From contig JANYDK010000121.1 of assembly GCA_025363655.1 (NCBI GenBank), positions 62,001-126,000 on the forward strand: a DNA stretch of 64,000 nucleotides, in the 5' to 3' direction. Numbering within the stretch: position 1 is the first letter of the stretch; each line of letters begins with the position of its first letter. Positions 1 to 64,000 of the stretch are shown here, piece after piece. Made by a program: the position numbers and the translations under genes. The notes beneath the pieces were generated by a model. The model ran no database searches and was not told the origin of the DNA. It saw nothing but the letters and a program-made list of their open reading frames with translations. The DNA is from Deltaproteobacteria bacterium. GTDB taxonomy: Bacteria > Myxococcota_A > Polyangia > Polyangiales > JADJMO01.

Positions 1-122
1 GCCGGGCGGTCCGGCTGTATAACTCGGCTATGCAACTCGGCCGGCGGCCCTGCCGGAGGGTGGATGTGGCCGCCCAATACCCATGATCCCATCGGAGCTT
101 CTCGGATGCTCCACAGTCCCCC

Positions 123-538
123 ATGAACCACCAGCCGATGAAGCTCGCCCTCTCCGTTCGCGTGACCAACACGCAAGACGGCACTGTGCTCGACCGCATC
201 TTCGACAGATTCCCAGTCCGCATCGGGCGAAGCGGGCTCAACGACCTGGTCCTCGACTTCGGCTTCGTTTCCAACTTCCACGCCGCCATCGAGCGCAACG
301 ATCAGATGACGACCTCGATGGTTCCGCGCAGCGGCGTCGACACTTCGAGGCAGTGTTGAAGGTCGAGCACGGCGGGGTGCTCAAGTACTTCGCGCCGGGA
401 GTGGGAGTGTTCGACAGCGCCGAACAGGTCTTGAAACATTCGTTTCAGACGCTCCTCTGGATGGAGTTCGTGCCAAACGCCGTAGACCCAAAGAAGTCAG
501 ACCGCTTCATTCGTCAAATCGTCACCAACTATCCGTGA
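123..538 (+). pseudogene. FHA-domain protein remnant, frameshifted
   Basis: The frame opening at ATG 123 encodes the N-terminal half of a forkhead-associated (phosphothreonine-binding) domain: a beta-strand-rich start, then FPVRIGRSGLNDLVL and a FVSNFHAAIE segment where FHA domains carry the conserved R-S-x-x-H-A type core. It stops after 78 codons, too short for an FHA fold. From about 341 a different frame continues with protein-like, GC-biased sequence (FEAVLKVEHGGVLKYFAPG to stop 536-538). The simplest reading is one gene that suffered an internal deletion with a frameshift. FHA proteins often pair with Ser/Thr kinases, and one lies at 6535-8154, but nothing links them directly. A sequencing error is possible. 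Confidence 0.5.
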
Positions 539-618
539 CGGAGGTGTTCTTGCGACGACGCCGATCCGTTCCTCAGCGACGCTCCCACGCACGTCTTGGA
601 GCTCAGCGCGTCTGCTCG

Positions 619-1305
619 ATGCATCTGCTCGTCCAACTCGTGGTCATCGTCGCGGCGTGCTCGCTACCACGGAAGGAAGAACCGTCGAGCGCGGAGACGC
701 GTCTCGTGGAAGAGCCGGCGACGCCGCGGCTGCCTTCGACGCCTGCGCGTGATCTTCCCGACTTGAAGGTCTCGACGTACATGCTCAAGGTCCACCTTCC
801 GTCGGGTGCGCTGGGCGCGAAGTACAAGCCGATCGACGAGGCCAAGATCGTTGGTTCCTCCATCTGGAGCTACCTCAACGGCATCGCCTATCCCCTCCTC
901 GATGGCGTGGAGCATTTTAGCTGGACGGGCGGCACGGACTTTTCGAGGTTCGAGGAAGGTAACGTCGCCTACCATCGCTACACGCGCTCGTACCGCGGGC
1001 TCGAGTCTTGGGAGACGTGCTTGTTGTTCATCTTGCGGGTTCCCCTCCTCGGCGACGAACGCACGAGGCCCCGACTCGAGGTCGTCAATCAGCTCGCCGA
1101 CGAGCACCTCATGTGGTCATTCCCCCCCTGGGATGGCCCGCACCGTTTCTTGCCGCTCGAGGCGCCCGACGAGTTCTCGACCAACCCAGCGGTGGAGCCG
1201 CCCTGGCTCTATCGCATCGACGCTGTGATTCGTGACGAGGCGTCGTACTTCATCTTGGGGAAGGAGAGCTCGTTTGGTCTGGGACGCGAGCAGTTTTGCT
1301 TTTGA
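619..1305 (+). CDS. putative lipoprotein of unknown function
   Basis: This 228-residue protein begins with a short lipoprotein signal peptide, MHLLVQLVVIVAACS, with the lipobox VAAC giving an acylated Cys at about residue 15. The start at 619 is chosen because the in-frame upstream codons encode arginine-rich sequence that would spoil the signal peptide. The mature part has a Pro/Glu linker followed by a compact domain with aromatic residues (WSYLNGIAYPLL, FSWTGGTDFSRF) and no motif I recognise. It is presumably anchored in the envelope. It follows the FHA remnant directly and converges on the TPR gene at 1461-2624. Confidence 0.7.
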   Translation: MHLLVQLVVIVAACSLPRKEEPSSAETRLVEEPATPRLPSTPARDLPDLKVSTYMLKVHLPSGALGAKYKPIDEAKIVGSSIWSYLNGIAYPLLDGVEHFSWTGGTDFSRFEEGNVAYHRYTRSYRGLESWETCLLFILRVPLLGDERTRPRLEVVNQLADEHLMWSFPPWDGPHRFLPLEAPDEFSTNPAVEPPWLYRIDAVIRDEASYFILGKESSFGLGREQFCF

Positions 1306-1410
1306 AGCTCCAGTCGGCGCGCAAGGTGAAGTGGGCGGCCGAGAGCACGACATTTCCGGGGAAGAGGCCCGCCGTCGGCGCGCCATACCCGGGCGCACAA
1401 AAACGAAAAA

Positions 1411-1433
1411 GCCCGCACCTCTCGGCGGCGGGC
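1411..1433 (-). terminator. Rho-independent terminator of the TPR gene
   Basis: Read on the minus strand, GCCCGC and GCGGGC pair as a 6-bp GC stem around an 11-nt loop and are followed at once by TTTTTCGTTTTT. It lies about 28 nt beyond the stop codon of the minus-strand TPR gene (1461), the expected place for an intrinsic terminator. Confidence 0.8.
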
Positions 1434-1460
1434 CCTTTCACTTGGTGCCGGTGACTCGAC

Positions 1461-2624
1461 TCAGGCCTTGCCCTGTTGCGCAGTCGCTGCTTGCTGCTGC
1501 AGCTGCTGGAGGAACTTGCTGACGGCCTGCGCGCGCTCTTGCGCGAACGCCTTCACCTGCGCGTTCTCGGCGCGCACGAGCGTGTTGAGGAAGCGCGTGA
1601 CCTTCTCGATCTGACGCGACTGCCAGAGGCACTCGAAGTAGTTGTTGGCCAGACGCACGTCGGTGAGCATCTTCGTCTCGTGCGCGCGGAGGAGCTTCTC
1701 GACCTCGTCGAGGCGGTTCATCTGCCCGTAGATGGCCGAGAGGCAGAGGAGCGACATCGGGTCGTTGCTGTCGCGCTCGACGGCCTTCTTGGCGAAGACG
1801 AGGGCCTTCTCGCGCTCGGACTCTTCGTTGACGTACATGCCCTGGAGGGCGATGTACGGCGCCGCGTACTTCGAGTGCTTCTCGCCCTGGGCCAGCTCTT
1901 CCACGGCCTTTTCGGCCGCTTCGACGCCGCCGCCGTGCGTCTTGACGTGCTGGTAGAGAGCGACCCACGCGTCGAGGAAGTTGCCGGCGAGATCGAGCGC
2001 CTTGAGGATTTGCTCTTTCTCCTTCGCGCGATCTTCCTTGGCGTCGTAGACGCGGGCGAGGTGGAGGAGCGGAACCGGGCTCTCTTTGGCGAGGTTGGCG
2101 GCGCCCTTGAGCGTGCCCTCGGCCTTGTCGAACTTCTTCTGCTGCATCTGGACGACGCCGAGTGCGAGCCAGTCGTCGGCGTCACCGCCGCGGGCGACGA
2201 TCTTCCCGAGGACCTGCTCGGCCTTCTCGTGACGATTGTGCTTCATCAGCTCTTGCGCGTAGACGCGGGCGCGCTGCAGGTCGGTGTTGTCCTGCTTGTA
2301 CATGCCCTCGAGGCCGTTCAAGAGGTCTTCGACGCCGATGAGGACCGGACGACCTTCCTGGTCTTGCACCTGGACGGCGGGGCCGTTGAAGCCCATCAGC
2401 TTCCACATCTGCTCTTGCGTGAGCGCGACGGGACCGTCGACGAGGGGCTTGGGAAGCGGCTCGCCATCGGGGCCGATCGGAATCATCACCATCGCGCCGG
2501 GAGGAAGCTGGCCTCCCTGAAATGCGCTCGGCGGCGCCAGGATCGCTGCACCCGAGGGCTTGAAGCCATCGCCTGCGACCAATGATGCGCCGTTACCGCC
2601 CTGCCCTTGCTTCTCGTCCGCCAT
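1461..2624 (-). CDS. tetratricopeptide-repeat protein
   Basis: A 387-residue protein with no signal peptide. Residues 1-60 are Gly/Pro-rich and low in complexity; roughly 112-350 form successive TPR-type helix pairs (for example AEQVLGKIVARGGDADDWLA and AEGTLKGAANLAKESPVPLL), a scaffold for protein-protein contacts. The C-terminus is Gln-rich. The ATG at 2624 is used because codon bias and composition begin there. It stands alone on the minus strand with its own terminator, about 100 bp downstream of the OmpA/TSP3 gene. A cytoplasmic scaffolding role is inferred from fold alone; the partner is unknown. Confidence 0.75.
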   Translation of the reverse strand: MADEKQGQGGNGASLVAGDGFKPSGAAILAPPSAFQGGQLPPGAMVMIPIGPDGEPLPKPLVDGPVALTQEQMWKLMGFNGPAVQVQDQEGRPVLIGVEDLLNGLEGMYKQDNTDLQRARVYAQELMKHNRHEKAEQVLGKIVARGGDADDWLALGVVQMQQKKFDKAEGTLKGAANLAKESPVPLLHLARVYDAKEDRAKEKEQILKALDLAGNFLDAWVALYQHVKTHGGGVEAAEKAVEELAQGEKHSKYAAPYIALQGMYVNEESEREKALVFAKKAVERDSNDPMSLLCLSAIYGQMNRLDEVEKLLRAHETKMLTDVRLANNYFECLWQSRQIEKVTRFLNTLVRAENAQVKAFAQERAQAVSKFLQQLQQQAATAQQGKA

Positions 2625-2726
2625 GGGTCGTGTTCCTCCAAGCCAGCCGCGTGCATGTCCGCCAATTGGCGGGCGGGCAACCTAGCAACGAACCTGGCGC
2701 GGCGCGACCCCCCCGAATCAAGGGGC

Positions 2727-4574
2727 CTATTTCTTCGCGGCGCCTGGCGTTTCGACGGGATCGTCGGTGAGGCCGACCTCGCGGCGCGAGACGACGTGCA
2801 CGTTGCTCCCCTTGGCCGGCAGCTTCGGGTCCCACGTGACGGCGACGGCCGAGCCCCCGGTGTGCGCATAGCGGACGATGGCCTGCGCGAGGGCCTCGGC
2901 GCGTTGCATCGCCAGCTTGTTCGCTTCCTCGGTCTTGCTCTCGGGGCGAACGGAGACGTCGAGGCGGATGCCGGGGTGCGCGAGGATGAACCCAGCGAGG
3001 GCGCGGAGATCGCTCGCCGCTTCCTTCGCCGGCGTCGCGACGTCGAAGGTGAGTTTCCGAAGCAAGGCGACGCCCGGCTCGCCCGCGGTCGGCGGCAACT
3101 TGTCGTCGACGAGCGCGACGCCCTTCGCGAGCGGCTTTCCGTCCTTGGGTTGATCGACGCAGCCGTCTTCGTCGTCGACGCCGTTGAAGTTCTCGGGCTC
3201 GTTCGGGCAGTGATCGACGTCGTCGAGGAAGGTGTCGGCGTCGCTGTCGACCTCGGGGCAGCCGTCGTCGTCTTCGTAGCCGTTCACCGTCTCGGGCGCG
3301 TCGGGACACTTGTCGACGTCGTCGAGAATGCCGTCGCGATCGCGATCGGGCGGCAGCTTGCTCGCCGGCTCGGGACAGCCGTCGGCGTCGTCGATGCCGT
3401 CGAACGTCTCGGGCTCGTTCGGGCACTTGTCGTCGGCGTCGGCGACGTTGTCGCTGTCGGCGTCGGCAGGCGGACCGAGCTCGCCGCTGTCGGGTTTCTT
3501 CGCCGGCTCGTCTCCGCCCCCGGGACATCCAGGCTGCGGACCGCCCTTGTCGCCGGGGAGGCCGGGACACTCGTCGATCGAGTCGGGCACGCCGTCCTCG
3601 TCGTCGTCGATGATCACCGGCGCATAGGTGAGGCCGAGCACCACGCGCAGCTTGGGGAGGCCGATCGCGTCGACCAGCGCGGTTTCGGCGCCCATGAAGA
3701 GCGAGAGGTCTTGGTTGAATGCATAACGAATCGATGGACCAAAGAGCGCCGGCGAGACGCGCTTGTCGCTGAAGAGCTTGTTCGGCACCGCGCCGATTTC
3801 ACCGTGCGCTTCGAGCTGCCAGGTCCAGTGCCCGTTGGGATCGATGTCGCCGATGGCGCGCGGCCGGATGCCGAGGGTGATGCCCCAGGGGATCGAGTCG
3901 CCGATCGTCACGTCGCGCACGTCGTGCTGGTGCTGCCGCATGCGGTAACCAGCGACCACGGTGACGGCGAGGGTATGCACGTAGTCGTACGTGAGGAGGC
4001 CGCGGAGCTCGCTCGTCCAGCCGTCGTCAGCGACGAACGAGTGGCGATCGCCCGTCGGGAGCGAGAGGCGGAAGAGCGCCGCCACACCGAAGCCGCCGCT
4101 GAGCGCGTCTTTCGCGGGAGCGATGGCGACGGCCTTGGCGGTGAGCGTGATGTCGCCGATCGCTTGCATCGAGACGCTGCGACCGTCGGTGAGCGAGGTC
4201 GCGTTGCCGCCTTGCGCGAGGATCATCGGCGCGGTGATGCCGAGCGCCAGGCGCGATCCGATGCCGATGGCGATCGTCGGATCGAGGAGGAACTGCGGAC
4301 CGACGACGCGCGTCGTGGTGCCGTCGGCTTCGGTGTTCTTGAGTGAGGTGGTGGCGAACGTCGTGTAGAGATTCGCCTGCAGATTCCCCGGGCCCGGCGC
4401 GAGGAGGCCTTCCGTGGCGAGCGTTCCGGCCTTGTCGGTGGACGGGCGGAAGCTGCGCAAATCGACGCCGCTGACGTCGTCGGCGCGGGCGACTCGCGTC
4501 ACCCACGTCACGCCGATGAGCGAGACCATCGCCCCGGCGACGACTCCTACGTGCGTACGGAAGGCGGAGGGCAC
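2727..4574 (-). CDS. outer-membrane protein with thrombospondin type-3 repeats and OmpA-like C-terminus
   Basis: The start is the GTG at 4574: AAGGAG lies six bases upstream, and the first 31 residues form a signal peptide ending VARA. The 615-residue product has a membrane beta-barrel-like N-terminal half (about residues 40-310). Next come several calcium-binding thrombospondin type-3 repeats, such as DDDEDGVPDSIDECPG and DRDRDGILDDVDKCPD (about 3150-3615 on the DNA). The C-terminal region of about 110 residues resembles an OmpA peptidoglycan-binding domain but is degenerate. This order is typical of myxobacterial surface proteins. It starts 22 bp after the PEGA protein gene and is probably co-transcribed with it. 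A structural or adhesive envelope role is inferred. Confidence 0.8.
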   Translation of the reverse strand: MPSAFRTHVGVVAGAMVSLIGVTWVTRVARADDVSGVDLRSFRPSTDKAGTLATEGLLAPGPGNLQANLYTTFATTSLKNTEADGTTTRVVGPQFLLDPTIAIGIGSRLALGITAPMILAQGGNATSLTDGRSVSMQAIGDITLTAKAVAIAPAKDALSGGFGVAALFRLSLPTGDRHSFVADDGWTSELRGLLTYDYVHTLAVTVVAGYRMRQHQHDVRDVTIGDSIPWGITLGIRPRAIGDIDPNGHWTWQLEAHGEIGAVPNKLFSDKRVSPALFGPSIRYAFNQDLSLFMGAETALVDAIGLPKLRVVLGLTYAPVIIDDDEDGVPDSIDECPGLPGDKGGPQPGCPGGGDEPAKKPDSGELGPPADADSDNVADADDKCPNEPETFDGIDDADGCPEPASKLPPDRDRDGILDDVDKCPDAPETVNGYEDDDGCPEVDSDADTFLDDVDHCPNEPENFNGVDDEDGCVDQPKDGKPLAKGVALVDDKLPPTAGEPGVALLRKLTFDVATPAKEAASDLRALAGFILAHPGIRLDVSVRPESKTEEANKLAMQRAEALAQAIVRYAHTGGSAVAVTWDPKLPAKGSNVHVVSRREVGLTDDPVETPGAAKK

Positions 4575-4596
4575 GTTGGACTCCTTGGCCTTCGCA

Positions 4597-6423
4597 TCAG
4601 AAGGCGATCTTCGCGAAGAGCGTCGCCTGCGGGAGGATGGCGGTGCCCGTCGAAGTCTCGAGGTGCTGAATCTGGCCGATCGACTTGCCGCCGTAGGTCG
4701 GCGTCGCCAGCTTGCCGGTCGAGGGATCGTTGGCGGGCACCGGCGAGACGCGGAGCGCGTCGGGCGTCGCCTCGGCGACCATGATCGCGAGCCCGAGGCC
4801 GAGCCCGACCTCGAAGCGCGGGCCGAACGGATACGAGATGCGCACCTCGGGGATGAGGATGGGGATGGTCTTGCTCTGCGAGTAGGTGATTTCGTAGAGA
4901 TCGCGCGGGTCGGGCGGGAGATCGGTGCGGACCGTGCCGCCGCGCGTGCTGCGAATTTTTCCGAGGATGACGCCGCCGGTGAAGGCGCCCGCGAGGATGA
5001 AGGGGCGCTTGATGAACGCGTAGCTGGCGCCGATGCCGATGAAGAAGCCGCTGATGCGCTGCGTGTCGGTGACGTTGACCGGGAAGAGGACCTGGTGATC
5101 GCCCGGGAGCTGCGTGTCGCGCGTGACCTTCGAGGTGACGCTGACGTAGCCGGCCGAGACCTCGATGCCGAGCCCAGGCGCGACGTCGTAGCCCGCGCGC
5201 ACGCCGGCGAGGAAGCCGAACGGCGCCGAGTGGCTGGTGCACGCGTTGCCACAGTTGCTCTCGACCGCGCCGCCGAGCGACTTGCCGAACTCGAGCCCGC
5301 CGAAGACCGCGAACGAGAGCGGGAACGTGCGTCCCTTCGCCCAGAACGGCGAGTTCTCGTCGCGTTCGAGGGGGAGCTTGAGATCGGCCTTCTTGCCTTC
5401 GATGACCTCGAAGGTCTTGGTGAGGCCGAAGTAACCATCGGCGGAGACGTCGACTTTGTGCGAGCCGAGGCGAAGCGCGCCATCCCAAGCGCCCTGACCG
5501 ACGAGGACGCCGTCGAGGACGAGCACGCCGCTCGCGGGATCGGGCTCGATGTGTGCTTCGCCGCGAAGCTCTTCGGCGGTGAGACGGAGGACGGTCGTCT
5601 GATCGACGACGACCGCGGCCGCTGCCGGCTGCGTACCGAGCTTGCCTTCACCCTTGAGCACGACCGCGTGGTTGCCGGGCGAGGCTTGCCCGACGTACGG
5701 CGTGACGCCGACCTTGGCGCCGTCGACGTAGACGTCCATCGTCTTCCCGGAAGTCTCGACGACGCTGATTTTTCCGGACCGCGCGAGCGCCTCGAGGTTG
5801 GCCTCGATGGTCAGCGTCGCCTTGCCCGTGATCGGCTTGCTGAGCTCGAAGGGGAGATAGCCTTCCTTCGAGACGCGAATCGAGCGCGTGCCGGCGGAGA
5901 CGATGACCGGGCCGGGGAGCGGGGTCTTGCCCTTGTCTTTGCCGTCGATGACGACGGTGGCGCCGTCGACGTTGGACTTGATGACGAGGTAGGCGGTGAC
6001 CGCGCGCAGCTCTTCGATCGATTTCTTGACGTTGTCGGTCTCGGCCGGCGTCAGCTTGGCGGCGAACTCGGCGAGCACGGCCTCGTACATCGCCAGCGCC
6101 TCGTCGAAGCGCTTGAGCTCGCGGAGGCACGCGGCCGCGTTCTTCTTCGCGTTCTTGGTCGGCAAGAGCGCGATCGACGCGAGAAATTCCGCGTAGGCAG
6201 CGTCGAAGGAGTCGCTCTGCATGAGCTCGACGCCTTTGTTGAAGTGCTCGATCGCTTGCTTGCGCTTGTCCTCGTCGCTCGGCGCCGCCGATGCAGACGC
6301 CGAAGCCGCGGGGGCAGGCGCTTGGCCGAGGATGCCGACGTTGGGTGCGGCGATGACGAGCGCGGGAACGGCGAGCGTCGTCAGGACAATGGCAGTGGTG
6401 GCACGGAGGGTGTCTCGTCGCAT
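4597..6423 (-). CDS. TPR-PEGA-beta-barrel envelope protein
   Basis: This 608-residue protein has a signal peptide (to about residue 26, VIAAP) and an Ala/Ser linker. A TPR-like helical region at about 50-130 is followed by PEGA-type segments: GATVVIDGKDKGKTPLPG is a textbook example, with two further copies near 220-270 and 290-350. The last 250 residues alternate like a membrane beta-barrel and end in Phe (ATLFAKIAF), typical of outer-membrane proteins recognised by BamA. PEGA domains are common in myxobacterial surface proteins. The OmpA/TSP3 gene starts 22 bp after its stop, so the two probably form an operon. Function is unknown. Confidence 0.75.
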   Translation of the reverse strand: MRRDTLRATTAIVLTTLAVPALVIAAPNVGILGQAPAPAASASASAAPSDEDKRKQAIEHFNKGVELMQSDSFDAAYAEFLASIALLPTKNAKKNAAACLRELKRFDEALAMYEAVLAEFAAKLTPAETDNVKKSIEELRAVTAYLVIKSNVDGATVVIDGKDKGKTPLPGPVIVSAGTRSIRVSKEGYLPFELSKPITGKATLTIEANLEALARSGKISVVETSGKTMDVYVDGAKVGVTPYVGQASPGNHAVVLKGEGKLGTQPAAAAVVVDQTTVLRLTAEELRGEAHIEPDPASGVLVLDGVLVGQGAWDGALRLGSHKVDVSADGYFGLTKTFEVIEGKKADLKLPLERDENSPFWAKGRTFPLSFAVFGGLEFGKSLGGAVESNCGNACTSHSAPFGFLAGVRAGYDVAPGLGIEVSAGYVSVTSKVTRDTQLPGDHQVLFPVNVTDTQRISGFFIGIGASYAFIKRPFILAGAFTGGVILGKIRSTRGGTVRTDLPPDPRDLYEITYSQSKTIPILIPEVRISYPFGPRFEVGLGLGLAIMVAEATPDALRVSPVPANDPSTGKLATPTYGGKSIGQIQHLETSTGTAILPQATLFAKIAF

Positions 6424-6534
6424 CGTCGTAGCCTCGGTGGTGGGGCGCCGAGCTTTCGGCGCCTTCGCCGGGTCAGACTACTGCGATTGCGGCCGCGCCG
6501 GGCTTAGGAAAAGAGCGCGGGACCTCGCGCTGGA

Positions 6535-8154
6535 TCAACCGTCGAAGCTGCCTTCGATCGGCGGCTTCACCTTGGTGCCCGCAGGCTCGGCGGGTTTGCC
6601 GCCCGTCGGCGCTGCGCCTCCCGGCGTCGGAGCCGTGCTCGGCTTCGTTCCCGCCGTCGGCGGCTTGGCCGTCTGCTCGCCCTTTGCCAGGTCGATGCTG
6701 TCCGGCTGGAGGACGCCGTCGTCCATGAAGATCTTCTGCGCCAACAGCAGCTTGGAGCCGCCGGGCGCGTAGACGCTGACGATGAAAATGTCGCCGTAGG
6801 CGCCAGTGAGGTTCAGCTTGCCGTCGACGATGTTCGAGGTGACGTCGACCTTGCCGAGCTTGAGGACGGTGCCCTTCGGCACCTTCACCGTCAGGGCGGC
6901 CGTCATCTCCTTCGGCGCCGGCGGCGGCGACGGCGTCTTCGGCGGGTCTTCTTTCGGCTTGTCGTCTTTCGACGGGCTCGGCGCTTCTTTCGGCTTCGGA
7001 TCGGTCGAGTCGGTGGCCGGCGATTTCTTCGGCTCACCGCCGAGCTTGGTGGCCGCGAAGATGCCGCCGCCGACGAGCAAGAGGACGACCACCGCGACGC
7101 CGGCGATGAGGCCGCCGTTGGACTTCTTCGGCGACGTCGAGGCAGTGGTGCTCGCGCTCGAGACGCCCGCGACCGACGACGAGCCGCCCGTCGAGGCCCC
7201 GAAAGAAGCGCGCGGCGCCACGGTTCCACGCTGCGCATCGCCGACTCCCGTGAGGATGTCGGGCGTGATGACGGTCATTCCGCCGGTGAACGGCCGCAGC
7301 GCTTCGATCAGCGCGTTGCAGTTCTGGATGCGCTGGTTCACGTCGCGCGCGAGGCCGGCGTGGACGACGTGCGCGAGATCGGGCGGGACCCACGGCGCGA
7401 CGTCTTGCATCGGGCGGATGTCGCGCGAGCAGATGGCGAGGATGAGCCCGCCGAGCGTGTCGATGTCGCCCCAGGGCGTGACGCCCGAGAGCGCTTCGTA
7501 GAGGCACATGCAAAGCGACCAGACGTCGCTGCGGTGATCGACGTTCTTCGCGCCCTGCGCCTGCTCGGGCGACATGTAGAGCGGCGTGCCGAGCATCGAC
7601 CCGGTCTTGGTGAGCCCGGCGCCCTCGTTGCTCGCGAGCATGTCGGCGGAGTGCTTGGCGATGCCGAAGTCGAGGATCTTCACGACGGCGTCTCCGCTGT
7701 CGCGGATGGTCATGAAGATGTTCGCGGGCTTGATGTCGCGATGGATGATGCCCGACGCGTGCGCGCGGCCGAGACCGTTGGCGGCCTGGCTGATGACCCG
7801 CGCCGCGGCGATCGGATGGAGAGGTCCGACGCGGGCGATGGTGTGCTCGAGATCTTCCCCCTTGAGGAGCTCCATGATGATGAAGGGGAAGTGCGTCTCT
7901 GGATCGACGCCGGTGTCGTAGACCTCGACGATGTGCTCGCTCTCGATCGCCGCCGAGGCCTTGGCCTCTCGGAAGAAGCGAGCAGCGAGCTGCGGATCTT
8001 GCGCGAACTCGGCCTTGAGCAGGAGCTTGACCGCAAAGCGCTTGCCGAGGTGATTGCGCGCTTCGTAGACGGCGCCCATTCCGCCCTGTCCCAGCAGGCG
8101 AACGAGCTCGTACTTTTGGGCGAGGATACGGCCCTGAAGGTTCTGATCGGACAT
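6535..8154 (-). CDS. membrane-anchored Ser/Thr protein kinase
   Basis: This is a 539-residue eukaryotic-like kinase. It has a glycine loop GQGGMGAVY at residues 22-30, the ATP-binding Lys in FAVKLLL (K43), the catalytic loop HRDIKPAN (D140), the DFG triad (D162), and GTPLYMSPEQ in the activation segment. The catalytic domain ends near 275. A Ser/Ala-rich stretch leads to one transmembrane helix (GVAVVVLLLVGGGIF), then a Lys/Pro/Asp-rich linker and a small extracytoplasmic beta-rich domain that may sense a ligand. ATG 8154 is preferred because kinase homology starts about 14 residues in; no strong ribosome-binding site is visible. All catalytic residues are present, so it should be active. Its substrates are unknown. 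Confidence 0.92.
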   Translation of the reverse strand: MSDQNLQGRILAQKYELVRLLGQGGMGAVYEARNHLGKRFAVKLLLKAEFAQDPQLAARFFREAKASAAIESEHIVEVYDTGVDPETHFPFIIMELLKGEDLEHTIARVGPLHPIAAARVISQAANGLGRAHASGIIHRDIKPANIFMTIRDSGDAVVKILDFGIAKHSADMLASNEGAGLTKTGSMLGTPLYMSPEQAQGAKNVDHRSDVWSLCMCLYEALSGVTPWGDIDTLGGLILAICSRDIRPMQDVAPWVPPDLAHVVHAGLARDVNQRIQNCNALIEALRPFTGGMTVITPDILTGVGDAQRGTVAPRASFGASTGGSSSVAGVSSASTTASTSPKKSNGGLIAGVAVVVLLLVGGGIFAATKLGGEPKKSPATDSTDPKPKEAPSPSKDDKPKEDPPKTPSPPPAPKEMTAALTVKVPKGTVLKLGKVDVTSNIVDGKLNLTGAYGDIFIVSVYAPGGSKLLLAQKIFMDDGVLQPDSIDLAKGEQTAKPPTAGTKPSTAPTPGGAAPTGGKPAEPAGTKVKPPIEGSFDG

Positions 8155-8470
8155 CGCGCGTCTTCGGCCGCTCCGGGAGAGGTCTCTTGAGGGCTCATGA
8201 TCATGCGGGGGTCCCGGGCGAGCCGCAAGCCATGGCTTCACCACATCGTCCCCTTCCCGTGTCCCCGCGGTCGGCAGGGCCCCCGACCGAGTAGGGCGAG
8301 GGGGTGGGCAAAGGCCCGATTCCGCCCCAATGAGAGGGTGGAACGGGGCTCCGGCTCCCTGATCTAGACACCGCCACGATCCCCGAGTACACGCGCCGCG
8401 CGCCGACGCGTCCCCGCAGAAGCGCGCTCAAACCCCCGATTCGCGGTTTTTACGCCCCAAGGCTCCCTCC
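8155..8470. other. divergent intergenic region, kinase / ATP synthase
   Basis: This 316-bp non-coding stretch separates the kinase (minus) from the ATP synthase operon (plus) and must hold both promoters. I find no convincing -35/-10 pair or sigma-54 motif. The one clear structure is a perfect 7-bp inverted repeat, CGGTCGG (8268-8274) and CCGACCG (8283-8289), with an 8-nt loop and no U-tract, which could be an operator or an mRNA leader hairpin. No small ORF with a credible ribosome-binding site was found. Confidence 0.5.
8268..8289. repeat. 7-bp inverted repeat in the kinase/atp divergent region
   Basis: CGGTCGG and CCGACCG are exact inverted repeats around an 8-nt loop, about midway between the two divergent start codons. 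Lacking a T-tract it is unlikely to be an intrinsic terminator. Regulatory function is only a possibility. Confidence 0.35.
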
Positions 8471-8989
8471 ATGAGCTTCGACCTCGCTCGAGGCGGCGCC
8501 GTCGCCGCCACCTCTCTCTTCGACGCCGCCCTCACCGGTGGAACGTCCGGGAGCGCGGTGGACGTCGACATCAACTGGACGTTCCTCGCCCAGATCGCCC
8601 TCTTCCTCGTCCTCTTCGTCGTCCTCAAACCCCTCCTCTTCGATCCCCTCCTCCGCCTCTTCGAAGAGCGTGAGAAGCGCATCGCGGGTGCCAAGGCCGA
8701 GGCGACCGAGATGTACAAAGAGGCGGACGCCAAGATCGCCAAGTACGAGGAAGAGCTCGCGCTCGTGAAGCGCGCGGCCGGTGAAGAGCGCGACAAGCTC
8801 CGCGCCGAAGGCCAGCGCCAAGAGCAGGCGATCCTCGCCAAGGTCCGCAACGAGACCAACGCCTTGCTCGACGAAGGTCGCAAGAAGATCAGCGTCGACG
8901 GCGCTTCGCTCCGGCAAGAGCTCGACGTCGCGGCGCAGGCCTTGGCGCGCGAGATGGCCACCAGCGTGCTTGGCCGAGAGGTGCAGTGA
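8471..8989 (+). CDS. atpF: ATP synthase F0 subunit b (b'-like)
   Basis: A 172-residue peripheral-stalk subunit. It has one transmembrane helix (WTFLAQIALFLVLFVVLKPL, about residues 37-56) and a long charged coiled coil (about 60-165) that would dimerise with the second b subunit and reach subunit delta. The N-terminal 35 residues before the membrane helix are longer than usual. It is the first gene of the atp cluster, and its TGA overlaps the next ATG by one base (TGATG), suggesting translational coupling. Two adjacent b-type genes imply a heterodimeric stalk, as in phototrophs and some deltaproteobacteria. Which one is b and which b' cannot be settled here. Confidence 0.88.
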   Translation: MSFDLARGGAVAATSLFDAALTGGTSGSAVDVDINWTFLAQIALFLVLFVVLKPLLFDPLLRLFEEREKRIAGAKAEATEMYKEADAKIAKYEEELALVKRAAGEERDKLRAEGQRQEQAILAKVRNETNALLDEGRKKISVDGASLRQELDVAAQALAREMATSVLGREVQ

Positions 8990-9854
8990 TGGTTCGACCT
9001 TCCCTGATTTCGCGCATCAAGCGCTGGCTCGGCGCCAGCAAGCCGCGCAAGCTCGTCCTCGTCGGCGGCTTCGCGATGGCGACGCTCGCCGTGACCTCGT
9101 TCGCCGTCGCGCAAGAGCCGGCTCCGGGCGCGGCCCCGACTGCTGCTCCTGCTCCTGCCGGTCCGGCCGCACATGAAGGTGCGCCTGGCGCGCCCGCTGC
9201 GGAAGGCAAGCACGAAGGCGAAGGCCACGAAGCCGCCGAGGGTCACGAGAGTGGCCACCACGGCATCGAGCCCTTCAACTTCGCCGACTTCGATCGCTAC
9301 AAGAAGGAGAAGGAGGAGGTCGACGCCAAGAAGCGCGATGCCGCCGTCACTCCTTACATCTACGTCCTCATCAACGCGCTGGTGCTCTTCGCGCTCTATT
9401 ACTACCTCGGTCGCAAGCCGATCATGGCGGGCCTGAAGGCGCGCCGTGACGCGGTGGCCAAGGAGCTCGACGAGGCTGCGCAGATCAAGGCCGAGGCCAA
9501 GGCGAAGCTCGAAGAGTACTCGAACAAGCTGAAGAAGCTCGGCGACGAGCTCGAGCGCATGAAGGCCGAGCTCACCCTCGCCGGCGAGAAAGATCGCGAC
9601 CGCATCGTCAAAGAGGCGGAAGAGAAGGCCGAGCGGATGCGCAAGGACGCGCAGTTCCTCATCGAGCAAGAGGTCAAGCAGCTCCGCATCGACATGCTGA
9701 AGCACGCGGTCTTGGCCTCGTCCGCCGCCGCCGAGCAGGTCCTCAAGAGCAAGCTCTCGTCGGCCGATCACGATCGTCTCGCCAACGAGTATCTCGGGCA
9801 GCTCGCCGCGCTCCCCGAGCCGGGCGCCAAGGGTGCCATGAAGGGAGGCGCCTC

Positions 9855-9858
<4 letters not shown>
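8989..9858 (+). CDS. atpF: ATP synthase F0 subunit b with signal-peptide-like, His-rich N-terminal extension
   Basis: A 289-residue second b subunit, much longer than the usual 155-170. Residues 1-41 look like a signal peptide (basic n-region, hydrophobic core, AVA before Gln42). Residues 42-95 are Ala/Pro/Gly/His-rich (GHEAAEGHESGHHG). The membrane helix is at about 121-141 (PYIYVLINALVLFALYYYLG), followed by a coiled coil to about 260. With cleavage, the His-rich part would lie outside the cytoplasmic membrane, matching normal b topology. The start is ATG 8989, overlapping the upstream stop; the preceding in-frame GTG would add one residue. It overlaps atpH by 4 nt (ATGA). Confidence 0.85.
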
Positions 9859-12186
<2,328 letters not shown>

Positions 12187-12192
12187 TCCCCG

Positions 12193-13131
12193 ATGCCGTC
12201 CCTCAAGGCGATTCGCAAGCGCATCTCCAGCGTCAAATCGACGCAGAAGATCACGCGCGCGATGAAGATGGTCGCCGCTGCACGCCTCCGTCGCGCGCAG
12301 CAGCGCATCACCGAGCTCCGTCCCTTCGCGAAGAAGACGGCCGAGGTGCTGCGTAGCGTCGCTTCACGCATCGACGAGGGAGAGGCGATTCATCCGCTCC
12401 TCGCGCGACGTGAAGAGAAGTCGATCGTCATCGTCGTCATCTCCAGCGACCGCGGTCTCGCCGGTGGCTTCAACTCCAACGTCAACCGGGCCACCGAGCG
12501 ACAAATTCGCGAGTGGCAGGCCGAGGGGAAAGAGGTCTCGCTCGTCACCGTCGGACGCAAGGCGCGCGACTTCTTCCGTCGTCGCAACGTCGAAATCGCC
12601 ATGGAAATCGGCGGCGTGAACGAGAAGATCAACATCGAGAAGACCGACGAGATCGCCGCCAAGTTCATCGACCTCTATCTCGGTCAAGCGAACACCGGCC
12701 TGAAAGAGGGCCTGCACGGCGAGACCGACGAGGCCGTCCGCGAGCCTGCCATGGGCAAGCGCTACGACGCCCTCTACCTCGTCTACAACGAGTTCAAGTC
12801 GGCGATGACGCAGAAGGTGCAGATCGATCGCCTTCTGCCGATCGCCGAAGAGAGCGACGACACGTCGACGACGCAGGAGTTCCTCTACGAGCCGAACCGC
12901 AAGGCGCTGCTCGACAACATCCTCCCGCTCTACGTGCAGATCACGGTCTTCCGTGCGCTGCTCGAGTCGGTGGCGAGCTTCTTCGGCGCGCAGATGACGG
13001 CGATGGACTCGGCGACGAACAACGCCAAGGACATGATCGGCAAGCTCACGCTCGTCTACAACCGAGCCCGCCAAGCCGCGATCACCAAGGAGCTCATGGA
13101 GATCATCGGCGGCGCCGAGGCCTTGAAATAG
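12193..13131 (+). CDS. atpG: ATP synthase F1 subunit gamma
   Basis: A 312-residue rotor shaft subunit. The N-terminal helix is canonical (IRKRISSVKSTQKITRAMKM), as is the C-terminal helix (NAKDMIGKLTLVYNRARQAA ending ITKELMEIIGGAEAL). The middle Rossmann-like region is slightly longer than the usual 285-290 total. It begins 6 bp after atpA. The operon stops here: atpD (beta) and atpC (epsilon), normally next, are absent, and a structured repeat lies 15 bp after the stop. Confidence 0.96.
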   Translation: MPSLKAIRKRISSVKSTQKITRAMKMVAAARLRRAQQRITELRPFAKKTAEVLRSVASRIDEGEAIHPLLARREEKSIVIVVISSDRGLAGGFNSNVNRATERQIREWQAEGKEVSLVTVGRKARDFFRRRNVEIAMEIGGVNEKINIEKTDEIAAKFIDLYLGQANTGLKEGLHGETDEAVREPAMGKRYDALYLVYNEFKSAMTQKVQIDRLLPIAEESDDTSTTQEFLYEPNRKALLDNILPLYVQITVFRALLESVASFFGAQMTAMDSATNNAKDMIGKLTLVYNRARQAAITKELMEIIGGAEALK

Positions 13132-13146
13132 GGGCTTTTCTCTTCT

Positions 13147-13216
13147 CGTTTCGCCAAAGGTTGCTACGCAACTTTGGCCGCTTCGGTCAATCTCGCTCCG
13201 CTCGGTTGCCGAAGCC
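13147..13216 (+). repeat. 70-bp two-hairpin dispersed repeat, copy 1
   Basis: This sequence matches 41186-41255 at 68 of 70 positions. It folds as two hairpins. The first pairs CCAAAGGTTGC with GCAACTTTGG (one bulged base, three-base TAC loop). The second pairs GCTTCGG with CCGAAGC around an inner CAATC/GGTTG helix. It starts 15 bp after the atpG stop. REP/BIME-like elements sit in the same 3' positions. There is no T-tract, so it is not a standard intrinsic terminator, though it could stabilise or attenuate the message. Confidence 0.75.
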
Positions 13217-13257
13217 TTCCGGAATGAACGTCGCCCGCTGCCTGTTGGTCGCGGGCG

Positions 13258-14451
13258 ATGTCTTTTTTGCGCGCCCTCGTCCGGTTGCATGGTCGCGCCT
13301 TCGCCGAGCACGCGGCGCCGCTCCTCCTCGCGCTGATGCTCGGCGGTGCCATCCTCCTCGGTCCGAATGGGCTCGACCCACGGACGGTCGCGAGCGAGAT
13401 GACGCATCGTCCGTTCTTGCGCGTGGCGATGGCGATCGTCTTCGGCATCTTCGCGCGTCCGGCGACGCAGGCGCTGATTCTGCCGCCGGGGTCGACCTGG
13501 ATTCGCAGCGCGCCGATTCGTCTCGGCGTCGTTCGCCTCGTCAGCGCCGGCTTCGTCCTCGTCGTCCACGCGCCCTTCGTGGCCCTCGCCGCTTCGGGCC
13601 GTGACGTCGTCCTCGCCCTCACCGTCGGCAGCCTCTCGGTGGCCATCGCCTGCGCACGTTGGCGGGGGCTCGAGCTGATCACGCTGGCCTTCACGCTCCT
13701 CGCCGCCTTCGCTCGCGCGAGGCCAGCCGTCGCCGTGATGGTGCCTCTCACCTGCACCGCGCTCACGTTTTCCAGTGCATTTCGTCGCGCACCGGAGCGG
13801 ACCCGGCGAGTCATCGGCGTGCGTTTGCGCTGGCCGCCGATCGTCGCGGTCCTCCTCACGCATCTGATCGGCCTCGTGCGCATCGAGGGCTCGCGTCTCT
13901 CGCGCACGCTCGCCGGCGTGTTCGTCATCGCCTTCTTCGGGGCGACGGTGGTCGGGAGCGACGGGCGCATCGATCCCGTCGGCGCCATTCTCGCCATCGT
14001 CGGCGTCGCCTCGGCGCTCACCTTGGCGATGCTCGGGCGTGCGATCGGTCGCGCGCGTCGTCGAATCGCCGTCTGGCTCCGGGCGAGCGGGCGTTCGGTG
14101 CGCACCGCCTTCGTCGTCGCTTCGCTCGTGCAGGCGCTTCCGCCTCTCGTCGCGGCGGCGCTCTTCGTCGGGCTCCGCGTGCGGGCCGGGGCCGAGCTTC
14201 CGTGGTCGCGGCTCGTTCCCATCGCGCTCTTCTCGGCCCTCTCGGTGGCGATGGCCGGACTGCGCGTCGAAGACCTCCTCCTGCGTCGCCAGCGTGACGG
14301 TGCCCTTCTCTGGGTGCTCGTCTCCGTCGCCTTCGCGGGCCTCATGTGCGGCCTCGCCGCGTCGCCGAGTGTCGCCGTCGTCGTCCTCACGCTGCTCGCC
14401 ACCGTCGCGCTCGTGATGCGCGATCAGGAGGTGCCCGTTGCCCGTGCTTGA
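13258..14451 (+). CDS. polytopic membrane protein, probable ABC permease
   Basis: This 397-residue protein is almost entirely hydrophobic helices, about ten segments (for example PLLLALMLGGAILLG, FVLVVHAPFVALAA, VAVVVLTLLATVALVM) separated by Arg-rich loops. I recognise no named family. Its 3' end overlaps the ABC ATPase gene by 14 bp, so the two are almost certainly one transporter, with this as the membrane half. The ATG at 13258 is the first in-frame start; no good ribosome-binding site precedes it. The substrate is unknown. Confidence 0.65.
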   Translation: MSFLRALVRLHGRAFAEHAAPLLLALMLGGAILLGPNGLDPRTVASEMTHRPFLRVAMAIVFGIFARPATQALILPPGSTWIRSAPIRLGVVRLVSAGFVLVVHAPFVALAASGRDVVLALTVGSLSVAIACARWRGLELITLAFTLLAAFARARPAVAVMVPLTCTALTFSSAFRRAPERTRRVIGVRLRWPPIVAVLLTHLIGLVRIEGSRLSRTLAGVFVIAFFGATVVGSDGRIDPVGAILAIVGVASALTLAMLGRAIGRARRRIAVWLRASGRSVRTAFVVASLVQALPPLVAAALFVGLRVRAGAELPWSRLVPIALFSALSVAMAGLRVEDLLLRRQRDGALLWVLVSVAFAGLMCGLAASPSVAVVVLTLLATVALVMRDQEVPVARA

Positions 14452-15067
14452 AGCCAGAGGCGTCACCAAGAAATTCGGCGCAGAAACGATACTCGCGGGT
14501 ATCGATTTGTCGATCGACGAGGGCCAGGCCTGCGTCCTCAGCGGCGCGAACGGAGCGGGAAAATCCACGCTCTTCGACGTCGTCGCCGGCATCCTCGAGC
14601 CCGACGCCGGCGAGGTGCACATCTGTGGCACGTCTCGAAAGAAGCGTCGCGAAGCCCTCGTGCACGTCGGCTACGCGCCCTCCAACGCCGCGCTCCCCGA
14701 CGGCCTCACGGTCCACGAAGCCACCGAGCTCGTCGCTTCGTTGCGTGGCTCGCGAGATCGACGTGCGCTCGAAGCGCTCGAGGCCATTTGGGGCATCCGC
14801 GCATTTCTCGATTCGCCCCTGGCGGTGCTCTCGCTCGGGCAGAGGCGACGCTTGATGCTCATGCTCTCCGAGCTGGGAAACCCCAAGCTGCGCCTCCTCG
14901 ACGAGCCGACGGTGGGCCTCGATGCCGCGGGGAGAGAGCTGCTCCTTCGTCGGCTGCAGGCGCATCTCGACGCGGGCGGGGCCGCGTTGATCGCGAGTCA
15001 CGAGACCGAGGTGGCCGAGCGCGTGGGGGCGACGCGGCGGGTGATGGTCGGGGGAAAGATCGAGTAG
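14438..15067 (+). CDS. ABC transporter ATP-binding protein
   Basis: A 209-residue ATPase with Walker A (SGANGAGKST), a signature-like SLGQRRRLMLML (in place of LSGGQ), Walker B (LRLLDEPTVGLD) and a switch His (ASHETE). The start is TTG 14438, decided by a full AGGAGGTG Shine-Dalgarno at 14426-14433 inside the end of the upstream gene. The ATPase is short and resembles single-domain exporters such as the CcmA type. It would energise the membrane protein encoded just upstream. The signature starts SLGQ rather than LSGGQ, within the variation seen in this family. Confidence 0.9.
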   Translation: MPVLEARGVTKKFGAETILAGIDLSIDEGQACVLSGANGAGKSTLFDVVAGILEPDAGEVHICGTSRKKRREALVHVGYAPSNAALPDGLTVHEATELVASLRGSRDRRALEALEAIWGIRAFLDSPLAVLSLGQRRRLMLMLSELGNPKLRLLDEPTVGLDAAGRELLLRRLQAHLDAGGAALIASHETEVAERVGATRRVMVGGKIE

Positions 15068-15082
15068 CAGGCGCAGGCGCCT

Positions 15083-15439
15083 CTACTTCTTCCCTTCCTC
15101 CAACATCCACGTGGCCACCGCTCGCAAGTCCTCCTCCATCAGGTGCCCGAAACTAGGCATCTGCGTCATGTCCTTGCGCTTCCTGCCCGGAGCCTTCGCC
15201 CACTTCACCACGCCGTCGACGTCGGTGCCGTAAATTCCAGCGATTTCGTGCAGCGATGGACCGATCGTCGTGACCTTGGCGGCGTGACATTGCGCACAGC
15301 GCATCTCGTACACGCGATGACCGTCGGGCGGCTCGGGCGGCCCCGCATCGCGGCGACAACCAGCGACGCCCCCGAGCGCGAGTGACGCGGCCGAGACCGA
15401 CCCAATCACGAGAACGACGAACGACGGCCGAGACGACAC
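15083..15439 (-). CDS. c-type cytochrome lipoprotein
   Basis: A protein of about 118 residues. A signal sequence ends in GGVAGC (lipobox, Cys28), a short Pro-rich linker follows, and then a class I cytochrome c domain with haem site CAQCH (48-52) and a likely axial Met in MTQMPSF. The GTG at 15439 is chosen because it gives a clean signal peptide; an ATG at 15505 would add 22 residues ahead of it. It should be a small electron carrier anchored to a periplasm-facing membrane. It converges on the ABC ATPase gene with a 15-bp gap. No oxidase or reductase gene is adjacent, so its partner is unknown. Confidence 0.8.
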   Translation of the reverse strand: MSSRPSFVVLVIGSVSAASLALGGVAGCRRDAGPPEPPDGHRVYEMRCAQCHAAKVTTIGPSLHEIAGIYGTDVDGVVKWAKAPGRKRKDMTQMPSFGHLMEEDLRAVATWMLEEGKK

Positions 15440-15520
15440 GCAGGAACGATGGCGATCATTTTCGCGGAGGGGAAGCGAAGCGCACGCTTGCGCCCGCGCC
15501 CGCACCCACGTTCGCGCTCG

Positions 15521-16459
15521 TCACGCCTTGCTCGTCACCGCCGCCTTCTTCACCGCCGCATTCGCCAACCCCTCAATCACCCTCCTCAAAAACCCAAACC
15601 CCTCATCCCCCTCCAGCGCCCGCGGCCAAAGCATCTCCATCCCACTGTTCGGAAACTCCAGCGGCAACTTCGCGGTGCGCAGATGTGGATGCTGCTTCAG
15701 CAACGTCATCGCCACGATCGCCGGCACCGTCGCGACGAGGGAGCTGCCCTCGACGATGGCGCCGATGCCGTGAAAGCTCGCGACCGAGCAGCGGACGCGT
15801 CGCTGCTTGCCGAAGGAGTCCTCGATCACGCCGCGTAAATCGCCGTTGTAGGAGACGATGACGTGATCGCGCGCGAGGTAGCTGCGTTCGCTCGGATGGC
15901 GGCCGAGCTTCGTCAGGCGGGGATCGAAGAGGCAGACGAAGCCGCCGGAGAAGAGGGTGCGGCGGACGATCGATGGGGGGAGATCGTCGGCGACGGTGAT
16001 GGCGAGGTCGATGCGGCGGGTGACGAGGGCGTCGGCGACGGTGCGGAATTGTACGGGGACGGCGATGAGGCGCATCCGCGGTGCTTCCTTCTCGAGCACG
16101 CGGAGGAGGCCGGGGAGGAGCCAGGATTCGGCGGAGTCGGCGAGGCCGATGCGGAGGATGCGGTCGCTCGTCTTGGGGTCGAAGCGCTCGGGCGAGAGGG
16201 CGGCGTCGGTCATCGCTTGGAGGTGCGGCCGGACGTCGGCGACGAGACGGGCGCCGCGGGCGGTGAGCGCGAGGCCTCGTCCGCGCCGCACGAAGAGCGC
16301 TGCGCCGAGCGTGGTGGTCAGTCGCCGCAAGGCAGCGCTGATGGCAGGCTGGGTGAGATAGAGCTGCGCTGCGGCTTGCGTCACCGAGCCCACGTCGGCG
16401 ACGGTGACGAGCACGCGGAGGAGGTTGAGGTCGAGGTCCCTCGCATAAACGCTCTTCAT
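15521..16459 (-). CDS. LysR-family transcriptional regulator
   Basis: A 312-residue LysR regulator. The N-terminal winged helix-turn-helix is clear (DLNLLRVLVTVADVGSVTQA, LTQPAISAALRRL at about 10-50), and the C-terminal part is a periplasmic-binding-protein-like effector domain. It is divergent from the aldo/keto reductase gene with 70 bp between start codons. Such an arrangement normally means it controls that gene and itself. The inducer cannot be predicted. An inverted repeat overlapping its start codon is a plausible operator. Confidence 0.92.
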   Translation of the reverse strand: MKSVYARDLDLNLLRVLVTVADVGSVTQAAAQLYLTQPAISAALRRLTTTLGAALFVRRGRGLALTARGARLVADVRPHLQAMTDAALSPERFDPKTSDRILRIGLADSAESWLLPGLLRVLEKEAPRMRLIAVPVQFRTVADALVTRRIDLAITVADDLPPSIVRRTLFSGGFVCLFDPRLTKLGRHPSERSYLARDHVIVSYNGDLRGVIEDSFGKQRRVRCSVASFHGIGAIVEGSSLVATVPAIVAMTLLKQHPHLRTAKLPLEFPNSGMEMLWPRALEGDEGFGFLRRVIEGLANAAVKKAAVTSKA

Positions 16460-16485
16460 GAGTCGTATGTAGCCTATTCACTCAT
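16458..16485. promoter_or_regulatory. candidate LysR operator
   Basis: ATGAGT (16458-16463) and ACTCAT (16480-16485) are exact 6-bp inverted repeats separated by 16 bp, in the 70-bp gap between the divergent lysR-type and aldo/keto reductase genes. The left arm overlaps the lysR start codon, which would suit autorepression. Spacing and symmetry fit a LysR-type site, but no second example confirms it. Confidence 0.4.
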
Positions 16486-16529
16486 CTTTTGATTCATCGA
16501 GACGTAGGTTGTCGGTCGGAGGTGACGCC

Positions 16530-17510
16530 ATGAAGACGACGAAGCTTGGAAAAACGGGTCCGCAGGTGTCGGTGGTGGGGCTCGGCTGCATGAGCATGGG
16601 CAACGCCGGGATGTACGGCTCTTCGACCGAGGACGAAGGGATTCGCACCATCCACGAAGCGATCGATCGCGGCGTGACGCTCCTCGACACTGGCGACTTC
16701 TACGGGATGGGCGACAACGAGATGCTCATCGGTCGCGCGCTCGCCGGCGGGCGTCGCGACAAGGTACAAGTCTCGGTGAAGTTCGGCGGCATGCGCGATC
16801 CGGCCGGCCAGTTCATCGGCCTCGACATGCGACCGGTGGCGGTGAAGAACTTCCTCGCCTACAGCCTTAAGCGCCTCGGGGTCGATCACATCGACATCTA
16901 TCGTCCGGCGCGGCTCGATCCGACGGTGCCCATCGAAGAGACCATCGGCACCATCGCCGACCTCATCAAGGCCGGCTACGTGCGTCACATCGGGCTCTCG
17001 GAGATGGGCGTTCAGACGATTCGTCGCGCGCACGCGGTGCATCCAATCGTCGATTTGCAAATCGAATACTCGATCGCGAGCCGCTCGCCCGAGGACAAGA
17101 TCTTCCCCGTGCTCCACGAGCTCGGCATCAGCGCCACGCTCTATGGCGTGCTCTCACGCGGGCTCCTCAGCGGCAGCAAACCGACCGGTCCGAAAGACTT
17201 TCGCAATCATTTGCCGCGATTTGCCGGAGAAGCGGGGAAGGAGAACGGAGCGCTCGTCGCTTCGCTCAAGCTCTTTGCCGAGAAGCTCGGGAGGTCGCCG
17301 GCGCAGGTGTGCGTCGCGTGGGCGCTGGCGAAGGAGCCGAAGCTGGTGCCCATCCTCGGTGCGCGCAAACCGTCGCAGCTCGATGCCTTCGACGTGTCTC
17401 CGCTCGATGCCGATCAGATGGGCGAGCTCGAGCGTCTGATTCCCAAGAACGCGTTCAAGGGAAGCCGCTACGCCGAAGAGCAGATGGCCCACCTCGACAG
17501 CGAGAAGTGA
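16530..17510 (+). CDS. aldo/keto reductase
   Basis: A 326-residue NADPH-dependent (beta/alpha)8-barrel reductase of the family acting on aldehydes and ketones. Asp53 and Tyr58 lie in LLDTGDFYGMGDNE and Lys84 in VSVKFG. The usual catalytic His (YQ-Q-HR-x-DP) is replaced by Ala127 in YRPARLDP, so the tetrad is incomplete. The C-terminal ILGARKPSQLD forms the NADP-binding end. ATG 16530 is chosen for its strong GGAGGTGA ribosome-binding site 7 bases upstream. It lies divergent from a LysR gene that probably regulates it, and its stop is one base from the convergent YcaQ-like gene. Confidence 0.9.
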   Translation: MKTTKLGKTGPQVSVVGLGCMSMGNAGMYGSSTEDEGIRTIHEAIDRGVTLLDTGDFYGMGDNEMLIGRALAGGRRDKVQVSVKFGGMRDPAGQFIGLDMRPVAVKNFLAYSLKRLGVDHIDIYRPARLDPTVPIEETIGTIADLIKAGYVRHIGLSEMGVQTIRRAHAVHPIVDLQIEYSIASRSPEDKIFPVLHELGISATLYGVLSRGLLSGSKPTGPKDFRNHLPRFAGEAGKENGALVASLKLFAEKLGRSPAQVCVAWALAKEPKLVPILGARKPSQLDAFDVSPLDADQMGELERLIPKNAFKGSRYAEEQMAHLDSEK

Positions 17511-17511
17511 G

Positions 17512-18744
17512 CTACCGCGTCGTCTTGGCCAGGGCGGCGGCGATCTTGCCCCGCCCGAAACGGACGTCGGTCGCGCCCACGTGTTCGGCGTAGGCGACGA
17601 CTGCGGCGCGAAATGAGCTGGAAAAATGGGCCTCGTCGAGATCGAAGCCCTGCTCGGTCCAGGCCGCGGCGAAAAGGAGTCGCTTCGTCTTCTTGTCGAA
17701 GCGCGGCTCGATACGGCCGACCAAACGATCGCCGAAGAGCATGGGGAGCACGTAGTAGCCGAAGGCGCGCTTCTCGACGGGCGTGTAGACCTCCCAGACG
17801 TAGTCGAAGCCGAAGAGGTCGCGGACGAGGCGGCGATCCCACATCAAGGGATCGAGCGGTGCGAGGAAGGTGACGGTCGGCTTCGCGCGGAGCTTCTTTC
17901 CGAGCTTCGTCGCGTCGAGGTGGGTGCGCTCGCTGGCGAGCACGTGACGCGTGCCCTTCACGCCTTCGACCGTCACCGGGACGAGGAGACCGCGATCGAT
18001 GAGGGTCGCCACGCGGCGTTTGCGATCGGCGGTCTTGCCGGTGCGGATGACGAGCTCGCCGCTGCCGCCTTCGCCCATCAGGCCGACGCCGCGATGACGG
18101 GAGAGGAGGCGATGGAGCTGGGCCTCCTCGTCGTCGACCTTCCGAGAGAGAATCGCCGTGGAAAATAGGCGTTCCATCAGGTGGTAGAAGCGCCTGCCGC
18201 CGGTGCGACGATGGATGCCGATGCGGCCGGTGACGAAGAGCGCGTCGAGGAGACGACGTGAGAGGGAGGTGGTGGTCCCCCAGTAGTCCTCGACCTTCTC
18301 GGTGCGATCGAAGGCATCGGCGGCGAGCGGACCTTCGCGTCCGAGGCGCTCGACGATGCCGGCGACCAGCTTCTCGTGCTGCGCGAGGATCTCTCGCGAA
18401 CGCGGGGTATCGCTCGGGCTCCAGGCGATGCGATGCAACGGCAGCTCGCTCACCGGGAGGATGTTGAGCGACTTGTTGTAGGCCTCGAAGAGCCGACGAT
18501 CGTCGCCATTTTCCGCGTAAAGAAGGCCGTCGAGGAGCTCGCGTCGGTAGCCGGCGAGGCGCGCGTGAAGCACCAGATCGTGGTTCTTCGCGCCGGGCAC
18601 GTCGAGCGGATCGAATTGGAGCGAGCCGAAGGTGTCGACCACCTGCATCACTCCTTCGGCGGTCGCCGGCAGCGCACGTGCGGGCGCGAGGAGGTGCCTT
18701 CGGACGAGAAAGCGACGAGCGTGCGCGGTGTCGAGGTGGAGCAT
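17512..18744 (-). CDS. YcaQ/AlkX-like DNA glycosylase (HTH_42 family)
   Basis: A 410-residue winged-helix protein of the family that includes E. coli YcaQ, an interstrand-crosslink and alkyl-base glycosylase. The N-terminus MLHLDTAHARRFLVRRHLL and the Q-phi-D motif in GSLQFDPLDV (Gln43, Asp45) match the YcaQ/AlkX branch, where these residues are catalytic. YWGTTTSL and the PLDPLMWDRRLVRDLF block are further family features. ATG 18744 is preferred because homology starts there. It is divergent from the DUF2156 gene. A role in repair of alkylated or crosslinked DNA is inferred from family. Confidence 0.85.
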   Translation of the reverse strand: MLHLDTAHARRFLVRRHLLAPARALPATAEGVMQVVDTFGSLQFDPLDVPGAKNHDLVLHARLAGYRRELLDGLLYAENGDDRRLFEAYNKSLNILPVSELPLHRIAWSPSDTPRSREILAQHEKLVAGIVERLGREGPLAADAFDRTEKVEDYWGTTTSLSRRLLDALFVTGRIGIHRRTGGRRFYHLMERLFSTAILSRKVDDEEAQLHRLLSRHRGVGLMGEGGSGELVIRTGKTADRKRRVATLIDRGLLVPVTVEGVKGTRHVLASERTHLDATKLGKKLRAKPTVTFLAPLDPLMWDRRLVRDLFGFDYVWEVYTPVEKRAFGYYVLPMLFGDRLVGRIEPRFDKKTKRLLFAAAWTEQGFDLDEAHFSSSFRAAVVAYAEHVGATDVRFGRGKIAAALAKTTR

Positions 18745-18815
18745 GACGAACGGACGAGGATACGCTGGCGGGCTGGCCGCTGGCAGTCGGGCCTGATATA
18801 TGGGCTCCCATTCGT

Positions 18816-19925
18816 TTGTCGAGCGAGCCGTCCACAATTTCCGCGGCGCTCGCCCTTCAGCCGTCGCCCGAAGCGCCCGAGGAGCGGCTGCTACGGCTCC
18901 TGCGCGCGTATGGTTGGAACTCGACGTCCTTCCAGACGCTCGAGCATGGCTATCGCTATTGGTTCGATCCCGAGCTCGACGCGGCGGTCGCCTACTGCGA
19001 CACCGGCTCGGCGTGGGTCGCGGCCGGGGCGCCGATTTGTGCAGAAAAAGAGCTCGGCGCGGTGGCCTCGCGTTTTTGCAGAGCCGCGGCGGCGCATCGG
19101 CGGCGCGTTGGTTTCTTCGGCATCGAAGAGCGCCTAGGAGTTGCGAGCGGGCTCCGCGTCACGCTCGTCGGTGAGCAGCCGGTGTGGGATCCGCGCCGCT
19201 TCGCCGAGCGCGTCGAGGGTGACCGCACGCTGCGAAGCCAGATTCGTCGCGCTCGGGCGAAAGGCGTGGAGACGCGCGTCGCGCAGCCGTCAGAGCTCGT
19301 CCTCGGGACGCCGCTGCGTGCCGCGCTCGACGTGGTGATCGACGCCTGGCTCGCCGATCGGAAGACGCCGCCGCTCGGTTTTCTCGTGCGCGTACAGCCC
19401 TTCGAGCACGCGGCCGAGCGGCGCTACGTCGTCGCGGTGCGCGAGGGTCGGCCGGTCGGTTTCGCGGTCGCGGTGCCCATCTATGCGCGCTCCGGTTGGC
19501 TCCTCGAAGATCTGCTGCGCACGCCCGAGGCGCCGAATGGGACCGCCGAGGCGATGGTCGATCGGATGATGCGCACGCTCGCCTCCGAAGGGAGCACCTA
19601 CGTCACGCTCGGCTTGTCGCCGCTGCGCGGTGCGGTGGCGCCGTGGCTCCGGCTCGTCGGCAAGTTGGCGCGTCCGCTCTATGATTTCAGCGGTCTGGCG
19701 GCCTTCAAATCCAAGCTCAGGCCCGATCGATGGGACGCGATCTACGTGGCGCATCCGCGTCGGACCTCGAGCGTGCGCGTCCTGCTCGACGGCCTCGGCG
19801 CCTTCACCGGCGGGCTCTTTCGTTTCACGCTGCGGGTGATCGCCAGGCGAATCGCCGAGCGGCGTGACGTGCGTCCGCGTCTCAGTCTCCGAGCGCCTTC
19901 TTCGCCGCCGCGAATGCGCGGTTGA
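18816..19925 (+). CDS. DUF2156 (MprF-type acyltransferase domain) protein
   Basis: A 369-residue soluble protein resembling the C-terminal GNAT-like domain of MprF/LysX phosphatidylglycerol lysyltransferases. RSQIRRARAKGVETRVA, WLADRKTPPLGFLV and the terminal YDFSGLAAFKSKLRPDRWDA are characteristic. The membrane flippase part of MprF is missing, so this is the catalytic domain alone, probably transferring an aminoacyl or acyl group; the substrate is not predictable. The start is a TTG at 18816 and is uncertain. The last 44 bp overlap the convergent J-domain gene, where its Arg/Pro-rich tail is probably not conserved. Confidence 0.78.
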   Translation: MSSEPSTISAALALQPSPEAPEERLLRLLRAYGWNSTSFQTLEHGYRYWFDPELDAAVAYCDTGSAWVAAGAPICAEKELGAVASRFCRAAAAHRRRVGFFGIEERLGVASGLRVTLVGEQPVWDPRRFAERVEGDRTLRSQIRRARAKGVETRVAQPSELVLGTPLRAALDVVIDAWLADRKTPPLGFLVRVQPFEHAAERRYVVAVREGRPVGFAVAVPIYARSGWLLEDLLRTPEAPNGTAEAMVDRMMRTLASEGSTYVTLGLSPLRGAVAPWLRLVGKLARPLYDFSGLAAFKSKLRPDRWDAIYVAHPRRTSSVRVLLDGLGAFTGGLFRFTLRVIARRIAERRDVRPRLSLRAPSSPPRMRG

Positions 19926-20361
19926 GCGCGACCATCTCGTCGTGCGTCCCGCCCTTGTCGGGGTGCGCCTCGGCTGCCTTCTTCTTGTACGCGGCCCGCA
20001 CCGTGCGCAGCGTCGTCGGCCAGGAAATTCCCAGCGGCGCGAGATCGACGTCGACGTGCGACTTCTTCTCGTCGACGTCGACGGGCTTCGGTTTCTTCGC
20101 GCCCGGCCACGGCGGATCGTCTCCGCGCGCTTGCCTCTCGGCGGCGACGGCGAACTGCGCGTCGAGCTCCATCCACGAGCGACAGCCGCGCACCTTGGCC
20201 ATCGCTTGAAAGGCGGCGTGACGGGCGCCGTTCTCGTCGGCGGCATCACCACGGGCGTCGGGGAGCGTGAAACGATCGGGCGTCGGCCTCGTCGTCCACC
20301 ACGCCGACCACGTCACTCGGCCCTTTTTTCTAGGCCCAATCGCGTAGAGGCCGGTCGTCAC
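19882..20361 (-). CDS. J-domain protein
   Basis: A 159-residue protein with a C-terminal J domain. WPTTLRTVRAAYKKKAAEA leads into HPDKGG (about residues 133-138), the motif that stimulates Hsp70 ATPase, followed by the third helix MVALNRAFAAAKKAL. The first 100 residues are not a J-protein module I know and carry WSAWWTTRPTPDRF. The GTG start at 20361 overlaps the TGA of the Bax1-like gene (GTGA), so translation is coupled. A J protein fused into a helicase-nuclease operon suggests an adaptor bringing DnaK to that complex. This is inference. Confidence 0.8.
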   Translation of the reverse strand: MTTGLYAIGPRKKGRVTWSAWWTTRPTPDRFTLPDARGDAADENGARHAAFQAMAKVRGCRSWMELDAQFAVAAERQARGDDPPWPGAKKPKPVDVDEKKSHVDVDLAPLGISWPTTLRTVRAAYKKKAAEAHPDKGGTHDEMVALNRAFAAAKKALGD

Positions 20362-21602
20362 GGGGCGCTTTTTCGGCTCGCGAGGAGATCGGCGCGCTCG
20401 AGGATGACCTTGGCGCTCATCTTCCCTTTGTAGACGTAGAGCGCGCTCGGTAGCTCGTCGCCGAGGACCTCTTCGCTGACGCGGAGACGTTCGCTGACCG
20501 CGAAGAGCACACGTTCGGCGAGGCCTTGCTGCACGAGCTCGACGCGCTTCCAGACGGCGGCGCGGCTCCAGTAGCCCATCACCTCGACGAGCACGCGACC
20601 CTTCTTCGGATGCACCAGCGCGAGATCGGGCACGCAGACGCCGATGCCGGGGAGATCGACGATCTTCGGCGAGGCATCGACGGTCCACTCGCCTGCGTTC
20701 GCGCGCAGGCCTTCGAGGAGCGTCTCGAGCTCTTCGGGAAGGCGCGCTTTGGATTTCGTCTCGTTCCCCGTCTTCGTCTTGTCGCTCTTCTCGCTCGTGC
20801 CACCCTCGTGTCGAAAGACGATCGCGTCGCGCGAAACGCCCCAGCGCACGTCGGCCTCGAGCTCGTAACGATCGCACTCGCGGAGGGCCGGCACGATGAG
20901 CGCGAGCGAGAGCCCGTACTTGGTGACGGCGTCGAAGAGGCTGTAGGGACCGTCGATGGTCAGCGTGTAGCCGTCGTCCTCGCGAGAAATGTTGCACAAG
21001 AGGCGCAAGAACTTCAGCTTGCGAAAAAGCAGCCGATAGCCGGCCGACGAGGCGTTGTGCACCTTCACCCGCACGCGCACGGCGCGGAGGAGCACGGCCT
21101 GCGCGCGGGACTCTTCCCACTGTTCGAGGAGCATCTTCGCGGTGATCGCCGGCGCGCCTTGGAGGCGATGCGCGCTCCGGAGGTCGGCAAAGAGCGCGCT
21201 CTCGAGCGCGAGCGCCGTGATTCCGCGCTCGCTCGCGATCTGCGTCAGCACCTCTTCCCGCGAGAAGACGTCACCATCGTGATGACCTCGCCGCGCCGCG
21301 GCTGCAGCGAGGAAGACTTGGCGACGAATCTCGGCGGGATCTCCGGAGGCCTCGGCCTCGAAGACGCAGCCGTCGAGCGCGAGCTTGCGGAGACCGAGCA
21401 TCATCTTGCGATCGCGTGACTCGGGCTCGACGGCGCCGAGCGCCTCGTCGACCTCGGCGCGACTCTCTCCGACGAAGGTCGTGATCACGCCGAGGATTTC
21501 TTCGGCGAGGATCAACGCGCGCGCGTGCGCCTTCGGATCGAGCGGCGGAACGGCCAGCTCGCCCTTGCGCCTGCGGGCGACGACGAGGTCAGCGGTAAGC
21601 AA
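20358..21602 (-). CDS. DUF790 / Bax1-like nuclease
   Basis: This 414-residue protein matches the DUF790 family, whose archaeal member Bax1 binds XPB and is a structure-specific nuclease. The C-terminal half carries a PD-(D/E)xK-like site: VCVPDLALVHPKKG followed by VLVEVMGYWS. The N-terminal half, with LTADLVVARRR and the YRLLFRKLKFLRL block, is the domain Bax1 uses with its helicase. The start is TTG 21602, with GGAGAG about 7 bases upstream, and overlaps the helicase gene by 14 nt. Together with the helicase it should unwind and incise damaged or branched DNA. Confidence 0.85.
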   Translation of the reverse strand: MLTADLVVARRRKGELAVPPLDPKAHARALILAEEILGVITTFVGESRAEVDEALGAVEPESRDRKMMLGLRKLALDGCVFEAEASGDPAEIRRQVFLAAAAARRGHHDGDVFSREEVLTQIASERGITALALESALFADLRSAHRLQGAPAITAKMLLEQWEESRAQAVLLRAVRVRVKVHNASSAGYRLLFRKLKFLRLLCNISREDDGYTLTIDGPYSLFDAVTKYGLSLALIVPALRECDRYELEADVRWGVSRDAIVFRHEGGTSEKSDKTKTGNETKSKARLPEELETLLEGLRANAGEWTVDASPKIVDLPGIGVCVPDLALVHPKKGRVLVEVMGYWSRAAVWKRVELVQQGLAERVLFAVSERLRVSEEVLGDELPSALYVYKGKMSAKVILERADLLASRKSAP

Positions 21603-22953
21603 CGTGCTCTCTCCGCCGCTCGCTGGTGAACGTCTCGCCGGTGCCGTCGGTGACGAGCTCGTAGAGGACGGCGCGCTTGTCGCCCTTCTTGCGGAGGACG
21701 CGCCCGAGACGTTGCACGTGCTCGCGCACCGAACCACTCCCCGAGAGGACGATCGCGACGTTGGCGTCGGGCACGTCGACGCCCTCGTTGAGCACCTTGG
21801 AGGTGACCACCGCCGAGTAGGTGCCGTCGGCGATTCCCTGCAAAATCTCGCTCCGTTCGCGCACCTTGGTCTGGTGAGTGATGACCGGAACGAGGAACCG
21901 GCGCGAGACGTCGTAAGCGGTGGCGTTGTCTTGCGTGAAGACGAGCGCGCGATCGTGCCTGTGCACGTGCAAGAGGTGTTCGACGTACGCCAACTTCGCC
22001 GGCGCACGGAACGCGAGCTCGCGTTGACGACGATAGGCGCGCATCGCCCTCCGCCCGTCGTCGCTGCGGGAAGAGAGGAGGATGAAATCGCTCCAACCGG
22101 TGGGCGAGGCCATGCGAATGCCGTTGCGTTGGACGAAGGCGCGGTAGGTGCCGCGCTCGGCCTCGTATTCGGCGCGCTCGTCGGGAGAGAGCTCGACGGC
22201 GATGGTCTCGGTCTCGTACTCGGCGAGGAACTCCCCTGCGAGCTCGTTGATGTCGCGTCGATAGACGACCTCGCCGACGAGCGCGTCGAGCTCCGATTCG
22301 CGGCCGTCTTGCCGTTCGGGCGTCGCGGTGAGCCCGAGCCGGAAGGGCGCGATCGAGAGGCGCGCCGAGAGGGCATACGTCGCCCCGGGCAAGTGGTGCG
22401 CTTCGTCGAAGACGAGGAGCCCGAAGCGCGCGCCGAGGTGCTCCATGTGCATGTACGCCGAGTCGTAGGTAGTCACCGTGATCGGCTGCACGTCGTGCTC
22501 GCCTCCTCCGACGATGCCGATCGGCATCGCAAACGTCGAGCGGAGGACGTCGTACCACTGGCGCACCAAATCGAGCGTCGGCGCGACGACGAGCGTGCTC
22601 CGCTTCTTGTCGTCGATGGCCATCGTCGCCACCTGCGTCTTGCCGGCGCCGGTCGGGAGCACGACCACACCGCGACCCTTCGCCGCGCGCCAGGCCGCGA
22701 GCGCTGCGCTTTGGTACTCGCGTGGCTCGCGGTGCACGCGCGCGCCGTGCGGGAGCTCGACGTACCGACGAGCTTCGTCCTCGCAGGTGATGCTCTGGCG
22801 ATGGAGCGCGCGGAGCAGGTCGGCGTAGGCCATCGCTGGCGCACGGTGACACGCGGTGCGCTCGTCCCAAGCGCACGACTCGGGCAAGCCGACTTGTTCG
22901 CGTGGAAGGCCGCGCAGCTCGATCGTGCCGGCGACGAAGGAGACGACCGTCAC
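21589..22953 (-). CDS. XPB-type DNA helicase
   Basis: A 454-residue superfamily 2 helicase. It has Walker A LPTGAGKT (99-106), DEAH at 183-186, motif III LTATPERQD (208-216; RQD stands where XPB has its RED motif) and QRLGRVLRKKG (motif VI) near the C-terminus. The length and the N-terminal SFVAGTIELRGLP fit bacterial and archaeal XPB, 3'-5' helicases acting in DNA repair. The GTG at 22953 overlaps the preceding stop (GTGA). Its downstream neighbour is the DUF790 nuclease, the known partner. All helicase motifs are intact. Confidence 0.9.
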   Translation of the reverse strand: MTVVSFVAGTIELRGLPREQVGLPESCAWDERTACHRAPAMAYADLLRALHRQSITCEDEARRYVELPHGARVHREPREYQSAALAAWRAAKGRGVVVLPTGAGKTQVATMAIDDKKRSTLVVAPTLDLVRQWYDVLRSTFAMPIGIVGGGEHDVQPITVTTYDSAYMHMEHLGARFGLLVFDEAHHLPGATYALSARLSIAPFRLGLTATPERQDGRESELDALVGEVVYRRDINELAGEFLAEYETETIAVELSPDERAEYEAERGTYRAFVQRNGIRMASPTGWSDFILLSSRSDDGRRAMRAYRRQRELAFRAPAKLAYVEHLLHVHRHDRALVFTQDNATAYDVSRRFLVPVITHQTKVRERSEILQGIADGTYSAVVTSKVLNEGVDVPDANVAIVLSGSGSVREHVQRLGRVLRKKGDKRAVLYELVTDGTGETFTSERRREHVAYR

Positions 22954-23633
22954 GACTCGGGCTTGACCTTCGGCTTGTTCTTCGTGGCGGGCGCCGTCGC
23001 CGCGGGTGGTTTCGTCTGCGATCGAGCGTCTTTTATAGGCGATTTCGCGTCGCGCGCGTCCTTCGCCACTTTCGTCTTCGGGTCGACGCGCCGGAAGCGC
23101 GACGGCGCATAGAACGAGAAGCGCAGGTGGTCGGACTCGACGACGACCTCACCTTCTTGCGCGCGCAGTTGGAACGCTTCCACCGGATCCATCGACGGCG
23201 GCAGGGGAATCGTCCGTCGCAGCGTCTTGCCGAAGTCCCAACCGAGCTTGTCGCCCATCGCCGCCAGCCGTCCGTTCACCGTCGCCACCAGGCTGTGGTC
23301 GATCGCCGCCGGCACGCCCTTGAGGTCGACGTCCTCGAGCTCGACCTTGAAGACGAGCTTCCCGCCGAGGGCGTCTTCGACGATCACCGGGCGAATCATC
23401 GCCGAGAGTCGCCGCAGCACGAATCTGAGAGGGAGCCCGGCCACGCTCCACTGGACCTCGGCGCTGGTGTGGATGCGGAGCCCCTCGCCTTTGACGAAAC
23501 CGACGTGCGCCGGCTTCTCCACTTGGAGAAATCGGGCCCTTTTCTCGTCGATTTTCACGGTCAGGGGAAAGAGCTGCCCGAGCAGCTCGACGAGCGTCGC
23601 CTCGTAGATGGTCGCGGTCAGGTGAATGGCCAT
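22950..23633 (-). CDS. conserved-looking protein of unknown function, first gene of the XPB-Bax1 operon
   Basis: This 227-residue protein has no signal peptide. Residues 1-190 are mixed alpha/beta with long alternating segments (KLVFKVELEDVDLKGVPAAI); the last 40 are Lys/Ala/Pro-rich. I cannot assign a family; the beta-rich pattern vaguely recalls lipid-binding folds. The ATG has AAGGTGG nine bases upstream. It overlaps the helicase start by 4 nt and so may act with the helicase-nuclease. Immediately upstream is DNA that encodes a near copy of this gene's own C-terminal APSRFRRVDPKTKV segment, evidence that a paralogue once lay there. Confidence 0.65.
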   Translation of the reverse strand: MAIHLTATIYEATLVELLGQLFPLTVKIDEKRARFLQVEKPAHVGFVKGEGLRIHTSAEVQWSVAGLPLRFVLRRLSAMIRPVIVEDALGGKLVFKVELEDVDLKGVPAAIDHSLVATVNGRLAAMGDKLGWDFGKTLRRTIPLPPSMDPVEAFQLRAQEGEVVVESDHLRFSFYAPSRFRRVDPKTKVAKDARDAKSPIKDARSQTKPPAATAPATKNKPKVKPES

Positions 23634-23640
23634 GGCCTCG

Positions 23641-23710
23641 ATCCACCTTGGTCTCGTTGTCGACGCGACGGAAGTGTGACGGCGCCTGGTAGGCGCGGTA
23701 GCCTCCCTCC
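23641..23710 (-). pseudogene. vestigial 3' end of a paralogue of the 227-residue gene
   Basis: Read on the minus strand, 23641-23710 encodes YQAPSHFRRVDNETKVD, closely similar to FYAPSRFRRVDPKTKVA inside the neighbouring gene (DNA near 23066-23112). No start or rest of a gene remains, so it looks like the tail of a duplicated gene lost by deletion. The ribosome-binding site of the 227-residue gene lies in this remnant (ACCAAGGTGGAT, codons for TKVD). Confidence 0.45.
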
Positions 23711-24106
23711 ATGTCGAGTCAGCTCTTTTCAGCCCTCTCCCGCTTTCGCACCGCGTGGCTGAAGCGAGGGTGGAGCTACGACAACCGCTTCACCTGCGTC
23801 GCATCGACCTTCGACGCCGACAGCGCCCAGGACGCGCGCACCATCATCGCGACCACGTTCCCGCACGCGTGGAGCGATCGCACCCTGCCGAGCGCGCCCG
23901 CCATCTACCGCGAAGTCGCCAAGCGCACCGGCGGCGTTCGTTCGGCGCAGATGATCTTCGGCGCCGAGCCGGTCGGTCACCTCATTCCGTACGGACTCTG
24001 GTGGCCGTGGGAAGAGGGTCGCACCATCTCGCTGCGCGTCGGTCTCGACGGCGCGAGCCAGAACGAGCTCGTCGACATGTGCCAGGTCTTCGGCACCGAG
24101 CTGTAA
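23711..24106 (+). CDS. small protein of unknown function
   Basis: A 131-residue soluble protein, MSSQLFSALSRFRTAWLKRG onward, with a conserved-looking Trp/Pro-rich core (HLIPYGLWWPWEEGRTISLR). No signal peptide, membrane helix or metal motif is seen. It is divergent from the XPB-Bax1 operon, with only 77 bp between start codons, and precedes lon on the same strand by 207 bp. Codon bias is strong, so it is very likely real. Function unknown. Confidence 0.7.
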   Translation: MSSQLFSALSRFRTAWLKRGWSYDNRFTCVASTFDADSAQDARTIIATTFPHAWSDRTLPSAPAIYREVAKRTGGVRSAQMIFGAEPVGHLIPYGLWWPWEEGRTISLRVGLDGASQNELVDMCQVFGTEL

Positions 24107-24313
24107 GCAGCCGCGACGCTCGCAGCTCATCACCCGCGACACCTCTCGGCGCGCGCCCGCATCTGAGTCCAATGGCTCGGCTCGCGGAGACGCGAAAGTC
24201 GTGCCGTTGACGAGTCGCGGTTCACTCTTACGTTGACTCCAAGTTGCCGGGTGCGCGTGTCGCCCCGGTCCATTCCCAAACCGGGCGCGGCATCCCCCGC
24301 CCGAGGAGACACC
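24107..24313 (+). other. intergenic region upstream of lon
   Basis: This 207-bp region carries the lon promoter. It contains GTTGAC twice (24206-24211 and 24232-24237), 26 bp apart, but neither copy is followed at 16-18 bp by a good -10 box, and no sigma-32-type element is clear. GAGGAG at 24303-24308 is the lon ribosome-binding site. No small ORF longer than 13 codons was found. Confidence 0.35.
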
Positions 24314-26725
24314 ATGAGCACCAAGCTGCGTGGCGGCGCACCTGCGCCCGAATCACCGTTCCCTCTTCTCCCGCTCCGCACGGGCGTCCTCTTTCCGGGC
24401 ACCGTCATCACGTTGCCGGTGGGTCGTCCTCGCTCGGTGGCGATGCTTCGCACCGTGCGCGAAGGCGACATTCTCGGCGTCGTCGCCCAGCGCGAGCCGA
24501 AGCATGACAACCCCACCAGCGCCGATCTGCACGCCGTGGGCACCTTCGCGCGCATCGCAAACATCGAGCGTGGCAGCAATGGCGAGTATCACCTTTCGCT
24601 CGAAGGAATCGGCCGTTTTTCCCTGGCCGGAATGGTTCGGAGCGATCCGTTCTGGCTCGGTGAAGGGAGCCTGCTCCCCGATCTCGACGGCGACGTCGCC
24701 GAGTCGATCGTGCTCGCCGAAGCGCTGAAGGAGCGCGTCGCCGAGCTGGCTGCGAACGGCGGCTCGCTCGCGCAAATCGCTCGTAGCGACGCAGACCCAG
24801 GCACCTTCGCCGATCAAGTCGCCGGCGCGCTCGGGCTGCCCACCGAACAAGAGGTGAGGGTCCTCGCCGAGGTCAACGTCCCCGCGCGTCTGCGAATGGT
24901 CGCCGAGCTTCTGACGACGGCCAAAGAGGCGAGCGAGGTCAAGCGCAAGATCGAGTCAGAGGTGCGCAAAGAGCTTGGAAAAGGCCAGCGCGAAGCGATC
25001 TTGCGCGAGCAGATGCGGGCCATCCAGAAGGAGCTCGGTGACGACGACAAGCGCGTCGACGAGCTCTCGGCGTTGAAGAAGAAGCTCGACGAAGTCGGTC
25101 TCTCCGAAGAAGCACGCACGGTCGCCGATCGTGAGCTCCGTCGCCTCGAAGGGATGAACGCACAGTCGGCCGAGCACGGCGTGGTTCGCAACTACCTCGA
25201 GCTCATCGCCGAGCTGCCGTGGAGCAAGCGCGCCGATGCCAAGGTCGAGCTCGACGCCGTCGCGAAGAAGCTCGACGAAGATCACTTCGGTCTCGTCGAC
25301 GTCAAGAAGCGCGTCCTCGAGCACATGGCGGTGATGGAATTGGCCGGAAAAACCAGGGCGAGCATCCTCTGCCTGGCCGGTCCTCCCGGCGTCGGCAAGA
25401 CCAGCCTCGGTCAGTCGATCGCCGACGCCACCGGTCGTCCGCTGGTGCGCGTCTCGCTCGGCGGCGTCGGTGACGAGGCCGAACTGCGCGGTCATCGTCG
25501 CACCTACGTCGGTGCGCTCCCCGGCCGCGTGCTTCACGCGATGAAGAAGGCGAAGGTGAAGAACCCGGTCATCCTCTTCGACGAGGTCGACAAGCTCGGC
25601 AGCGGTTGGCGAGGCTCGCCCGAGGCGGCGCTGCTCGAAATCCTCGATCCCGAGCAGAGCAAGACCTTCGTCGATCACTACCTGGAGATTCCCTACGATC
25701 TCTCGGAGGCGCTCTTCATCTGCACCGCCAACGATCTCGGCAATCTCTCGGCGCCGCTTCGCGATCGGCTCGAAATCATCGAGCTCTCGGGCTACACGCT
25801 CGACGAGAAGCTGCACATCGCCAAGTCGCACTTGGTGCCGAAGCAACTGAAAGATCACGCCATCCCGGCGGGCACGCTCGCGGTCACCGATGGCGCGCTC
25901 TCCGCGATCATCCGCGACTACACGCGAGAGGCAGGCGTGCGTCAGCTCGATCGCGAAATCGGCAAGCTCTGCCGCTCGGTCGCGTTGCAGGTGGCTCGCG
26001 CCGTCGATCACAAGATCGCGAACGTCACCGTCGAAGAGAGCGATCTCGTGAAACCGCTCGGGAAAACCCGCTTCTTCAGCGACGTCGCCGAGCGTACTTC
26101 GGTTCCGGGCGTGGCCACCGGGCTCGCGTGGACGCCGGTCGGTGGTGACATCTTGTTCATCGAGACGTCGAAGATGGTCGGCAAAGGTCGTCTCGAAATC
26201 ACCGGACAGCTCGGCGACGTGATGAAGGAGTCGGCCAAGGCGGCGCTCACCTACGTGCGCAGCCACGCCGAGGAGTTGGGCGTCGATGCCGCGGCGCTCG
26301 AGTCGCTCGACCTGCACATCCACGTGCCGGCGGGCGGTGTTCCCAAGGACGGCCCCTCGGCCGGTGTCACCATGTTCACCGCGCTGACGTCGCTCCTCAC
26401 GGGGCGAAAAGTGCGCAGCGACACGGCGATGACGGGCGAGGCCACGCTCCGTGGGCGCGTGCTCCCGGTCGGCGGCATCAAGGCGAAGGTCTTGGCGGCG
26501 CACCGAGCGGGCATCACGCGAGTGGTTTTGCCCGCAAAAAACCGCCGCGATCTCGATGACGTTCCCCAAGCGGCGCGCGAGGTGATGGAGTTCATCTTCA
26601 CCGACGACATGGCCTCTGTCATCAAGGCAGCGCTGGAGGAGACGTCGAGCGAGCCGACCACGACCGCCAAGATCGAACGCGCGATCGTTTCGAGCAGCTC
26701 GGGTGGCGCGGGAGCCGTCATCTAG
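24314..26725 (+). CDS. lon: ATP-dependent Lon protease
   Basis: An 803-residue Lon, normal in length. The N-terminal substrate-binding domain (PLLPLRTGVLFPGTVITLPV) runs to about 200, then a coiled linker (LGKGQREAILREQMRAIQKE). The AAA+ module has Walker A GPPGVGKT (356-363) and pore-loop region RGHRRTYVGALPGR. The protease domain has catalytic Ser682 in PKDGPSAG and Lys725 in the GGIKAKVLAAH segment. ATG 24314 is set by GAGGAG six bases upstream. Lon degrades misfolded and regulatory proteins; myxobacteria have two, and this single copy cannot be assigned to lonV or lonD from sequence alone. Confidence 0.97.
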   Translation: MSTKLRGGAPAPESPFPLLPLRTGVLFPGTVITLPVGRPRSVAMLRTVREGDILGVVAQREPKHDNPTSADLHAVGTFARIANIERGSNGEYHLSLEGIGRFSLAGMVRSDPFWLGEGSLLPDLDGDVAESIVLAEALKERVAELAANGGSLAQIARSDADPGTFADQVAGALGLPTEQEVRVLAEVNVPARLRMVAELLTTAKEASEVKRKIESEVRKELGKGQREAILREQMRAIQKELGDDDKRVDELSALKKKLDEVGLSEEARTVADRELRRLEGMNAQSAEHGVVRNYLELIAELPWSKRADAKVELDAVAKKLDEDHFGLVDVKKRVLEHMAVMELAGKTRASILCLAGPPGVGKTSLGQSIADATGRPLVRVSLGGVGDEAELRGHRRTYVGALPGRVLHAMKKAKVKNPVILFDEVDKLGSGWRGSPEAALLEILDPEQSKTFVDHYLEIPYDLSEALFICTANDLGNLSAPLRDRLEIIELSGYTLDEKLHIAKSHLVPKQLKDHAIPAGTLAVTDGALSAIIRDYTREAGVRQLDREIGKLCRSVALQVARAVDHKIANVTVEESDLVKPLGKTRFFSDVAERTSVPGVATGLAWTPVGGDILFIETSKMVGKGRLEITGQLGDVMKESAKAALTYVRSHAEELGVDAAALESLDLHIHVPAGGVPKDGPSAGVTMFTALTSLLTGRKVRSDTAMTGEATLRGRVLPVGGIKAKVLAAHRAGITRVVLPAKNRRDLDDVPQAAREVMEFIFTDDMASVIKAALEETSSEPTTTAKIERAIVSSSSGGAGAVI

Positions 26726-26803
26726 TCAGCCGCGGGAGGCGGAAACCGTCTGCGACGCTCGTGCGTAGTACTGGGAGACCACGACGCGACGAAGAAGACG
26801 ACG

Positions 26804-26811
26804 AAGGAGGG
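26804..26811 (+). promoter_or_regulatory. strong Shine-Dalgarno for the 34-residue ORF
   Basis: AAGGAGGG lies seven bases before the ATG at 26819, nearly the full anti-Shine-Dalgarno complement. It is the main reason for accepting a gene this short. Confidence 0.75.
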
Positions 26812-26818
26812 ACCATCC

Positions 26819-26923
26819 ATGAACCCGGTGCACATCGAGATCGCCGAGGACACGTACGTCACCAACGAGCAGTCGGTGCTCATCGTCTGGTGGATTCTCA
26901 CCCAAGGACGCGGCTGGGCCTGA
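26819..26923 (+). CDS. 34-residue small protein downstream of lon
   Basis: This short ORF has a near-perfect ribosome-binding site (AAGGAGGG, seven-base spacing) and G or C at about 30 of 33 third positions after the ATG, as in genuine genes here. The peptide is MNPVHIEIAEDTYVTNEQ followed by SVLIVWWILTQGRGWA: an acidic, beta-prone N-terminal half and a short hydrophobic Trp-rich C-terminal half. It could be a small membrane peptide or a peptide precursor; it has no Cys and no GG leader. It lies 93 bp after lon and ends just before a convergent lipoprotein gene. I do not recognise it. Confidence 0.6.
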   Translation: MNPVHIEIAEDTYVTNEQSVLIVWWILTQGRGWA

Positions 26924-26949
26924 GCCCTCTCCACTCGTAGGCGATTTCG

Positions 26950-27351
26950 CTACGGCGTCTGCGCCACGACGGTCACCGGCACCTTGATGCTCCCCTCGGC
27001 ACCAGGGCTGTCGGTGATCTCGAGCGTGCCCGTCCCCGGCGCGCCGCCGACGAGAAAGTACTCGCCGGCGCCGTAGCCGTGGACGAGCGTGCACGTGGTG
27101 TCGTTGCGCACCTGGAGAATGTCCTTCGACGGCTTGTCGTCGACGTAGCCGCTGATGGTGAACGCGACGCCGATGCCCTCCGAGATGGTGATGCCGGCGC
27201 TCGAGGCCTTCACCGGAATCGGCGGCTGATTTTCTGCAATCAGATCGACGCGCGTGAGCTGCGGCGCTGGGTCGTGATGGCATCCGGTGATGACGAGCGC
27301 AGCGGTCGCCGAGACGATCGCGAGCGCGAAGGCTTGCTGGGAACGGCGCAT
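26950..27351 (-). CDS. putative lipoprotein with Ig-like domain
   Basis: The 133-residue product starts MRRSQQAFALAIVSATAALV and its signal peptide ends ITGC, giving a lipid-modified Cys24. The rest is beta-rich (VAFTISGYVDDKPSKDILQV) and ends in an alternating stretch resembling one Ig-like domain. ATG 27351 lies 2 bp after the stop of the upstream lipoprotein gene, so the two are coupled. It is the last gene of a run of lipoproteins. Function unknown. Confidence 0.72.
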   Translation of the reverse strand: MRRSQQAFALAIVSATAALVITGCHHDPAPQLTRVDLIAENQPPIPVKASSAGITISEGIGVAFTISGYVDDKPSKDILQVRNDTTCTLVHGYGAGEYFLVGGAPGTGTLEITDSPGAEGSIKVPVTVVAQTP

Positions 27352-27353
27352 GA

Positions 27354-28133
27354 TCACGTCCCCACCGTGACGGTGACGTCGCCGCTCTTGGCGCCCAGCG
27401 TGACGTGGAGCTTGGCCACGCCCGTCTTCAGGAGCTTGGTTTTGAGGATATTTTGGGTGTCGTCGCCGTCGATGGCGAGCACCGTCGGATCGCTCGTGGT
27501 CCACTTGCAGGTGAGCGCGCCAGCGAGGAGGCGACGGTCTTTGGTCAGCGGGACGACGCGAAAGAGCATGCTCGCGGCGCTGCTCGACGAGAGCGTGAGA
27601 TCGAGACCGGGCACCGTCACCTTGCCCTTGAACGATCCGCCGCCGGTCGGTTCGGTGTTGGCGAACTCGAGGTGATCGACGTCGACGATCTTCAGGTGCA
27701 CCAGATCTTCGTTGCCCGACCAGATGCCGAGGACGGCGACGAAGCCGACGCGTTTGGCCTGATATCCAGGCGCGGCGCCGCTGGTGTCGATGGCCAGGAG
27801 ATCGAGATCTCCGCTCTGCGTGATGCCGGTGCCCGCGCCTTTGGCCTCGTCGGCGTTCGACTTGTAGGCGACGGAGAACGTCGAGCCGACGGCGACGTTG
27901 GGGAGGTTGGTCGACGGATCGACGATCGGGATGTCGGCGTTGTCGTTGCACTGCGCGTCGGCGCCGTGCCCGCAGACGTAGCTGAACTTGCCGCGTCCGA
28001 GCTCACCCGGCTGCACGCCGTGCGTCGGATCGTCGGTCTTCTTGCAGCCTGTGAGTGTGACGAGTGCGCCGAGTGCGCTGAGCAGACCGAGCGTGGTCAA
28101 CAGCCTCGACGAGGTGATCGTGAAACGTGCCAT
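27354..28133 (-). CDS. putative lipoprotein
   Basis: A 259-residue lipoprotein: signal MARFTITSSRLLTTLGLLSA, lipobox LTGC at about residue 30. A Cys pair (YVCGHGADAQCN) near residue 55 may form a disulfide. The C-terminal region is beta-strand-rich with an Ig-like end (LKTGVAKLHVTLGAKSGDVT). The start ATG is preceded by GAGGGGG. It sits in the lipoprotein cluster, coupled to the next gene by a 2-bp gap. No enzyme motif is visible; surface structure or ligand binding is inferred. Confidence 0.72.
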   Translation of the reverse strand: MARFTITSSRLLTTLGLLSALGALVTLTGCKKTDDPTHGVQPGELGRGKFSYVCGHGADAQCNDNADIPIVDPSTNLPNVAVGSTFSVAYKSNADEAKGAGTGITQSGDLDLLAIDTSGAAPGYQAKRVGFVAVLGIWSGNEDLVHLKIVDVDHLEFANTEPTGGGSFKGKVTVPGLDLTLSSSSAASMLFRVVPLTKDRRLLAGALTCKWTTSDPTVLAIDGDDTQNILKTKLLKTGVAKLHVTLGAKSGDVTVTVGT

Positions 28134-28172
28134 CGGAACCCCCCTCGGGCCGAGCTTACGTCACTACGACCG

Positions 28173-29024
28173 TCAGAGACAGGCCCCGTTGGTAGCCCCA
28201 GGAGTGCCATTCTGTTCGCAAAAATCAGCGGTATTGTCGTTGCTGTCGGCGGCGCCGGGCCGGCGTCCGAGTGTATGACCGACCGCTGTCGGCAGAGGGC
28301 GTGGGGCGGCTTCGCTCGTCGCCTTCGGAGCCGTCGTCGGCGCTGGAATCGCGGCGCCCCAGCCGAGCACGTCGAGGAGCGTCGTCGTCGCGCCGACGTC
28401 GACGAGCTGCACCGAGCCCGCGGTGTTGTCGAGACCCCACTTGGAGATGCCGACGGTCTCATCGACATGCGGCGCGGTGAAGATCTTCGAGACCGAAGCG
28501 CCGCCGACGACCCAGAGACCGCTCGCCGGAATGATCGCGCCGGCGCCGGAGATCGCGACCTCGCCGGTGACCTTGCCGGTGCTGTCGACGAGCCGCAGGT
28601 GGAGCGTCTCGAGCGAGGTCCCGACCGGGCCGCGCAGCTCGACGTACTCGACCGCGTCCCCCGAGATGTCGCGATCGACGTAGATCTCCTCGACGCGAAC
28701 GGCGGTGACCGGCGCAGCATCGCTGGAGACGTCTTTCGCAGCGTCGGGCGCGGCGTCCGCCGTCGTGTCTGCGCTCGTGTCGGACACTGCATCAGGGCCG
28801 CCATCGGTCGCCCCATCGGACGTCGTGGCGGTGTCGGTCGCATCGGTCGCATCGGTCGCATCGACCGCGCTCGCGTCGACGGCGCCATCGACCGCGCTCG
28901 CGTCGAGAGCATGCGTGTCGCCACCGCCATCGGTAAGCGTCGTGCCGCCCGAATCGTCACTGGCTGCACAGGCGCTGACCACGAGCGCCGACGCCACAAA
29001 CATAACCATACGATGCATCTTCAT
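28173..29024 (-). CDS. lipoprotein with lamin-tail-like (LTD) domain
   Basis: This 283-residue lipoprotein has signal MKMHRMVMFVASALVVSAC (Cys19) and an 85-residue Asp/Ala/Thr/Ser-rich spacer with short repeats (DASAVDGAVDASAVDATDAT). The C-terminal domain of about 175 residues matches lamin-tail domains: GDAVEYVELRGPVGTSLETL with the typical LGRRPGAADSNDNTADF and GTPGATN ending. LTDs occur in bacterial surface proteins and extracellular nucleases. The ATG has GAGG upstream. It follows the OB-fold-like lipoprotein gene by 14 bp in one operon. Confidence 0.82.
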   Translation of the reverse strand: MKMHRMVMFVASALVVSACAASDDSGGTTLTDGGGDTHALDASAVDGAVDASAVDATDATDATDTATTSDGATDGGPDAVSDTSADTTADAAPDAAKDVSSDAAPVTAVRVEEIYVDRDISGDAVEYVELRGPVGTSLETLHLRLVDSTGKVTGEVAISGAGAIIPASGLWVVGGASVSKIFTAPHVDETVGISKWGLDNTAGSVQLVDVGATTTLLDVLGWGAAIPAPTTAPKATSEAAPRPLPTAVGHTLGRRPGAADSNDNTADFCEQNGTPGATNGACL

Positions 29025-29038
29025 TCCCAGCCTCGATT

Positions 29039-30073
29039 TCAAGGCTTGGTGATGTCGGCGCCGGTGCGCGGGTAGAGCTCGAGGTACTTGGTCGGCACGC
29101 CGGCGTCGGCGGCGGAGGGGATGAAGACCCCGAAGACGCCGACGATCGACGTGAAGTTGATCTTGGTCCCGCCGGTGAAGCCGAGCCCTGCGAATGTGCC
29201 GCCGGGGAGAAAGAACGGGCTCAAGCTGACGACGCTCGAGGTGCCGGCGTCGGTGCCCGCGTCGAAACCGCCGGTGGTGTAGATGCCGAACGTCTCGGTC
29301 GAGACCGAAGTCGGCGTGCCGGAGATGCCGGTGAGCTTCACCAGCACCGGGCCGTACGTCGTCTCGTAGGCGGCGACGGAGTTGAGATCGCTCAGCGTCG
29401 CATCGACGGGGACGACCGTGCCGGTGCCCGTCTTCTTGATGCAACCGCGGAGCAAATCGTTGACCTCGAGGAGGATCTCGTTCTGCCCGCCGACGTTGTA
29501 GCGCCAGCCATAGCCAGCGGTGTCGACCTTGTCGCCGACGGCGATGCCGGTGAAGTGCGTGCCGCCCGCGGCCGAGACGAAGATCTTGATTGCGTGGTGT
29601 GCGGCGGTGCCGAGTGACGTGTAGCTGGTCGCGTCGGCGAGGAAGATTTGGCAGGCCTTGCCGGCGCTGCATCCGCCCTGCGAGACCGCCGTGACGTACG
29701 CGCCCGAGACCCAGTCGAACGCCGGCTTGGTGGCGCTCGCGGTCCAGATGGCGTCGATCGTCGTCGTCAGCGTGCCGGCCGGCTGCGCGTCGCACGTCGG
29801 CCAAGGCGCAGGCGCATCGGAGTCGCCGCTTCCACCGTCGGTGGTCGAGGTGTCAGCGGCGGTATCGGTGCCGACGAGCGTGTCGTCGACGTTGGTGTCG
29901 TCCTTCACGTCGGTCGCGGTGTCGGGCTTCGAAGTGTCGGTGCCGACGTCGCTCGTGGCATCGACGCCGGTGTCGGCCTGCGTGACCTCACCATCGGCTC
30001 CGCCGCATCCCGCGACGACACTGGCAAAGACGACTGCGAACAAAGAAGAGGCGCACGTTCCGCGAAAGAGCAT
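29039..30073 (-). CDS. lipoprotein with OB-fold-like domain
   Basis: The 344-residue lipoprotein has signal MLFRGTCASSLFAVVFASVVAGC (Cys23) and an Asp/Thr-rich spacer to about residue 95. The beta-rich domain after it alternates YVTAVSQ, CQIFLADATSY, IKIFVSAAGG and GIAVGDKVDTAGYGWRYN, a pattern like the OB-folds that accompany lamin-tail domains in secreted nucleases. No nuclease residues are seen. Next door is an LTD lipoprotein, so the pair may be two halves of a surface module. The fold call is inference. Confidence 0.68.
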   Translation of the reverse strand: MLFRGTCASSLFAVVFASVVAGCGGADGEVTQADTGVDATSDVGTDTSKPDTATDVKDDTNVDDTLVGTDTAADTSTTDGGSGDSDAPAPWPTCDAQPAGTLTTTIDAIWTASATKPAFDWVSGAYVTAVSQGGCSAGKACQIFLADATSYTSLGTAAHHAIKIFVSAAGGTHFTGIAVGDKVDTAGYGWRYNVGGQNEILLEVNDLLRGCIKKTGTGTVVPVDATLSDLNSVAAYETTYGPVLVKLTGISGTPTSVSTETFGIYTTGGFDAGTDAGTSSVVSLSPFFLPGGTFAGLGFTGGTKINFTSIVGVFGVFIPSAADAGVPTKYLELYPRTGADITKP

Positions 30074-30113
30074 GTGCGCTCTATACGAGAAACCGTGCGC
30101 CTCTGCATGGATT

Positions 30114-30136
30114 CGGCCAGGACGGATGCCTGGCCG
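30114..30136. repeat. 8-bp perfect hairpin between two lipoprotein genes
   Basis: CGGCCAGG and CCTGGCCG pair exactly around a 7-nt loop, 13 bp past the stop of the upstream (30150-31268) lipoprotein gene. It has no T-tract, so it is at best a weak or Rho-assisted terminator. Confidence 0.4.
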
Positions 30137-30149
30137 CCTCCGCTCGGAT

Positions 30150-31268
30150 TCAGTGCGGAATGATGTTCTCGAGATCGCTCTCCTTCGCGTCGACGAGCGT
30201 CTGGATGAGATCGGAGAGGTGCTTGTTCGACACCTTGGCGGTGACGGTCACCTTGCTGCCGTCGATCTCGAGGGTGGTCGCCTTGAGGTCGTCGGCGATG
30301 GCGGCGAGCGGCCCCTTCTTCAACTGACCGGCGAGCTGGTCGAGGCCTTCCTTGGCCTTCGCTTCGATCTTGTCGGAGTCGCCCTTGATCTGCGCGGCGG
30401 CCTTGCCCGAGAGCTCGGCGACGATCTTGAGCTCGACGGCGTCGCTCTTCTCGTTGAGCTCGACGGTGACGCTGTCGACGCCGTCTTTCTTCGAGGCGCC
30501 GTGGATGGCGACGAGGCGGCCTTCCTTCACGTCCCACGACGAGGAGACGTCGTTCGACTTCGCGAGCGTGCCGAAATCGTCGGCGTCTTCGGTGGCGACG
30601 AAGACGTTGGGCGTGACCATCCCGAGCAGGACCTTGTCCTTGCCCTGGATGTACGAGACGCCGTCGGCGTCCTTCTTCTTCATCGTCTCGCCGTTCTTCT
30701 CGCCGATCTTGCTGATCGTGCCGAGGACGTCCTTGCCGGCGAAATCACCGCCGATGCCGATGATGAAGTTCTTCTCGCCCTTCATGCACATGGCGATTTC
30801 GCGGATGTCCGCGCCCGGATCGATCTTCGCCTTCTTCAGGATGTCGAGGACCTCTTCGGCCTTCTCGCCGTCCTTGCCCTTCATCGCTTGCACCAGCTTG
30901 TCGTCGAGGCTGCCGACGTTCTTCTTGATCGCCGGCTCTTTGGCGATGCCGCCGACGTCGATGAAGATGGTGGCCATCTCGCACTTCTTCGGCATGTGCT
31001 TGAGCACGTCGCCGCGCGCGTAGGCCTTGCCGTCGCCGCCGCCCTTGTCGTCGTCGTCGTCGCCGTCCTTCGACTTCTTCTTGTCGTCGTCCTTCGACTT
31101 CTTGCCGTCGGACTCTTTGTCGTCGTCCTTCGACTTCTTCTTGTCGGTCTTCTTGTCGTCGTCTTTCTTGTCCGACGAGTCGTCCTTCTTCGGGCAACCG
31201 GCGATCGGCAACGTGAGCGCGAGCGCTCCCAACATCATCGCCCAGCGAGCCTTCTTCACGAACGTCAT
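30150..31268 (-). CDS. lipoprotein with Lys/Asp-rich linker and repeated alpha/beta domain
   Basis: A 372-residue lipoprotein: signal MTFVKKARWAMMLGALALTL ending IAGC (Cys25). A highly charged linker of alternating Lys and Asp runs (about residues 27-80) is followed by a domain of about 290 residues. That domain seems built of similar halves: CEMATIFIDVGGIAKEPAIK and GRLVAIHGASKKDGVDSVTV are beta-alpha segments of comparable pattern. GGAGGAG precedes the ATG. It is divergent from pilT with 110 bp between. No enzyme signature is visible. The linker could span the envelope by charge repulsion; function unknown. Confidence 0.7.
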   Translation of the reverse strand: MTFVKKARWAMMLGALALTLPIAGCPKKDDSSDKKDDDKKTDKKKSKDDDKESDGKKSKDDDKKKSKDGDDDDDKGGGDGKAYARGDVLKHMPKKCEMATIFIDVGGIAKEPAIKKNVGSLDDKLVQAMKGKDGEKAEEVLDILKKAKIDPGADIREIAMCMKGEKNFIIGIGGDFAGKDVLGTISKIGEKNGETMKKKDADGVSYIQGKDKVLLGMVTPNVFVATEDADDFGTLAKSNDVSSSWDVKEGRLVAIHGASKKDGVDSVTVELNEKSDAVELKIVAELSGKAAAQIKGDSDKIEAKAKEGLDQLAGQLKKGPLAAIADDLKATTLEIDGSKVTVTAKVSNKHLSDLIQTLVDAKESDLENIIPH

Positions 31269-31378
31269 GCGTCATCTCCTCCAGCAAAAAACCCGACAAG
31301 AACCGGTGCGGCGGCGATGGTAGCGCGATTTGCACGACCGCGCGCACCGTGGCTCGCCTCCGCTGCTAACCTGGACCG

Positions 31379-32512
31379 ATGAACGCCGGTCCGCCGAACG
31401 AGCTGAGGGTCACGCTTCACCAGCTGCTGAAGACGATGATCGACAAGGGGGCGAGCGACCTCCACATCACCACCGGCACGGCGCCGCTCCTCCGCATCGA
31501 CGGCTCGGTCGTGCCCCTCAAGCTCCCGCCGCTCTCGCCGCAAGACACCAAACAGCTCATTTACTCGGTGCTCACCGAGGAGCAGAAGGTGCACTTCGAG
31601 AAGAGCAACGAGCTCGATCTCTCGTTCGGCGTGAAGAACCTCTCCCGTTTCCGTTGCAACGTCTTCATGCAGCGCGGCGCCATCAGCGCAGCATTTCGCG
31701 CCATTCCGTTCAAGATTCTCTCGTTCGACGAGCTCGGGCTCCCGCCTGCCGTCCAAGACCTCTGCTTCAAGCCGCGCGGTCTCGTGCTCATCACCGGCGC
31801 CACCGGCTCCGGCAAGTCGACGACGCTGGCGTCGATCATCGACAAGATCAACACCGAGACGCGTCAGCACATCATGACGATCGAAGACCCGATCGAGTAC
31901 CTCCACCCGCACAAAATGTGCGTGGTGAACCAACGCGAGGTCGGTCAGGACACGGCGTCGTTCAAGACCGCGCTCAAGTACGTCCTCCGCCAAGACCCGG
32001 ACGTCGTCCTCCTCGGAGAAATGCGTGACCTCGAGACCGTCGAGGCGGCGCTCACCATCGCCGAGACCGGTCACTTGGTCTTCGCCACCCTCCACACCAA
32101 CTCGTGCGTGCAGACCATCAACCGCATCCTCGACGTCTTCCCGTCGAATCAGCAGCCGCAGATTCACGCGCAGCTCTCGTTCACGTTGCAAGGCGTCGTC
32201 TCGCAGGCGCTCTTGCCCAGGCTCGGTCAACCTGGTCGCTGCCTCGGCCTCGAGATCATGATCCCGAACCCCGCCATTCGAAACTTGATTCGCGAGGACA
32301 AGGTCCACCAGATCTATTCGCAGATGCAGGTCGGCCAAGAGAAGTACGGCATGCAGACGTTCAACCAGAGCCTCTTCAGCCTCTACACGCGCCGAATGGT
32401 GTCGCTCGAAGAGGCGATGGGTCGCTCGAGCGATCCGGACGAGCTGAAGTCGATGATCGATCGCGGCTCGGTGAGCTCGGCCGCCGGCGGAATGAACCGA
32501 CCTCGCTCTTGA
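31379..32512 (+). CDS. pilT: PilT-type twitching motility ATPase
   Basis: A 377-residue hexameric ATPase that retracts type IV pili. N-terminal PAS-like region includes GASDLHITTGTAPLLRIDG; Walker A is GATGSGKST, the Asp box is HIMTIEDPIEYL, Walker B is DVVLLGEMRD, and the His box is LVFATLHTNSC. The C-terminal AIRNLIRE motif, required for retraction, is present. Length is normal. It stands alone, without pilB or pilC, so it may be a paralogue of a main pilT elsewhere. The start ATG lacks a strong ribosome-binding site. Confidence 0.95.
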   Translation: MNAGPPNELRVTLHQLLKTMIDKGASDLHITTGTAPLLRIDGSVVPLKLPPLSPQDTKQLIYSVLTEEQKVHFEKSNELDLSFGVKNLSRFRCNVFMQRGAISAAFRAIPFKILSFDELGLPPAVQDLCFKPRGLVLITGATGSGKSTTLASIIDKINTETRQHIMTIEDPIEYLHPHKMCVVNQREVGQDTASFKTALKYVLRQDPDVVLLGEMRDLETVEAALTIAETGHLVFATLHTNSCVQTINRILDVFPSNQQPQIHAQLSFTLQGVVSQALLPRLGQPGRCLGLEIMIPNPAIRNLIREDKVHQIYSQMQVGQEKYGMQTFNQSLFSLYTRRMVSLEEAMGRSSDPDELKSMIDRGSVSSAAGGMNRPRS

Positions 32513-32575
32513 GCTTGGAAAACCGACTTTCGGTGGCACGGAAATAACTCCGCCGTCCCGCCAGTTGCGCTTCCG

Positions 32576-33382
32576 ATGGGGAGGATGCGGCGGGCGTTGC
32601 TGATGACGTTGACGACTGCTCTCGTCGGGACGTGCCTCGCGTCTTCGGCCTCTGCGCAGGAAGAACAAGAAGCGGAGCCGTCCGCAGCGGCTCCGCCCGA
32701 GCCTCCTCCGCCCGCACCTGAACCGCCTTCGCCACCCGAGCCCGAGCTCGTCTCCCTCGGCATCGTCTTTCATCGCGCGACGCTGACGCCGACCCTCGGC
32801 GCGTCACGTTTCTCTGGCGATGGCACCGACGCCACGGGCGGTGAGCATCACGAATCGGCGACCGGCGCTCAGCTCGGCATCCTCAGACCGAAGGTGCACG
32901 TCTACGATCTCGGCATCGACGTCGATTGGGACGCGTTTCACGGTGCGCTCTTCTTCGGCGTCGGCAAGACGTCCTCCGATGCCAACCCACACATCGCCGA
33001 CGCGCGCAGCATCTACGACCTCGACGACATCACCGTCTTCCGCGGCGGTCTCGAGCTCGGCACCTCGTATTGGATCGGCGATCACCTGCGCTGGATGGTG
33101 AGCGGCGTTTTCGGCTTCGAGTCGGTCTCGATGAGCTTGCCTGGGCTCACCAGCAAATGTGGCAAGAACAAGAAGAGCACCTGCGGCGCCACAGCGAGCA
33201 CACTTTTGCCGTGGATTCAGCCTCGGTTGTCGCTCGAGGTGCTGCTCGGCGACAAGACGGGAATCGGCGTCGGCGCGTATGTCGCGACCGACTTGCTACG
33301 TCCGCAAGACATCGAGACGGGCCTGACGCTCTCGCTCCGCGGAATCATCACCAGCAGGCCGACGCCGGCGCTCGCGTTCTGA
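32576..33382 (+). CDS. outer-membrane-type beta-barrel protein
   Basis: The 268-residue protein has a signal peptide (MRRALLMTLTTALVGTCLAS, ending SASAQ), a Pro/Glu-rich linker, and an alternating beta-strand region with glycines and aromatics (VHVYDLGIDVDWDAFHGAL, DHLRWMVSGVFGFES) ending in AF. This suggests a small outer-membrane barrel. Two ATGs (32576 and 32585) are possible; the first leaves a typical signal peptide. It follows pilT by 63 bp, but a functional link is unproven. Family not recognised. Confidence 0.65.
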   Translation: MGRMRRALLMTLTTALVGTCLASSASAQEEQEAEPSAAAPPEPPPPAPEPPSPPEPELVSLGIVFHRATLTPTLGASRFSGDGTDATGGEHHESATGAQLGILRPKVHVYDLGIDVDWDAFHGALFFGVGKTSSDANPHIADARSIYDLDDITVFRGGLELGTSYWIGDHLRWMVSGVFGFESVSMSLPGLTSKCGKNKKSTCGATASTLLPWIQPRLSLEVLLGDKTGIGVGAYVATDLLRPQDIETGLTLSLRGIITSRPTPALAF

Positions 33383-33403
33383 GCGGCGCGTCAGCGGTGT
33401 GAC

Positions 33404-33739
33404 TCAGTTCGGACGAAGCTTGGGGTTCAGCTGCGCCGCGGGGGCCTGCGTGAAGCTGCCGATGGCGCCCGGTTTCGCGGCTGCCGACGCCGCGCCCTCG
33501 TTGCTGCTGCCCGGACGGGGCTCGACGGCGGCCTTCTCGGCGGCTTCGGCGGCGGCGCGCTCGGAGTCGTTCGGCCATGAGAGCCACCACACGATCATCG
33601 ACGCGAAGACGAGGATGCCGACGATGGGGAGCCACGTCGGCGACTTCGGCTCACCGAGGCGCGGGCCGTGGTGCGGGAGGTCGTCGCCCGGGACGTAGGC
33701 GTGCTCGTCGTGCCCGTCGGTGGGGTGCTCGGAAGACAT
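33404..33739 (-). CDS. small single-pass membrane protein
   Basis: A 111-residue protein with a His/Pro-rich N-terminus (HPTDGHDEHAYVPGDDLPHHG), one transmembrane helix (WLPIVGILVFASMIVWWLSW at about residues 50-70), and an Ala/Glu/Pro tail. ATG 33739 is chosen because homology-like composition begins there. Histidines near the membrane could bind metal or haem, but no recognised motif is present. Convergent with the beta-barrel gene. Confidence 0.6.
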   Translation of the reverse strand: MSSEHPTDGHDEHAYVPGDDLPHHGPRLGEPKSPTWLPIVGILVFASMIVWWLSWPNDSERAAAEAAEKAAVEPRPGSSNEGAASAAAKPGAIGSFTQAPAAQLNPKLRPN

Positions 33740-33835
33740 GAGGGCGCGAGTCTTCCCTCGGCGGCCATCCGCGGTCAATGCATAGTAAGGTTATGTGTGT
33801 GAGAGAGCCGGGAATGCCGATAGGTTGGCGGTCGC

Positions 33836-35776
33836 ATGGCCCCGCCCGACTCCGCGCCGCTCTCCCACGAACCGCCCTTCGTTCGCTCGAAGTGGCGCTT
33901 TCTCCCCGCGATTCTCATCTTCGTCGCGATCACCGGCGCAGCTGCGTTCTTCATCGTCCGCGCCGGGAAGGCGGTGAAGCCGCAGCGGGTGCTGATCGCG
34001 ATCGACGTCGGCGGCTACTGGTGGAACGGCTCGGCGGCGGCCGCCACCGTCTCGGATCGACTCGCGGCGCGGCTCTCCAAGCTCGGCTTCGACGTCGTCA
34101 AAGGCGGCGATCCCGAGGCGTCGAAGATCCTCGAGAAGTCGAAGTCGCTGCGTGAAGCGGCCGATCAACTGCACGCCGGCTTCCTCATCGAGGCGAAGAT
34201 CGTCCCCGAGATCATCAAGCACGACGTCGGCGGCGGCTACGTCGAGCTCCGCGTCGATTCCAAGGTGACGCTCACCTATGCCGGGGAAGCGCCGAAAGAG
34301 GTCGGTCACATCGTCTCGTTCTCCGGCGCCGCCGAGCTGAAAGAGGCGCGCAAGCTGATCGCCGATTCCGTCTCCGATCAGGCGATGGACGCGGTGATCG
34401 CCCCGATGGTGCAGCATCCGGCGATCGTCGAGATCACCAGCAAGCGTGCGACGAACGAGTCAGCGCTCCTCGCGCCCGCCGTCGAGTGGGTCGACCGGCG
34501 CGACAAGATCATGAAGAAGACGATGGAGTCCTACGACGCCGCCCGCGCCAAGCGCGTCGAGAGCGAGAAGGGGAACCCGCGACCGACGTTCCTCAGCGCT
34601 CCGAGCGCGCACGACGAGCTCGCCGGCGTCGGCCCCAAGGGCTTCCTCGCAAGCACCAACGACATTCGTCCGTTCTTCTTCCCCGAGACCGAACAGATGG
34701 GTTGGCTCGTGCAGCTCGAGGCAGTCGAGTGGCGCAAGGTCGACGCCGCCGTGGCCGCAGGAAGCGCCGGCGAGTTGCAGTGGAAGGGCTACAACATCTT
34801 CGGCTATCCGAGCTCGCAGGGCGATCGCGCGGTGCTCGTCGAAGATCTCTTCGGGCTCGCCAAGACCATCACCGTCGTCGACGCAGCGGGCGCAAAACCG
34901 CGTCGCATCAAGTTCGATCCGGAGCATCGCTTCATCGATCCGAAGCTCTCGCCAGGCGGGAAATTCGTGGCCACTTGGGATCGCTCGTGCCCGAGCTGCG
35001 CCGGCGATCTCCTGGTGCTCGCCGCCGACACCGGCGCCGTGGTCTTCCAAGCCAACCGCGAAAACGGCGGCTTCGGCTCGTTCGCATGGCTCGACGATCA
35101 TCGCCTCGTCTTCGTCCACACGACGAGCGGCGACGACGCCGACGCCAAGCTCTTCCCGCGCCCGAAGCCGAAGGTCGAGCCGGGCAAAGATGGGAAAGAC
35201 GCGAAAAATGGGAAAAACGGGATCGACGCGCAGAAGGCGAAGCCCACCGCCGACGAGCTCACCGGCGGCTCCACCCTCGATCCCGAAGAGCAACCGAAGC
35301 TTCCCGCGGTCTCGGTGTGGACGCTCGACTGCGCTGCATCTCCAGCATCTGCAGCCGTGCTCGCCGAACCGATCGAGGTCCCACCGCTCGTCGGCGTCGA
35401 GACCCTCGCCGTGCAACCCGGTGGCAAGCTCGTCGTCTTCGGCAGCGGCCGCAGCAAGCTGACGTCGCTCGACATGACCACTGGCACCTTCGGCGAAATC
35501 GCCATCGAAGGCTTCGCGCGATGGCCCGCGTTCTCCCCCGACGGCAAGCTCATCGTCTTCGAACAACGCAACGACTACGTCGACAACGAGATCGCCCTCG
35601 TCCCCACGGCAGGCGGAAAAACGCTGAAATTGACGCTCAACGAAGCGAACGATCGCCTTCCCACGTTCTCGAGCGACGGACGCTTCGTCCTCTACGAGAC
35701 CATCGAAGAAGATCCGAATTTCCCCAAGACGCACAACCTCTCGTGGGTCGCATCGATACCGGTGCCGACGCCGTGA
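33836..35776 (+). CDS. membrane-anchored beta-propeller (WD40/PD40-like) protein
   Basis: A 646-residue protein with an uncleaved N-terminal membrane helix (FLPAILIFVAITGAAAFFIV) at about residues 22-41, a mixed alpha/beta region (about 50-250), then beta-propeller-type repeats. Typical blades are DPKLSPGGKFVATWDRS, ARWPAFSPDGKLIVFEQRN and LPTFSSDGRFVLYETIE, resembling TolB/PD40 repeats. A Lys/Gly/Asp linker (GKDGKDAKNGKNG) interrupts the propeller. It faces the periplasm, and the next gene, encoding an HEXXH membrane protein, follows after 43 bp. A binding or scaffolding role is inferred. Confidence 0.78.
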   Translation: MAPPDSAPLSHEPPFVRSKWRFLPAILIFVAITGAAAFFIVRAGKAVKPQRVLIAIDVGGYWWNGSAAAATVSDRLAARLSKLGFDVVKGGDPEASKILEKSKSLREAADQLHAGFLIEAKIVPEIIKHDVGGGYVELRVDSKVTLTYAGEAPKEVGHIVSFSGAAELKEARKLIADSVSDQAMDAVIAPMVQHPAIVEITSKRATNESALLAPAVEWVDRRDKIMKKTMESYDAARAKRVESEKGNPRPTFLSAPSAHDELAGVGPKGFLASTNDIRPFFFPETEQMGWLVQLEAVEWRKVDAAVAAGSAGELQWKGYNIFGYPSSQGDRAVLVEDLFGLAKTITVVDAAGAKPRRIKFDPEHRFIDPKLSPGGKFVATWDRSCPSCAGDLLVLAADTGAVVFQANRENGGFGSFAWLDDHRLVFVHTTSGDDADAKLFPRPKPKVEPGKDGKDAKNGKNGIDAQKAKPTADELTGGSTLDPEEQPKLPAVSVWTLDCAASPASAAVLAEPIEVPPLVGVETLAVQPGGKLVVFGSGRSKLTSLDMTTGTFGEIAIEGFARWPAFSPDGKLIVFEQRNDYVDNEIALVPTAGGKTLKLTLNEANDRLPTFSSDGRFVLYETIEEDPNFPKTHNLSWVASIPVPTP

Positions 35777-35790
35777 GCGGCGTTCGATCT

Positions 35791-35817
35791 CCAGTCCCTC
35801 CAGTCCCTCCAGTCCCT
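35791..35817 (+). repeat. three tandem copies of a 9-bp repeat before the HEXXH gene
   Basis: CCAGTCCCT occurs three times in tandem, ending three bases before the ATG of the next gene, exactly where a Shine-Dalgarno should be. No AGGAGG-like sequence is present there. Slippage of 9-bp units would alter spacing but not frame. Confidence 0.7.
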
Positions 35818-35819
35818 AG

Positions 35820-37895
35820 ATGAGCGAACGGATCCTCTTCCACGGGCTCGCTGCCCAGCGCTTGCGAACGCGGGCGCAGTGGGGCGGGATCATCCTGCTG
35901 ACGACCGTGCTGATGCCGTACGACGTCATCGGCGACGTTCCACAATGGATCTTCGGGCTCCTCGCGGAGCTTCATCCGGCGGCGATCGCGGCGGCTTTTG
36001 CGCCCACTGCGGCGGGAATCACGCTCCTCGTGGCGCGAAAGACCACGAAGCGGGCTTCGACGTTGGCGTTCGTGGTGCTCGCGACGCTCTTGGCGATGTC
36101 GCTCCTCGTGCGCATCGGCGCCGATGCGTCGGCGTGGGAGACGTTGAAGCTCCCCGACACCATCGCGCGGCGCACGGTGCCGGCGATTCTCGCGATGGCG
36201 CTCGCGGGGGCGGGGGCCAATCTTTCCTTTCAAGAGCACACGCGCAAGGCGTCGCAGGTGGTGCTCGGCGTCGCGCTGGTGCTGATCCTCGGGTTCTATT
36301 TGTGGCCGGCGCATGGGGAGTCGCCGGCGGGGGCGGTGGTTCGTCTCGCGCGCGCGATCCCCGATTTACCCGGGCGGTTCGCGGTCGGGATGCTCTTCAT
36401 CGTGCTTTTCGTGCTCTTTCCGTTGTTCGCGGTGCTGGGCGCAACGGTGCATGCGCTGGTGCCGGCGAAGCGCGATCAATCGATCGCCGGGCTCATCGCG
36501 CAGCTCGGGTTGCCGCTCCTCCTCGCGCTCCTCGTCTATCGCGGGCTCATCACCGGATCGGCGGGCGCAGGTGTGCTCGTGACGTTGGCGACGGCCGCAT
36601 TTCTCGCGGCCGCGCTCATGCTGGTGACCGCGTCGACCGAGCTGCTCGTCGACGAGTACGTCGGCAAGGACGACGAGCTCGAGCTCCCGAAAGGGCTGCC
36701 GCGCAACCGCGCCGCGATCGTCACCTTCGCCTCCGCGGTGGTGATCGTGATCGTGCAGGCGGCCCTCGCGCGGCCTCCGAAGAAGGGCGTCGAGTGGAAG
36801 CTGCACGCGCCCACGCCGAACGAAGAGAAGCTCTATTCCGAGGGTTTTCCCGCTTGGAATCGCGCGCGTCGGGCGTGGGGCGAGAAGCTCGGCGAGGCGG
36901 GGAGCGCCGAAGAAATGGTCGAGCTGAAGGCGACCAACCACGCGATGAAGGAGATGGCGAAGGGGCTCGATCCCAAGCTCGAGAGCGCGATCGCCGCGCT
37001 CGCCGACGAAGGTGACGAGCTCGACGTCGCCGGGCGCAAATTCGATCGCCTGATCATGGACGTCAACGACGCCGCGCGCGCGGCCAGCGTGCCCTTCTAC
37101 GTCGATCCGAGCGTGCAGCTCGCGGAGACGAAGAACGGCCTCCTCCGCACGTTTCGCATCACCACCTATCGCATCGAGAAGGTCCACCCGGTGAAGATCG
37201 ACGGCGCCGAGTTCGCGGCGCTGCAGGTGAAGACGCTCGGCGGATACGGCGGCCATGGCGGGCTCCTCGGCTTCTCGCGCGACGCGCAGCCCTTCGCGCT
37301 CGTCCTTCTCGACGAGATCGATGCGACGGTGCGCGATTGGCAGAAGAGCATCGACGACGGCGAGCCCGCCTGCGTCGAGGGCTTCTTCGGGCTCTCGTCA
37401 CCGGCCCTCGAGCATTGCGGAAAACTGCTTGAAACGCTGGGAAAAAACGGCGATTTGAAAGAAGCGCTGACGACGATGACCGAGCGGCACGAGCTGCAGC
37501 ATCAGGTCGACGGCCCCCACCTGACGACCTCGCCGCTCGTCGATCGTCACATGGTCGGCTACGCCGAAGACGCGATCGAGCGCACCAACCGCGAGCTCTC
37601 CGCCTACCTCGCGGAGATGACCAGCGCCGCGCCCCCGAAGCTCGGCCTCGTGCACACGCTCCCCTTCGCGCTCCTCTCGTCGGGCGGCGCCGAGCATCAC
37701 GTGGCGGTGATCCTTCTCAGCGCGATGACCGGTCGCGAGGTGCCACGCGCGAGCGATCGTCATCGTGACTTGGACGAGCTGGAGCAGGCCTTCGAAGAGC
37801 TGAGCGCCATGTCCGACGACGAGCTGCGAAAGAAGGCGGCCGAGACGTGGAAGAAGGCCTTTGGTGGGACGCTGGCGGAGGTGAAGTCGCCCTGA
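35820..37895 (+). CDS. polytopic membrane protein with HEXXH metallopeptidase-like site
   Basis: This 691-residue protein has about nine transmembrane helices in its first 320 residues (for example VGMLFIVLFVLFPLFAVLG, IAGLIAQLGLPLLLALLVY). A soluble C-terminal domain follows. It contains HELQH at residues 557-561, an HEXXH zinc-binding motif, and RELSAYLAE (Glu592) about 31 residues further on, a plausible third ligand as in gluzincin peptidases. The family is not recognised. It lies in the same direction as the beta-propeller gene, 43 bp downstream. Proteolysis at the membrane is an inference from the motif. The soluble domain side is not determined. Confidence 0.7.
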   Translation: MSERILFHGLAAQRLRTRAQWGGIILLTTVLMPYDVIGDVPQWIFGLLAELHPAAIAAAFAPTAAGITLLVARKTTKRASTLAFVVLATLLAMSLLVRIGADASAWETLKLPDTIARRTVPAILAMALAGAGANLSFQEHTRKASQVVLGVALVLILGFYLWPAHGESPAGAVVRLARAIPDLPGRFAVGMLFIVLFVLFPLFAVLGATVHALVPAKRDQSIAGLIAQLGLPLLLALLVYRGLITGSAGAGVLVTLATAAFLAAALMLVTASTELLVDEYVGKDDELELPKGLPRNRAAIVTFASAVVIVIVQAALARPPKKGVEWKLHAPTPNEEKLYSEGFPAWNRARRAWGEKLGEAGSAEEMVELKATNHAMKEMAKGLDPKLESAIAALADEGDELDVAGRKFDRLIMDVNDAARAASVPFYVDPSVQLAETKNGLLRTFRITTYRIEKVHPVKIDGAEFAALQVKTLGGYGGHGGLLGFSRDAQPFALVLLDEIDATVRDWQKSIDDGEPACVEGFFGLSSPALEHCGKLLETLGKNGDLKEALTTMTERHELQHQVDGPHLTTSPLVDRHMVGYAEDAIERTNRELSAYLAEMTSAAPPKLGLVHTLPFALLSSGGAEHHVAVILLSAMTGREVPRASDRHRDLDELEQAFEELSAMSDDELRKKAAETWKKAFGGTLAEVKSP

Positions 37896-37901
37896 TGGTG
37901 C

Positions 37902-38831
37902 TCACCTATAAACGCTCTCCGCCCGCCCAGAGAACCGTCGCGCGAGACGCTCGACCTGCTCGACGACTGGGAGAAACGCGCGTGGATCGTTCGTCAGCGG
38001 CAGACGGACGCCGAGGAGGCCGCCGTTGATGCGGACCTCTCCCATGCCACGAAGCGCGAGCACCATGCCGCGACCCTCGTCGTCGAGATCGGCAGGTATC
38101 GAAGTCCCGATCGCCAGCGCAAGGTCGATCGCGAAGGTGCTCTGCTCGACCCGCGTCATCGCCGCTTGGAAGCGAAGGCCGGAGGTTTCACCGCTGAACG
38201 TGAGAGGCGAGCTGGTGAAGGCGTGCCCACGGACTGCCGCGGCGTCACGCCAGGTGTCGACGTGCGCGCGAACGTCTGCTGCGGGAGCGACGTCGGCCGC
38301 CGACTGGATGAGGCTCCGGACCAGCGCGACCGACGACCGCACCGTCTCGATCAGCATGTCTTGGCTTTCGAGCCGTGCATCGAGGCGAACGCGGCGATCG
38401 TCGAGATCGAAGTCATCGGTCCCGAGCCGGGCGATCGTCGCGCGGACGGGCGCCGTCATCAGGGCCCGCACGCGTTCGGGGTCGTCGCCGCGCACTTCGT
38501 AGGCGTCGTCGAAGGGCGCATCGCCGAGCTTCACGTCACTGACCCCGAGCAAGCGCGCGATCTTTTCCATGAACCGCGTCGGATGCAATTGAAGCCCGAA
38601 ATCGAGGGGAATCGGCAGAAACGCCTGCCCGCTGAGCATGCCGTCCCACGTCGCGCTCTGCGTCTCGTTGAAGAAGACCGAGACCCCGTCGAGCACGCCG
38701 CGGAGCGAGATCGCGTCGGGAAGGCGCATCCGAAGGTTGTTGTCCGGGTGCGGGGCGCTCCACCGCGGCTCCGCGTGCATGAGCAGCCCGAGCGTCTGGG
38801 CGGCGACATTCCAGTACGTGGGGAGGGACAT
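37902..38831 (-). CDS. protein of unknown function
   Basis: A 309-residue soluble protein, MSLPTYWNVAAQTLGLLMHA onward, with mixed alpha/beta content and acidic character. There is no signal peptide, membrane helix or catalytic motif. ATG 38831 has GGGAGGG-like sequence a short distance upstream. Its stop is 6 bp from the convergent HEXXH gene and it diverges from the MoxR-operon start. Codon bias is strong. I cannot assign it. Confidence 0.6.
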   Translation of the reverse strand: MSLPTYWNVAAQTLGLLMHAEPRWSAPHPDNNLRMRLPDAISLRGVLDGVSVFFNETQSATWDGMLSGQAFLPIPLDFGLQLHPTRFMEKIARLLGVSDVKLGDAPFDDAYEVRGDDPERVRALMTAPVRATIARLGTDDFDLDDRRVRLDARLESQDMLIETVRSSVALVRSLIQSAADVAPAADVRAHVDTWRDAAAVRGHAFTSSPLTFSGETSGLRFQAAMTRVEQSTFAIDLALAIGTSIPADLDDEGRGMVLALRGMGEVRINGGLLGVRLPLTNDPRAFLPVVEQVERLARRFSGRAESVYR

Positions 38832-39081
38832 CGGGGCACTTAACCATGCCAAGGTCGGAACGTGGCCGAACGTCCCAACCCTTGCGGCAGGGCGACCACG
38901 TCAATGCCGGGTAAATCCGCAGGTCTAACCCCTCGCTCGAGCCCGTTTTGGCGCTACGCTGCCTCCTGGGGGCCTTTGGCACCCGGCAAGCATCGGAAGA
39001 TCTCGGGTAGGTAGGCGTAAGGGAACTTTTGGTCGCGCGATACGTCTTGATGAGAGCCGAGGCGAGGAGAACCCCAGAGTC
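38832..39081. other. intergenic region upstream of the MoxR operon
   Basis: This 250-bp stretch separates two divergent genes and must hold the promoter of the 39082-48603 operon. I see no convincing sigma-70, sigma-54 or operator sequence. GAGGAG near 39065-39070 is about 12 bases from the ATG at 39082, a wide spacing. Confidence 0.35.
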
Positions 39082-41175
39082 ATGAGTAGTGACCCGCACC
39101 CGCAATCCGACGAGCCGATGTCCAGCCCCAGCTCCCGAAGGGCCCACGCGCACGAAGAGGCCCAAGCCGCCGCCGCCGCCGACCTTTCCCCACGTATCGC
39201 CGACGCCGGGCTTCGTCGCATCGGTCGTTTGGCCCGCGCCGCCGAGCGTCGCATGCGCCTCGGGCGCTCGCTCGAATACGGCACCACCGCCCTCGCGCTG
39301 GCCCTCTTCGGAGGCGCGGTCACCCTCGCGTGCACGAAGACGGGGTTCCTCCAAGATCCGACGGCGCGCAAAGCGTTGATCGCGCTCGGTGCTTCGCCGC
39401 TCATCGCTGCCGCGGTCGGTTGGCTCCGTCGCCTTCCGCCGATGGCCGGCGCCATCGCGCTCGATCGCCAGGCCGGCCTCGCCGATCGTCTGGCCACCGC
39501 GCTCGCCTTCTCCGAAGAGAAGAATCCCTCGAAATTCCAGCTCGCGGCCATCGCCGACGGCGTGAAGCACGTGAAGAGCGCGAGCCCGCGTCGCGCCGTG
39601 AAGATTCCCGTTCCGCGCGATTTGGTGGCCGTCGTCGCCCTCGCTGGCGTCGTCGCGCTCGTCGCCACGCTCGAAATCCGCAAGCACACGCCGGTCGCGC
39701 ACACCGCGCAAATCAACGCCCTCGAGATGGAGCCCGACGACCTCGAGGCCCTCGAAGATTTTGCACGCCAGATGCAAGATCACGCGCACACGCCGGAAAT
39801 GCAGGCGGTGGTGCAGGAGTTCAACCAGCTCGTCGAAGATCTGAAGAACAAGCACATCGATCGCAACGAGGCGTTCAAGCGGATGGCCGAGCTCGACATG
39901 AAGCTCGCCAAGCAGAACGAGCTCGACAAGAAGGCGCTCGACGAGGCGATGAAAAAAGTCGGCGACGAGCTGAAGAAGAATGAGCTGACGAAAGAGGTCG
40001 GCCAGGCCCTCACCAAGGGCGACAAAAAAGAGGCTGAAAAGAAGCTCAAAGAGCTCGCCGACAAGCTCAAGAAGAAGGACATCAAGCTCTCCGACGAGCA
40101 GAAGAAGGCGCTCGCCGACGCGCTGAAGAAGGCCTCGATGCGCGATCGCGAGAAGGCGCTCGCCGAGATGAAGGCCGCGCGCGAGAAGCTCCAGGCCGAG
40201 CTCGAGAAGGCGCGCGCCGAGAAAGAAAAGAACGGCGGCAAAGAGACGCCCGAGCAAGAGAAAGATCGGAAAGAGAAGGAGAAGCAGCTCGAGCGCCTCG
40301 ATCGCGACGAGAAGGAGCAAGAGTCGGCCGACCGACAGCTCGACAAGCTCGACCGCGATCTCGCGAGCGCCGCCGACGACATCATGAAAGACCTCGGCCT
40401 CTCCGCCGCCGATCTCGACGCCGGCGCCGAGGACATCAACAAGATGGCCGAGGACGACATGACCGACGAGGAGCGCGAGGAGCTGCGTCAGCGCCTCAAG
40501 GAGCTCCACGATCTGCTCGTCCAGCAGGGCAAGCTCACGCCCGAGCAAATCGCCAAGCTGAAGGAGTTCGCGAAGAAGGCGAAGGGCGGCAAGGGCAAGG
40601 GGAAGAAGGGCAAAGGCAAGAAGGGCCCGAACGGCGAGTTCGATCCCAACGGCGATCCGAACGGCGACGGCCAAGACGGTGACGGCGACGACGGCGACGG
40701 CAAAGACGGCGACGATCCGAACGGCGATCCGAGCGGCGGCGGCAAGTGGACGATCGGCCCGGGCGGCGAGAAAATCCCCGTCCCCGGCAGCGGCGCTGGC
40801 CAAGGTGGTCAGGGCGACGGGCAAGGCGGGCAGGGCGACGGCCAAGGTGGTGGCGACAAGCCTGGCGGCCAGGGCAACGGACAAGGTGGCAAGAGCTGGG
40901 GCACCGGCACCGGCGGCGCGCTGCTCGGCCCGAAGACCAACAACAAGGTCGGCACGCAAGACATCCAGATCACCGGCGCCAACGCTGGCGAGGGCCCGAA
41001 GCGCAGCGAGGTCATCCTCGGCGCGGCCGACAAAGGCTTCGTCGGAACGGGCTACAAGAAGGTCTACGACGAGTACAAGACGGTCGCCGAAGAAGCGTTG
41101 AAAGCAGACGAAATTCCCGCTGGCTATCGCTTCTACGTACGGCGGTATTTCGATCTGATCCGACCGCGCGAGTGA
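39082..41175 (+). CDS. large membrane-anchored coiled-coil protein of the MoxR operon
   Basis: This 697-residue protein has two membrane helices (about residues 70-90 and 105-120) and a third near 180-200. Next comes about 330 residues of extremely charged coiled coil (Lys/Glu/Asp/Ala, about 210-530), then a Gly/Asp/Asn/Gln low-complexity tail with GQGGQGDGQGG repeats (about 540-620). The C-terminal motif ends YRFYVRRYFDLIRPRE. The architecture resembles low-complexity membrane proteins found beside MoxR operons elsewhere. As first gene of the operon it is the likely envelope partner of MoxR. Function unknown. A 70-bp repeat follows its stop by 10 bp. Confidence 0.75.
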   Translation: MSSDPHPQSDEPMSSPSSRRAHAHEEAQAAAAADLSPRIADAGLRRIGRLARAAERRMRLGRSLEYGTTALALALFGGAVTLACTKTGFLQDPTARKALIALGASPLIAAAVGWLRRLPPMAGAIALDRQAGLADRLATALAFSEEKNPSKFQLAAIADGVKHVKSASPRRAVKIPVPRDLVAVVALAGVVALVATLEIRKHTPVAHTAQINALEMEPDDLEALEDFARQMQDHAHTPEMQAVVQEFNQLVEDLKNKHIDRNEAFKRMAELDMKLAKQNELDKKALDEAMKKVGDELKKNELTKEVGQALTKGDKKEAEKKLKELADKLKKKDIKLSDEQKKALADALKKASMRDREKALAEMKAAREKLQAELEKARAEKEKNGGKETPEQEKDRKEKEKQLERLDRDEKEQESADRQLDKLDRDLASAADDIMKDLGLSAADLDAGAEDINKMAEDDMTDEEREELRQRLKELHDLLVQQGKLTPEQIAKLKEFAKKAKGGKGKGKKGKGKKGPNGEFDPNGDPNGDGQDGDGDDGDGKDGDDPNGDPSGGGKWTIGPGGEKIPVPGSGAGQGGQGDGQGGQGDGQGGGDKPGGQGNGQGGKSWGTGTGGALLGPKTNNKVGTQDIQITGANAGEGPKRSEVILGAADKGFVGTGYKKVYDEYKTVAEEALKADEIPAGYRFYVRRYFDLIRPRE

Positions 41176-41185
41176 GCGAGCTTCG

Positions 41186-41255
41186 CGTTTCGCCAAAGAT
41201 TGCTTCGCAACTTTGGCCGCTTCGGTCAATCTCGCTCCGCTCGGTTGCCGAAGCC
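41186..41255 (+). repeat. 70-bp two-hairpin dispersed repeat, copy 2
   Basis: Identical to 13147-13216 at 68 of 70 positions. The same two hairpins form, here with a UUCG-type loop in the first (CCAAAGATTGC-TTC-GCAACTTTGG). It starts 10 bp after the stop of the coiled-coil gene and is followed by CCGAACGA/TCGTTCGG (41253-41270), an extra exact 8-bp inverted repeat with a 2-base loop. It lies within the MoxR operon, between the first and second genes. Confidence 0.75.
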
Positions 41256-41361
41256 GAACGAACTCGTTCGGCTGGCTCCAGGTGCGTGATATTCCTTTCC
41301 AGCTCCCAAATTTCGGGCGCGCCGCGTGGTGCGCTCGGAGATCGGGATCGGAGGACTCTCC

Positions 41362-42387
<1,026 letters not shown>

Positions 42388-42412
42388 GTCGGCGACGGAA
42401 AGAGACCGATCC

Positions 42413-43399
42413 GTGGGTATTTTCGACTTCCTCAAGAGCGCGGCGCCGGCCTCGATCCGCGCGCGGCGTGCGCGCGCCGTGCCCGAGGGGGACGATCTCT
42501 TCGACGACGCCTTCCAACGGAAGCTCGAATACCTGGCCATCGTCTCGCGTAAGGTCTTCTCGGGTCGCCTCCGCGCCGAGCGGCGCACGAAGAAGACGGG
42601 CAGCGGCATCGAGTTCGCCGATCACCGCGAATACGCGGCCGGCGACGACTTCCGCTACCTCGACTGGAACGTCTACCAGCGCTTCGGAAAGCTCCTCCTC
42701 CGCCTCTACGAAGAGGAAGAGGACTTGAGCATCTACATGCTCGTCGACGCGTCGCGCTCGATGGGCTTCGACTTCCACGCACGTGAGGGCGCCGGCGCCA
42801 CCGGCAAGGGCCCGAAGATTCGCTACGCCAAGAGGCTCGCGGCGGCGCTCTGCTACATCGGCCTCGCCAACCTCGATCGCGTCAGCGTCTCTGCCCTCAG
42901 CAACCGCGTGAAGGAGCGGATGGCGACGACGCGCGGCAAGCAGCGCATCTATCGCGTCTTCCAGTTCCTCCGCAGCGTCGACGCCGAAGGTGCCACCGGG
43001 CTCGAAGACGCTCTCAAGCAGTTCGTGGCGCAAAACAAGCGTCGCGGGCTCGCGGTCTTGATCTCCGATCTCTACGATCCAGAAGGCTTCCAAGAGGGCA
43101 TCAACGTCCTCCGCTACAATAAGTTCGAGCCCTTCGTCCTCCACGTCGTCGATCCCGACGAGGCGCACCCCAAGCTCAACGGCGACGTTCGGCTCTACGA
43201 CTGCGAGACCGGCGACGAGCGCGAGGTGACCGTCACCCAGAGCGTGCTCGACAAGTACGCCGCCGCGCACGAGGCCTACCTCAAGGAGATCGAGACCTTC
43301 TGCACCAACAAGCAGGTCCCCTACTTCCGCGCCGACATCACCGTTCCCTTCGACGACCTCATCCTCCGCATCTTCCGACGCGGCGGATTTCTCCGCTGA
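42413..43399 (+). CDS. DUF58 protein
   Basis: A 328-residue cytoplasmic protein. The DUF58 signature region DHREYAAGDDFRYLDWNVYQ is clear, followed by a vWA-like domain with MLVDASRSMGFDF carrying a DxSxS MIDAS motif. DUF58 proteins are routine partners of MoxR ATPases. The GTG start at 42413 lies 25 bp after the moxR stop. No membrane helix or signal peptide is seen. It may bridge the ATPase and the membrane vWA proteins encoded downstream. Confidence 0.92.
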   Translation: MGIFDFLKSAAPASIRARRARAVPEGDDLFDDAFQRKLEYLAIVSRKVFSGRLRAERRTKKTGSGIEFADHREYAAGDDFRYLDWNVYQRFGKLLLRLYEEEEDLSIYMLVDASRSMGFDFHAREGAGATGKGPKIRYAKRLAAALCYIGLANLDRVSVSALSNRVKERMATTRGKQRIYRVFQFLRSVDAEGATGLEDALKQFVAQNKRRGLAVLISDLYDPEGFQEGINVLRYNKFEPFVLHVVDPDEAHPKLNGDVRLYDCETGDEREVTVTQSVLDKYAAAHEAYLKEIETFCTNKQVPYFRADITVPFDDLILRIFRRGGFLR

Positions 43400-43423
43400 T
43401 CACGCGCATTCCATAAACACGCA

Positions 43424-45373
43424 ATGCACTTCCTCGGCCTCCCCCTCGCCTCGCTCGCGCCATACATGGCTGCGGCGGCGGCCGTCGCGGTGGGCCTCTA
43501 CATCCTCAAGCTGCGCAGGCGCCCGGTACCGGTGCCGTTCTCGCCGCTGTGGACGCGCATCCTCCGCGACAAAGAAGCGACCAGCCTCTTCTCGCGCCTC
43601 AAGCGCATTCTCTCGCTGCTCGTCCAGCTCATCCTCCTCGCGCTCCTCTTCCTCGCGCTGATGGATCCGCGCTCGGCGGTCGAGGTCGTGAAGGGGCGCA
43701 ATCTCGTCGTCCTCGTCGACACCTCGGCGTCGATGCAGGCGTCCGACGGCGGCGGCGAGCGGGGCAAGCCGCGCATCGAGCTCGCGCGCGACGAGCTCCG
43801 CAAGTTGGTGCAAGGGCTCGGAGCGAGCGATCGCATGCTCATCGCTTCGATGGACGCGGTGGTGACGCCGCTGACGCCGATGACCGGTGACGCCGCGCGC
43901 CTCGATGCCGCCGTCGACAGCGTCAAGGCCGTCGATTGCCGCGCCGATCTCGCGCGCGCCCTCCGCTTCGCCATCGACACCCTCCGCAACGTCAAAGAGC
44001 CGGAGATCGTCATCATCAGCGACGGCGTCCTCGGCGACCCACGCGACGCGCTCGGTGAGGTGCACCTCGGCGAGACCAAGCTCAGCTACGTGCCCATCGG
44101 CACCGGCAAGCGCAACGTCGCCATCACCCAGTTCAGCGTCCGTCGCTATCCGCTCGATCGCGCGCGCTACGAGGTGATGCTCGAGGTGCAGAACCTCGGC
44201 GACAAAGACGAGCAAATCGAGCTCTCGCTCTACGGCGACGACGTCCTCGTCGATCTCTCCAAGCTCTCGATCAAAGCCGGCGAGCGGCTCCCGCGCTTCT
44301 ATCCCAGCCTCGGCGGCGCCAGTCGTTCTCTCGAAGCCCGCATCGCGGTCGTCACCCCCGAGCTGCCGCGTCGCGACGATCTCACCGCCGACGATCGCGC
44401 CTTCGCGGTCTTGCCCGAGCGTCGTCGCACCAAGGTGCTGGCGGTCACGCCGGGCAACACCTACCTCGAGGCGGCGCTGCTCCTCGACGAGTACCTCGAC
44501 GTCAACGTGGTGACGCCGAACCAGATGAACGACGCGCTCGGCAAAGGGAAATACGACGTCGCCATCTACGACGGCGTCACGCCTTCGCTGAAGCCCGGGC
44601 TCCCCGCGCTCTACCTCGATCCACACGGCAACGACGGCCCGGTGAAGGTCGATACGAAGCCGACGCCGGAGCCCGAGTTCGACGCCAAGCTCGAGCGAAA
44701 GCACCCGATTTTGCGCTGGACCGCGTTCGACAACATCGGCATTGCGCAGGCCTTCAGGCTGACGCCGCTCGAAGGCGACAAGATCGTCGGCGCTTCGAAC
44801 GCCGCGGGACCCATCCTCGTCGCCGGTCAGCGGCAGAGCACCAAGTTCGTCGTCCTCTCCTTCGACGTGCGCCAGAGCGATCTTCCCTTGCGCATCGCAT
44901 GGCCTGTTTTCCTGCTCAATTGCATCAACTGGTTCGTCGAGGAAGACGCCGAGTACCTCTCGTCGTTCAAGACCGGTGACGTCTGGCACGTGCCGGCGCC
45001 GCTCGGCGTCTCGAGCAGCGCGGTGCTCGTCGACCCGCACATGAAGAAGCACGTCGTCCCGGTGCAAGAAGGACGCGCCGTCTTCTTCGGCGTCGAGGCC
45101 GGCTTCTACCGGCTCCAGGCTCCCGAGGGCACGCCCGGCGCGACGAGCCAAGACGGCGTGAAGCGCGACGTGCTCTTCGCCGCCAACCTGGTCGATCCGA
45201 CCGAGTCGGCGATCGCTCCCAAAACGGAGATCACCATCGACGGGAAGAAGGGCGGCGTCGTCGCCGGGTTCAAAGTCGGCGTGCGCAAAGAGCTCTGGAT
45301 CTACCTGCTCATCGCCGTCATCGTCATCGCCGCCGTCGAATGGTGGACCTACCACCGGAGGATCTCGGTATGA
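43424..45373 (+). CDS. BatA-like membrane vWA protein
   Basis: This 649-residue protein has an N-terminal helix (MHFLGLPLASLAPYMAAAAA), a second helix (LSLLVQLILLALLFLALM, about 65-82), and a vWA domain beginning NLVVLVDTSASMQ with the MIDAS DxSxS. A long beta-rich region and a C-terminal membrane helix (WIYLLIAVIVIAAVEWW) follow. This is the BatA-type layout (aerotolerance operon proteins), but longer than BatA's usual 320-340 residues. It overlaps the next gene by 4 nt (ATGA), so the two are translationally coupled. Probable envelope partner of MoxR. Confidence 0.85.
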   Translation: MHFLGLPLASLAPYMAAAAAVAVGLYILKLRRRPVPVPFSPLWTRILRDKEATSLFSRLKRILSLLVQLILLALLFLALMDPRSAVEVVKGRNLVVLVDTSASMQASDGGGERGKPRIELARDELRKLVQGLGASDRMLIASMDAVVTPLTPMTGDAARLDAAVDSVKAVDCRADLARALRFAIDTLRNVKEPEIVIISDGVLGDPRDALGEVHLGETKLSYVPIGTGKRNVAITQFSVRRYPLDRARYEVMLEVQNLGDKDEQIELSLYGDDVLVDLSKLSIKAGERLPRFYPSLGGASRSLEARIAVVTPELPRRDDLTADDRAFAVLPERRRTKVLAVTPGNTYLEAALLLDEYLDVNVVTPNQMNDALGKGKYDVAIYDGVTPSLKPGLPALYLDPHGNDGPVKVDTKPTPEPEFDAKLERKHPILRWTAFDNIGIAQAFRLTPLEGDKIVGASNAAGPILVAGQRQSTKFVVLSFDVRQSDLPLRIAWPVFLLNCINWFVEEDAEYLSSFKTGDVWHVPAPLGVSSSAVLVDPHMKKHVVPVQEGRAVFFGVEAGFYRLQAPEGTPGATSQDGVKRDVLFAANLVDPTESAIAPKTEITIDGKKGGVVAGFKVGVRKELWIYLLIAVIVIAAVEWWTYHRRISV

Positions 45374-48300
45374 GCCCTCCCGTCTCCCATCGGGTGCGCG
45401 CGAGCGTGCCGCCGCGTCCGTCGGGTCCGCCGACGAAGACGACGCGCCCGTGGATCGCCAAGACCATCTTCGCCCTCGCGGTGTTGATCGTCACCGCGCT
45501 GTCGGTCTGGAGCTACGTCAAGATCGTCGGATACCCCGGAAATCCGTGGACGGTTTTCCCGCGCGAGCTCTACGCCGACTTCGTCACCGTGCTCCGCCTC
45601 GGGCCGCTCGCCGGTCGCTTTTGGCTTCTCGGTGTCCTCCCGCTCGTCGGCACCGTGATTCTCCTCCCCGCCGCCGCGCTCCTCGCCTTCCGCGCGAAGG
45701 ACGAGCGGGTGAAGTCGATCAGCGGACGCGTGACGTCGTTCCTCGTCCTCGCGATCGCGGTCGGCCTCGCGACGATGTTCGTCGTCCACAGCGGTGGCAA
45801 GGCCGTCACCTACAAGCGTCACGAAGAGCTGTTCGAGCTCTTGAGCCCGAAGATGCTCGGGCTCCTCCTCTTCGCTCCATATTTTCTCTATATGACGGGG
45901 AAGTCGCTGGCCGATCTTCCGTGGCCGCAGCGGGCGCTCTCGTTCGCGCTTCGAACCACCTTCGTCATCCTCCTCGCGCTCGGCCTCGGTCGTGTCGCCA
46001 AGACGGCGTACGCGGTCAAGGTGTGCACGGTCTACCTCGTCGACGTCAGCGAGAGCGTCTCCGAGGACGCGATGCAGGACGCGCAGAAGGACATCGACGA
46101 AGCCTGGAAAAATAGGGGTGACGGCGAGATTCGGGTCATCACCTTCGCGCTCCGTCCGCGCGTCATCGGCGAGACGGACCCTGGCGACACCACCGCGCCG
46201 CCGCCGAAGATCGAGCGTCACGATCCGCCCGGGCAGCGCATCCTCGGCGCCGGCACCAACATCCAGGCGGCGTTGCAGCTCGCCTACGGTCTCTATCCCA
46301 ACGGCTACCTCAAGCGCGCGGTGCTCTACAGCGACGGCGTCCAGACGGCAGGCGATGGTCTCGCCGAGGCCGAGCGCGCGTCCGAGTTCGAGGTGAAGCT
46401 CTTCACGGTGCCTTACAAGCGCCCGGTGCCGGCCGAGATCGCCCTCCGCGAGCTCCGCGTCGCCAACAAGGTGAAGGTCGGCGAGGCGTTCGAAATCCAC
46501 GCCATCATCTTCGCCAATCGCCCGGAAAAAGTGCGGGCGCGGCTCTACCAAGGCGAAGCGCTCAACGGCCTCGACGGCATCCGCGATCTCGACCTCAAGG
46601 TCGGCGAGAACGACGTCCCATTCAAGTCGGTGGTGCGCATCCCCGGCAACGTCACCTACTCGCTCGAGCTCGAGCCGCTCGCCCTCCTCGATTCGACGAC
46701 CAAGCCGACTCCGTCACCCTCGACGGCTCCATCGGGCTCCGCGTCGGTGAAGCCAGTACCTGGGCCGAAGCCGTCGGCGAGCGCGAGCGCGGCACCGAGC
46801 GTCGCCCCCGTGCCCATCGGCGCTGGCGTCGGCGTGCCCAAGGCGGGCCTCGATCGCTTCGTCGAGAACAACAAGTACGCGGTCACCGTCGCGGTGCCTG
46901 GTCGCCCGAGCGTCCTCTACATCGAAGGCGATCAAGGCCACGGCAGCTACCTCACCAACGCCCTCGTCGCCCAGGAATTCGAGGTCGATCTGCGCGGGCC
47001 CGACGGCTTGCCGAGCTCTCTCAAGGAGATCGAGCGCTACGACTTCGTCGTGCTCAGCGACGTCGGCGCCGATCAAGTGAGCTTCGCCCAGCAAGACTTG
47101 ATCGAGTCCTACGTGAAAGATCTCGGCGGCGGCTTCTTGATGGCCGGCGGTCAGAACTCGTTCGGCCTCGGCGGCTGGAGGCACACGAAGATCGAAAAAA
47201 TTCTTCCGGTGCGCATGGACGCCGAGAAGAAGCAGGATCAACCGGCGATCGCGCTCTGCCTCGTCATCGACCGCTCGGGCTCGATGAGCGGCCAGAAGAT
47301 CGAAATGGCGAAAGAGGCCGCCAAGGCCACCGCCGAGACGCTCGCGCCCGACGACTACATCGAGGTCATCGCCTTCGACAGCGCGCCGACGCGCCTCGTG
47401 CGCATGCAGACGGCGAAGAACCGGATGCGCATCCTCGGCGACATCTCACGCCTGCAGCCGATGGGCGGCACCGACATCTTCCCCGGCCTGCAGATGGCCA
47501 ACGAAGACCTCGCCCTCGTCGCCGCCAAGCGCAAGCACGTCATCTTGCTCAGCGACGGCGAAGCGCCGATTCAGGGCATCAAAGAGCTGGTGCAAGAGAT
47601 GGTCAGCGAGGGCATGACCGCCTCCGCCGTCGCGCTCGGAGAAGACGCCGACAAGAACTTGATGAAGCTCGTCGCCGACACCGGCGGTGGCCGCTTCTAC
47701 GCGGTGAAAGATCCGAACGCGCTCCCGCGCATCTTCACCAAAGAGACCGAGCTCGTCAGCAAGAGCGCAGCGGTCGAAGACTATTTCCAGCCGGTGCTCA
47801 TCACGCCGGCCGACTTCATCCGCGGCATCGGCATCGAGGAGTCGCCGTACTTGCACGGTTACGTCGCGACGCAGCTGAAGCCGCCGCCGGCGCAGATGAT
47901 TCTTGCACCCGCAGAGCATGAAGATCAGCCGCTCCTCGCGCGCTGGCGCGTCGGCCTCGGTTGGACGCTGGCGTGGACGAGCGACGTGAAGAACCTCTGG
48001 GCTGCCGAGTGGCTGCGCTGGGCGGCCTATCCGCAGTTTTGGGGACAGCTCGTGCGCGAGCACATGCGCCAACGAAAGCGCCAACAGCTCGACATGAAGG
48101 TCGACTTGGTCGACGGCCAGCTGAAGGCCTCCATCGACGCCATCGGCGGCGACGATCGTTTTCAGAACGGTCTCGACGGCAAGGTGACGATCACCGGCCC
48201 GGCGCCGAAGAACGACAAAGTCGTGATGCAACTCCAGCAGGTCGCCCCCGGCCGCTACGAAGCGCGCACCACGCTCGATCAATTCGGCTCGTTCGTGCTG

Positions 48301-48603
48301 CAAGGCGAGCTCGCCACCAAGGGCACGCAGGTCGCCGAGAGCTTCGGCCACGTCAGCAACCCTTATCCGCGCGAGTACGCCGCCTTCGAGCCCGACGTGC
48401 AGACGATGGAGAAGATGGCGCTCACGACCGGAGGCGCGAAGGACGCACCGCGCGCGAAGATCATCGACCCCGCGGGGGAGAAGGTCACGTACCACGAGGA
48501 TTTGTGGTCCCGCTTCGTGAAGCTGGCGATCGCGGTGTTCTTGATCGACCTCGCGTTGCGGCGGGTGAGGATTTTCGATCGGAAGTTCAAAGCGGCGGCG
48601 TGA
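45370..48603 (+). CDS. giant membrane protein with two vWA domains and a glutamine-amidotransferase-like domain
   Basis: A 1077-residue protein. It has several N-terminal membrane helices (to about residue 215), a vWA-like domain starting CTVYLVDVSESVS (about 220-350), a Pro/Ala/Ser linker (about 445-490), and a class I glutamine-amidotransferase-like Rossmann domain (PSVLYIEGDQGHG to GGGFLMAGGQNSFG, about 510-610). A second vWA domain follows (ALCLVIDRSGSMSG, complete MIDAS DxSxS, about 625-800). The C-terminus is beta-rich and ends with a membrane helix (FVKLAIAVFLIDLALR). ATG 45370 has GGAGG nine bases upstream. This is the last gene of the MoxR operon. Confidence 0.88.
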   Translation: MSPPVSHRVRASVPPRPSGPPTKTTRPWIAKTIFALAVLIVTALSVWSYVKIVGYPGNPWTVFPRELYADFVTVLRLGPLAGRFWLLGVLPLVGTVILLPAAALLAFRAKDERVKSISGRVTSFLVLAIAVGLATMFVVHSGGKAVTYKRHEELFELLSPKMLGLLLFAPYFLYMTGKSLADLPWPQRALSFALRTTFVILLALGLGRVAKTAYAVKVCTVYLVDVSESVSEDAMQDAQKDIDEAWKNRGDGEIRVITFALRPRVIGETDPGDTTAPPPKIERHDPPGQRILGAGTNIQAALQLAYGLYPNGYLKRAVLYSDGVQTAGDGLAEAERASEFEVKLFTVPYKRPVPAEIALRELRVANKVKVGEAFEIHAIIFANRPEKVRARLYQGEALNGLDGIRDLDLKVGENDVPFKSVVRIPGNVTYSLELEPLALLDSTTKPTPSPSTAPSGSASVKPVPGPKPSASASAAPSVAPVPIGAGVGVPKAGLDRFVENNKYAVTVAVPGRPSVLYIEGDQGHGSYLTNALVAQEFEVDLRGPDGLPSSLKEIERYDFVVLSDVGADQVSFAQQDLIESYVKDLGGGFLMAGGQNSFGLGGWRHTKIEKILPVRMDAEKKQDQPAIALCLVIDRSGSMSGQKIEMAKEAAKATAETLAPDDYIEVIAFDSAPTRLVRMQTAKNRMRILGDISRLQPMGGTDIFPGLQMANEDLALVAAKRKHVILLSDGEAPIQGIKELVQEMVSEGMTASAVALGEDADKNLMKLVADTGGGRFYAVKDPNALPRIFTKETELVSKSAAVEDYFQPVLITPADFIRGIGIEESPYLHGYVATQLKPPPAQMILAPAEHEDQPLLARWRVGLGWTLAWTSDVKNLWAAEWLRWAAYPQFWGQLVREHMRQRKRQQLDMKVDLVDGQLKASIDAIGGDDRFQNGLDGKVTITGPAPKNDKVVMQLQQVAPGRYEARTTLDQFGSFVLQGELATKGTQVAESFGHVSNPYPREYAAFEPDVQTMEKMALTTGGAKDAPRAKIIDPAGEKVTYHEDLWSRFVKLAIAVFLIDLALRRVRIFDRKFKAAA

Positions 48604-49681
48604 TTGCCCACGCGTCCTCGATCGCCCTACGTCGATCTCTCGCAGCGTCGGCTTCTCGGAGTTTCCCCTGCGTTCGGGCGATGGTCTCCTCGACCCGCAA
48701 CGCGCGGCAGAGCGCTGGGTGCTCCGCTCGATAGTACTTGGCCAGCGTCGACTTCGCGTCGTCGACGAGTTGCACGGCGACGGTCTTGCGGTCGGCTTGG
48801 GCGAGCACGAGCGCGAGCGTCAGCAGTGTCTGTGCGAACGTGGCGTCGACGCCGCCTTGCGCGTGGAGGACGTCGAGCGCGCTGCGGAGCGTGCGTTCCG
48901 CGAGGGTGAGCTCTCCGCGGAGGAGCTGCAGACGACCCGACGTGGCGACGGTCGCCGCGTGCAGCGGGTGTTGGTCTCCGAGCAGAGCCGCGCGACCGCG
49001 CAAGGTGATCGCGAGGTGCCACTCCGCGGAGACGAGATCGCCTTCCTCGAGTGAGCACTCGGCGAGCGCGTGCCGGAGGCGCATCGCGTCCGCGTCGTCG
49101 GTGCACCGGGCGCTTGCGGCCTCGAGGAGGCGGCGCGCCGCAGGCAGTCGTCCGGCGTGAATCAATAGGACCGCGAGGTCGTGCACGACCAGCGCGGGGG
49201 TCGAGGGATCGAGCTCGCCGTCGGTGTGGTGTGCCGCCTGACGGAACGTCTCCTCGGACGTGGCGAACTTGCCGAACGCACGAAGCGTGGTGGCGCCGAT
49301 CGCCAAATCGGTAGCCCATTGGGTGCGATCGTCGACGGGGCGAGCTTCGCCCAAGGCGATCGCGCGAAGGATGCTCGTCTGCGCCGTCGACCAGTCTCCG
49401 GCGACGATTGCCTCGATCGCGGCTGCACGGAGGCAGCGTCGTTGTTCGAGCTCGCGCGCCCGTTCGTCGGTCCGAGCCTCTGCGGCGCGCTGAGCGAGAT
49501 CGCGAGAGCCTTCGAGGTCGCGTGCCGCGCTCAACGCCGCGAGCGCCGAGAGCATGCGCGAAGGGGCTCGCGTGCGGGCGCTCGCCGATTCCGGAGACAC
49601 GACCGGAGTGCGATACGCTCCGGCGAGGCCCTCGGGGGTAGCCTCCTCCAGTTCCTCGTCGGTCGAATTTGGATTCGACAT
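48587..49681 (-). CDS. TPR-like helical repeat protein
   Basis: A 364-residue helical-repeat protein. Successive TPR-type pairs include AAAIEAIVAGDWSTAQTSIL, AVLLIHAGRLPAARRLLEAA and AECSLEEGDLVSAEWHLAIT, ending with a charged helix. The first 45 residues are disordered and Ser/Thr-rich. It overlaps the 3' end of the convergent vWA gene by 17 bp. Similar TPR blocks follow kinases in signalling proteins, but no kinase is attached here. It probably binds other proteins; partners are unknown. Confidence 0.68.
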   Translation of the reverse strand: MSNPNSTDEELEEATPEGLAGAYRTPVVSPESASARTRAPSRMLSALAALSAARDLEGSRDLAQRAAEARTDERARELEQRRCLRAAAIEAIVAGDWSTAQTSILRAIALGEARPVDDRTQWATDLAIGATTLRAFGKFATSEETFRQAAHHTDGELDPSTPALVVHDLAVLLIHAGRLPAARRLLEAASARCTDDADAMRLRHALAECSLEEGDLVSAEWHLAITLRGRAALLGDQHPLHAATVATSGRLQLLRGELTLAERTLRSALDVLHAQGGVDATFAQTLLTLALVLAQADRKTVAVQLVDDAKSTLAKYYRAEHPALCRALRVEETIARTQGKLREADAARDRRRAIEDAWAITPPL

Positions 49682-49764
49682 CGAGATCGAGGACAGCCGG
49701 AGACGGAGGTCGCGTCAACTGTGCCCGCGATCGTTCGCGACCGCGGACACCTCGCGAAACCGAA

Positions 49765-50721
49765 CTATTTCTTCGGCTCTTCCTTCTTCTCGCCGCTCGC
49801 CGCCGGAGCCGCCGATCCAGAAGGAGCAGGCTTCGCCTCTTCCTTCTTCTCCCCCGGCTTCCCCTCTTCCTTCTTCTCCCCGGGCTTCCCCTCGCCGCCC
49901 ATTTCCTTCTTCTCTTCCTCGTCCTCGTCGTCCTCCTCGATCGCCTCCGTCTCCTTCTTCGCCTTCTCGATCTTCTCTTCGGCCTCCTTCAGCTCCTTGC
50001 GGGTTCTGACGAAGGTGGTGCCGATGATGCCGCCGCCGGCGAGGCCGCAGATGACGGCGACGATCCAGACGGCGCGGCTGGCGAGGAGCAGGGCGATGGA
50101 GGCGATGACGATGCCGACCTCGGCGAGGAGCTGCGCGCGCTCGTACCACTCGGCGGCTTCTTGGTGCGCTTCGATGGCCTCGTCGTAGGCCTCGGCGTCC
50201 TTCTTCGCCTCGTGCATGTCGTGCTCGAACTTCTTGGCGATGGCGGCGAAGCGCTCTTTCTCCTTCGGATCGGGCGTCAGGAGCTCGGCGAGGTCGTCCA
50301 TCGAAGAGACGACGAGGTCCTTGATTTCAGCCGTGTCCTCGCTGTCGGCTTTCCCGGAGGCCGCGTGTTTGTTGCGGAGATTGGCGTCCATCTCCTTCTC
50401 TTTGGCGGGGTCGGGCGTGAGCGCCTTGAGCAGCTCGAAGTTCGCCTCCATCACCCGGAACTTCATCGTCTCGGCCTGGTAGAGGCCCCAGCAGTTGGCC
50501 TGCTCGACGGTGGTCTTGATGAGCTCGGTGCGGTGCGATCCGACCATCGCCGCGCAGAGCGCGAGCATGACGCCGAGGATCGCCATCGTGATGCCGATCT
50601 GCTTGCCCGGACCCTTCGCGTGGCTTCCGTGATCGCCGCCGCCGTGATCACCACCGTGATCGCCGTGACCGCTGTGCCCCGCATGCTCCATGTGCTCGAC
50701 GAATTCTTTGGCGCTGCTCAT
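49765..50721 (-). CDS. DUF4337-like membrane protein, paralogue A
   Basis: A 318-residue membrane protein. The His-rich N-terminus (MEHAGHSGHGDHGGDHGGGD) could bind metal. A transmembrane helix (IGITMAILGVMLALCAAMVG, about 41-60) is followed by a coiled coil with the family segment QAETMKFRVMEANFELLKAL, and two more helices near 193-236. The C-terminus is Lys/Glu-rich with tandem GKPGEKKEE units. It resembles the DUF4337 family. It is divergent from a paralogue (50894-51910) with 172 bp between start codons, a head-to-head duplication. Function unknown. Confidence 0.8.
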   Translation of the reverse strand: MSSAKEFVEHMEHAGHSGHGDHGGDHGGGDHGSHAKGPGKQIGITMAILGVMLALCAAMVGSHRTELIKTTVEQANCWGLYQAETMKFRVMEANFELLKALTPDPAKEKEMDANLRNKHAASGKADSEDTAEIKDLVVSSMDDLAELLTPDPKEKERFAAIAKKFEHDMHEAKKDAEAYDEAIEAHQEAAEWYERAQLLAEVGIVIASIALLLASRAVWIVAVICGLAGGGIIGTTFVRTRKELKEAEEKIEKAKKETEAIEEDDEDEEEKKEMGGEGKPGEKKEEGKPGEKKEEAKPAPSGSAAPAASGEKKEEPKK

Positions 50722-50893
50722 CTATGTCTCCGGGCCGCGGAGGTTAGGCAAAAGAAGGCGGATCGACCAGTGCGAAAGGGCGTCGCACGTCAGCGTCGCG
50801 TCCGGACAAAATGTCTCTTTGAGCGTTGCCTTTTCTCGTCATGTAGGCGACGTTCCCCTCGCTTTAACGGACGTAACGAGGGCGGACGAGCAG
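50722..50893. promoter_or_regulatory. shared divergent promoter region of the DUF4337 pair
   Basis: This 172-bp region must hold the promoters of both DUF4337 paralogues. It contains CCCTCG (50856-50861) and CGAGGG (50877-50882), an exact inverted repeat whose spacing allows a CTT/AA extension with one bulge, ending 11 bp before the ATG of paralogue B. It may be an operator or a translation-modulating hairpin. No -35/-10 pair is convincing. Confidence 0.35.
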
Positions 50894-51910
50894 ATGAGCG
50901 AAGCGAAAGACTTTCTCGAACACATGGAACACGCCAGCCACAGCGGCCACGGCGATCACGGCGGCGGTGATCACGGTGCCGACAAGGGCGGGAGCAAAGT
51001 CCCCGGCAAGGCGATCGGCATCACCATGGCGCTTCTCGGCGTCATGCTCGCGCTCTGCGCGGCGATGGTCGGATCGCACCGCACCGAGCTCATCAAGACG
51101 ACGATCGAGCAGAGCAACAAGTGGGGTCTCTACCAAGCCGAGACGATGAAGTTTCGGGTGATGGAGGCTGACCTCGAGCTGCTCAAGGCGCTCACGCCCG
51201 ACCCTGCACAAGAGAAGGAGATGAACGCCAAGCTGCGGAGCAAGCACTCGGCGTCCGGCAAGGAAGACAGCGAAGATACGGCTGAAATCAAGGATCTCGT
51301 CGTCACTTCGATGGACGATCTCGCCGATCTGCTGACGCCCGATCCGATCGAAGAGGCGCGCTTCGCCAAGATGGCGAAGAAGTTCGAGCACGACATGCGC
51401 GAGGCGAAGGAAGACGCCGAGTCGTACGAAGGCGCCATCGAGGCCCATTTCGGCGCGTCCGAGTGGTACGAGCGCGCGCAGCTCCTCGCCGAGGTCGGCA
51501 TCGTCGTCGCCTCGATCGCGCTGCTGATGGGCAGCCGCAAAGTTTGGATGGTCGCCGTCTGTTGCGGGCTCCTCGGGGCGGGCGTCATCGGCGTCACCTT
51601 CGTGAAGACGCGGTCTGCCCTCGTCACGGCCGACAAGAAGATCGAAGAGGCCGCCAAGCGCGCCGAGATGATCGAAGAGGACGACGAGGACGAGGACGAG
51701 AAGAAGGCGCTCGAAGGCGGCAAGCCGGAAGGAAGCGCCAAGCCCGAGGGAGCCAAGCCCGAAGGTGGCAAGCCCGAAGGTGGCAAGCCCGAGGGAGCCA
51801 AGCCCGAAGGTGGCAAGCCGGAAGAGGCGCCGAAGCCCTCGACCTCCGGCGCCCCGAGCGCTCCCGCCTCGGCTCCCAAGCCTGTCCCGTCAGCTTCCAC
51901 CCAGAAGTGA
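50894..51910 (+). CDS. DUF4337-like membrane protein, paralogue B
   Basis: This 338-residue paralogue keeps the same plan: His-rich N-terminus (FLEHMEHASHSGHGDHGGGD), a first helix (IGITMALLGVMLALCAAMVG), the coiled-coil block QAETMKFRVMEADLELLKAL, two C-proximal helices and an acidic tail. The tail carries KPEG-type repeats (residues about 276-315), encoded by 15-nt repeat units at 51718-51835. The two copies are very similar from residue 40 to about 235 but their tails differ. ATG 50894 starts the homology; the ribosome-binding site is weak. Divergent from paralogue A. Function unknown. Confidence 0.8.
   Translation: MSEAKDFLEHMEHASHSGHGDHGGGDHGADKGGSKVPGKAIGITMALLGVMLALCAAMVGSHRTELIKTTIEQSNKWGLYQAETMKFRVMEADLELLKALTPDPAQEKEMNAKLRSKHSASGKEDSEDTAEIKDLVVTSMDDLADLLTPDPIEEARFAKMAKKFEHDMREAKEDAESYEGAIEAHFGASEWYERAQLLAEVGIVVASIALLMGSRKVWMVAVCCGLLGAGVIGVTFVKTRSALVTADKKIEEAAKRAEMIEEDDEDEDEKKALEGGKPEGSAKPEGAKPEGGKPEGGKPEGAKPEGGKPEEAPKPSTSGAPSAPASAPKPVPSASTQK
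51718..51835 (+). repeat. tandem 15-nt repeats encoding KPEG units
   Basis: Within paralogue B the DNA repeats units such as GGTGGCAAGCCCGAA, giving the protein tandem KPEG-A/G segments. These in-frame repeats can expand or contract without frameshift and explain the length difference between the two tails. Confidence 0.65.
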
Positions 51911-52023
51911 CGCGAGGCGCCGAAACCGCGGTGCAGAGAGGGGTGCGTCGTCCGGCGACAAACCCCTCGGCTCGTGATACCTCAAGAGCACTGCGAATCG
52001 TCCTTTGACGAAGGGGCCGTGCG

Positions 52024-53352
52024 ATGGGGCTGAGCGACGGAATACGCTTCTTCGCCGCGACCGACGTCGGTCGTGTGCGTGACCACAACGAGGACAACTA
52101 CCTCGTCGACATGAAGCTCGCGCTGTTCATCGTCTGCGACGGCATGGGCGGTCATGCCGCCGGCGAGGTCGCGAGCGCGCTCGCCGTGCGCACGGTCCAC
52201 GAAGAGGTCCGCAAACAGCGGCAAATCGTCGAAGACTACGACGCCGGCGCCAAAGGTGCCGCGGCCGTCTCGGTGCGCGAGGTCCTCAACCTCCTCGAGT
52301 TCTCGGTGCAGCGCGCCTGCGCTCGCATCCACGAGGAGGCCGCCGCCGACAACACCAAGCGCGGCATGGGCACCACCCTCTCGGCGGTGCTCTTCATCGG
52401 CAACAAGGGCTTCATCGCCCACGTCGGCGACTCCCGCATCTACATGATGCGCGACGGCCGCGTGCAGCAGCTCACCGAAGATCACACCGTCTTCAACGAG
52501 CTCATCAAGCGCGGAAAGCTCTCGCGCGAGCAAATCGAGAAGGTCGCGCACAAGAACGCGATCACCCGCGCGGTCGGCGTCTACGAGCGCGTCGAGGTCG
52601 ACACCCTCGCCGTCGAAGTGCTCCCAGGCGACTTGTTCATCGCCTGCTCCGACGGCATGCACGGCTACGTCGACACCAACGACGAGCTCGCCAAGCTCAT
52701 CGGGCAGTTCAAGCCCGAAGAGCAGGCGCAGGCGCTGATCGACTACGCCAACGGCAAGGGCGGCAAAGACAACATCACCGCCATCATCGTTCGCATCGAA
52801 GCGAACGAGGCCGATCTCCACCGCGCACGAAAGCTCAGCGCCAAGCGCGAGATCCTCGCCAAGATGGCGCTCTTCTCGCGCCTCTCCGAGCGCGAGCTCT
52901 TGCGGGTGATGCAAATCGCCGAGATCCGCGAGTACGAGCCTGGCGCGGCGATCATGAAAGAAGGCGACAAGGGCGACGAGCTCTTCATCGTCCTCTCCGG
53001 CAAGGTCTCGGTCATCCGCGGCGAGGCGGTGCTGACCCAACTCGGCCCCGGCGAGCACGTCGGCGAAATGGCCCTCATCCGTTCGGTGCCGCGTTCGGCG
53101 AGCGTCATCGCCGACATCCCGAGCGAGCTCGTCGCCATCAAGCGCGGCGACTTCTTCGACATCCTCCGTCGTGAGCACGAGCTCGCGATCAAGTTCCTCT
53201 GGCAGTTCCTCGGCGTCCTCGCCGATCGCCTCGACCAGACGAGCCGCGACCTCAAAACCGCCAAGGAAGAGTCGCAAATCGAAGACATCACCAACGAGAT
53301 CTTCCCCGAGATCGACGACGACTCGCCGACGGGGCCGCAGCAGCGCATCTGA
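52024..53352 (+). CDS. PPM-type Ser/Thr phosphatase fused to a cyclic-nucleotide-binding domain
   Basis: A 442-residue two-domain protein. Residues 1-260 form a PPM/PP2C phosphatase with all metal-binding motifs: RDHNEDNYL, VCDGMGGHAAGE (Asp39), GMGTTLSAVL, HVGDSRIY, CSDGMHGY and GGKDNITAII. Residues about 275-390 form a cNMP-binding fold with GDKGDELFIVLSGKVSV and the phosphate-binding cassette GEMALIRSVPRSAS. The short C-terminal tail is acidic. Binding of a cyclic nucleotide probably controls phosphatase activity, opposite in sense to the kinase at 6535. It overlaps the next gene by one base (TGATG). Confidence 0.93.
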   Translation: MGLSDGIRFFAATDVGRVRDHNEDNYLVDMKLALFIVCDGMGGHAAGEVASALAVRTVHEEVRKQRQIVEDYDAGAKGAAAVSVREVLNLLEFSVQRACARIHEEAAADNTKRGMGTTLSAVLFIGNKGFIAHVGDSRIYMMRDGRVQQLTEDHTVFNELIKRGKLSREQIEKVAHKNAITRAVGVYERVEVDTLAVEVLPGDLFIACSDGMHGYVDTNDELAKLIGQFKPEEQAQALIDYANGKGGKDNITAIIVRIEANEADLHRARKLSAKREILAKMALFSRLSERELLRVMQIAEIREYEPGAAIMKEGDKGDELFIVLSGKVSVIRGEAVLTQLGPGEHVGEMALIRSVPRSASVIADIPSELVAIKRGDFFDILRREHELAIKFLWQFLGVLADRLDQTSRDLKTAKEESQIEDITNEIFPEIDDDSPTGPQQRI

Positions 53353-54332
53353 TGCGTTCGACCGTCCGCGCGCCGTTCGTCGTCGTCACTACGGTGACGG
53401 TCGGGCTCGGGCTCGCCGTCGCATGCAGCAGGTCGACGACGACCTCGAATCCGCCGGCGCCGACCACCAACGCGCCGGTGACGACGTCGGCGAAGCCCTC
53501 GGTGACGTCGCCGATCGCCCCGGAAAAGGTGGTCGCCTGCGCCATTGCATATGTAGTTTATCCATCGGACGCGACGGCGGCGCCGAGCCCGGGCGATGAC
53601 GTCTCCGACGCCACGGTGCCGATTCGCATCCCTGCCGGCGGCTCCCTCACGCTCAGCGTCCGCAAGACGGGGCACGAGATCACCATCGTCGGTCCAGGGG
53701 CGGTGCGGCCGTGCACGCTCGCCGAGCCCGACGTCGTGCTGGTGGCGCTCGGACAAGTGAAGACCGAGTACGCCAACTCGATTCGCCCCGGCACCGAGCT
53801 CTTCATCGGCACGCCGTCGGCGGTCGCGGTCATCGGCCGTGCGTCGCTCGATCTCGTCGTCGAGCACGAGGTCACCAAGTGGCAGCTGCAGAAGGGCGAC
53901 GCCTTCCTCACCAACCTCGACGCCCCGAAGACGCCGAAAGACGGTGATTCAGGCGTCTTCAAGCGTCCGACCGATGGCGGCCTGCTCCTCACGCGCTGTG
54001 GCGTCCAAGCGGCGTCGGTGGCCAACACCGAGCGTCTCCTCCTCAGCGCCGGCAGCGACGCTGGGGTCGCCGCGCTCCCGTCGGCCTCGATCGGCATCCT
54101 CACCGCCGAGTCGATCAAGCACGCCCGCGAGAAGGTGCTCGACTGCGCGTTCTCCGAGGTCTTCGGAATCTCCTGCGACGTCCTCGCCCTCGAGGGAAAC
54201 GCCAAGCAGAAATCGGGTAGTGGATGCAAGGGGGGATACGCCGACGTCCTCTCGTACGTCGCCAAGGTCAGCGCTCCGTCCGCCCTCCCGCCCGGCGCCC
54301 CCCTCCCGAGCGGGACCCCGAGCGGGCCCTGA
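53352..54332 (+). CDS. putative lipoprotein co-transcribed with the phosphatase
   Basis: A 326-residue lipoprotein. The signal peptide MRSTVRAPFVVVTTVTVGLG ends AVAC (Cys25), followed by a Ser/Thr/Pro linker. The remaining beta-rich sequence contains FIGTPSAVAVIGRASLDLVV and a Cys-containing C-terminal segment (VLDCAFSEVFGISCDVLALE) that could form a disulfide; the region resembles FecR-like stretches only loosely. The ATG overlaps the phosphatase stop by one base, so it is coupled to it. It could be an envelope partner of phosphatase signalling. Function unassigned. Confidence 0.65.
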   Translation: MRSTVRAPFVVVTTVTVGLGLAVACSRSTTTSNPPAPTTNAPVTTSAKPSVTSPIAPEKVVACAIAYVVYPSDATAAPSPGDDVSDATVPIRIPAGGSLTLSVRKTGHEITIVGPGAVRPCTLAEPDVVLVALGQVKTEYANSIRPGTELFIGTPSAVAVIGRASLDLVVEHEVTKWQLQKGDAFLTNLDAPKTPKDGDSGVFKRPTDGGLLLTRCGVQAASVANTERLLLSAGSDAGVAALPSASIGILTAESIKHAREKVLDCAFSEVFGISCDVLALEGNAKQKSGSGCKGGYADVLSYVAKVSAPSALPPGAPLPSGTPSGP

Positions 54333-54477
54333 CCCTATTTTTCTCGTGTCGCCGTGAGTTCTCCCCATGCCCTGCCGAGATGGGCTCCCGGTTCGGTTGA
54401 CAGCACCTTCCGCGGATCGATAGCGTCGCAGATTCGGGCCAGTGGCCGTTTCTACATGGGGCTCGAGGTGGAACGCG

Positions 54478-56007
54478 ATGCACGTCGGCTCGGGTAAAAC
54501 GAAAGCGACCTTGGTCCTCACGGTGGGCATGCTCGGCCTTCTGTCGTCGCGTGCGCGCGCCGACGAGCCGATGAAGGCCACCGAGCCGACTTTGATGTCC
54601 GAATCGGGCGACGTGGTCGAGGTCGTCGACGCCTTCGACGAGAAGAACAAAGACCCGTTCGACCTCCATCTCTCTCTCGGCTTCATCCAGTCTTGGGAGA
54701 ACGCCAAGATCAAGCGCGAGAGCAACGTCGGCCCCGACGGTCAGGAGTCGAGCGCCGGCTTCGGCCACAACATCGAGAACATCGCGTCGTACAAACACAC
54801 GACGTCGATCCTCAACATGCGCGCCGACATCGGCATCTTCCATGATCTCGGCTTCTTCCTCCGCGCGCCGCTGACCCTCGCCGACGATCGCAGCCTCGAC
54901 GATCTCGACGGCAGCACCGCCGGCGTGAACCAACAGTTCGGTCGCGCCAGCGACACCGGCACCGGCCAGCCCTTCTTCCAGCTGCCTTTCAAGGCGCCGA
55001 CGCGAAGCGGCTTCGACTACATCGCCGTGGGGCTGCGCTACAGCCTCTTCAACCAAAACCGCGATCCGACGAAGCCGACGCTCACGTTCGAGCTCGAAGG
55101 ACGCTTCGGCGTCGGCGAGCCGATGCACGCGTGCAACGCCAACCCTGCGGCTGGCACCGCGCAGTGCCCGACGCCGGGCAACACCTCGTTCGACGGCACC
55201 AAGTGGGTTCGCAACCCGGGCGACGCGGGTCGCAGCCCCGGCATCTCGCGCGGCACCAACGCGGTGAAGTTCGGGATGCTCGCGAGCCAGCGCTATCGCT
55301 ACGTGGAGCCGTACGGCGGCTTCTGGTTCATGGCCGAGTTCCAGAAGCGTGGCACCGACATGGGCGATTTCGCGGGCGTCCAAGGCGTCATCACCAACCA
55401 CCCGCCGCTGCAGGGCGGGCTCATCGGTGGTCTGATGATTCACCCGTGGGAAAACCGCGAGAATCACCAGCGCTTCACCATCGATTTCCGCTTCAAGGGT
55501 ACGTACGTCTCGCAAGGGCGCGACTACAGCCCGCTCTTCGACGCGCTCGGCAGCTCGAACGCGAGCTCGCTCCTCGCGCCCAACCCGTTCCAATACAAGC
55601 TCGGGCCCGACGGCAAGACGAGCGTCGGCGACTACGGCAACGGGAAGAACGTCAACTTCACCGGCGTCACCGACATCGAAGCCCACGGCATCTACGGCGG
55701 GCACGTCGCGTTCATCGTCCAGGCCGGTCAGTACATCAAGTTCAACGCCGGCATCGCCTTCCAGTACATCCAAGCGCACCTGGTGAGCTCGTCCGACGCG
55801 TGCAACCCCGACTTCACGCCGAGCCCGGGTGAAGCCGGTCACTGCTCGACGTCGACCACGAGCTCCGCGGGCGTCACCAGCGCCGGCACGGTCACCGGCG
55901 CGCCGAACCCCAATCACCGACCGAACATCGACCTCCCCGGTCGTCGGCTCCGCGTCACCGAAGACTACGTCTGGGATGCGTGGGTGAGCGGCACCTTGAT
56001 GTTCTGA
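54478..56007 (+). CDS. outer-membrane beta-barrel-type protein
   Basis: The 509-residue protein has a signal peptide (about residues 1-25, ending ARA) and strand-rich sequence with many aromatics and Gly (LHLSLGFIQSWENAKIKRE, GFDYIAVGLRYSLFNQNRD, FWFMAEFQKRG). It ends in GTLMF, with the C-terminal Phe common in outer-membrane proteins. ATG 54478 has GAGGTG seven bases upstream. Family not recognised; myxobacterial genomes carry many such predicted barrels. A second envelope gene starts 20 bp after its stop. Confidence 0.72.
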   Translation: MHVGSGKTKATLVLTVGMLGLLSSRARADEPMKATEPTLMSESGDVVEVVDAFDEKNKDPFDLHLSLGFIQSWENAKIKRESNVGPDGQESSAGFGHNIENIASYKHTTSILNMRADIGIFHDLGFFLRAPLTLADDRSLDDLDGSTAGVNQQFGRASDTGTGQPFFQLPFKAPTRSGFDYIAVGLRYSLFNQNRDPTKPTLTFELEGRFGVGEPMHACNANPAAGTAQCPTPGNTSFDGTKWVRNPGDAGRSPGISRGTNAVKFGMLASQRYRYVEPYGGFWFMAEFQKRGTDMGDFAGVQGVITNHPPLQGGLIGGLMIHPWENRENHQRFTIDFRFKGTYVSQGRDYSPLFDALGSSNASSLLAPNPFQYKLGPDGKTSVGDYGNGKNVNFTGVTDIEAHGIYGGHVAFIVQAGQYIKFNAGIAFQYIQAHLVSSSDACNPDFTPSPGEAGHCSTSTTSSAGVTSAGTVTGAPNPNHRPNIDLPGRRLRVTEDYVWDAWVSGTLMF

Positions 56008-56027
56008 GCGCGTCGCCGGCTATTCCC

Positions 56028-57491
56028 ATGATCCGGTGGCGACTCTCCGTCAGTGTCGGCGTGCTCGGTGCGCTGACGCTGACGAGGCCTGTTTTTGCGG
56101 ATGTTTCGACGCCGGCGACGGAGGCGATCGAAGCCAAGAGCAAGGCCGAGGAGGCGACGAAGACGACCGTCGCGATCATCGGGCCGGTGTTGGTGCTCTC
56201 GGTGGGGCCGAAGCCCGAGCTGCGCAAGGTCGAGTCGACCGACGTGGCCGCCGTGCGCGCGAGAGAGATCGAAGCGACCCTCAAGGACACCGCACAAGAT
56301 CTCGATCTCTCGCTCGACCTCACCGGGCAGATCCCCGGCGACGGCGTCAGCGATCTCGATCTCATCAAGCGCGCGGCGGCGGGCGTGTGGGTGATCTCGC
56401 CGCGCCTCGAGGTGCTCGGCAAGGACACGTTCCTCCTTCGCATCGTCGCCGTCCCACCCAAGTCGGCGACGTTGCTCGTGCGCGTCGAGAAGGTCGAAGG
56501 CCCGCAGGTCTCGGTGCGCAGCGTCGTGATGCTGAAAGACTTCGTCTCGATGAAGCTCGGCACCGGTCCGACGCCGACCACCGCCGACGACGCGATGCCA
56601 CGGCCGGACGACGAATCAGGCCGATCGCGCGGCAGGCCGATCCTCGCCGCCTCGACCACGCTCTTCGGTCTCTACGCCGCGCTCTCGATCCAAAAGTCGT
56701 CGCAGAGCGACGATCAGCGGCTGCTCTATCCGCTCCTCGCGCTCGGCAGCGGGCTCGGGCTCGGCGCTTCGCTGCTCGCGGCCGACGAGTGGAACGTCAC
56801 GCCGGGCGTTGCCTGGACGGTCGCCGGGGGCACCTGGTGGGGCGTCATCGCCGGCCTCAACATCGCTGCCGGCCGCAACGTGCAGCCCACCGAAGATCGC
56901 TACGGCTGGGGCTTCATCGGCGGGCTCACCGGCACCTCCCTGGCGGTGACCGCGCTTGCCCTCAAACGCCACGACGAAGGCGACGCCGCGCTCGTCCACT
57001 CCGGCGCGGCGCTCGGCACCTTCACCGGGGGCCTCCTCGAGGGCATCTATTGCGGCGACGTGAAGGGCTGCGTACGCGACTCGACGAAGAGCACGCCCTC
57101 CACCGGCATCGGCTACGGCGCCGCCTTCGGTCTCGTCGGCGGTGGCGTGCTCGCCGCCTTCGTCGACACCTCGGCGCAACGCGTGCTCTTCGTCGACCTT
57201 GGCCTCGGCCTCGGCGCCCTCGCCGGTGCATCCGCCGCGAGCCCGCTCGGCTTCGGCGACAAGACCGAAAAAAAGCAGCGCGGCTTCCTCATCGCCGTCG
57301 GCTCGGGCACCTTGCTCGGCGGCGCGCTCGCCTACTTCCTCACGCGCGACAAGAGCACGCCATCGAGCCAACCCCCCAAACCAGGGGCCGCCGTCGTTCG
57401 CCCGAATGCCGGAATTTTGGGCACTTCCATGGATCCGAAGACCGGAGCGACGGCACCGATTTGGGGCGCCGGGATCCTCGGTACGTTCTAG
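56028..57491 (+). CDS. envelope protein with Gly-rich C-terminal membrane region
   Basis: A 487-residue protein. A signal peptide (MIRWRLSVSVGVLGALTLTR, ending FADV) precedes a soluble alpha/beta region (about 24-200) with LDLSLDLTGQIPGDGVSDLD. From about 210 the sequence is a series of Gly/Ala/Leu-rich segments (LYPLLALGSGLGLGASLLAA, GYGAAFGLVGGGVLAAFVDT) that may be membrane helices or a barrel. It begins 20 bp after the previous gene, probably in one operon. No family assigned. It ends convergent with the barrel gene at 57513. Confidence 0.62.
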   Translation: MIRWRLSVSVGVLGALTLTRPVFADVSTPATEAIEAKSKAEEATKTTVAIIGPVLVLSVGPKPELRKVESTDVAAVRAREIEATLKDTAQDLDLSLDLTGQIPGDGVSDLDLIKRAAAGVWVISPRLEVLGKDTFLLRIVAVPPKSATLLVRVEKVEGPQVSVRSVVMLKDFVSMKLGTGPTPTTADDAMPRPDDESGRSRGRPILAASTTLFGLYAALSIQKSSQSDDQRLLYPLLALGSGLGLGASLLAADEWNVTPGVAWTVAGGTWWGVIAGLNIAAGRNVQPTEDRYGWGFIGGLTGTSLAVTALALKRHDEGDAALVHSGAALGTFTGGLLEGIYCGDVKGCVRDSTKSTPSTGIGYGAAFGLVGGGVLAAFVDTSAQRVLFVDLGLGLGALAGASAASPLGFGDKTEKKQRGFLIAVGSGTLLGGALAYFLTRDKSTPSSQPPKPGAAVVRPNAGILGTSMDPKTGATAPIWGAGILGTF

Positions 57492-57512
57492 CGCCCGCAC
57501 CGGCACCCGCGC

Positions 57513-58421
57513 TCATCCCCCGAGCGGCACCCTCACATCCAGCCGCAACCCCCAATAGCTATCCACCGCTCCCAAAATCGTCGATCCCACCGGCAAAAAC
57601 AGGCTGATCCCCGGTTCAAGCCTCGGATGAAAAAATCGAAATCCCGGTGCGATCGCGAACGCCGTTCGATCCCGGTCCGTGATCGGCAGATGCGTCGATA
57701 GAAAATAGACCTCCCAAGCCTCGAGGCCGAGCGCGATCGCGCGCGTCGGCTGCCAGCCGAGGTAGACGGTCGAGATCGAGAGCAGCTCCGTCTCACCCGC
57801 ATGGTCGGCGAGGCCGATGGCGCTCGAGCGGATGGCGATGTCGATGCCTTGGCGGAACTGCGCGATCCAGTTGCCGCGACCGATGCGCACGTCGAACCAA
57901 GGGCGCAGGGTGACGCGGCGATCGAGGAACGACGCGAGATCCCAAGGGCGAAGGACGGCGACGATGGCCGAGGGGGTGTCTTGCGTCAGACGTTGCCCGT
58001 CGTCGTGGTCGTCTTGCTTGATCAGCGGCGCGACGATGCCGAGGCCGGCGCCGAGGGTGTATTTGTCGTTCGGTTCGACGTGGACGACGCGCGCATAGAC
58101 TTGCGGCTCGCCGGGAACGAAGCGCTTCGACTCGGTCGGCGATTGGGCGGCGGCGAGGCCGTAGGAGGCGCCGATCCAGAGGAAGCGGCGCACGACCGGG
58201 ATCTCGAGGTCGAGGTGATAGAGAATCGCCGTCCGTTGTCCGGAGTAGCCATGCGGGGAGAGCGAGGCGGTCGTTTGCTCGAAAGAGAGCTCCGTCCAAG
58301 GGTGGAGGAGGTCGGGCAGCGAGGCTGCGCGGGGTAGCGGGGCGAGCTTCGGAGTCTCCTCGGCGCGGGCGATGCCGCTCGAAAGGAGCATGAGGGTCGC
58401 CGCGAGACCGATCCAGCGCAC
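57513..58421 (-). CDS. outer-membrane beta-barrel-type protein
   Basis: A 302-residue protein. Starting at GTG 58421 gives a clean signal peptide (RWIGLAATLMLLSSGIARA). The mature part alternates polar and hydrophobic residues with many aromatics (FLWIGASYGLAAAQS, VHVEPNDKYTLGAGLGIVAP, WGLRLDVRVPLGG), as in a barrel of about 12 strands. Upstream in-frame codons would add Pro/Arg-rich sequence and are rejected. Divergent from the TIGR04551-like gene. Function unknown. Confidence 0.68.
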   Translation of the reverse strand: MRWIGLAATLMLLSSGIARAEETPKLAPLPRAASLPDLLHPWTELSFEQTTASLSPHGYSGQRTAILYHLDLEIPVVRRFLWIGASYGLAAAQSPTESKRFVPGEPQVYARVVHVEPNDKYTLGAGLGIVAPLIKQDDHDDGQRLTQDTPSAIVAVLRPWDLASFLDRRVTLRPWFDVRIGRGNWIAQFRQGIDIAIRSSAIGLADHAGETELLSISTVYLGWQPTRAIALGLEAWEVYFLSTHLPITDRDRTAFAIAPGFRFFHPRLEPGISLFLPVGSTILGAVDSYWGLRLDVRVPLGG

Positions 58422-58562
58422 GAACGGAGTCTGCCCATGTCCCCGTTCCGGAGGCGACCCCCAGGGCCGGTCGGGGCGAGCGCCAGCCAACCATTGCCCC
58501 TCGTGCGCCCACGTGCGAAGCGGCGTGCTTCCGCCACCCAGCGGAAACGAGGAATTCTCCGC

Positions 58563-60536
58563 ATGTCGCTTCGCCTCCACGTCTCGTGCCTCGCCGCGCT
58601 GTGTCTCCCGGCTGCGCTGGCATCCACGATCGCCAACGCCCAGGAAGCGCCGAAGCCGGCCGCCGAGGCTGGCGTCGCTGCCCCCAAAGGCAAGCTCATC
58701 CCCGCCGAGGTCGATCCGTCGAAGGACATGACGGCCCTCGAAAAACAGGGTGATCAGGTGCCGCCCGGACAGAAGGGCGTGCTCGGCTCCTCGGGCACCA
58801 CGTACGCCGAAGACTGGTGGACGCACACCCGGCCGATCTTCGAGATCCACGGATTCTTCCGCACCCGCGCCGAGCTCTTCCACAACTTCTCGCTCGGTCG
58901 CATCGACCTCGGCACCGACAAAGCGGGCCTATTTCCCCGTCCGCTCGACGATTCCTATTTGGATCGCGGAGGCAACCCCCAGGGCGGCGCGAAGAGCACG
59001 CCCGGCAACTCCATCGCGGGTTGTGGACCGACCGCCGATCCGAAACAGGCGGCCTGCTACCAGAAGACCAACGCCAGCGCGAACATGCGCTTCCGGATCG
59101 ATCCCGAGATTCACATCTCGGACAACCTGCGCATCATGACGCAGATCGACATGTTGGATAACTTGGTGCTCGGGTCGACCCCCGAGGGCTACACCAACAC
59201 GCCTTCGAAGGAAGGGGGCTACGCCTCGACGGGGCGTGGCGGTTACGTGCCGCTCACAGGCTTCTCGTCGACGCAGGTTCCGCCGGTCGCCGGCGTGAAC
59301 AGCTGGAGCAACAGCGTCGCGGTCAAGCGCATCTGGGGCGAGTTCGTCACCCCCATCGGCCAGATTCGCTTCGGCCGCATGCCCTCGCACTGGGGCCTCG
59401 GCATTCTCGCCAACGCGGGCAACGGCATCGACAGCGACTACCAGTCGAACGCCGACCGCATCATGTTCATCACCGGGAGCAAGCAGCGCGACCTCTACGT
59501 CGCCGCAGCGTGGGACTTCCCCAACTCCGGCCGCACCAGCGACTACGGCTCGATCCCCTACCAGCAGGGCCAGCCGTACAACACGACCCAGCTCGCCAAT
59601 ACCGCGCAGTGGGTGCTCGCGCTCTTCCGTCGCGTGAACCCGCAACTCGCCGCGCAGAAGCTGGCCAAGGGCGAGACGGTCTTCAACGGCGGCTTCTACG
59701 GCGTCTACCGCCAGCAGATCCTCGCCAACGAGAGCGTTTCCTACAACGGCCTCACCACGCAGGGCGAGAACTACCAGAAGGGTCTCGTCCGCGTCGGGCT
59801 CAAGGCGTTCATCCCCGACCTCTGGTTCCAGGTCCTCACCAAGAACCTCCGTTGGGAGACCGAAGCGGTCTACATCACCGGCTCGATCGAGAACCCGCAG
59901 GGCGTCGCCACCAGCACCTACAACAAAGAGGACTGGAAAATCCGGCAGCTCGGCATCGCCAGCGAGCTCGAGTACCGCGCGCTCAACGGCGATCTCAAGC
60001 TCCGCTTCTACACCGGCTTCGCCAGCGGCGATCAAGGCGTCGAAGGTCTGACGCCGGGCGATGGAGGGCTACAGCCGCGGCCGACGTCCGACAGGACGGT
60101 CTCGACCTTCCGCTTCCACCCCGACTACCGCGTCGACCTCATCCTCTGGCGCAACATCCTCACCCGCGTGCAGGGCGCGTACTACTTCCGCCCCGGCGTC
60201 GAGTACGACTTCACGAAGACGCTCGAGGGCGAGAAGTTCGGCGGCCGCGCCGACATCGTCTGGAGCCGCGCGAGCAAGGCCGTGCAGACGCCCGGTCACA
60301 AGGAAGACCTCGGCATCGAGCTCGACCTCTCGCTCTACTACCAGTCGAAAGACGGCAGCCTCAACGACGATCCTTCGAAAATCGGAGGCTTCTTCGCGAT
60401 GCTGCAGTACGGCGTCCTCTTCCCGCTCGGCGGCCTCGGCTACCAGGCGAACCAGACCGATTCGACGAACAACCTCAAGGTGCCCGACATCTCGACCGCG
60501 CAGATCGTCCGTCTCTTCATGGGTATCGCGTACTGA
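58563..60536 (+). CDS. TIGR04551-like outer-membrane protein
   Basis: A 657-residue protein. A signal peptide (MSLRLHVSCLAALCLPAALA, ending NAQE) precedes an outer-membrane-type beta-rich domain with WWTHTRPIFEIHGFFRTRAE, IRFGRMPSHWGLGILANAG and LGIELDLSLYYQSKDGSLND. Its length and motifs recall the TIGR04551 family, described almost only in deltaproteobacteria and myxobacteria, function unknown. Cys pair CGPTADPKQAAC may form a disulfide. ATG 58563 has GAGGAA nine bases upstream. It ends 54 bp before radA. Confidence 0.75.
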   Translation: MSLRLHVSCLAALCLPAALASTIANAQEAPKPAAEAGVAAPKGKLIPAEVDPSKDMTALEKQGDQVPPGQKGVLGSSGTTYAEDWWTHTRPIFEIHGFFRTRAELFHNFSLGRIDLGTDKAGLFPRPLDDSYLDRGGNPQGGAKSTPGNSIAGCGPTADPKQAACYQKTNASANMRFRIDPEIHISDNLRIMTQIDMLDNLVLGSTPEGYTNTPSKEGGYASTGRGGYVPLTGFSSTQVPPVAGVNSWSNSVAVKRIWGEFVTPIGQIRFGRMPSHWGLGILANAGNGIDSDYQSNADRIMFITGSKQRDLYVAAAWDFPNSGRTSDYGSIPYQQGQPYNTTQLANTAQWVLALFRRVNPQLAAQKLAKGETVFNGGFYGVYRQQILANESVSYNGLTTQGENYQKGLVRVGLKAFIPDLWFQVLTKNLRWETEAVYITGSIENPQGVATSTYNKEDWKIRQLGIASELEYRALNGDLKLRFYTGFASGDQGVEGLTPGDGGLQPRPTSDRTVSTFRFHPDYRVDLILWRNILTRVQGAYYFRPGVEYDFTKTLEGEKFGGRADIVWSRASKAVQTPGHKEDLGIELDLSLYYQSKDGSLNDDPSKIGGFFAMLQYGVLFPLGGLGYQANQTDSTNNLKVPDISTAQIVRLFMGIAY

Positions 60537-60590
60537 CGTCGCGTGAGGCTGCCGCACGCAACTCGGGCGCACGGCAACCGATGAGGCGGG

Positions 60591-62012
60591 ATGGCGAAGG
60601 ACTCGACTCAATACGTTTGTCAGGGATGTGGCGCCGTCTCTCCGCGGTGGCTCGGGCGGTGCTCTTCGTGCGGCGGGTGGAACACGCTCGTCGAAGAGGT
60701 CACGCGGGCGAAGGGGAAGGCGACGAACCGGCTCGGCCGCGGCGAAGCGCCGGGTGAGGTCGGTCGTCCGGTCGCCATCTCGGCGGTGCCGGAAGATGCT
60801 GCGGCGCGCATTCCTACGGGCATCGAAGAGCTCGACCGGGTGCTCGGCGGCGGGGCAGTCCTCGGAAGCGTCGTCTTGGTCGGCGGAGATCCTGGCGTCG
60901 GCAAGTCGACGCTCCTCCTGCAGGCGCTCGCGGGCATCTCCAAACGAGGTCCATCGACTCTTTATGCGTCGGGCGAGGAGTCCGTCGCCCAAATCGCGCT
61001 CCGCGCCCGCCGTTTGGGCCTCGTTCCCGAGGGGGAGAGCCGAGATCCTGCCCGCGAGGTGCAACTTGTCGGGGCGAGCGACGTCGCCGACGTCGAGCAC
61101 GCAACGAAGCTCGCCAAGCCGGTGTGCGTCGTCGTCGACTCGGTGCAGGTGCTGCGCACGTCCGATCTCGAGAGCGCCGCCGGTAGTGTCTCGCAGCTTC
61201 GCGAGGTGACCGCACGGCTGGTCGATCTCGCCAAGCGTGAACGCGCCGCGCTCTTCCTCGTCGGTCACGTCACCAAAGACGGCGCGCTCGCCGGGCCGAA
61301 GGTGCTCGAACATCTCGTCGACGTCGTCCTCGCCTTCGAAGGCGAACGTGGTCACGCGTTTCGCACGCTGCGCGCCTCGAAGAATCGCTTCGGCTCGGCC
61401 ACCGAAGTCGGCGTCTTCGAGATGGCCCCCGCCGGGCTCCGCGAGGTGCCGAACCCGAGCGAGCTCTTCCTCGCCGAACGCCCGAAGCACGCCTCGGGCA
61501 GCGTCGTCGCGCCGGTGACCCCGCAAACGGGAGGCGCGCGCGCCGTGCTCGTCGAGGTGCAAGCGTTGGTCGGACTCGCGGGCGGTGGCTCGGGAAGGCG
61601 CACCGCCACCGGTATCGACAGCGCGCGCCTCGCCCTCATCCTCGCCGTCCTCGAACGCAAAGTCGGCTTGCAGCTCCTCGGCGCCGACGTCTTCGCCAAC
61701 GTCGCTGGCGGCCTCACCATCGACGAACCAGCGCTCGATTTGCCGCTCGCGATCGCCGTCGCTTCTGCCGCTCGCGATCGTCCGTGCGCCCGCGACGTCG
61801 TCGCCTTCGGGGAGATCGGCCTCGCGGGTGAAGTACGAGGCGTGCCACGCGGCGCAACGCGTTTGGCGGAAGCTGCCTCGATGGGGTTCAAGCGCGCGAT
61901 CGTGCCGGCCTCGACGGCCGAACGTCTGCCGATGAACGAGCGTGCGAGCGTCGAGGTGATCGCGGTGAGGAACGTCGAAGAGGCGATTCGCGTCGCGCTC
62001 GACGAGTACTAG
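60591..62012 (+). CDS. radA: DNA repair protein RadA
   Basis: A 473-residue RadA (Sms), normal in length. It has the N-terminal zinc finger (CQGCGAVSPRWLGRCSSCGG), the Walker A GDPGVGKST, Walker B-like VCVVVDSVQ, the KNRFG motif (KNRFGSATEVGVFEM) and a C-terminal Lon-like domain (DLPLAIAVASAARD, FGEIGLAGEVRGV). RadA drives branch migration in recombination repair. The ATG at 60591 starts the family-typical sequence. It stands alone between envelope genes. Confidence 0.96.
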   Translation: MAKDSTQYVCQGCGAVSPRWLGRCSSCGGWNTLVEEVTRAKGKATNRLGRGEAPGEVGRPVAISAVPEDAAARIPTGIEELDRVLGGGAVLGSVVLVGGDPGVGKSTLLLQALAGISKRGPSTLYASGEESVAQIALRARRLGLVPEGESRDPAREVQLVGASDVADVEHATKLAKPVCVVVDSVQVLRTSDLESAAGSVSQLREVTARLVDLAKRERAALFLVGHVTKDGALAGPKVLEHLVDVVLAFEGERGHAFRTLRASKNRFGSATEVGVFEMAPAGLREVPNPSELFLAERPKHASGSVVAPVTPQTGGARAVLVEVQALVGLAGGGSGRRTATGIDSARLALILAVLERKVGLQLLGADVFANVAGGLTIDEPALDLPLAIAVASAARDRPCARDVVAFGEIGLAGEVRGVPRGATRLAEAASMGFKRAIVPASTAERLPMNERASVEVIAVRNVEEAIRVALDEY

Positions 62013-62026
62013 AGCGACACCCGCGC

Positions 62027-62323
62027 TTACGCGTCGCCCTTCGCGCCTTGCGCGTACCGCTGCGTGATCTCCTCGAGCGCCGTCGAGAGATCTTCGATCG
62101 CCTGTTCCTTCTCGCCCTGCAGATACGCGCGCAAGCCATCGACCGCGAGCATCGCGATCGACGCATTCACGCGTCGCTCGGCGAGCACCTGCATCACGTC
62201 GTGGTTCTTGAGCAGCTGGTCGAGCTCGTCGAAGATGCCGTCGACTTCACGCGTGACCATCGCGTCGGTGTCGCTGGGAGTTTTCTTGCCGGAGCTGGGA
62301 GGATGCGACGGGTCGTGGCCCAT
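62027..62323 (-). CDS. small protein of unknown function
   Basis: A 98-residue soluble protein, Ser/Pro-rich for 20 residues, then mostly helical (REVDGIFDELDQLLKNHDVM and AYLQGEKEQAIEDLSTALEE). It converges on radA with a 15-bp gap. Codon bias is consistent with coding. No family recognised; it may be a small helical adaptor. Confidence 0.6.
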   Translation of the reverse strand: MGHDPSHPPSSGKKTPSDTDAMVTREVDGIFDELDQLLKNHDVMQVLAERRVNASIAMLAVDGLRAYLQGEKEQAIEDLSTALEEITQRYAQGAKGDA

Positions 62324-62493
62324 GACGCGGTCAGGTAGAGCTGCGGCGACAGCGCGTCGAGTCAGAGACGAAGCCGTGGGCGGCAGTCACCGATGCGTGA
62401 CACAGACGCTGCTCACATGACGGCGCGTGCGCGCGAATCGAGCTGAATTTCATGCTTGCGGTGCTGGCACGGGCCTCGCTGAGCAGGCGCAAG

Positions 62494-63345
62494 ATGCGCA
62501 GCGCCCTTCTCTCGTTCGCCGCCTCCTGCGTCATGGCCCTCTCGGTCGGCCTCGGCCTCGGCTGCGCTTCGGCGACCGGCGGAGGGCAACAGAAGGTCGG
62601 CGTCGACGAAGGCGAAGACGGGCTCGCGGCCGAGAGCATCACCGCGCCGGTCGCGGTGGGCGCGACCTTGAAGACGACGGCCACCGTCAACCTGCGCAGC
62701 GGGCCGTCGACTTCGAAGACGATCGTCGACGTCGTCGACAAGGGCGCCACCGTCACCGCCCTCGACGCGGCGCCGAGCGCGGGCTTCTATCACGTGAAAT
62801 TCGGCAGCGAATCGGGCTGGATGTACGGCGCCTACCTCACGGTCGTGAGCGGTGGCGGTGGCGGCGGCACGGTGACGACGTGGTCGTGCACCGGAAGCTA
62901 CGGCACGAAGCAGCCTGCCGACGGCAACTACGATCTGACCGCGTTCGGTTGCTGGGTCGATGCGGGCGGCGTCGCGCACGGCGACAGCGGAGACAACTGC
63001 CTGCCGGGATGCTTCGCACAGGCGAAGTCGGCGGGGCTCTGTTCCAGCAGCGGCACCGGCAAGGCGTGCGAAGAGAAGGTCACTTGGTACGTCGCCGATG
63101 CGGGCCGCTTCGGATGCTTGCAGCGCGTGAAGATCACCAACCCCTCGAACGGGCGCGCGGTCGTCGCGGTGGTGCTCGACTACGGTCCGGCGTGCTGGGT
63201 CGAGGCGAAGGTTTCGAAGGCGGCGCTCGACGCCAGCGGGCGCGTGAATCGATATCTGTTCGGCGCCGACCAAGGAGTGACCGATCGCGCGAACGTGCAC
63301 GTGGAGCCCGTGTCGAGCGACACGGCGCTCGGCCCCGTGCACTGA
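62494..63345 (+). CDS. secreted lipoprotein with SH3-like and double-psi barrel domains
   Basis: A 283-residue lipoprotein. The signal peptide MRSALLSFAASCVMALSVGL ends GLGC (Cys24). A bacterial SH3 domain follows (TVNLRSGPSTSKTIVDVVDK, about 45-105), then a Gly linker and a Cys-rich RlpA/expansin-type double-psi beta-barrel (GRFGCLQRVKITNPSNGRAV and VVLDYGPACW). Such proteins bind or cleave peptidoglycan glycan strands. ATG 62494 is chosen because it gives a typical signal peptide; an upstream ATG at 62452 adds 14 residues. It ends one base before the convergent serA gene. Confidence 0.82.
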   Translation: MRSALLSFAASCVMALSVGLGLGCASATGGGQQKVGVDEGEDGLAAESITAPVAVGATLKTTATVNLRSGPSTSKTIVDVVDKGATVTALDAAPSAGFYHVKFGSESGWMYGAYLTVVSGGGGGGTVTTWSCTGSYGTKQPADGNYDLTAFGCWVDAGGVAHGDSGDNCLPGCFAQAKSAGLCSSSGTGKACEEKVTWYVADAGRFGCLQRVKITNPSNGRAVVAVVLDYGPACWVEAKVSKAALDASGRVNRYLFGADQGVTDRANVHVEPVSSDTALGPVH

Positions 63346-63346
63346 G

Positions 63347-64000
63347 CTAGTAGAGAATCCGCGTTCGGATGTTCGTCTCCAGCGCGGCGATGTCGGCACG
63401 CACGTCCTCGGCGACGTCGTGCGCGATGTCCATCATCAGGTAACCAATTTGGTTGTCGGTCGAGAGGATTTGGCTCTCGATGTTGGCGTTGCGTTCGCTG
63501 ACGATGCGGTTGATGTCGCGGAGCACGCCGGGCACGTTTTTATGGACGTTCAAGATGCGGTGGGTGCGCGGCTTCGGCGCCGGCACCTCGACCTGCGGGA
63601 AGTTCACCGCGCCGGTGGTGGCGCCGGTGTTGACGTAGCGAATGAGGCTGACGGCGACCTCCTTGCCGATGGCTTCCTGGGCCTCGAGGGTCGAGCCACC
63701 GATGTGCGGCGTCAGGAGGACGTTGGGGACGCCGCGCAGCTCGCTGGCGAAGCCGGGGCCGTTCTCCTCGGGCTCCTCGGGGAAGACGTCGATGGCGGCG
63801 CCGGCGAGGTGCTTCTTCTTCAGCGCCTCGGCGAGCGCGGGGATTTGCACGACGGTGCCGCGGCTGGCGTTGAGGAGATGCGCGCCCTTCTTCATGCGCG
63901 ACAGCTCTTCGGGGCCGATCATGCCCTTGGTGGCGGCCGTCTCGGGGACGTGCAGCGAGACGAAGTCGGACTGCTCGAGGAGCTCGCCGAGCGCGGGGAC
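63347..64000 (-). CDS. serA: D-3-phosphoglycerate dehydrogenase, partial (C-terminal part)
   Basis: The first enzyme of serine synthesis, oxidising 3-phosphoglycerate with NAD. Only about 217 C-terminal codons are in the window; the gene runs off the right end. Visible are SDFVSLHVPET, LLNASRGTVVQIPALAEAL, catalytic-region IDVFPEEPEEN and LLTPHIGGSTLEAQEAIG, then an ACT domain (VPGVLRDINRIVSERNANIE) that binds serine for feedback inhibition. The ACT domain follows directly after the NAD domain, as in the short E. coli type. Confidence 0.95.
   Translation of the reverse strand, partial: VPALGELLEQSDFVSLHVPETAATKGMIGPEELSRMKKGAHLLNASRGTVVQIPALAEALKKKHLAGAAIDVFPEEPEENGPGFASELRGVPNVLLTPHIGGSTLEAQEAIGKEVAVSLIRYVNTGATTGAVNFPQVEVPAPKPRTHRILNVHKNVPGVLRDINRIVSERNANIESQILSTDNQIGYLMMDIAHDVAEDVRADIAALETNIRTRILY

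Follow-up and report, generated by a model that had tools for sequence, protein, structure and literature searches.

Intergenic open reading frames (ORFs) of 15–70 codons, partly hydrophobic, minimally structured and of unannotated function, have been collected from bacteria as a cryptic microproteome (Fesenko et al., 2024, The Cryptic Bacterial Microproteome; PMC11188072). Translated intergenic ORFs are also known from E. coli O157:H7 Sakai, where they have a mean length of 127 bp, ribosome-profiling support and mostly unusual composition (PMC5597208). A small protein acting directly on the Lon protease has been described in Caulobacter; this Lon activator, LarA, has 89 residues, ends in His and has orthologues in other alpha-proteobacteria (PMC10665427). 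Here we describe a 34-codon ORF downstream of lon in a Deltaproteobacteria bacterium of the order Polyangiales (GCA_025363655.1, contig JANYDK010000121.1); the whole stretch of DNA that was analysed, 64,000 nucleotides in length, is called the window below. The combination by which intergenic microproteins are recognised, a coding-like sequence with an initiation signal, is present in this ORF. Like the microproteins of Fesenko et al. (2024), it is short, intergenic, partly hydrophobic and minimally structured, but their clusters were chosen for purifying selection in a well-sampled family, whereas the ORF described here is a single sequence (PMC11188072). It also resembles the Sakai ORFs in being short (105 bp) and lacking an annotated homologue, although those rest on ribosome profiling and this one on sequence statistics with genome-like codon usage (PMC5597208). 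With LarA its product shares small size and hydrophobicity in the C-terminal part, which might contact Lon, but it differs from LarA in having only 34 residues, in being an orphan and in ending with GRGWA (PMC10665427). Judged from its sequence, the ORF is probably an orphan addition to the intergenic microproteins, a kind already known (PMC11188072; PMC5597208).

The ORF lies in the gap between lon, whose stop is at 26725, and a convergent gene that ends at 26950; it is on the same strand as lon and starts 93 nt past the lon stop (Table 1). It runs for 105 bp from an ATG at 26819 to a TGA at 26921–26923. The AAGGAGG of the upstream Shine-Dalgarno (SD) sequence AAGGAGGG pairs with the anti-SD complement over 7 uninterrupted bases and is separated from the ATG by the 7-nt spacer ACCATCC. 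G or C occupies the third position in 30 of the 33 codons after the ATG, the exceptions being ATT, CAA and GGA. Re-reading of the sequence thus confirmed what the preliminary description had reported of this site, namely the SD, its seven-base spacing, the 34 codons and the G or C at about 30 of 33 third positions.

Table 1. Positions of the small ORF, its signals and the adjoining genes in the window.
Feature	Position	Strand	Basis
Shine-Dalgarno sequence AAGGAGGG	26804–26811	+	Direct reading; 7-base uninterrupted match to the anti-SD complement
34-codon ORF MNPVHIEIAEDTYVTNEQSVLIVWWILTQGRGWA, probable small protein gene	26819–26923	+	Coding score; synonymous codon test; no family match
Translation initiation region, unfolded, purine-rich	26780–26840	+	Folding compared with shuffles, gene starts and random ATGs
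Codons of the hydrophobic Trp-rich run VLIVWWILT (residues 20–28)	26876–26902	+	Kyte-Doolittle; single-sequence AlphaFold2 model
lon, ATP-dependent protease La, upstream neighbour	24233–26725 (true start perhaps 24314)	+	Pfam LON_substr_bdg, AAA, Lon_lid, Lon_C
Convergent lineage-specific gene, 133 aa, lipoprotein-like N-terminus	26950–27351	-	Gene model; 55 relatives without homologue

Coding potential was scored with a third-order, frame-aware model trained on long ORFs from 400 kb of the same genome (GC3 0.84). The null was 111.7 Mb of intergenic DNA simulated by an order-2 Markov model, which yields 123,633 ATG ORFs of 30–40 codons. The small ORF scores +12.3 nats, a value reached by none of the 123,633 null ORFs (mean -6.1, sd 3.8, maximum 9.4); simulated nulls are simplifications and the ORF was selected out of a large window, yet it clears the null by a wide margin. 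Only this frame, and only between the ATG and the stop, carries the signal: scores are -18.6 and -14.9 in the alternative frames and -7.6, +0.6 and -32.6 in the reverse ones, and within the frame the score is -4.9 upstream of the ORF, +7.3 in its first half, +5.1 in its second half and -3.0 downstream. Retraining of the model without lon and the neighbouring plus-strand genes leaves the score unchanged at 12.2. Among the real intergenic ATG ORFs of 25–60 codons in 400 kb (n = 154), the small ORF alone combines a score of at least 12 with an SD of at least 6, and no ORF with this combination occurs in 60 simulated intergenic sets. Redrawing of the synonymous codons by base composition, with the peptide fixed, gives P = 0.00015, and the codon usage is ordinary and genome-like.

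Among 236 genes predicted in this genome, 3 are preceded by an SD of at least 7 bases, and among the null ORFs (n = 123,633) the share is 0.25%; the SD of the small ORF is stronger than that at nearly all predicted genes in the 400 kb sample. Its start region is also unusually open. In the interval 26780–26840, folding is equalled or exceeded by 199 of 200 shuffles, and the 60-nt start window has a dG of -8.0 kcal/mol, whereas the median is -16.7 for gene starts and -19.9 for random ATGs. The coding score, the rarity of the SD, the confinement of the signal, the choice of codons and the open start together make it quite probable that 26819–26923 is a real translated gene, a coding status that is statistical in kind. 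The earlier judgement that such a combination is unlikely by chance was borne out by the score, the SD rarity and the synonymous-only test.

The peptide, MNPVHIEIAEDTYVTNEQSVLIVWWILTQGRGWA, has 34 residues, a mass of 3.97 kDa, a pI of about 4.4 and a net charge of -3. Its hydrophobic run, VLIVWWIL(T), comprises 8–9 residues with a Kyte-Doolittle value of 2.5 over 9 residues; the best 19-residue mean is 0.47, and the hydrophobic moments are low. The acidic character and the short Trp-rich hydrophobic part noticed beforehand were therefore found again, and so was the absence of a recognised family, the peptide having no match in Pfam, PHROG, NCBIfam or solved structures at E <= 10. The suggestion of a small membrane protein found no support, given the length of the run and the low 19-residue mean: a single-span membrane protein has a hydrophobic segment of about 18–20 residues, and a classical membrane protein is unlikely. 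AlphaFold2 with the single sequence predicts one helix at residues 10–29, with a mean pLDDT of 76 and about 90 for residues 21–30; this model, built without an alignment, is a hint only, and a fold search of the PDB with it gave no match. Other classes were considered as well. The hydrophobic stretch is too short for a type I toxin, the neighbouring genes scanned give no match to a modification enzyme as would accompany a RiPP precursor, and an RNA element is disfavoured by the lack of an Rfam match and by folding of the region no better than shuffles.

Searches with the peptide revealed no homologue in 183 genomes of the order, four others of the same family among them, and none in a phylum-wide set of 377 genomes (best E 0.058 per genome), in phages and viral contigs, or in plasmids, which gave one chance-level match (E 2). 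The weak matches reach 34–52% over about 16–32 residues at E 0.06–0.4 per genome; their segments look unrelated, and the matches look like chance. A DNA search with the intergenic stretch returned only matches of 20–55 bases, as composition would give. The genome contains three more full-length lon genes (G000 C41, C25 and C123, besides C106), 45–51% identical to the window lon, and no second copy of the peptide, so that these three have no companion ORF. Nine readable lon relatives from other genera (L010–L015, L041, L042 and L043; a further one, L019, ends at a contig edge and is outside the nine) likewise have no counterpart downstream, where the DNA is different in each of the nine. The nearest Lon proteins among these relatives are only about 72% identical, and in a Lon search of genome contigs the closest among the matches listed is 68% identical. 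Because the genomes searched include no second member of the genus, the missing homologues are weak evidence against the gene. They also say little on its gene status, since the gene-like neighbours of 133 and 259 residues are almost equally unmatched; the latter (27354–28133) has one weak match, 30% identical, among 55 relatives and is otherwise without homologue. The stretch after lon appears to be a lineage-specific zone, and comparison of the neighbouring proteins suggests the same for the minus-strand block beyond it.

The principal rival to a functional small gene is that the ORF is the N-terminal remnant of a longer gene, cut by a rearrangement at the junction between lon and the lipoprotein-like gene, which kept its codon bias and SD and lost its function. 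The DNA after lon varies among same-family genomes and is thus a site of turnover, and a codon bias as strong as this is more easily explained by an old coding origin than by de novo birth; indeed, such codon adaptation speaks against a recent origin in random DNA and thereby leaves a truncated gene as the chief competitor. However, the searches turned up no convincing match to a longer protein, and the ORF retains an intact SD, start and stop, so that we regard a remnant as unlikely. A random open frame with an SD-like sequence and GC3-rich composition is a still weaker candidate: no conservation could be shown and the pick was made out of a large window, but the simulations described above produced neither an ORF of this score nor a set containing one with this combination, and three more signals, the SD, the unfolded start and the frame-confined coding signal, agree against it. 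The least probable reading, scarcely worth entertaining, is a regulatory leader peptide whose Trp codons, three in number and two of them in tandem, would attenuate a downstream gene. The genes from 26950 to 31268 are all encoded on the minus strand, and a plus-strand gene begins only at 31379, leaving 4.4 kb without a same-strand gene, and this orientation excludes a leader; moreover, a terminator-like structure was not found, Rfam gave no match and the folding of the RNA does not exceed that of shuffles.

The preliminary description had also proposed a Lon-related regulator. By analogy with Caulobacter LarA, a small hydrophobic peptide made together with Lon might bind the protease as a dedicated regulator or decoy and alter its activity. 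The ORF adjoins lon, its co-transcription is probable, and hydrophobic segments are typical features of Lon recognition (PMC10665427; PMC11986505). On the other hand, adjacency by itself is weak, nothing alike follows the nine readable lon relatives of other genera or occurs elsewhere in the order, the three other lon genes have no copy beside them, and the C-terminus GRGWA lacks the C-terminal His of SulA/LarA-type degrons (PMC10665427; PMC11986505). A dedicated Lon regulator accordingly seems improbable, somewhat more so than a remnant, and the sequences compared leave a conserved one unsupported. A more specific version, in which a lineage-specific microprotein from the lon mRNA, unrelated to known adaptors, would bind its cognate Lon through the Trp-rich stretch and tune its activity, must be considered a long shot.

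We therefore return to a real, lineage-restricted small gene as the best explanation. The ORF would be read from the lon transcript; we infer this co-transcription from the shared strand, the 93-nt gap and the result of a search between the lon stop at 26725 and the ORF, in which no terminator-like site was found. As the genes downstream are convergent, the ORF ends its unit and would be the last gene on that transcript. Translation would be driven by its own strong and open ribosome-binding site, which means that synthesis of the peptide would not depend on translation of lon. The predicted product, acidic and 34 residues long, would have a short helix with VLIVWWIL as the C-terminal half of that helix, and could serve as a small accessory or regulatory peptide. 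Since VLIVWWIL is too short for a membrane span, the likeliest action is docking by the hydrophobic stretch, in which the Trp-rich residues may contact a partner protein or a membrane surface; we put forward this mode of action, including any binding, tentatively. The gene is a well-supported real small gene of the type that annotation averse to short ORFs may miss, and small-protein data are scarce for its lineage, which to judge from the relatives of its Lon is apparently Polyangiales-like Myxococcota. If it were tied to Lon, to which adjacency alone points, it would be a new regulator of a central protease. It may also be of general use that codon signal, SD and start openness jointly separate one ORF from more than 100,000 simulated ones without conservation.

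Several further observations were made in the same material. In a same-family genome (G002), lon (L011) is followed at about 1186–1360 on the minus strand by a frame of about 57 residues with a GTG start, hydrophobic and of unrelated sequence (VAAGIWNLLFGLAALAAG...). On the contig of the window but outside it (G000:C106, about 249.6–249.8 kb), a 59-codon hydrophobic intergenic ORF (MIVELILHFTCLMPLAWLFG...) scores 22.3 and has no recognisable SD. The minus-strand genes at 26950–29024 are consecutive and have no Pfam match, and the first two of them are lipoprotein-like. Upstream of lon, the minus-strand segment 20358–22833 encodes a DUF790 protein (PF05626), which we take to be Bax1-like, directly after an XPB-like helicase (ResIII, ERCC3_RAD25_C), which gives this bacterium an XPB-Bax1 repair pair of archaeal type.
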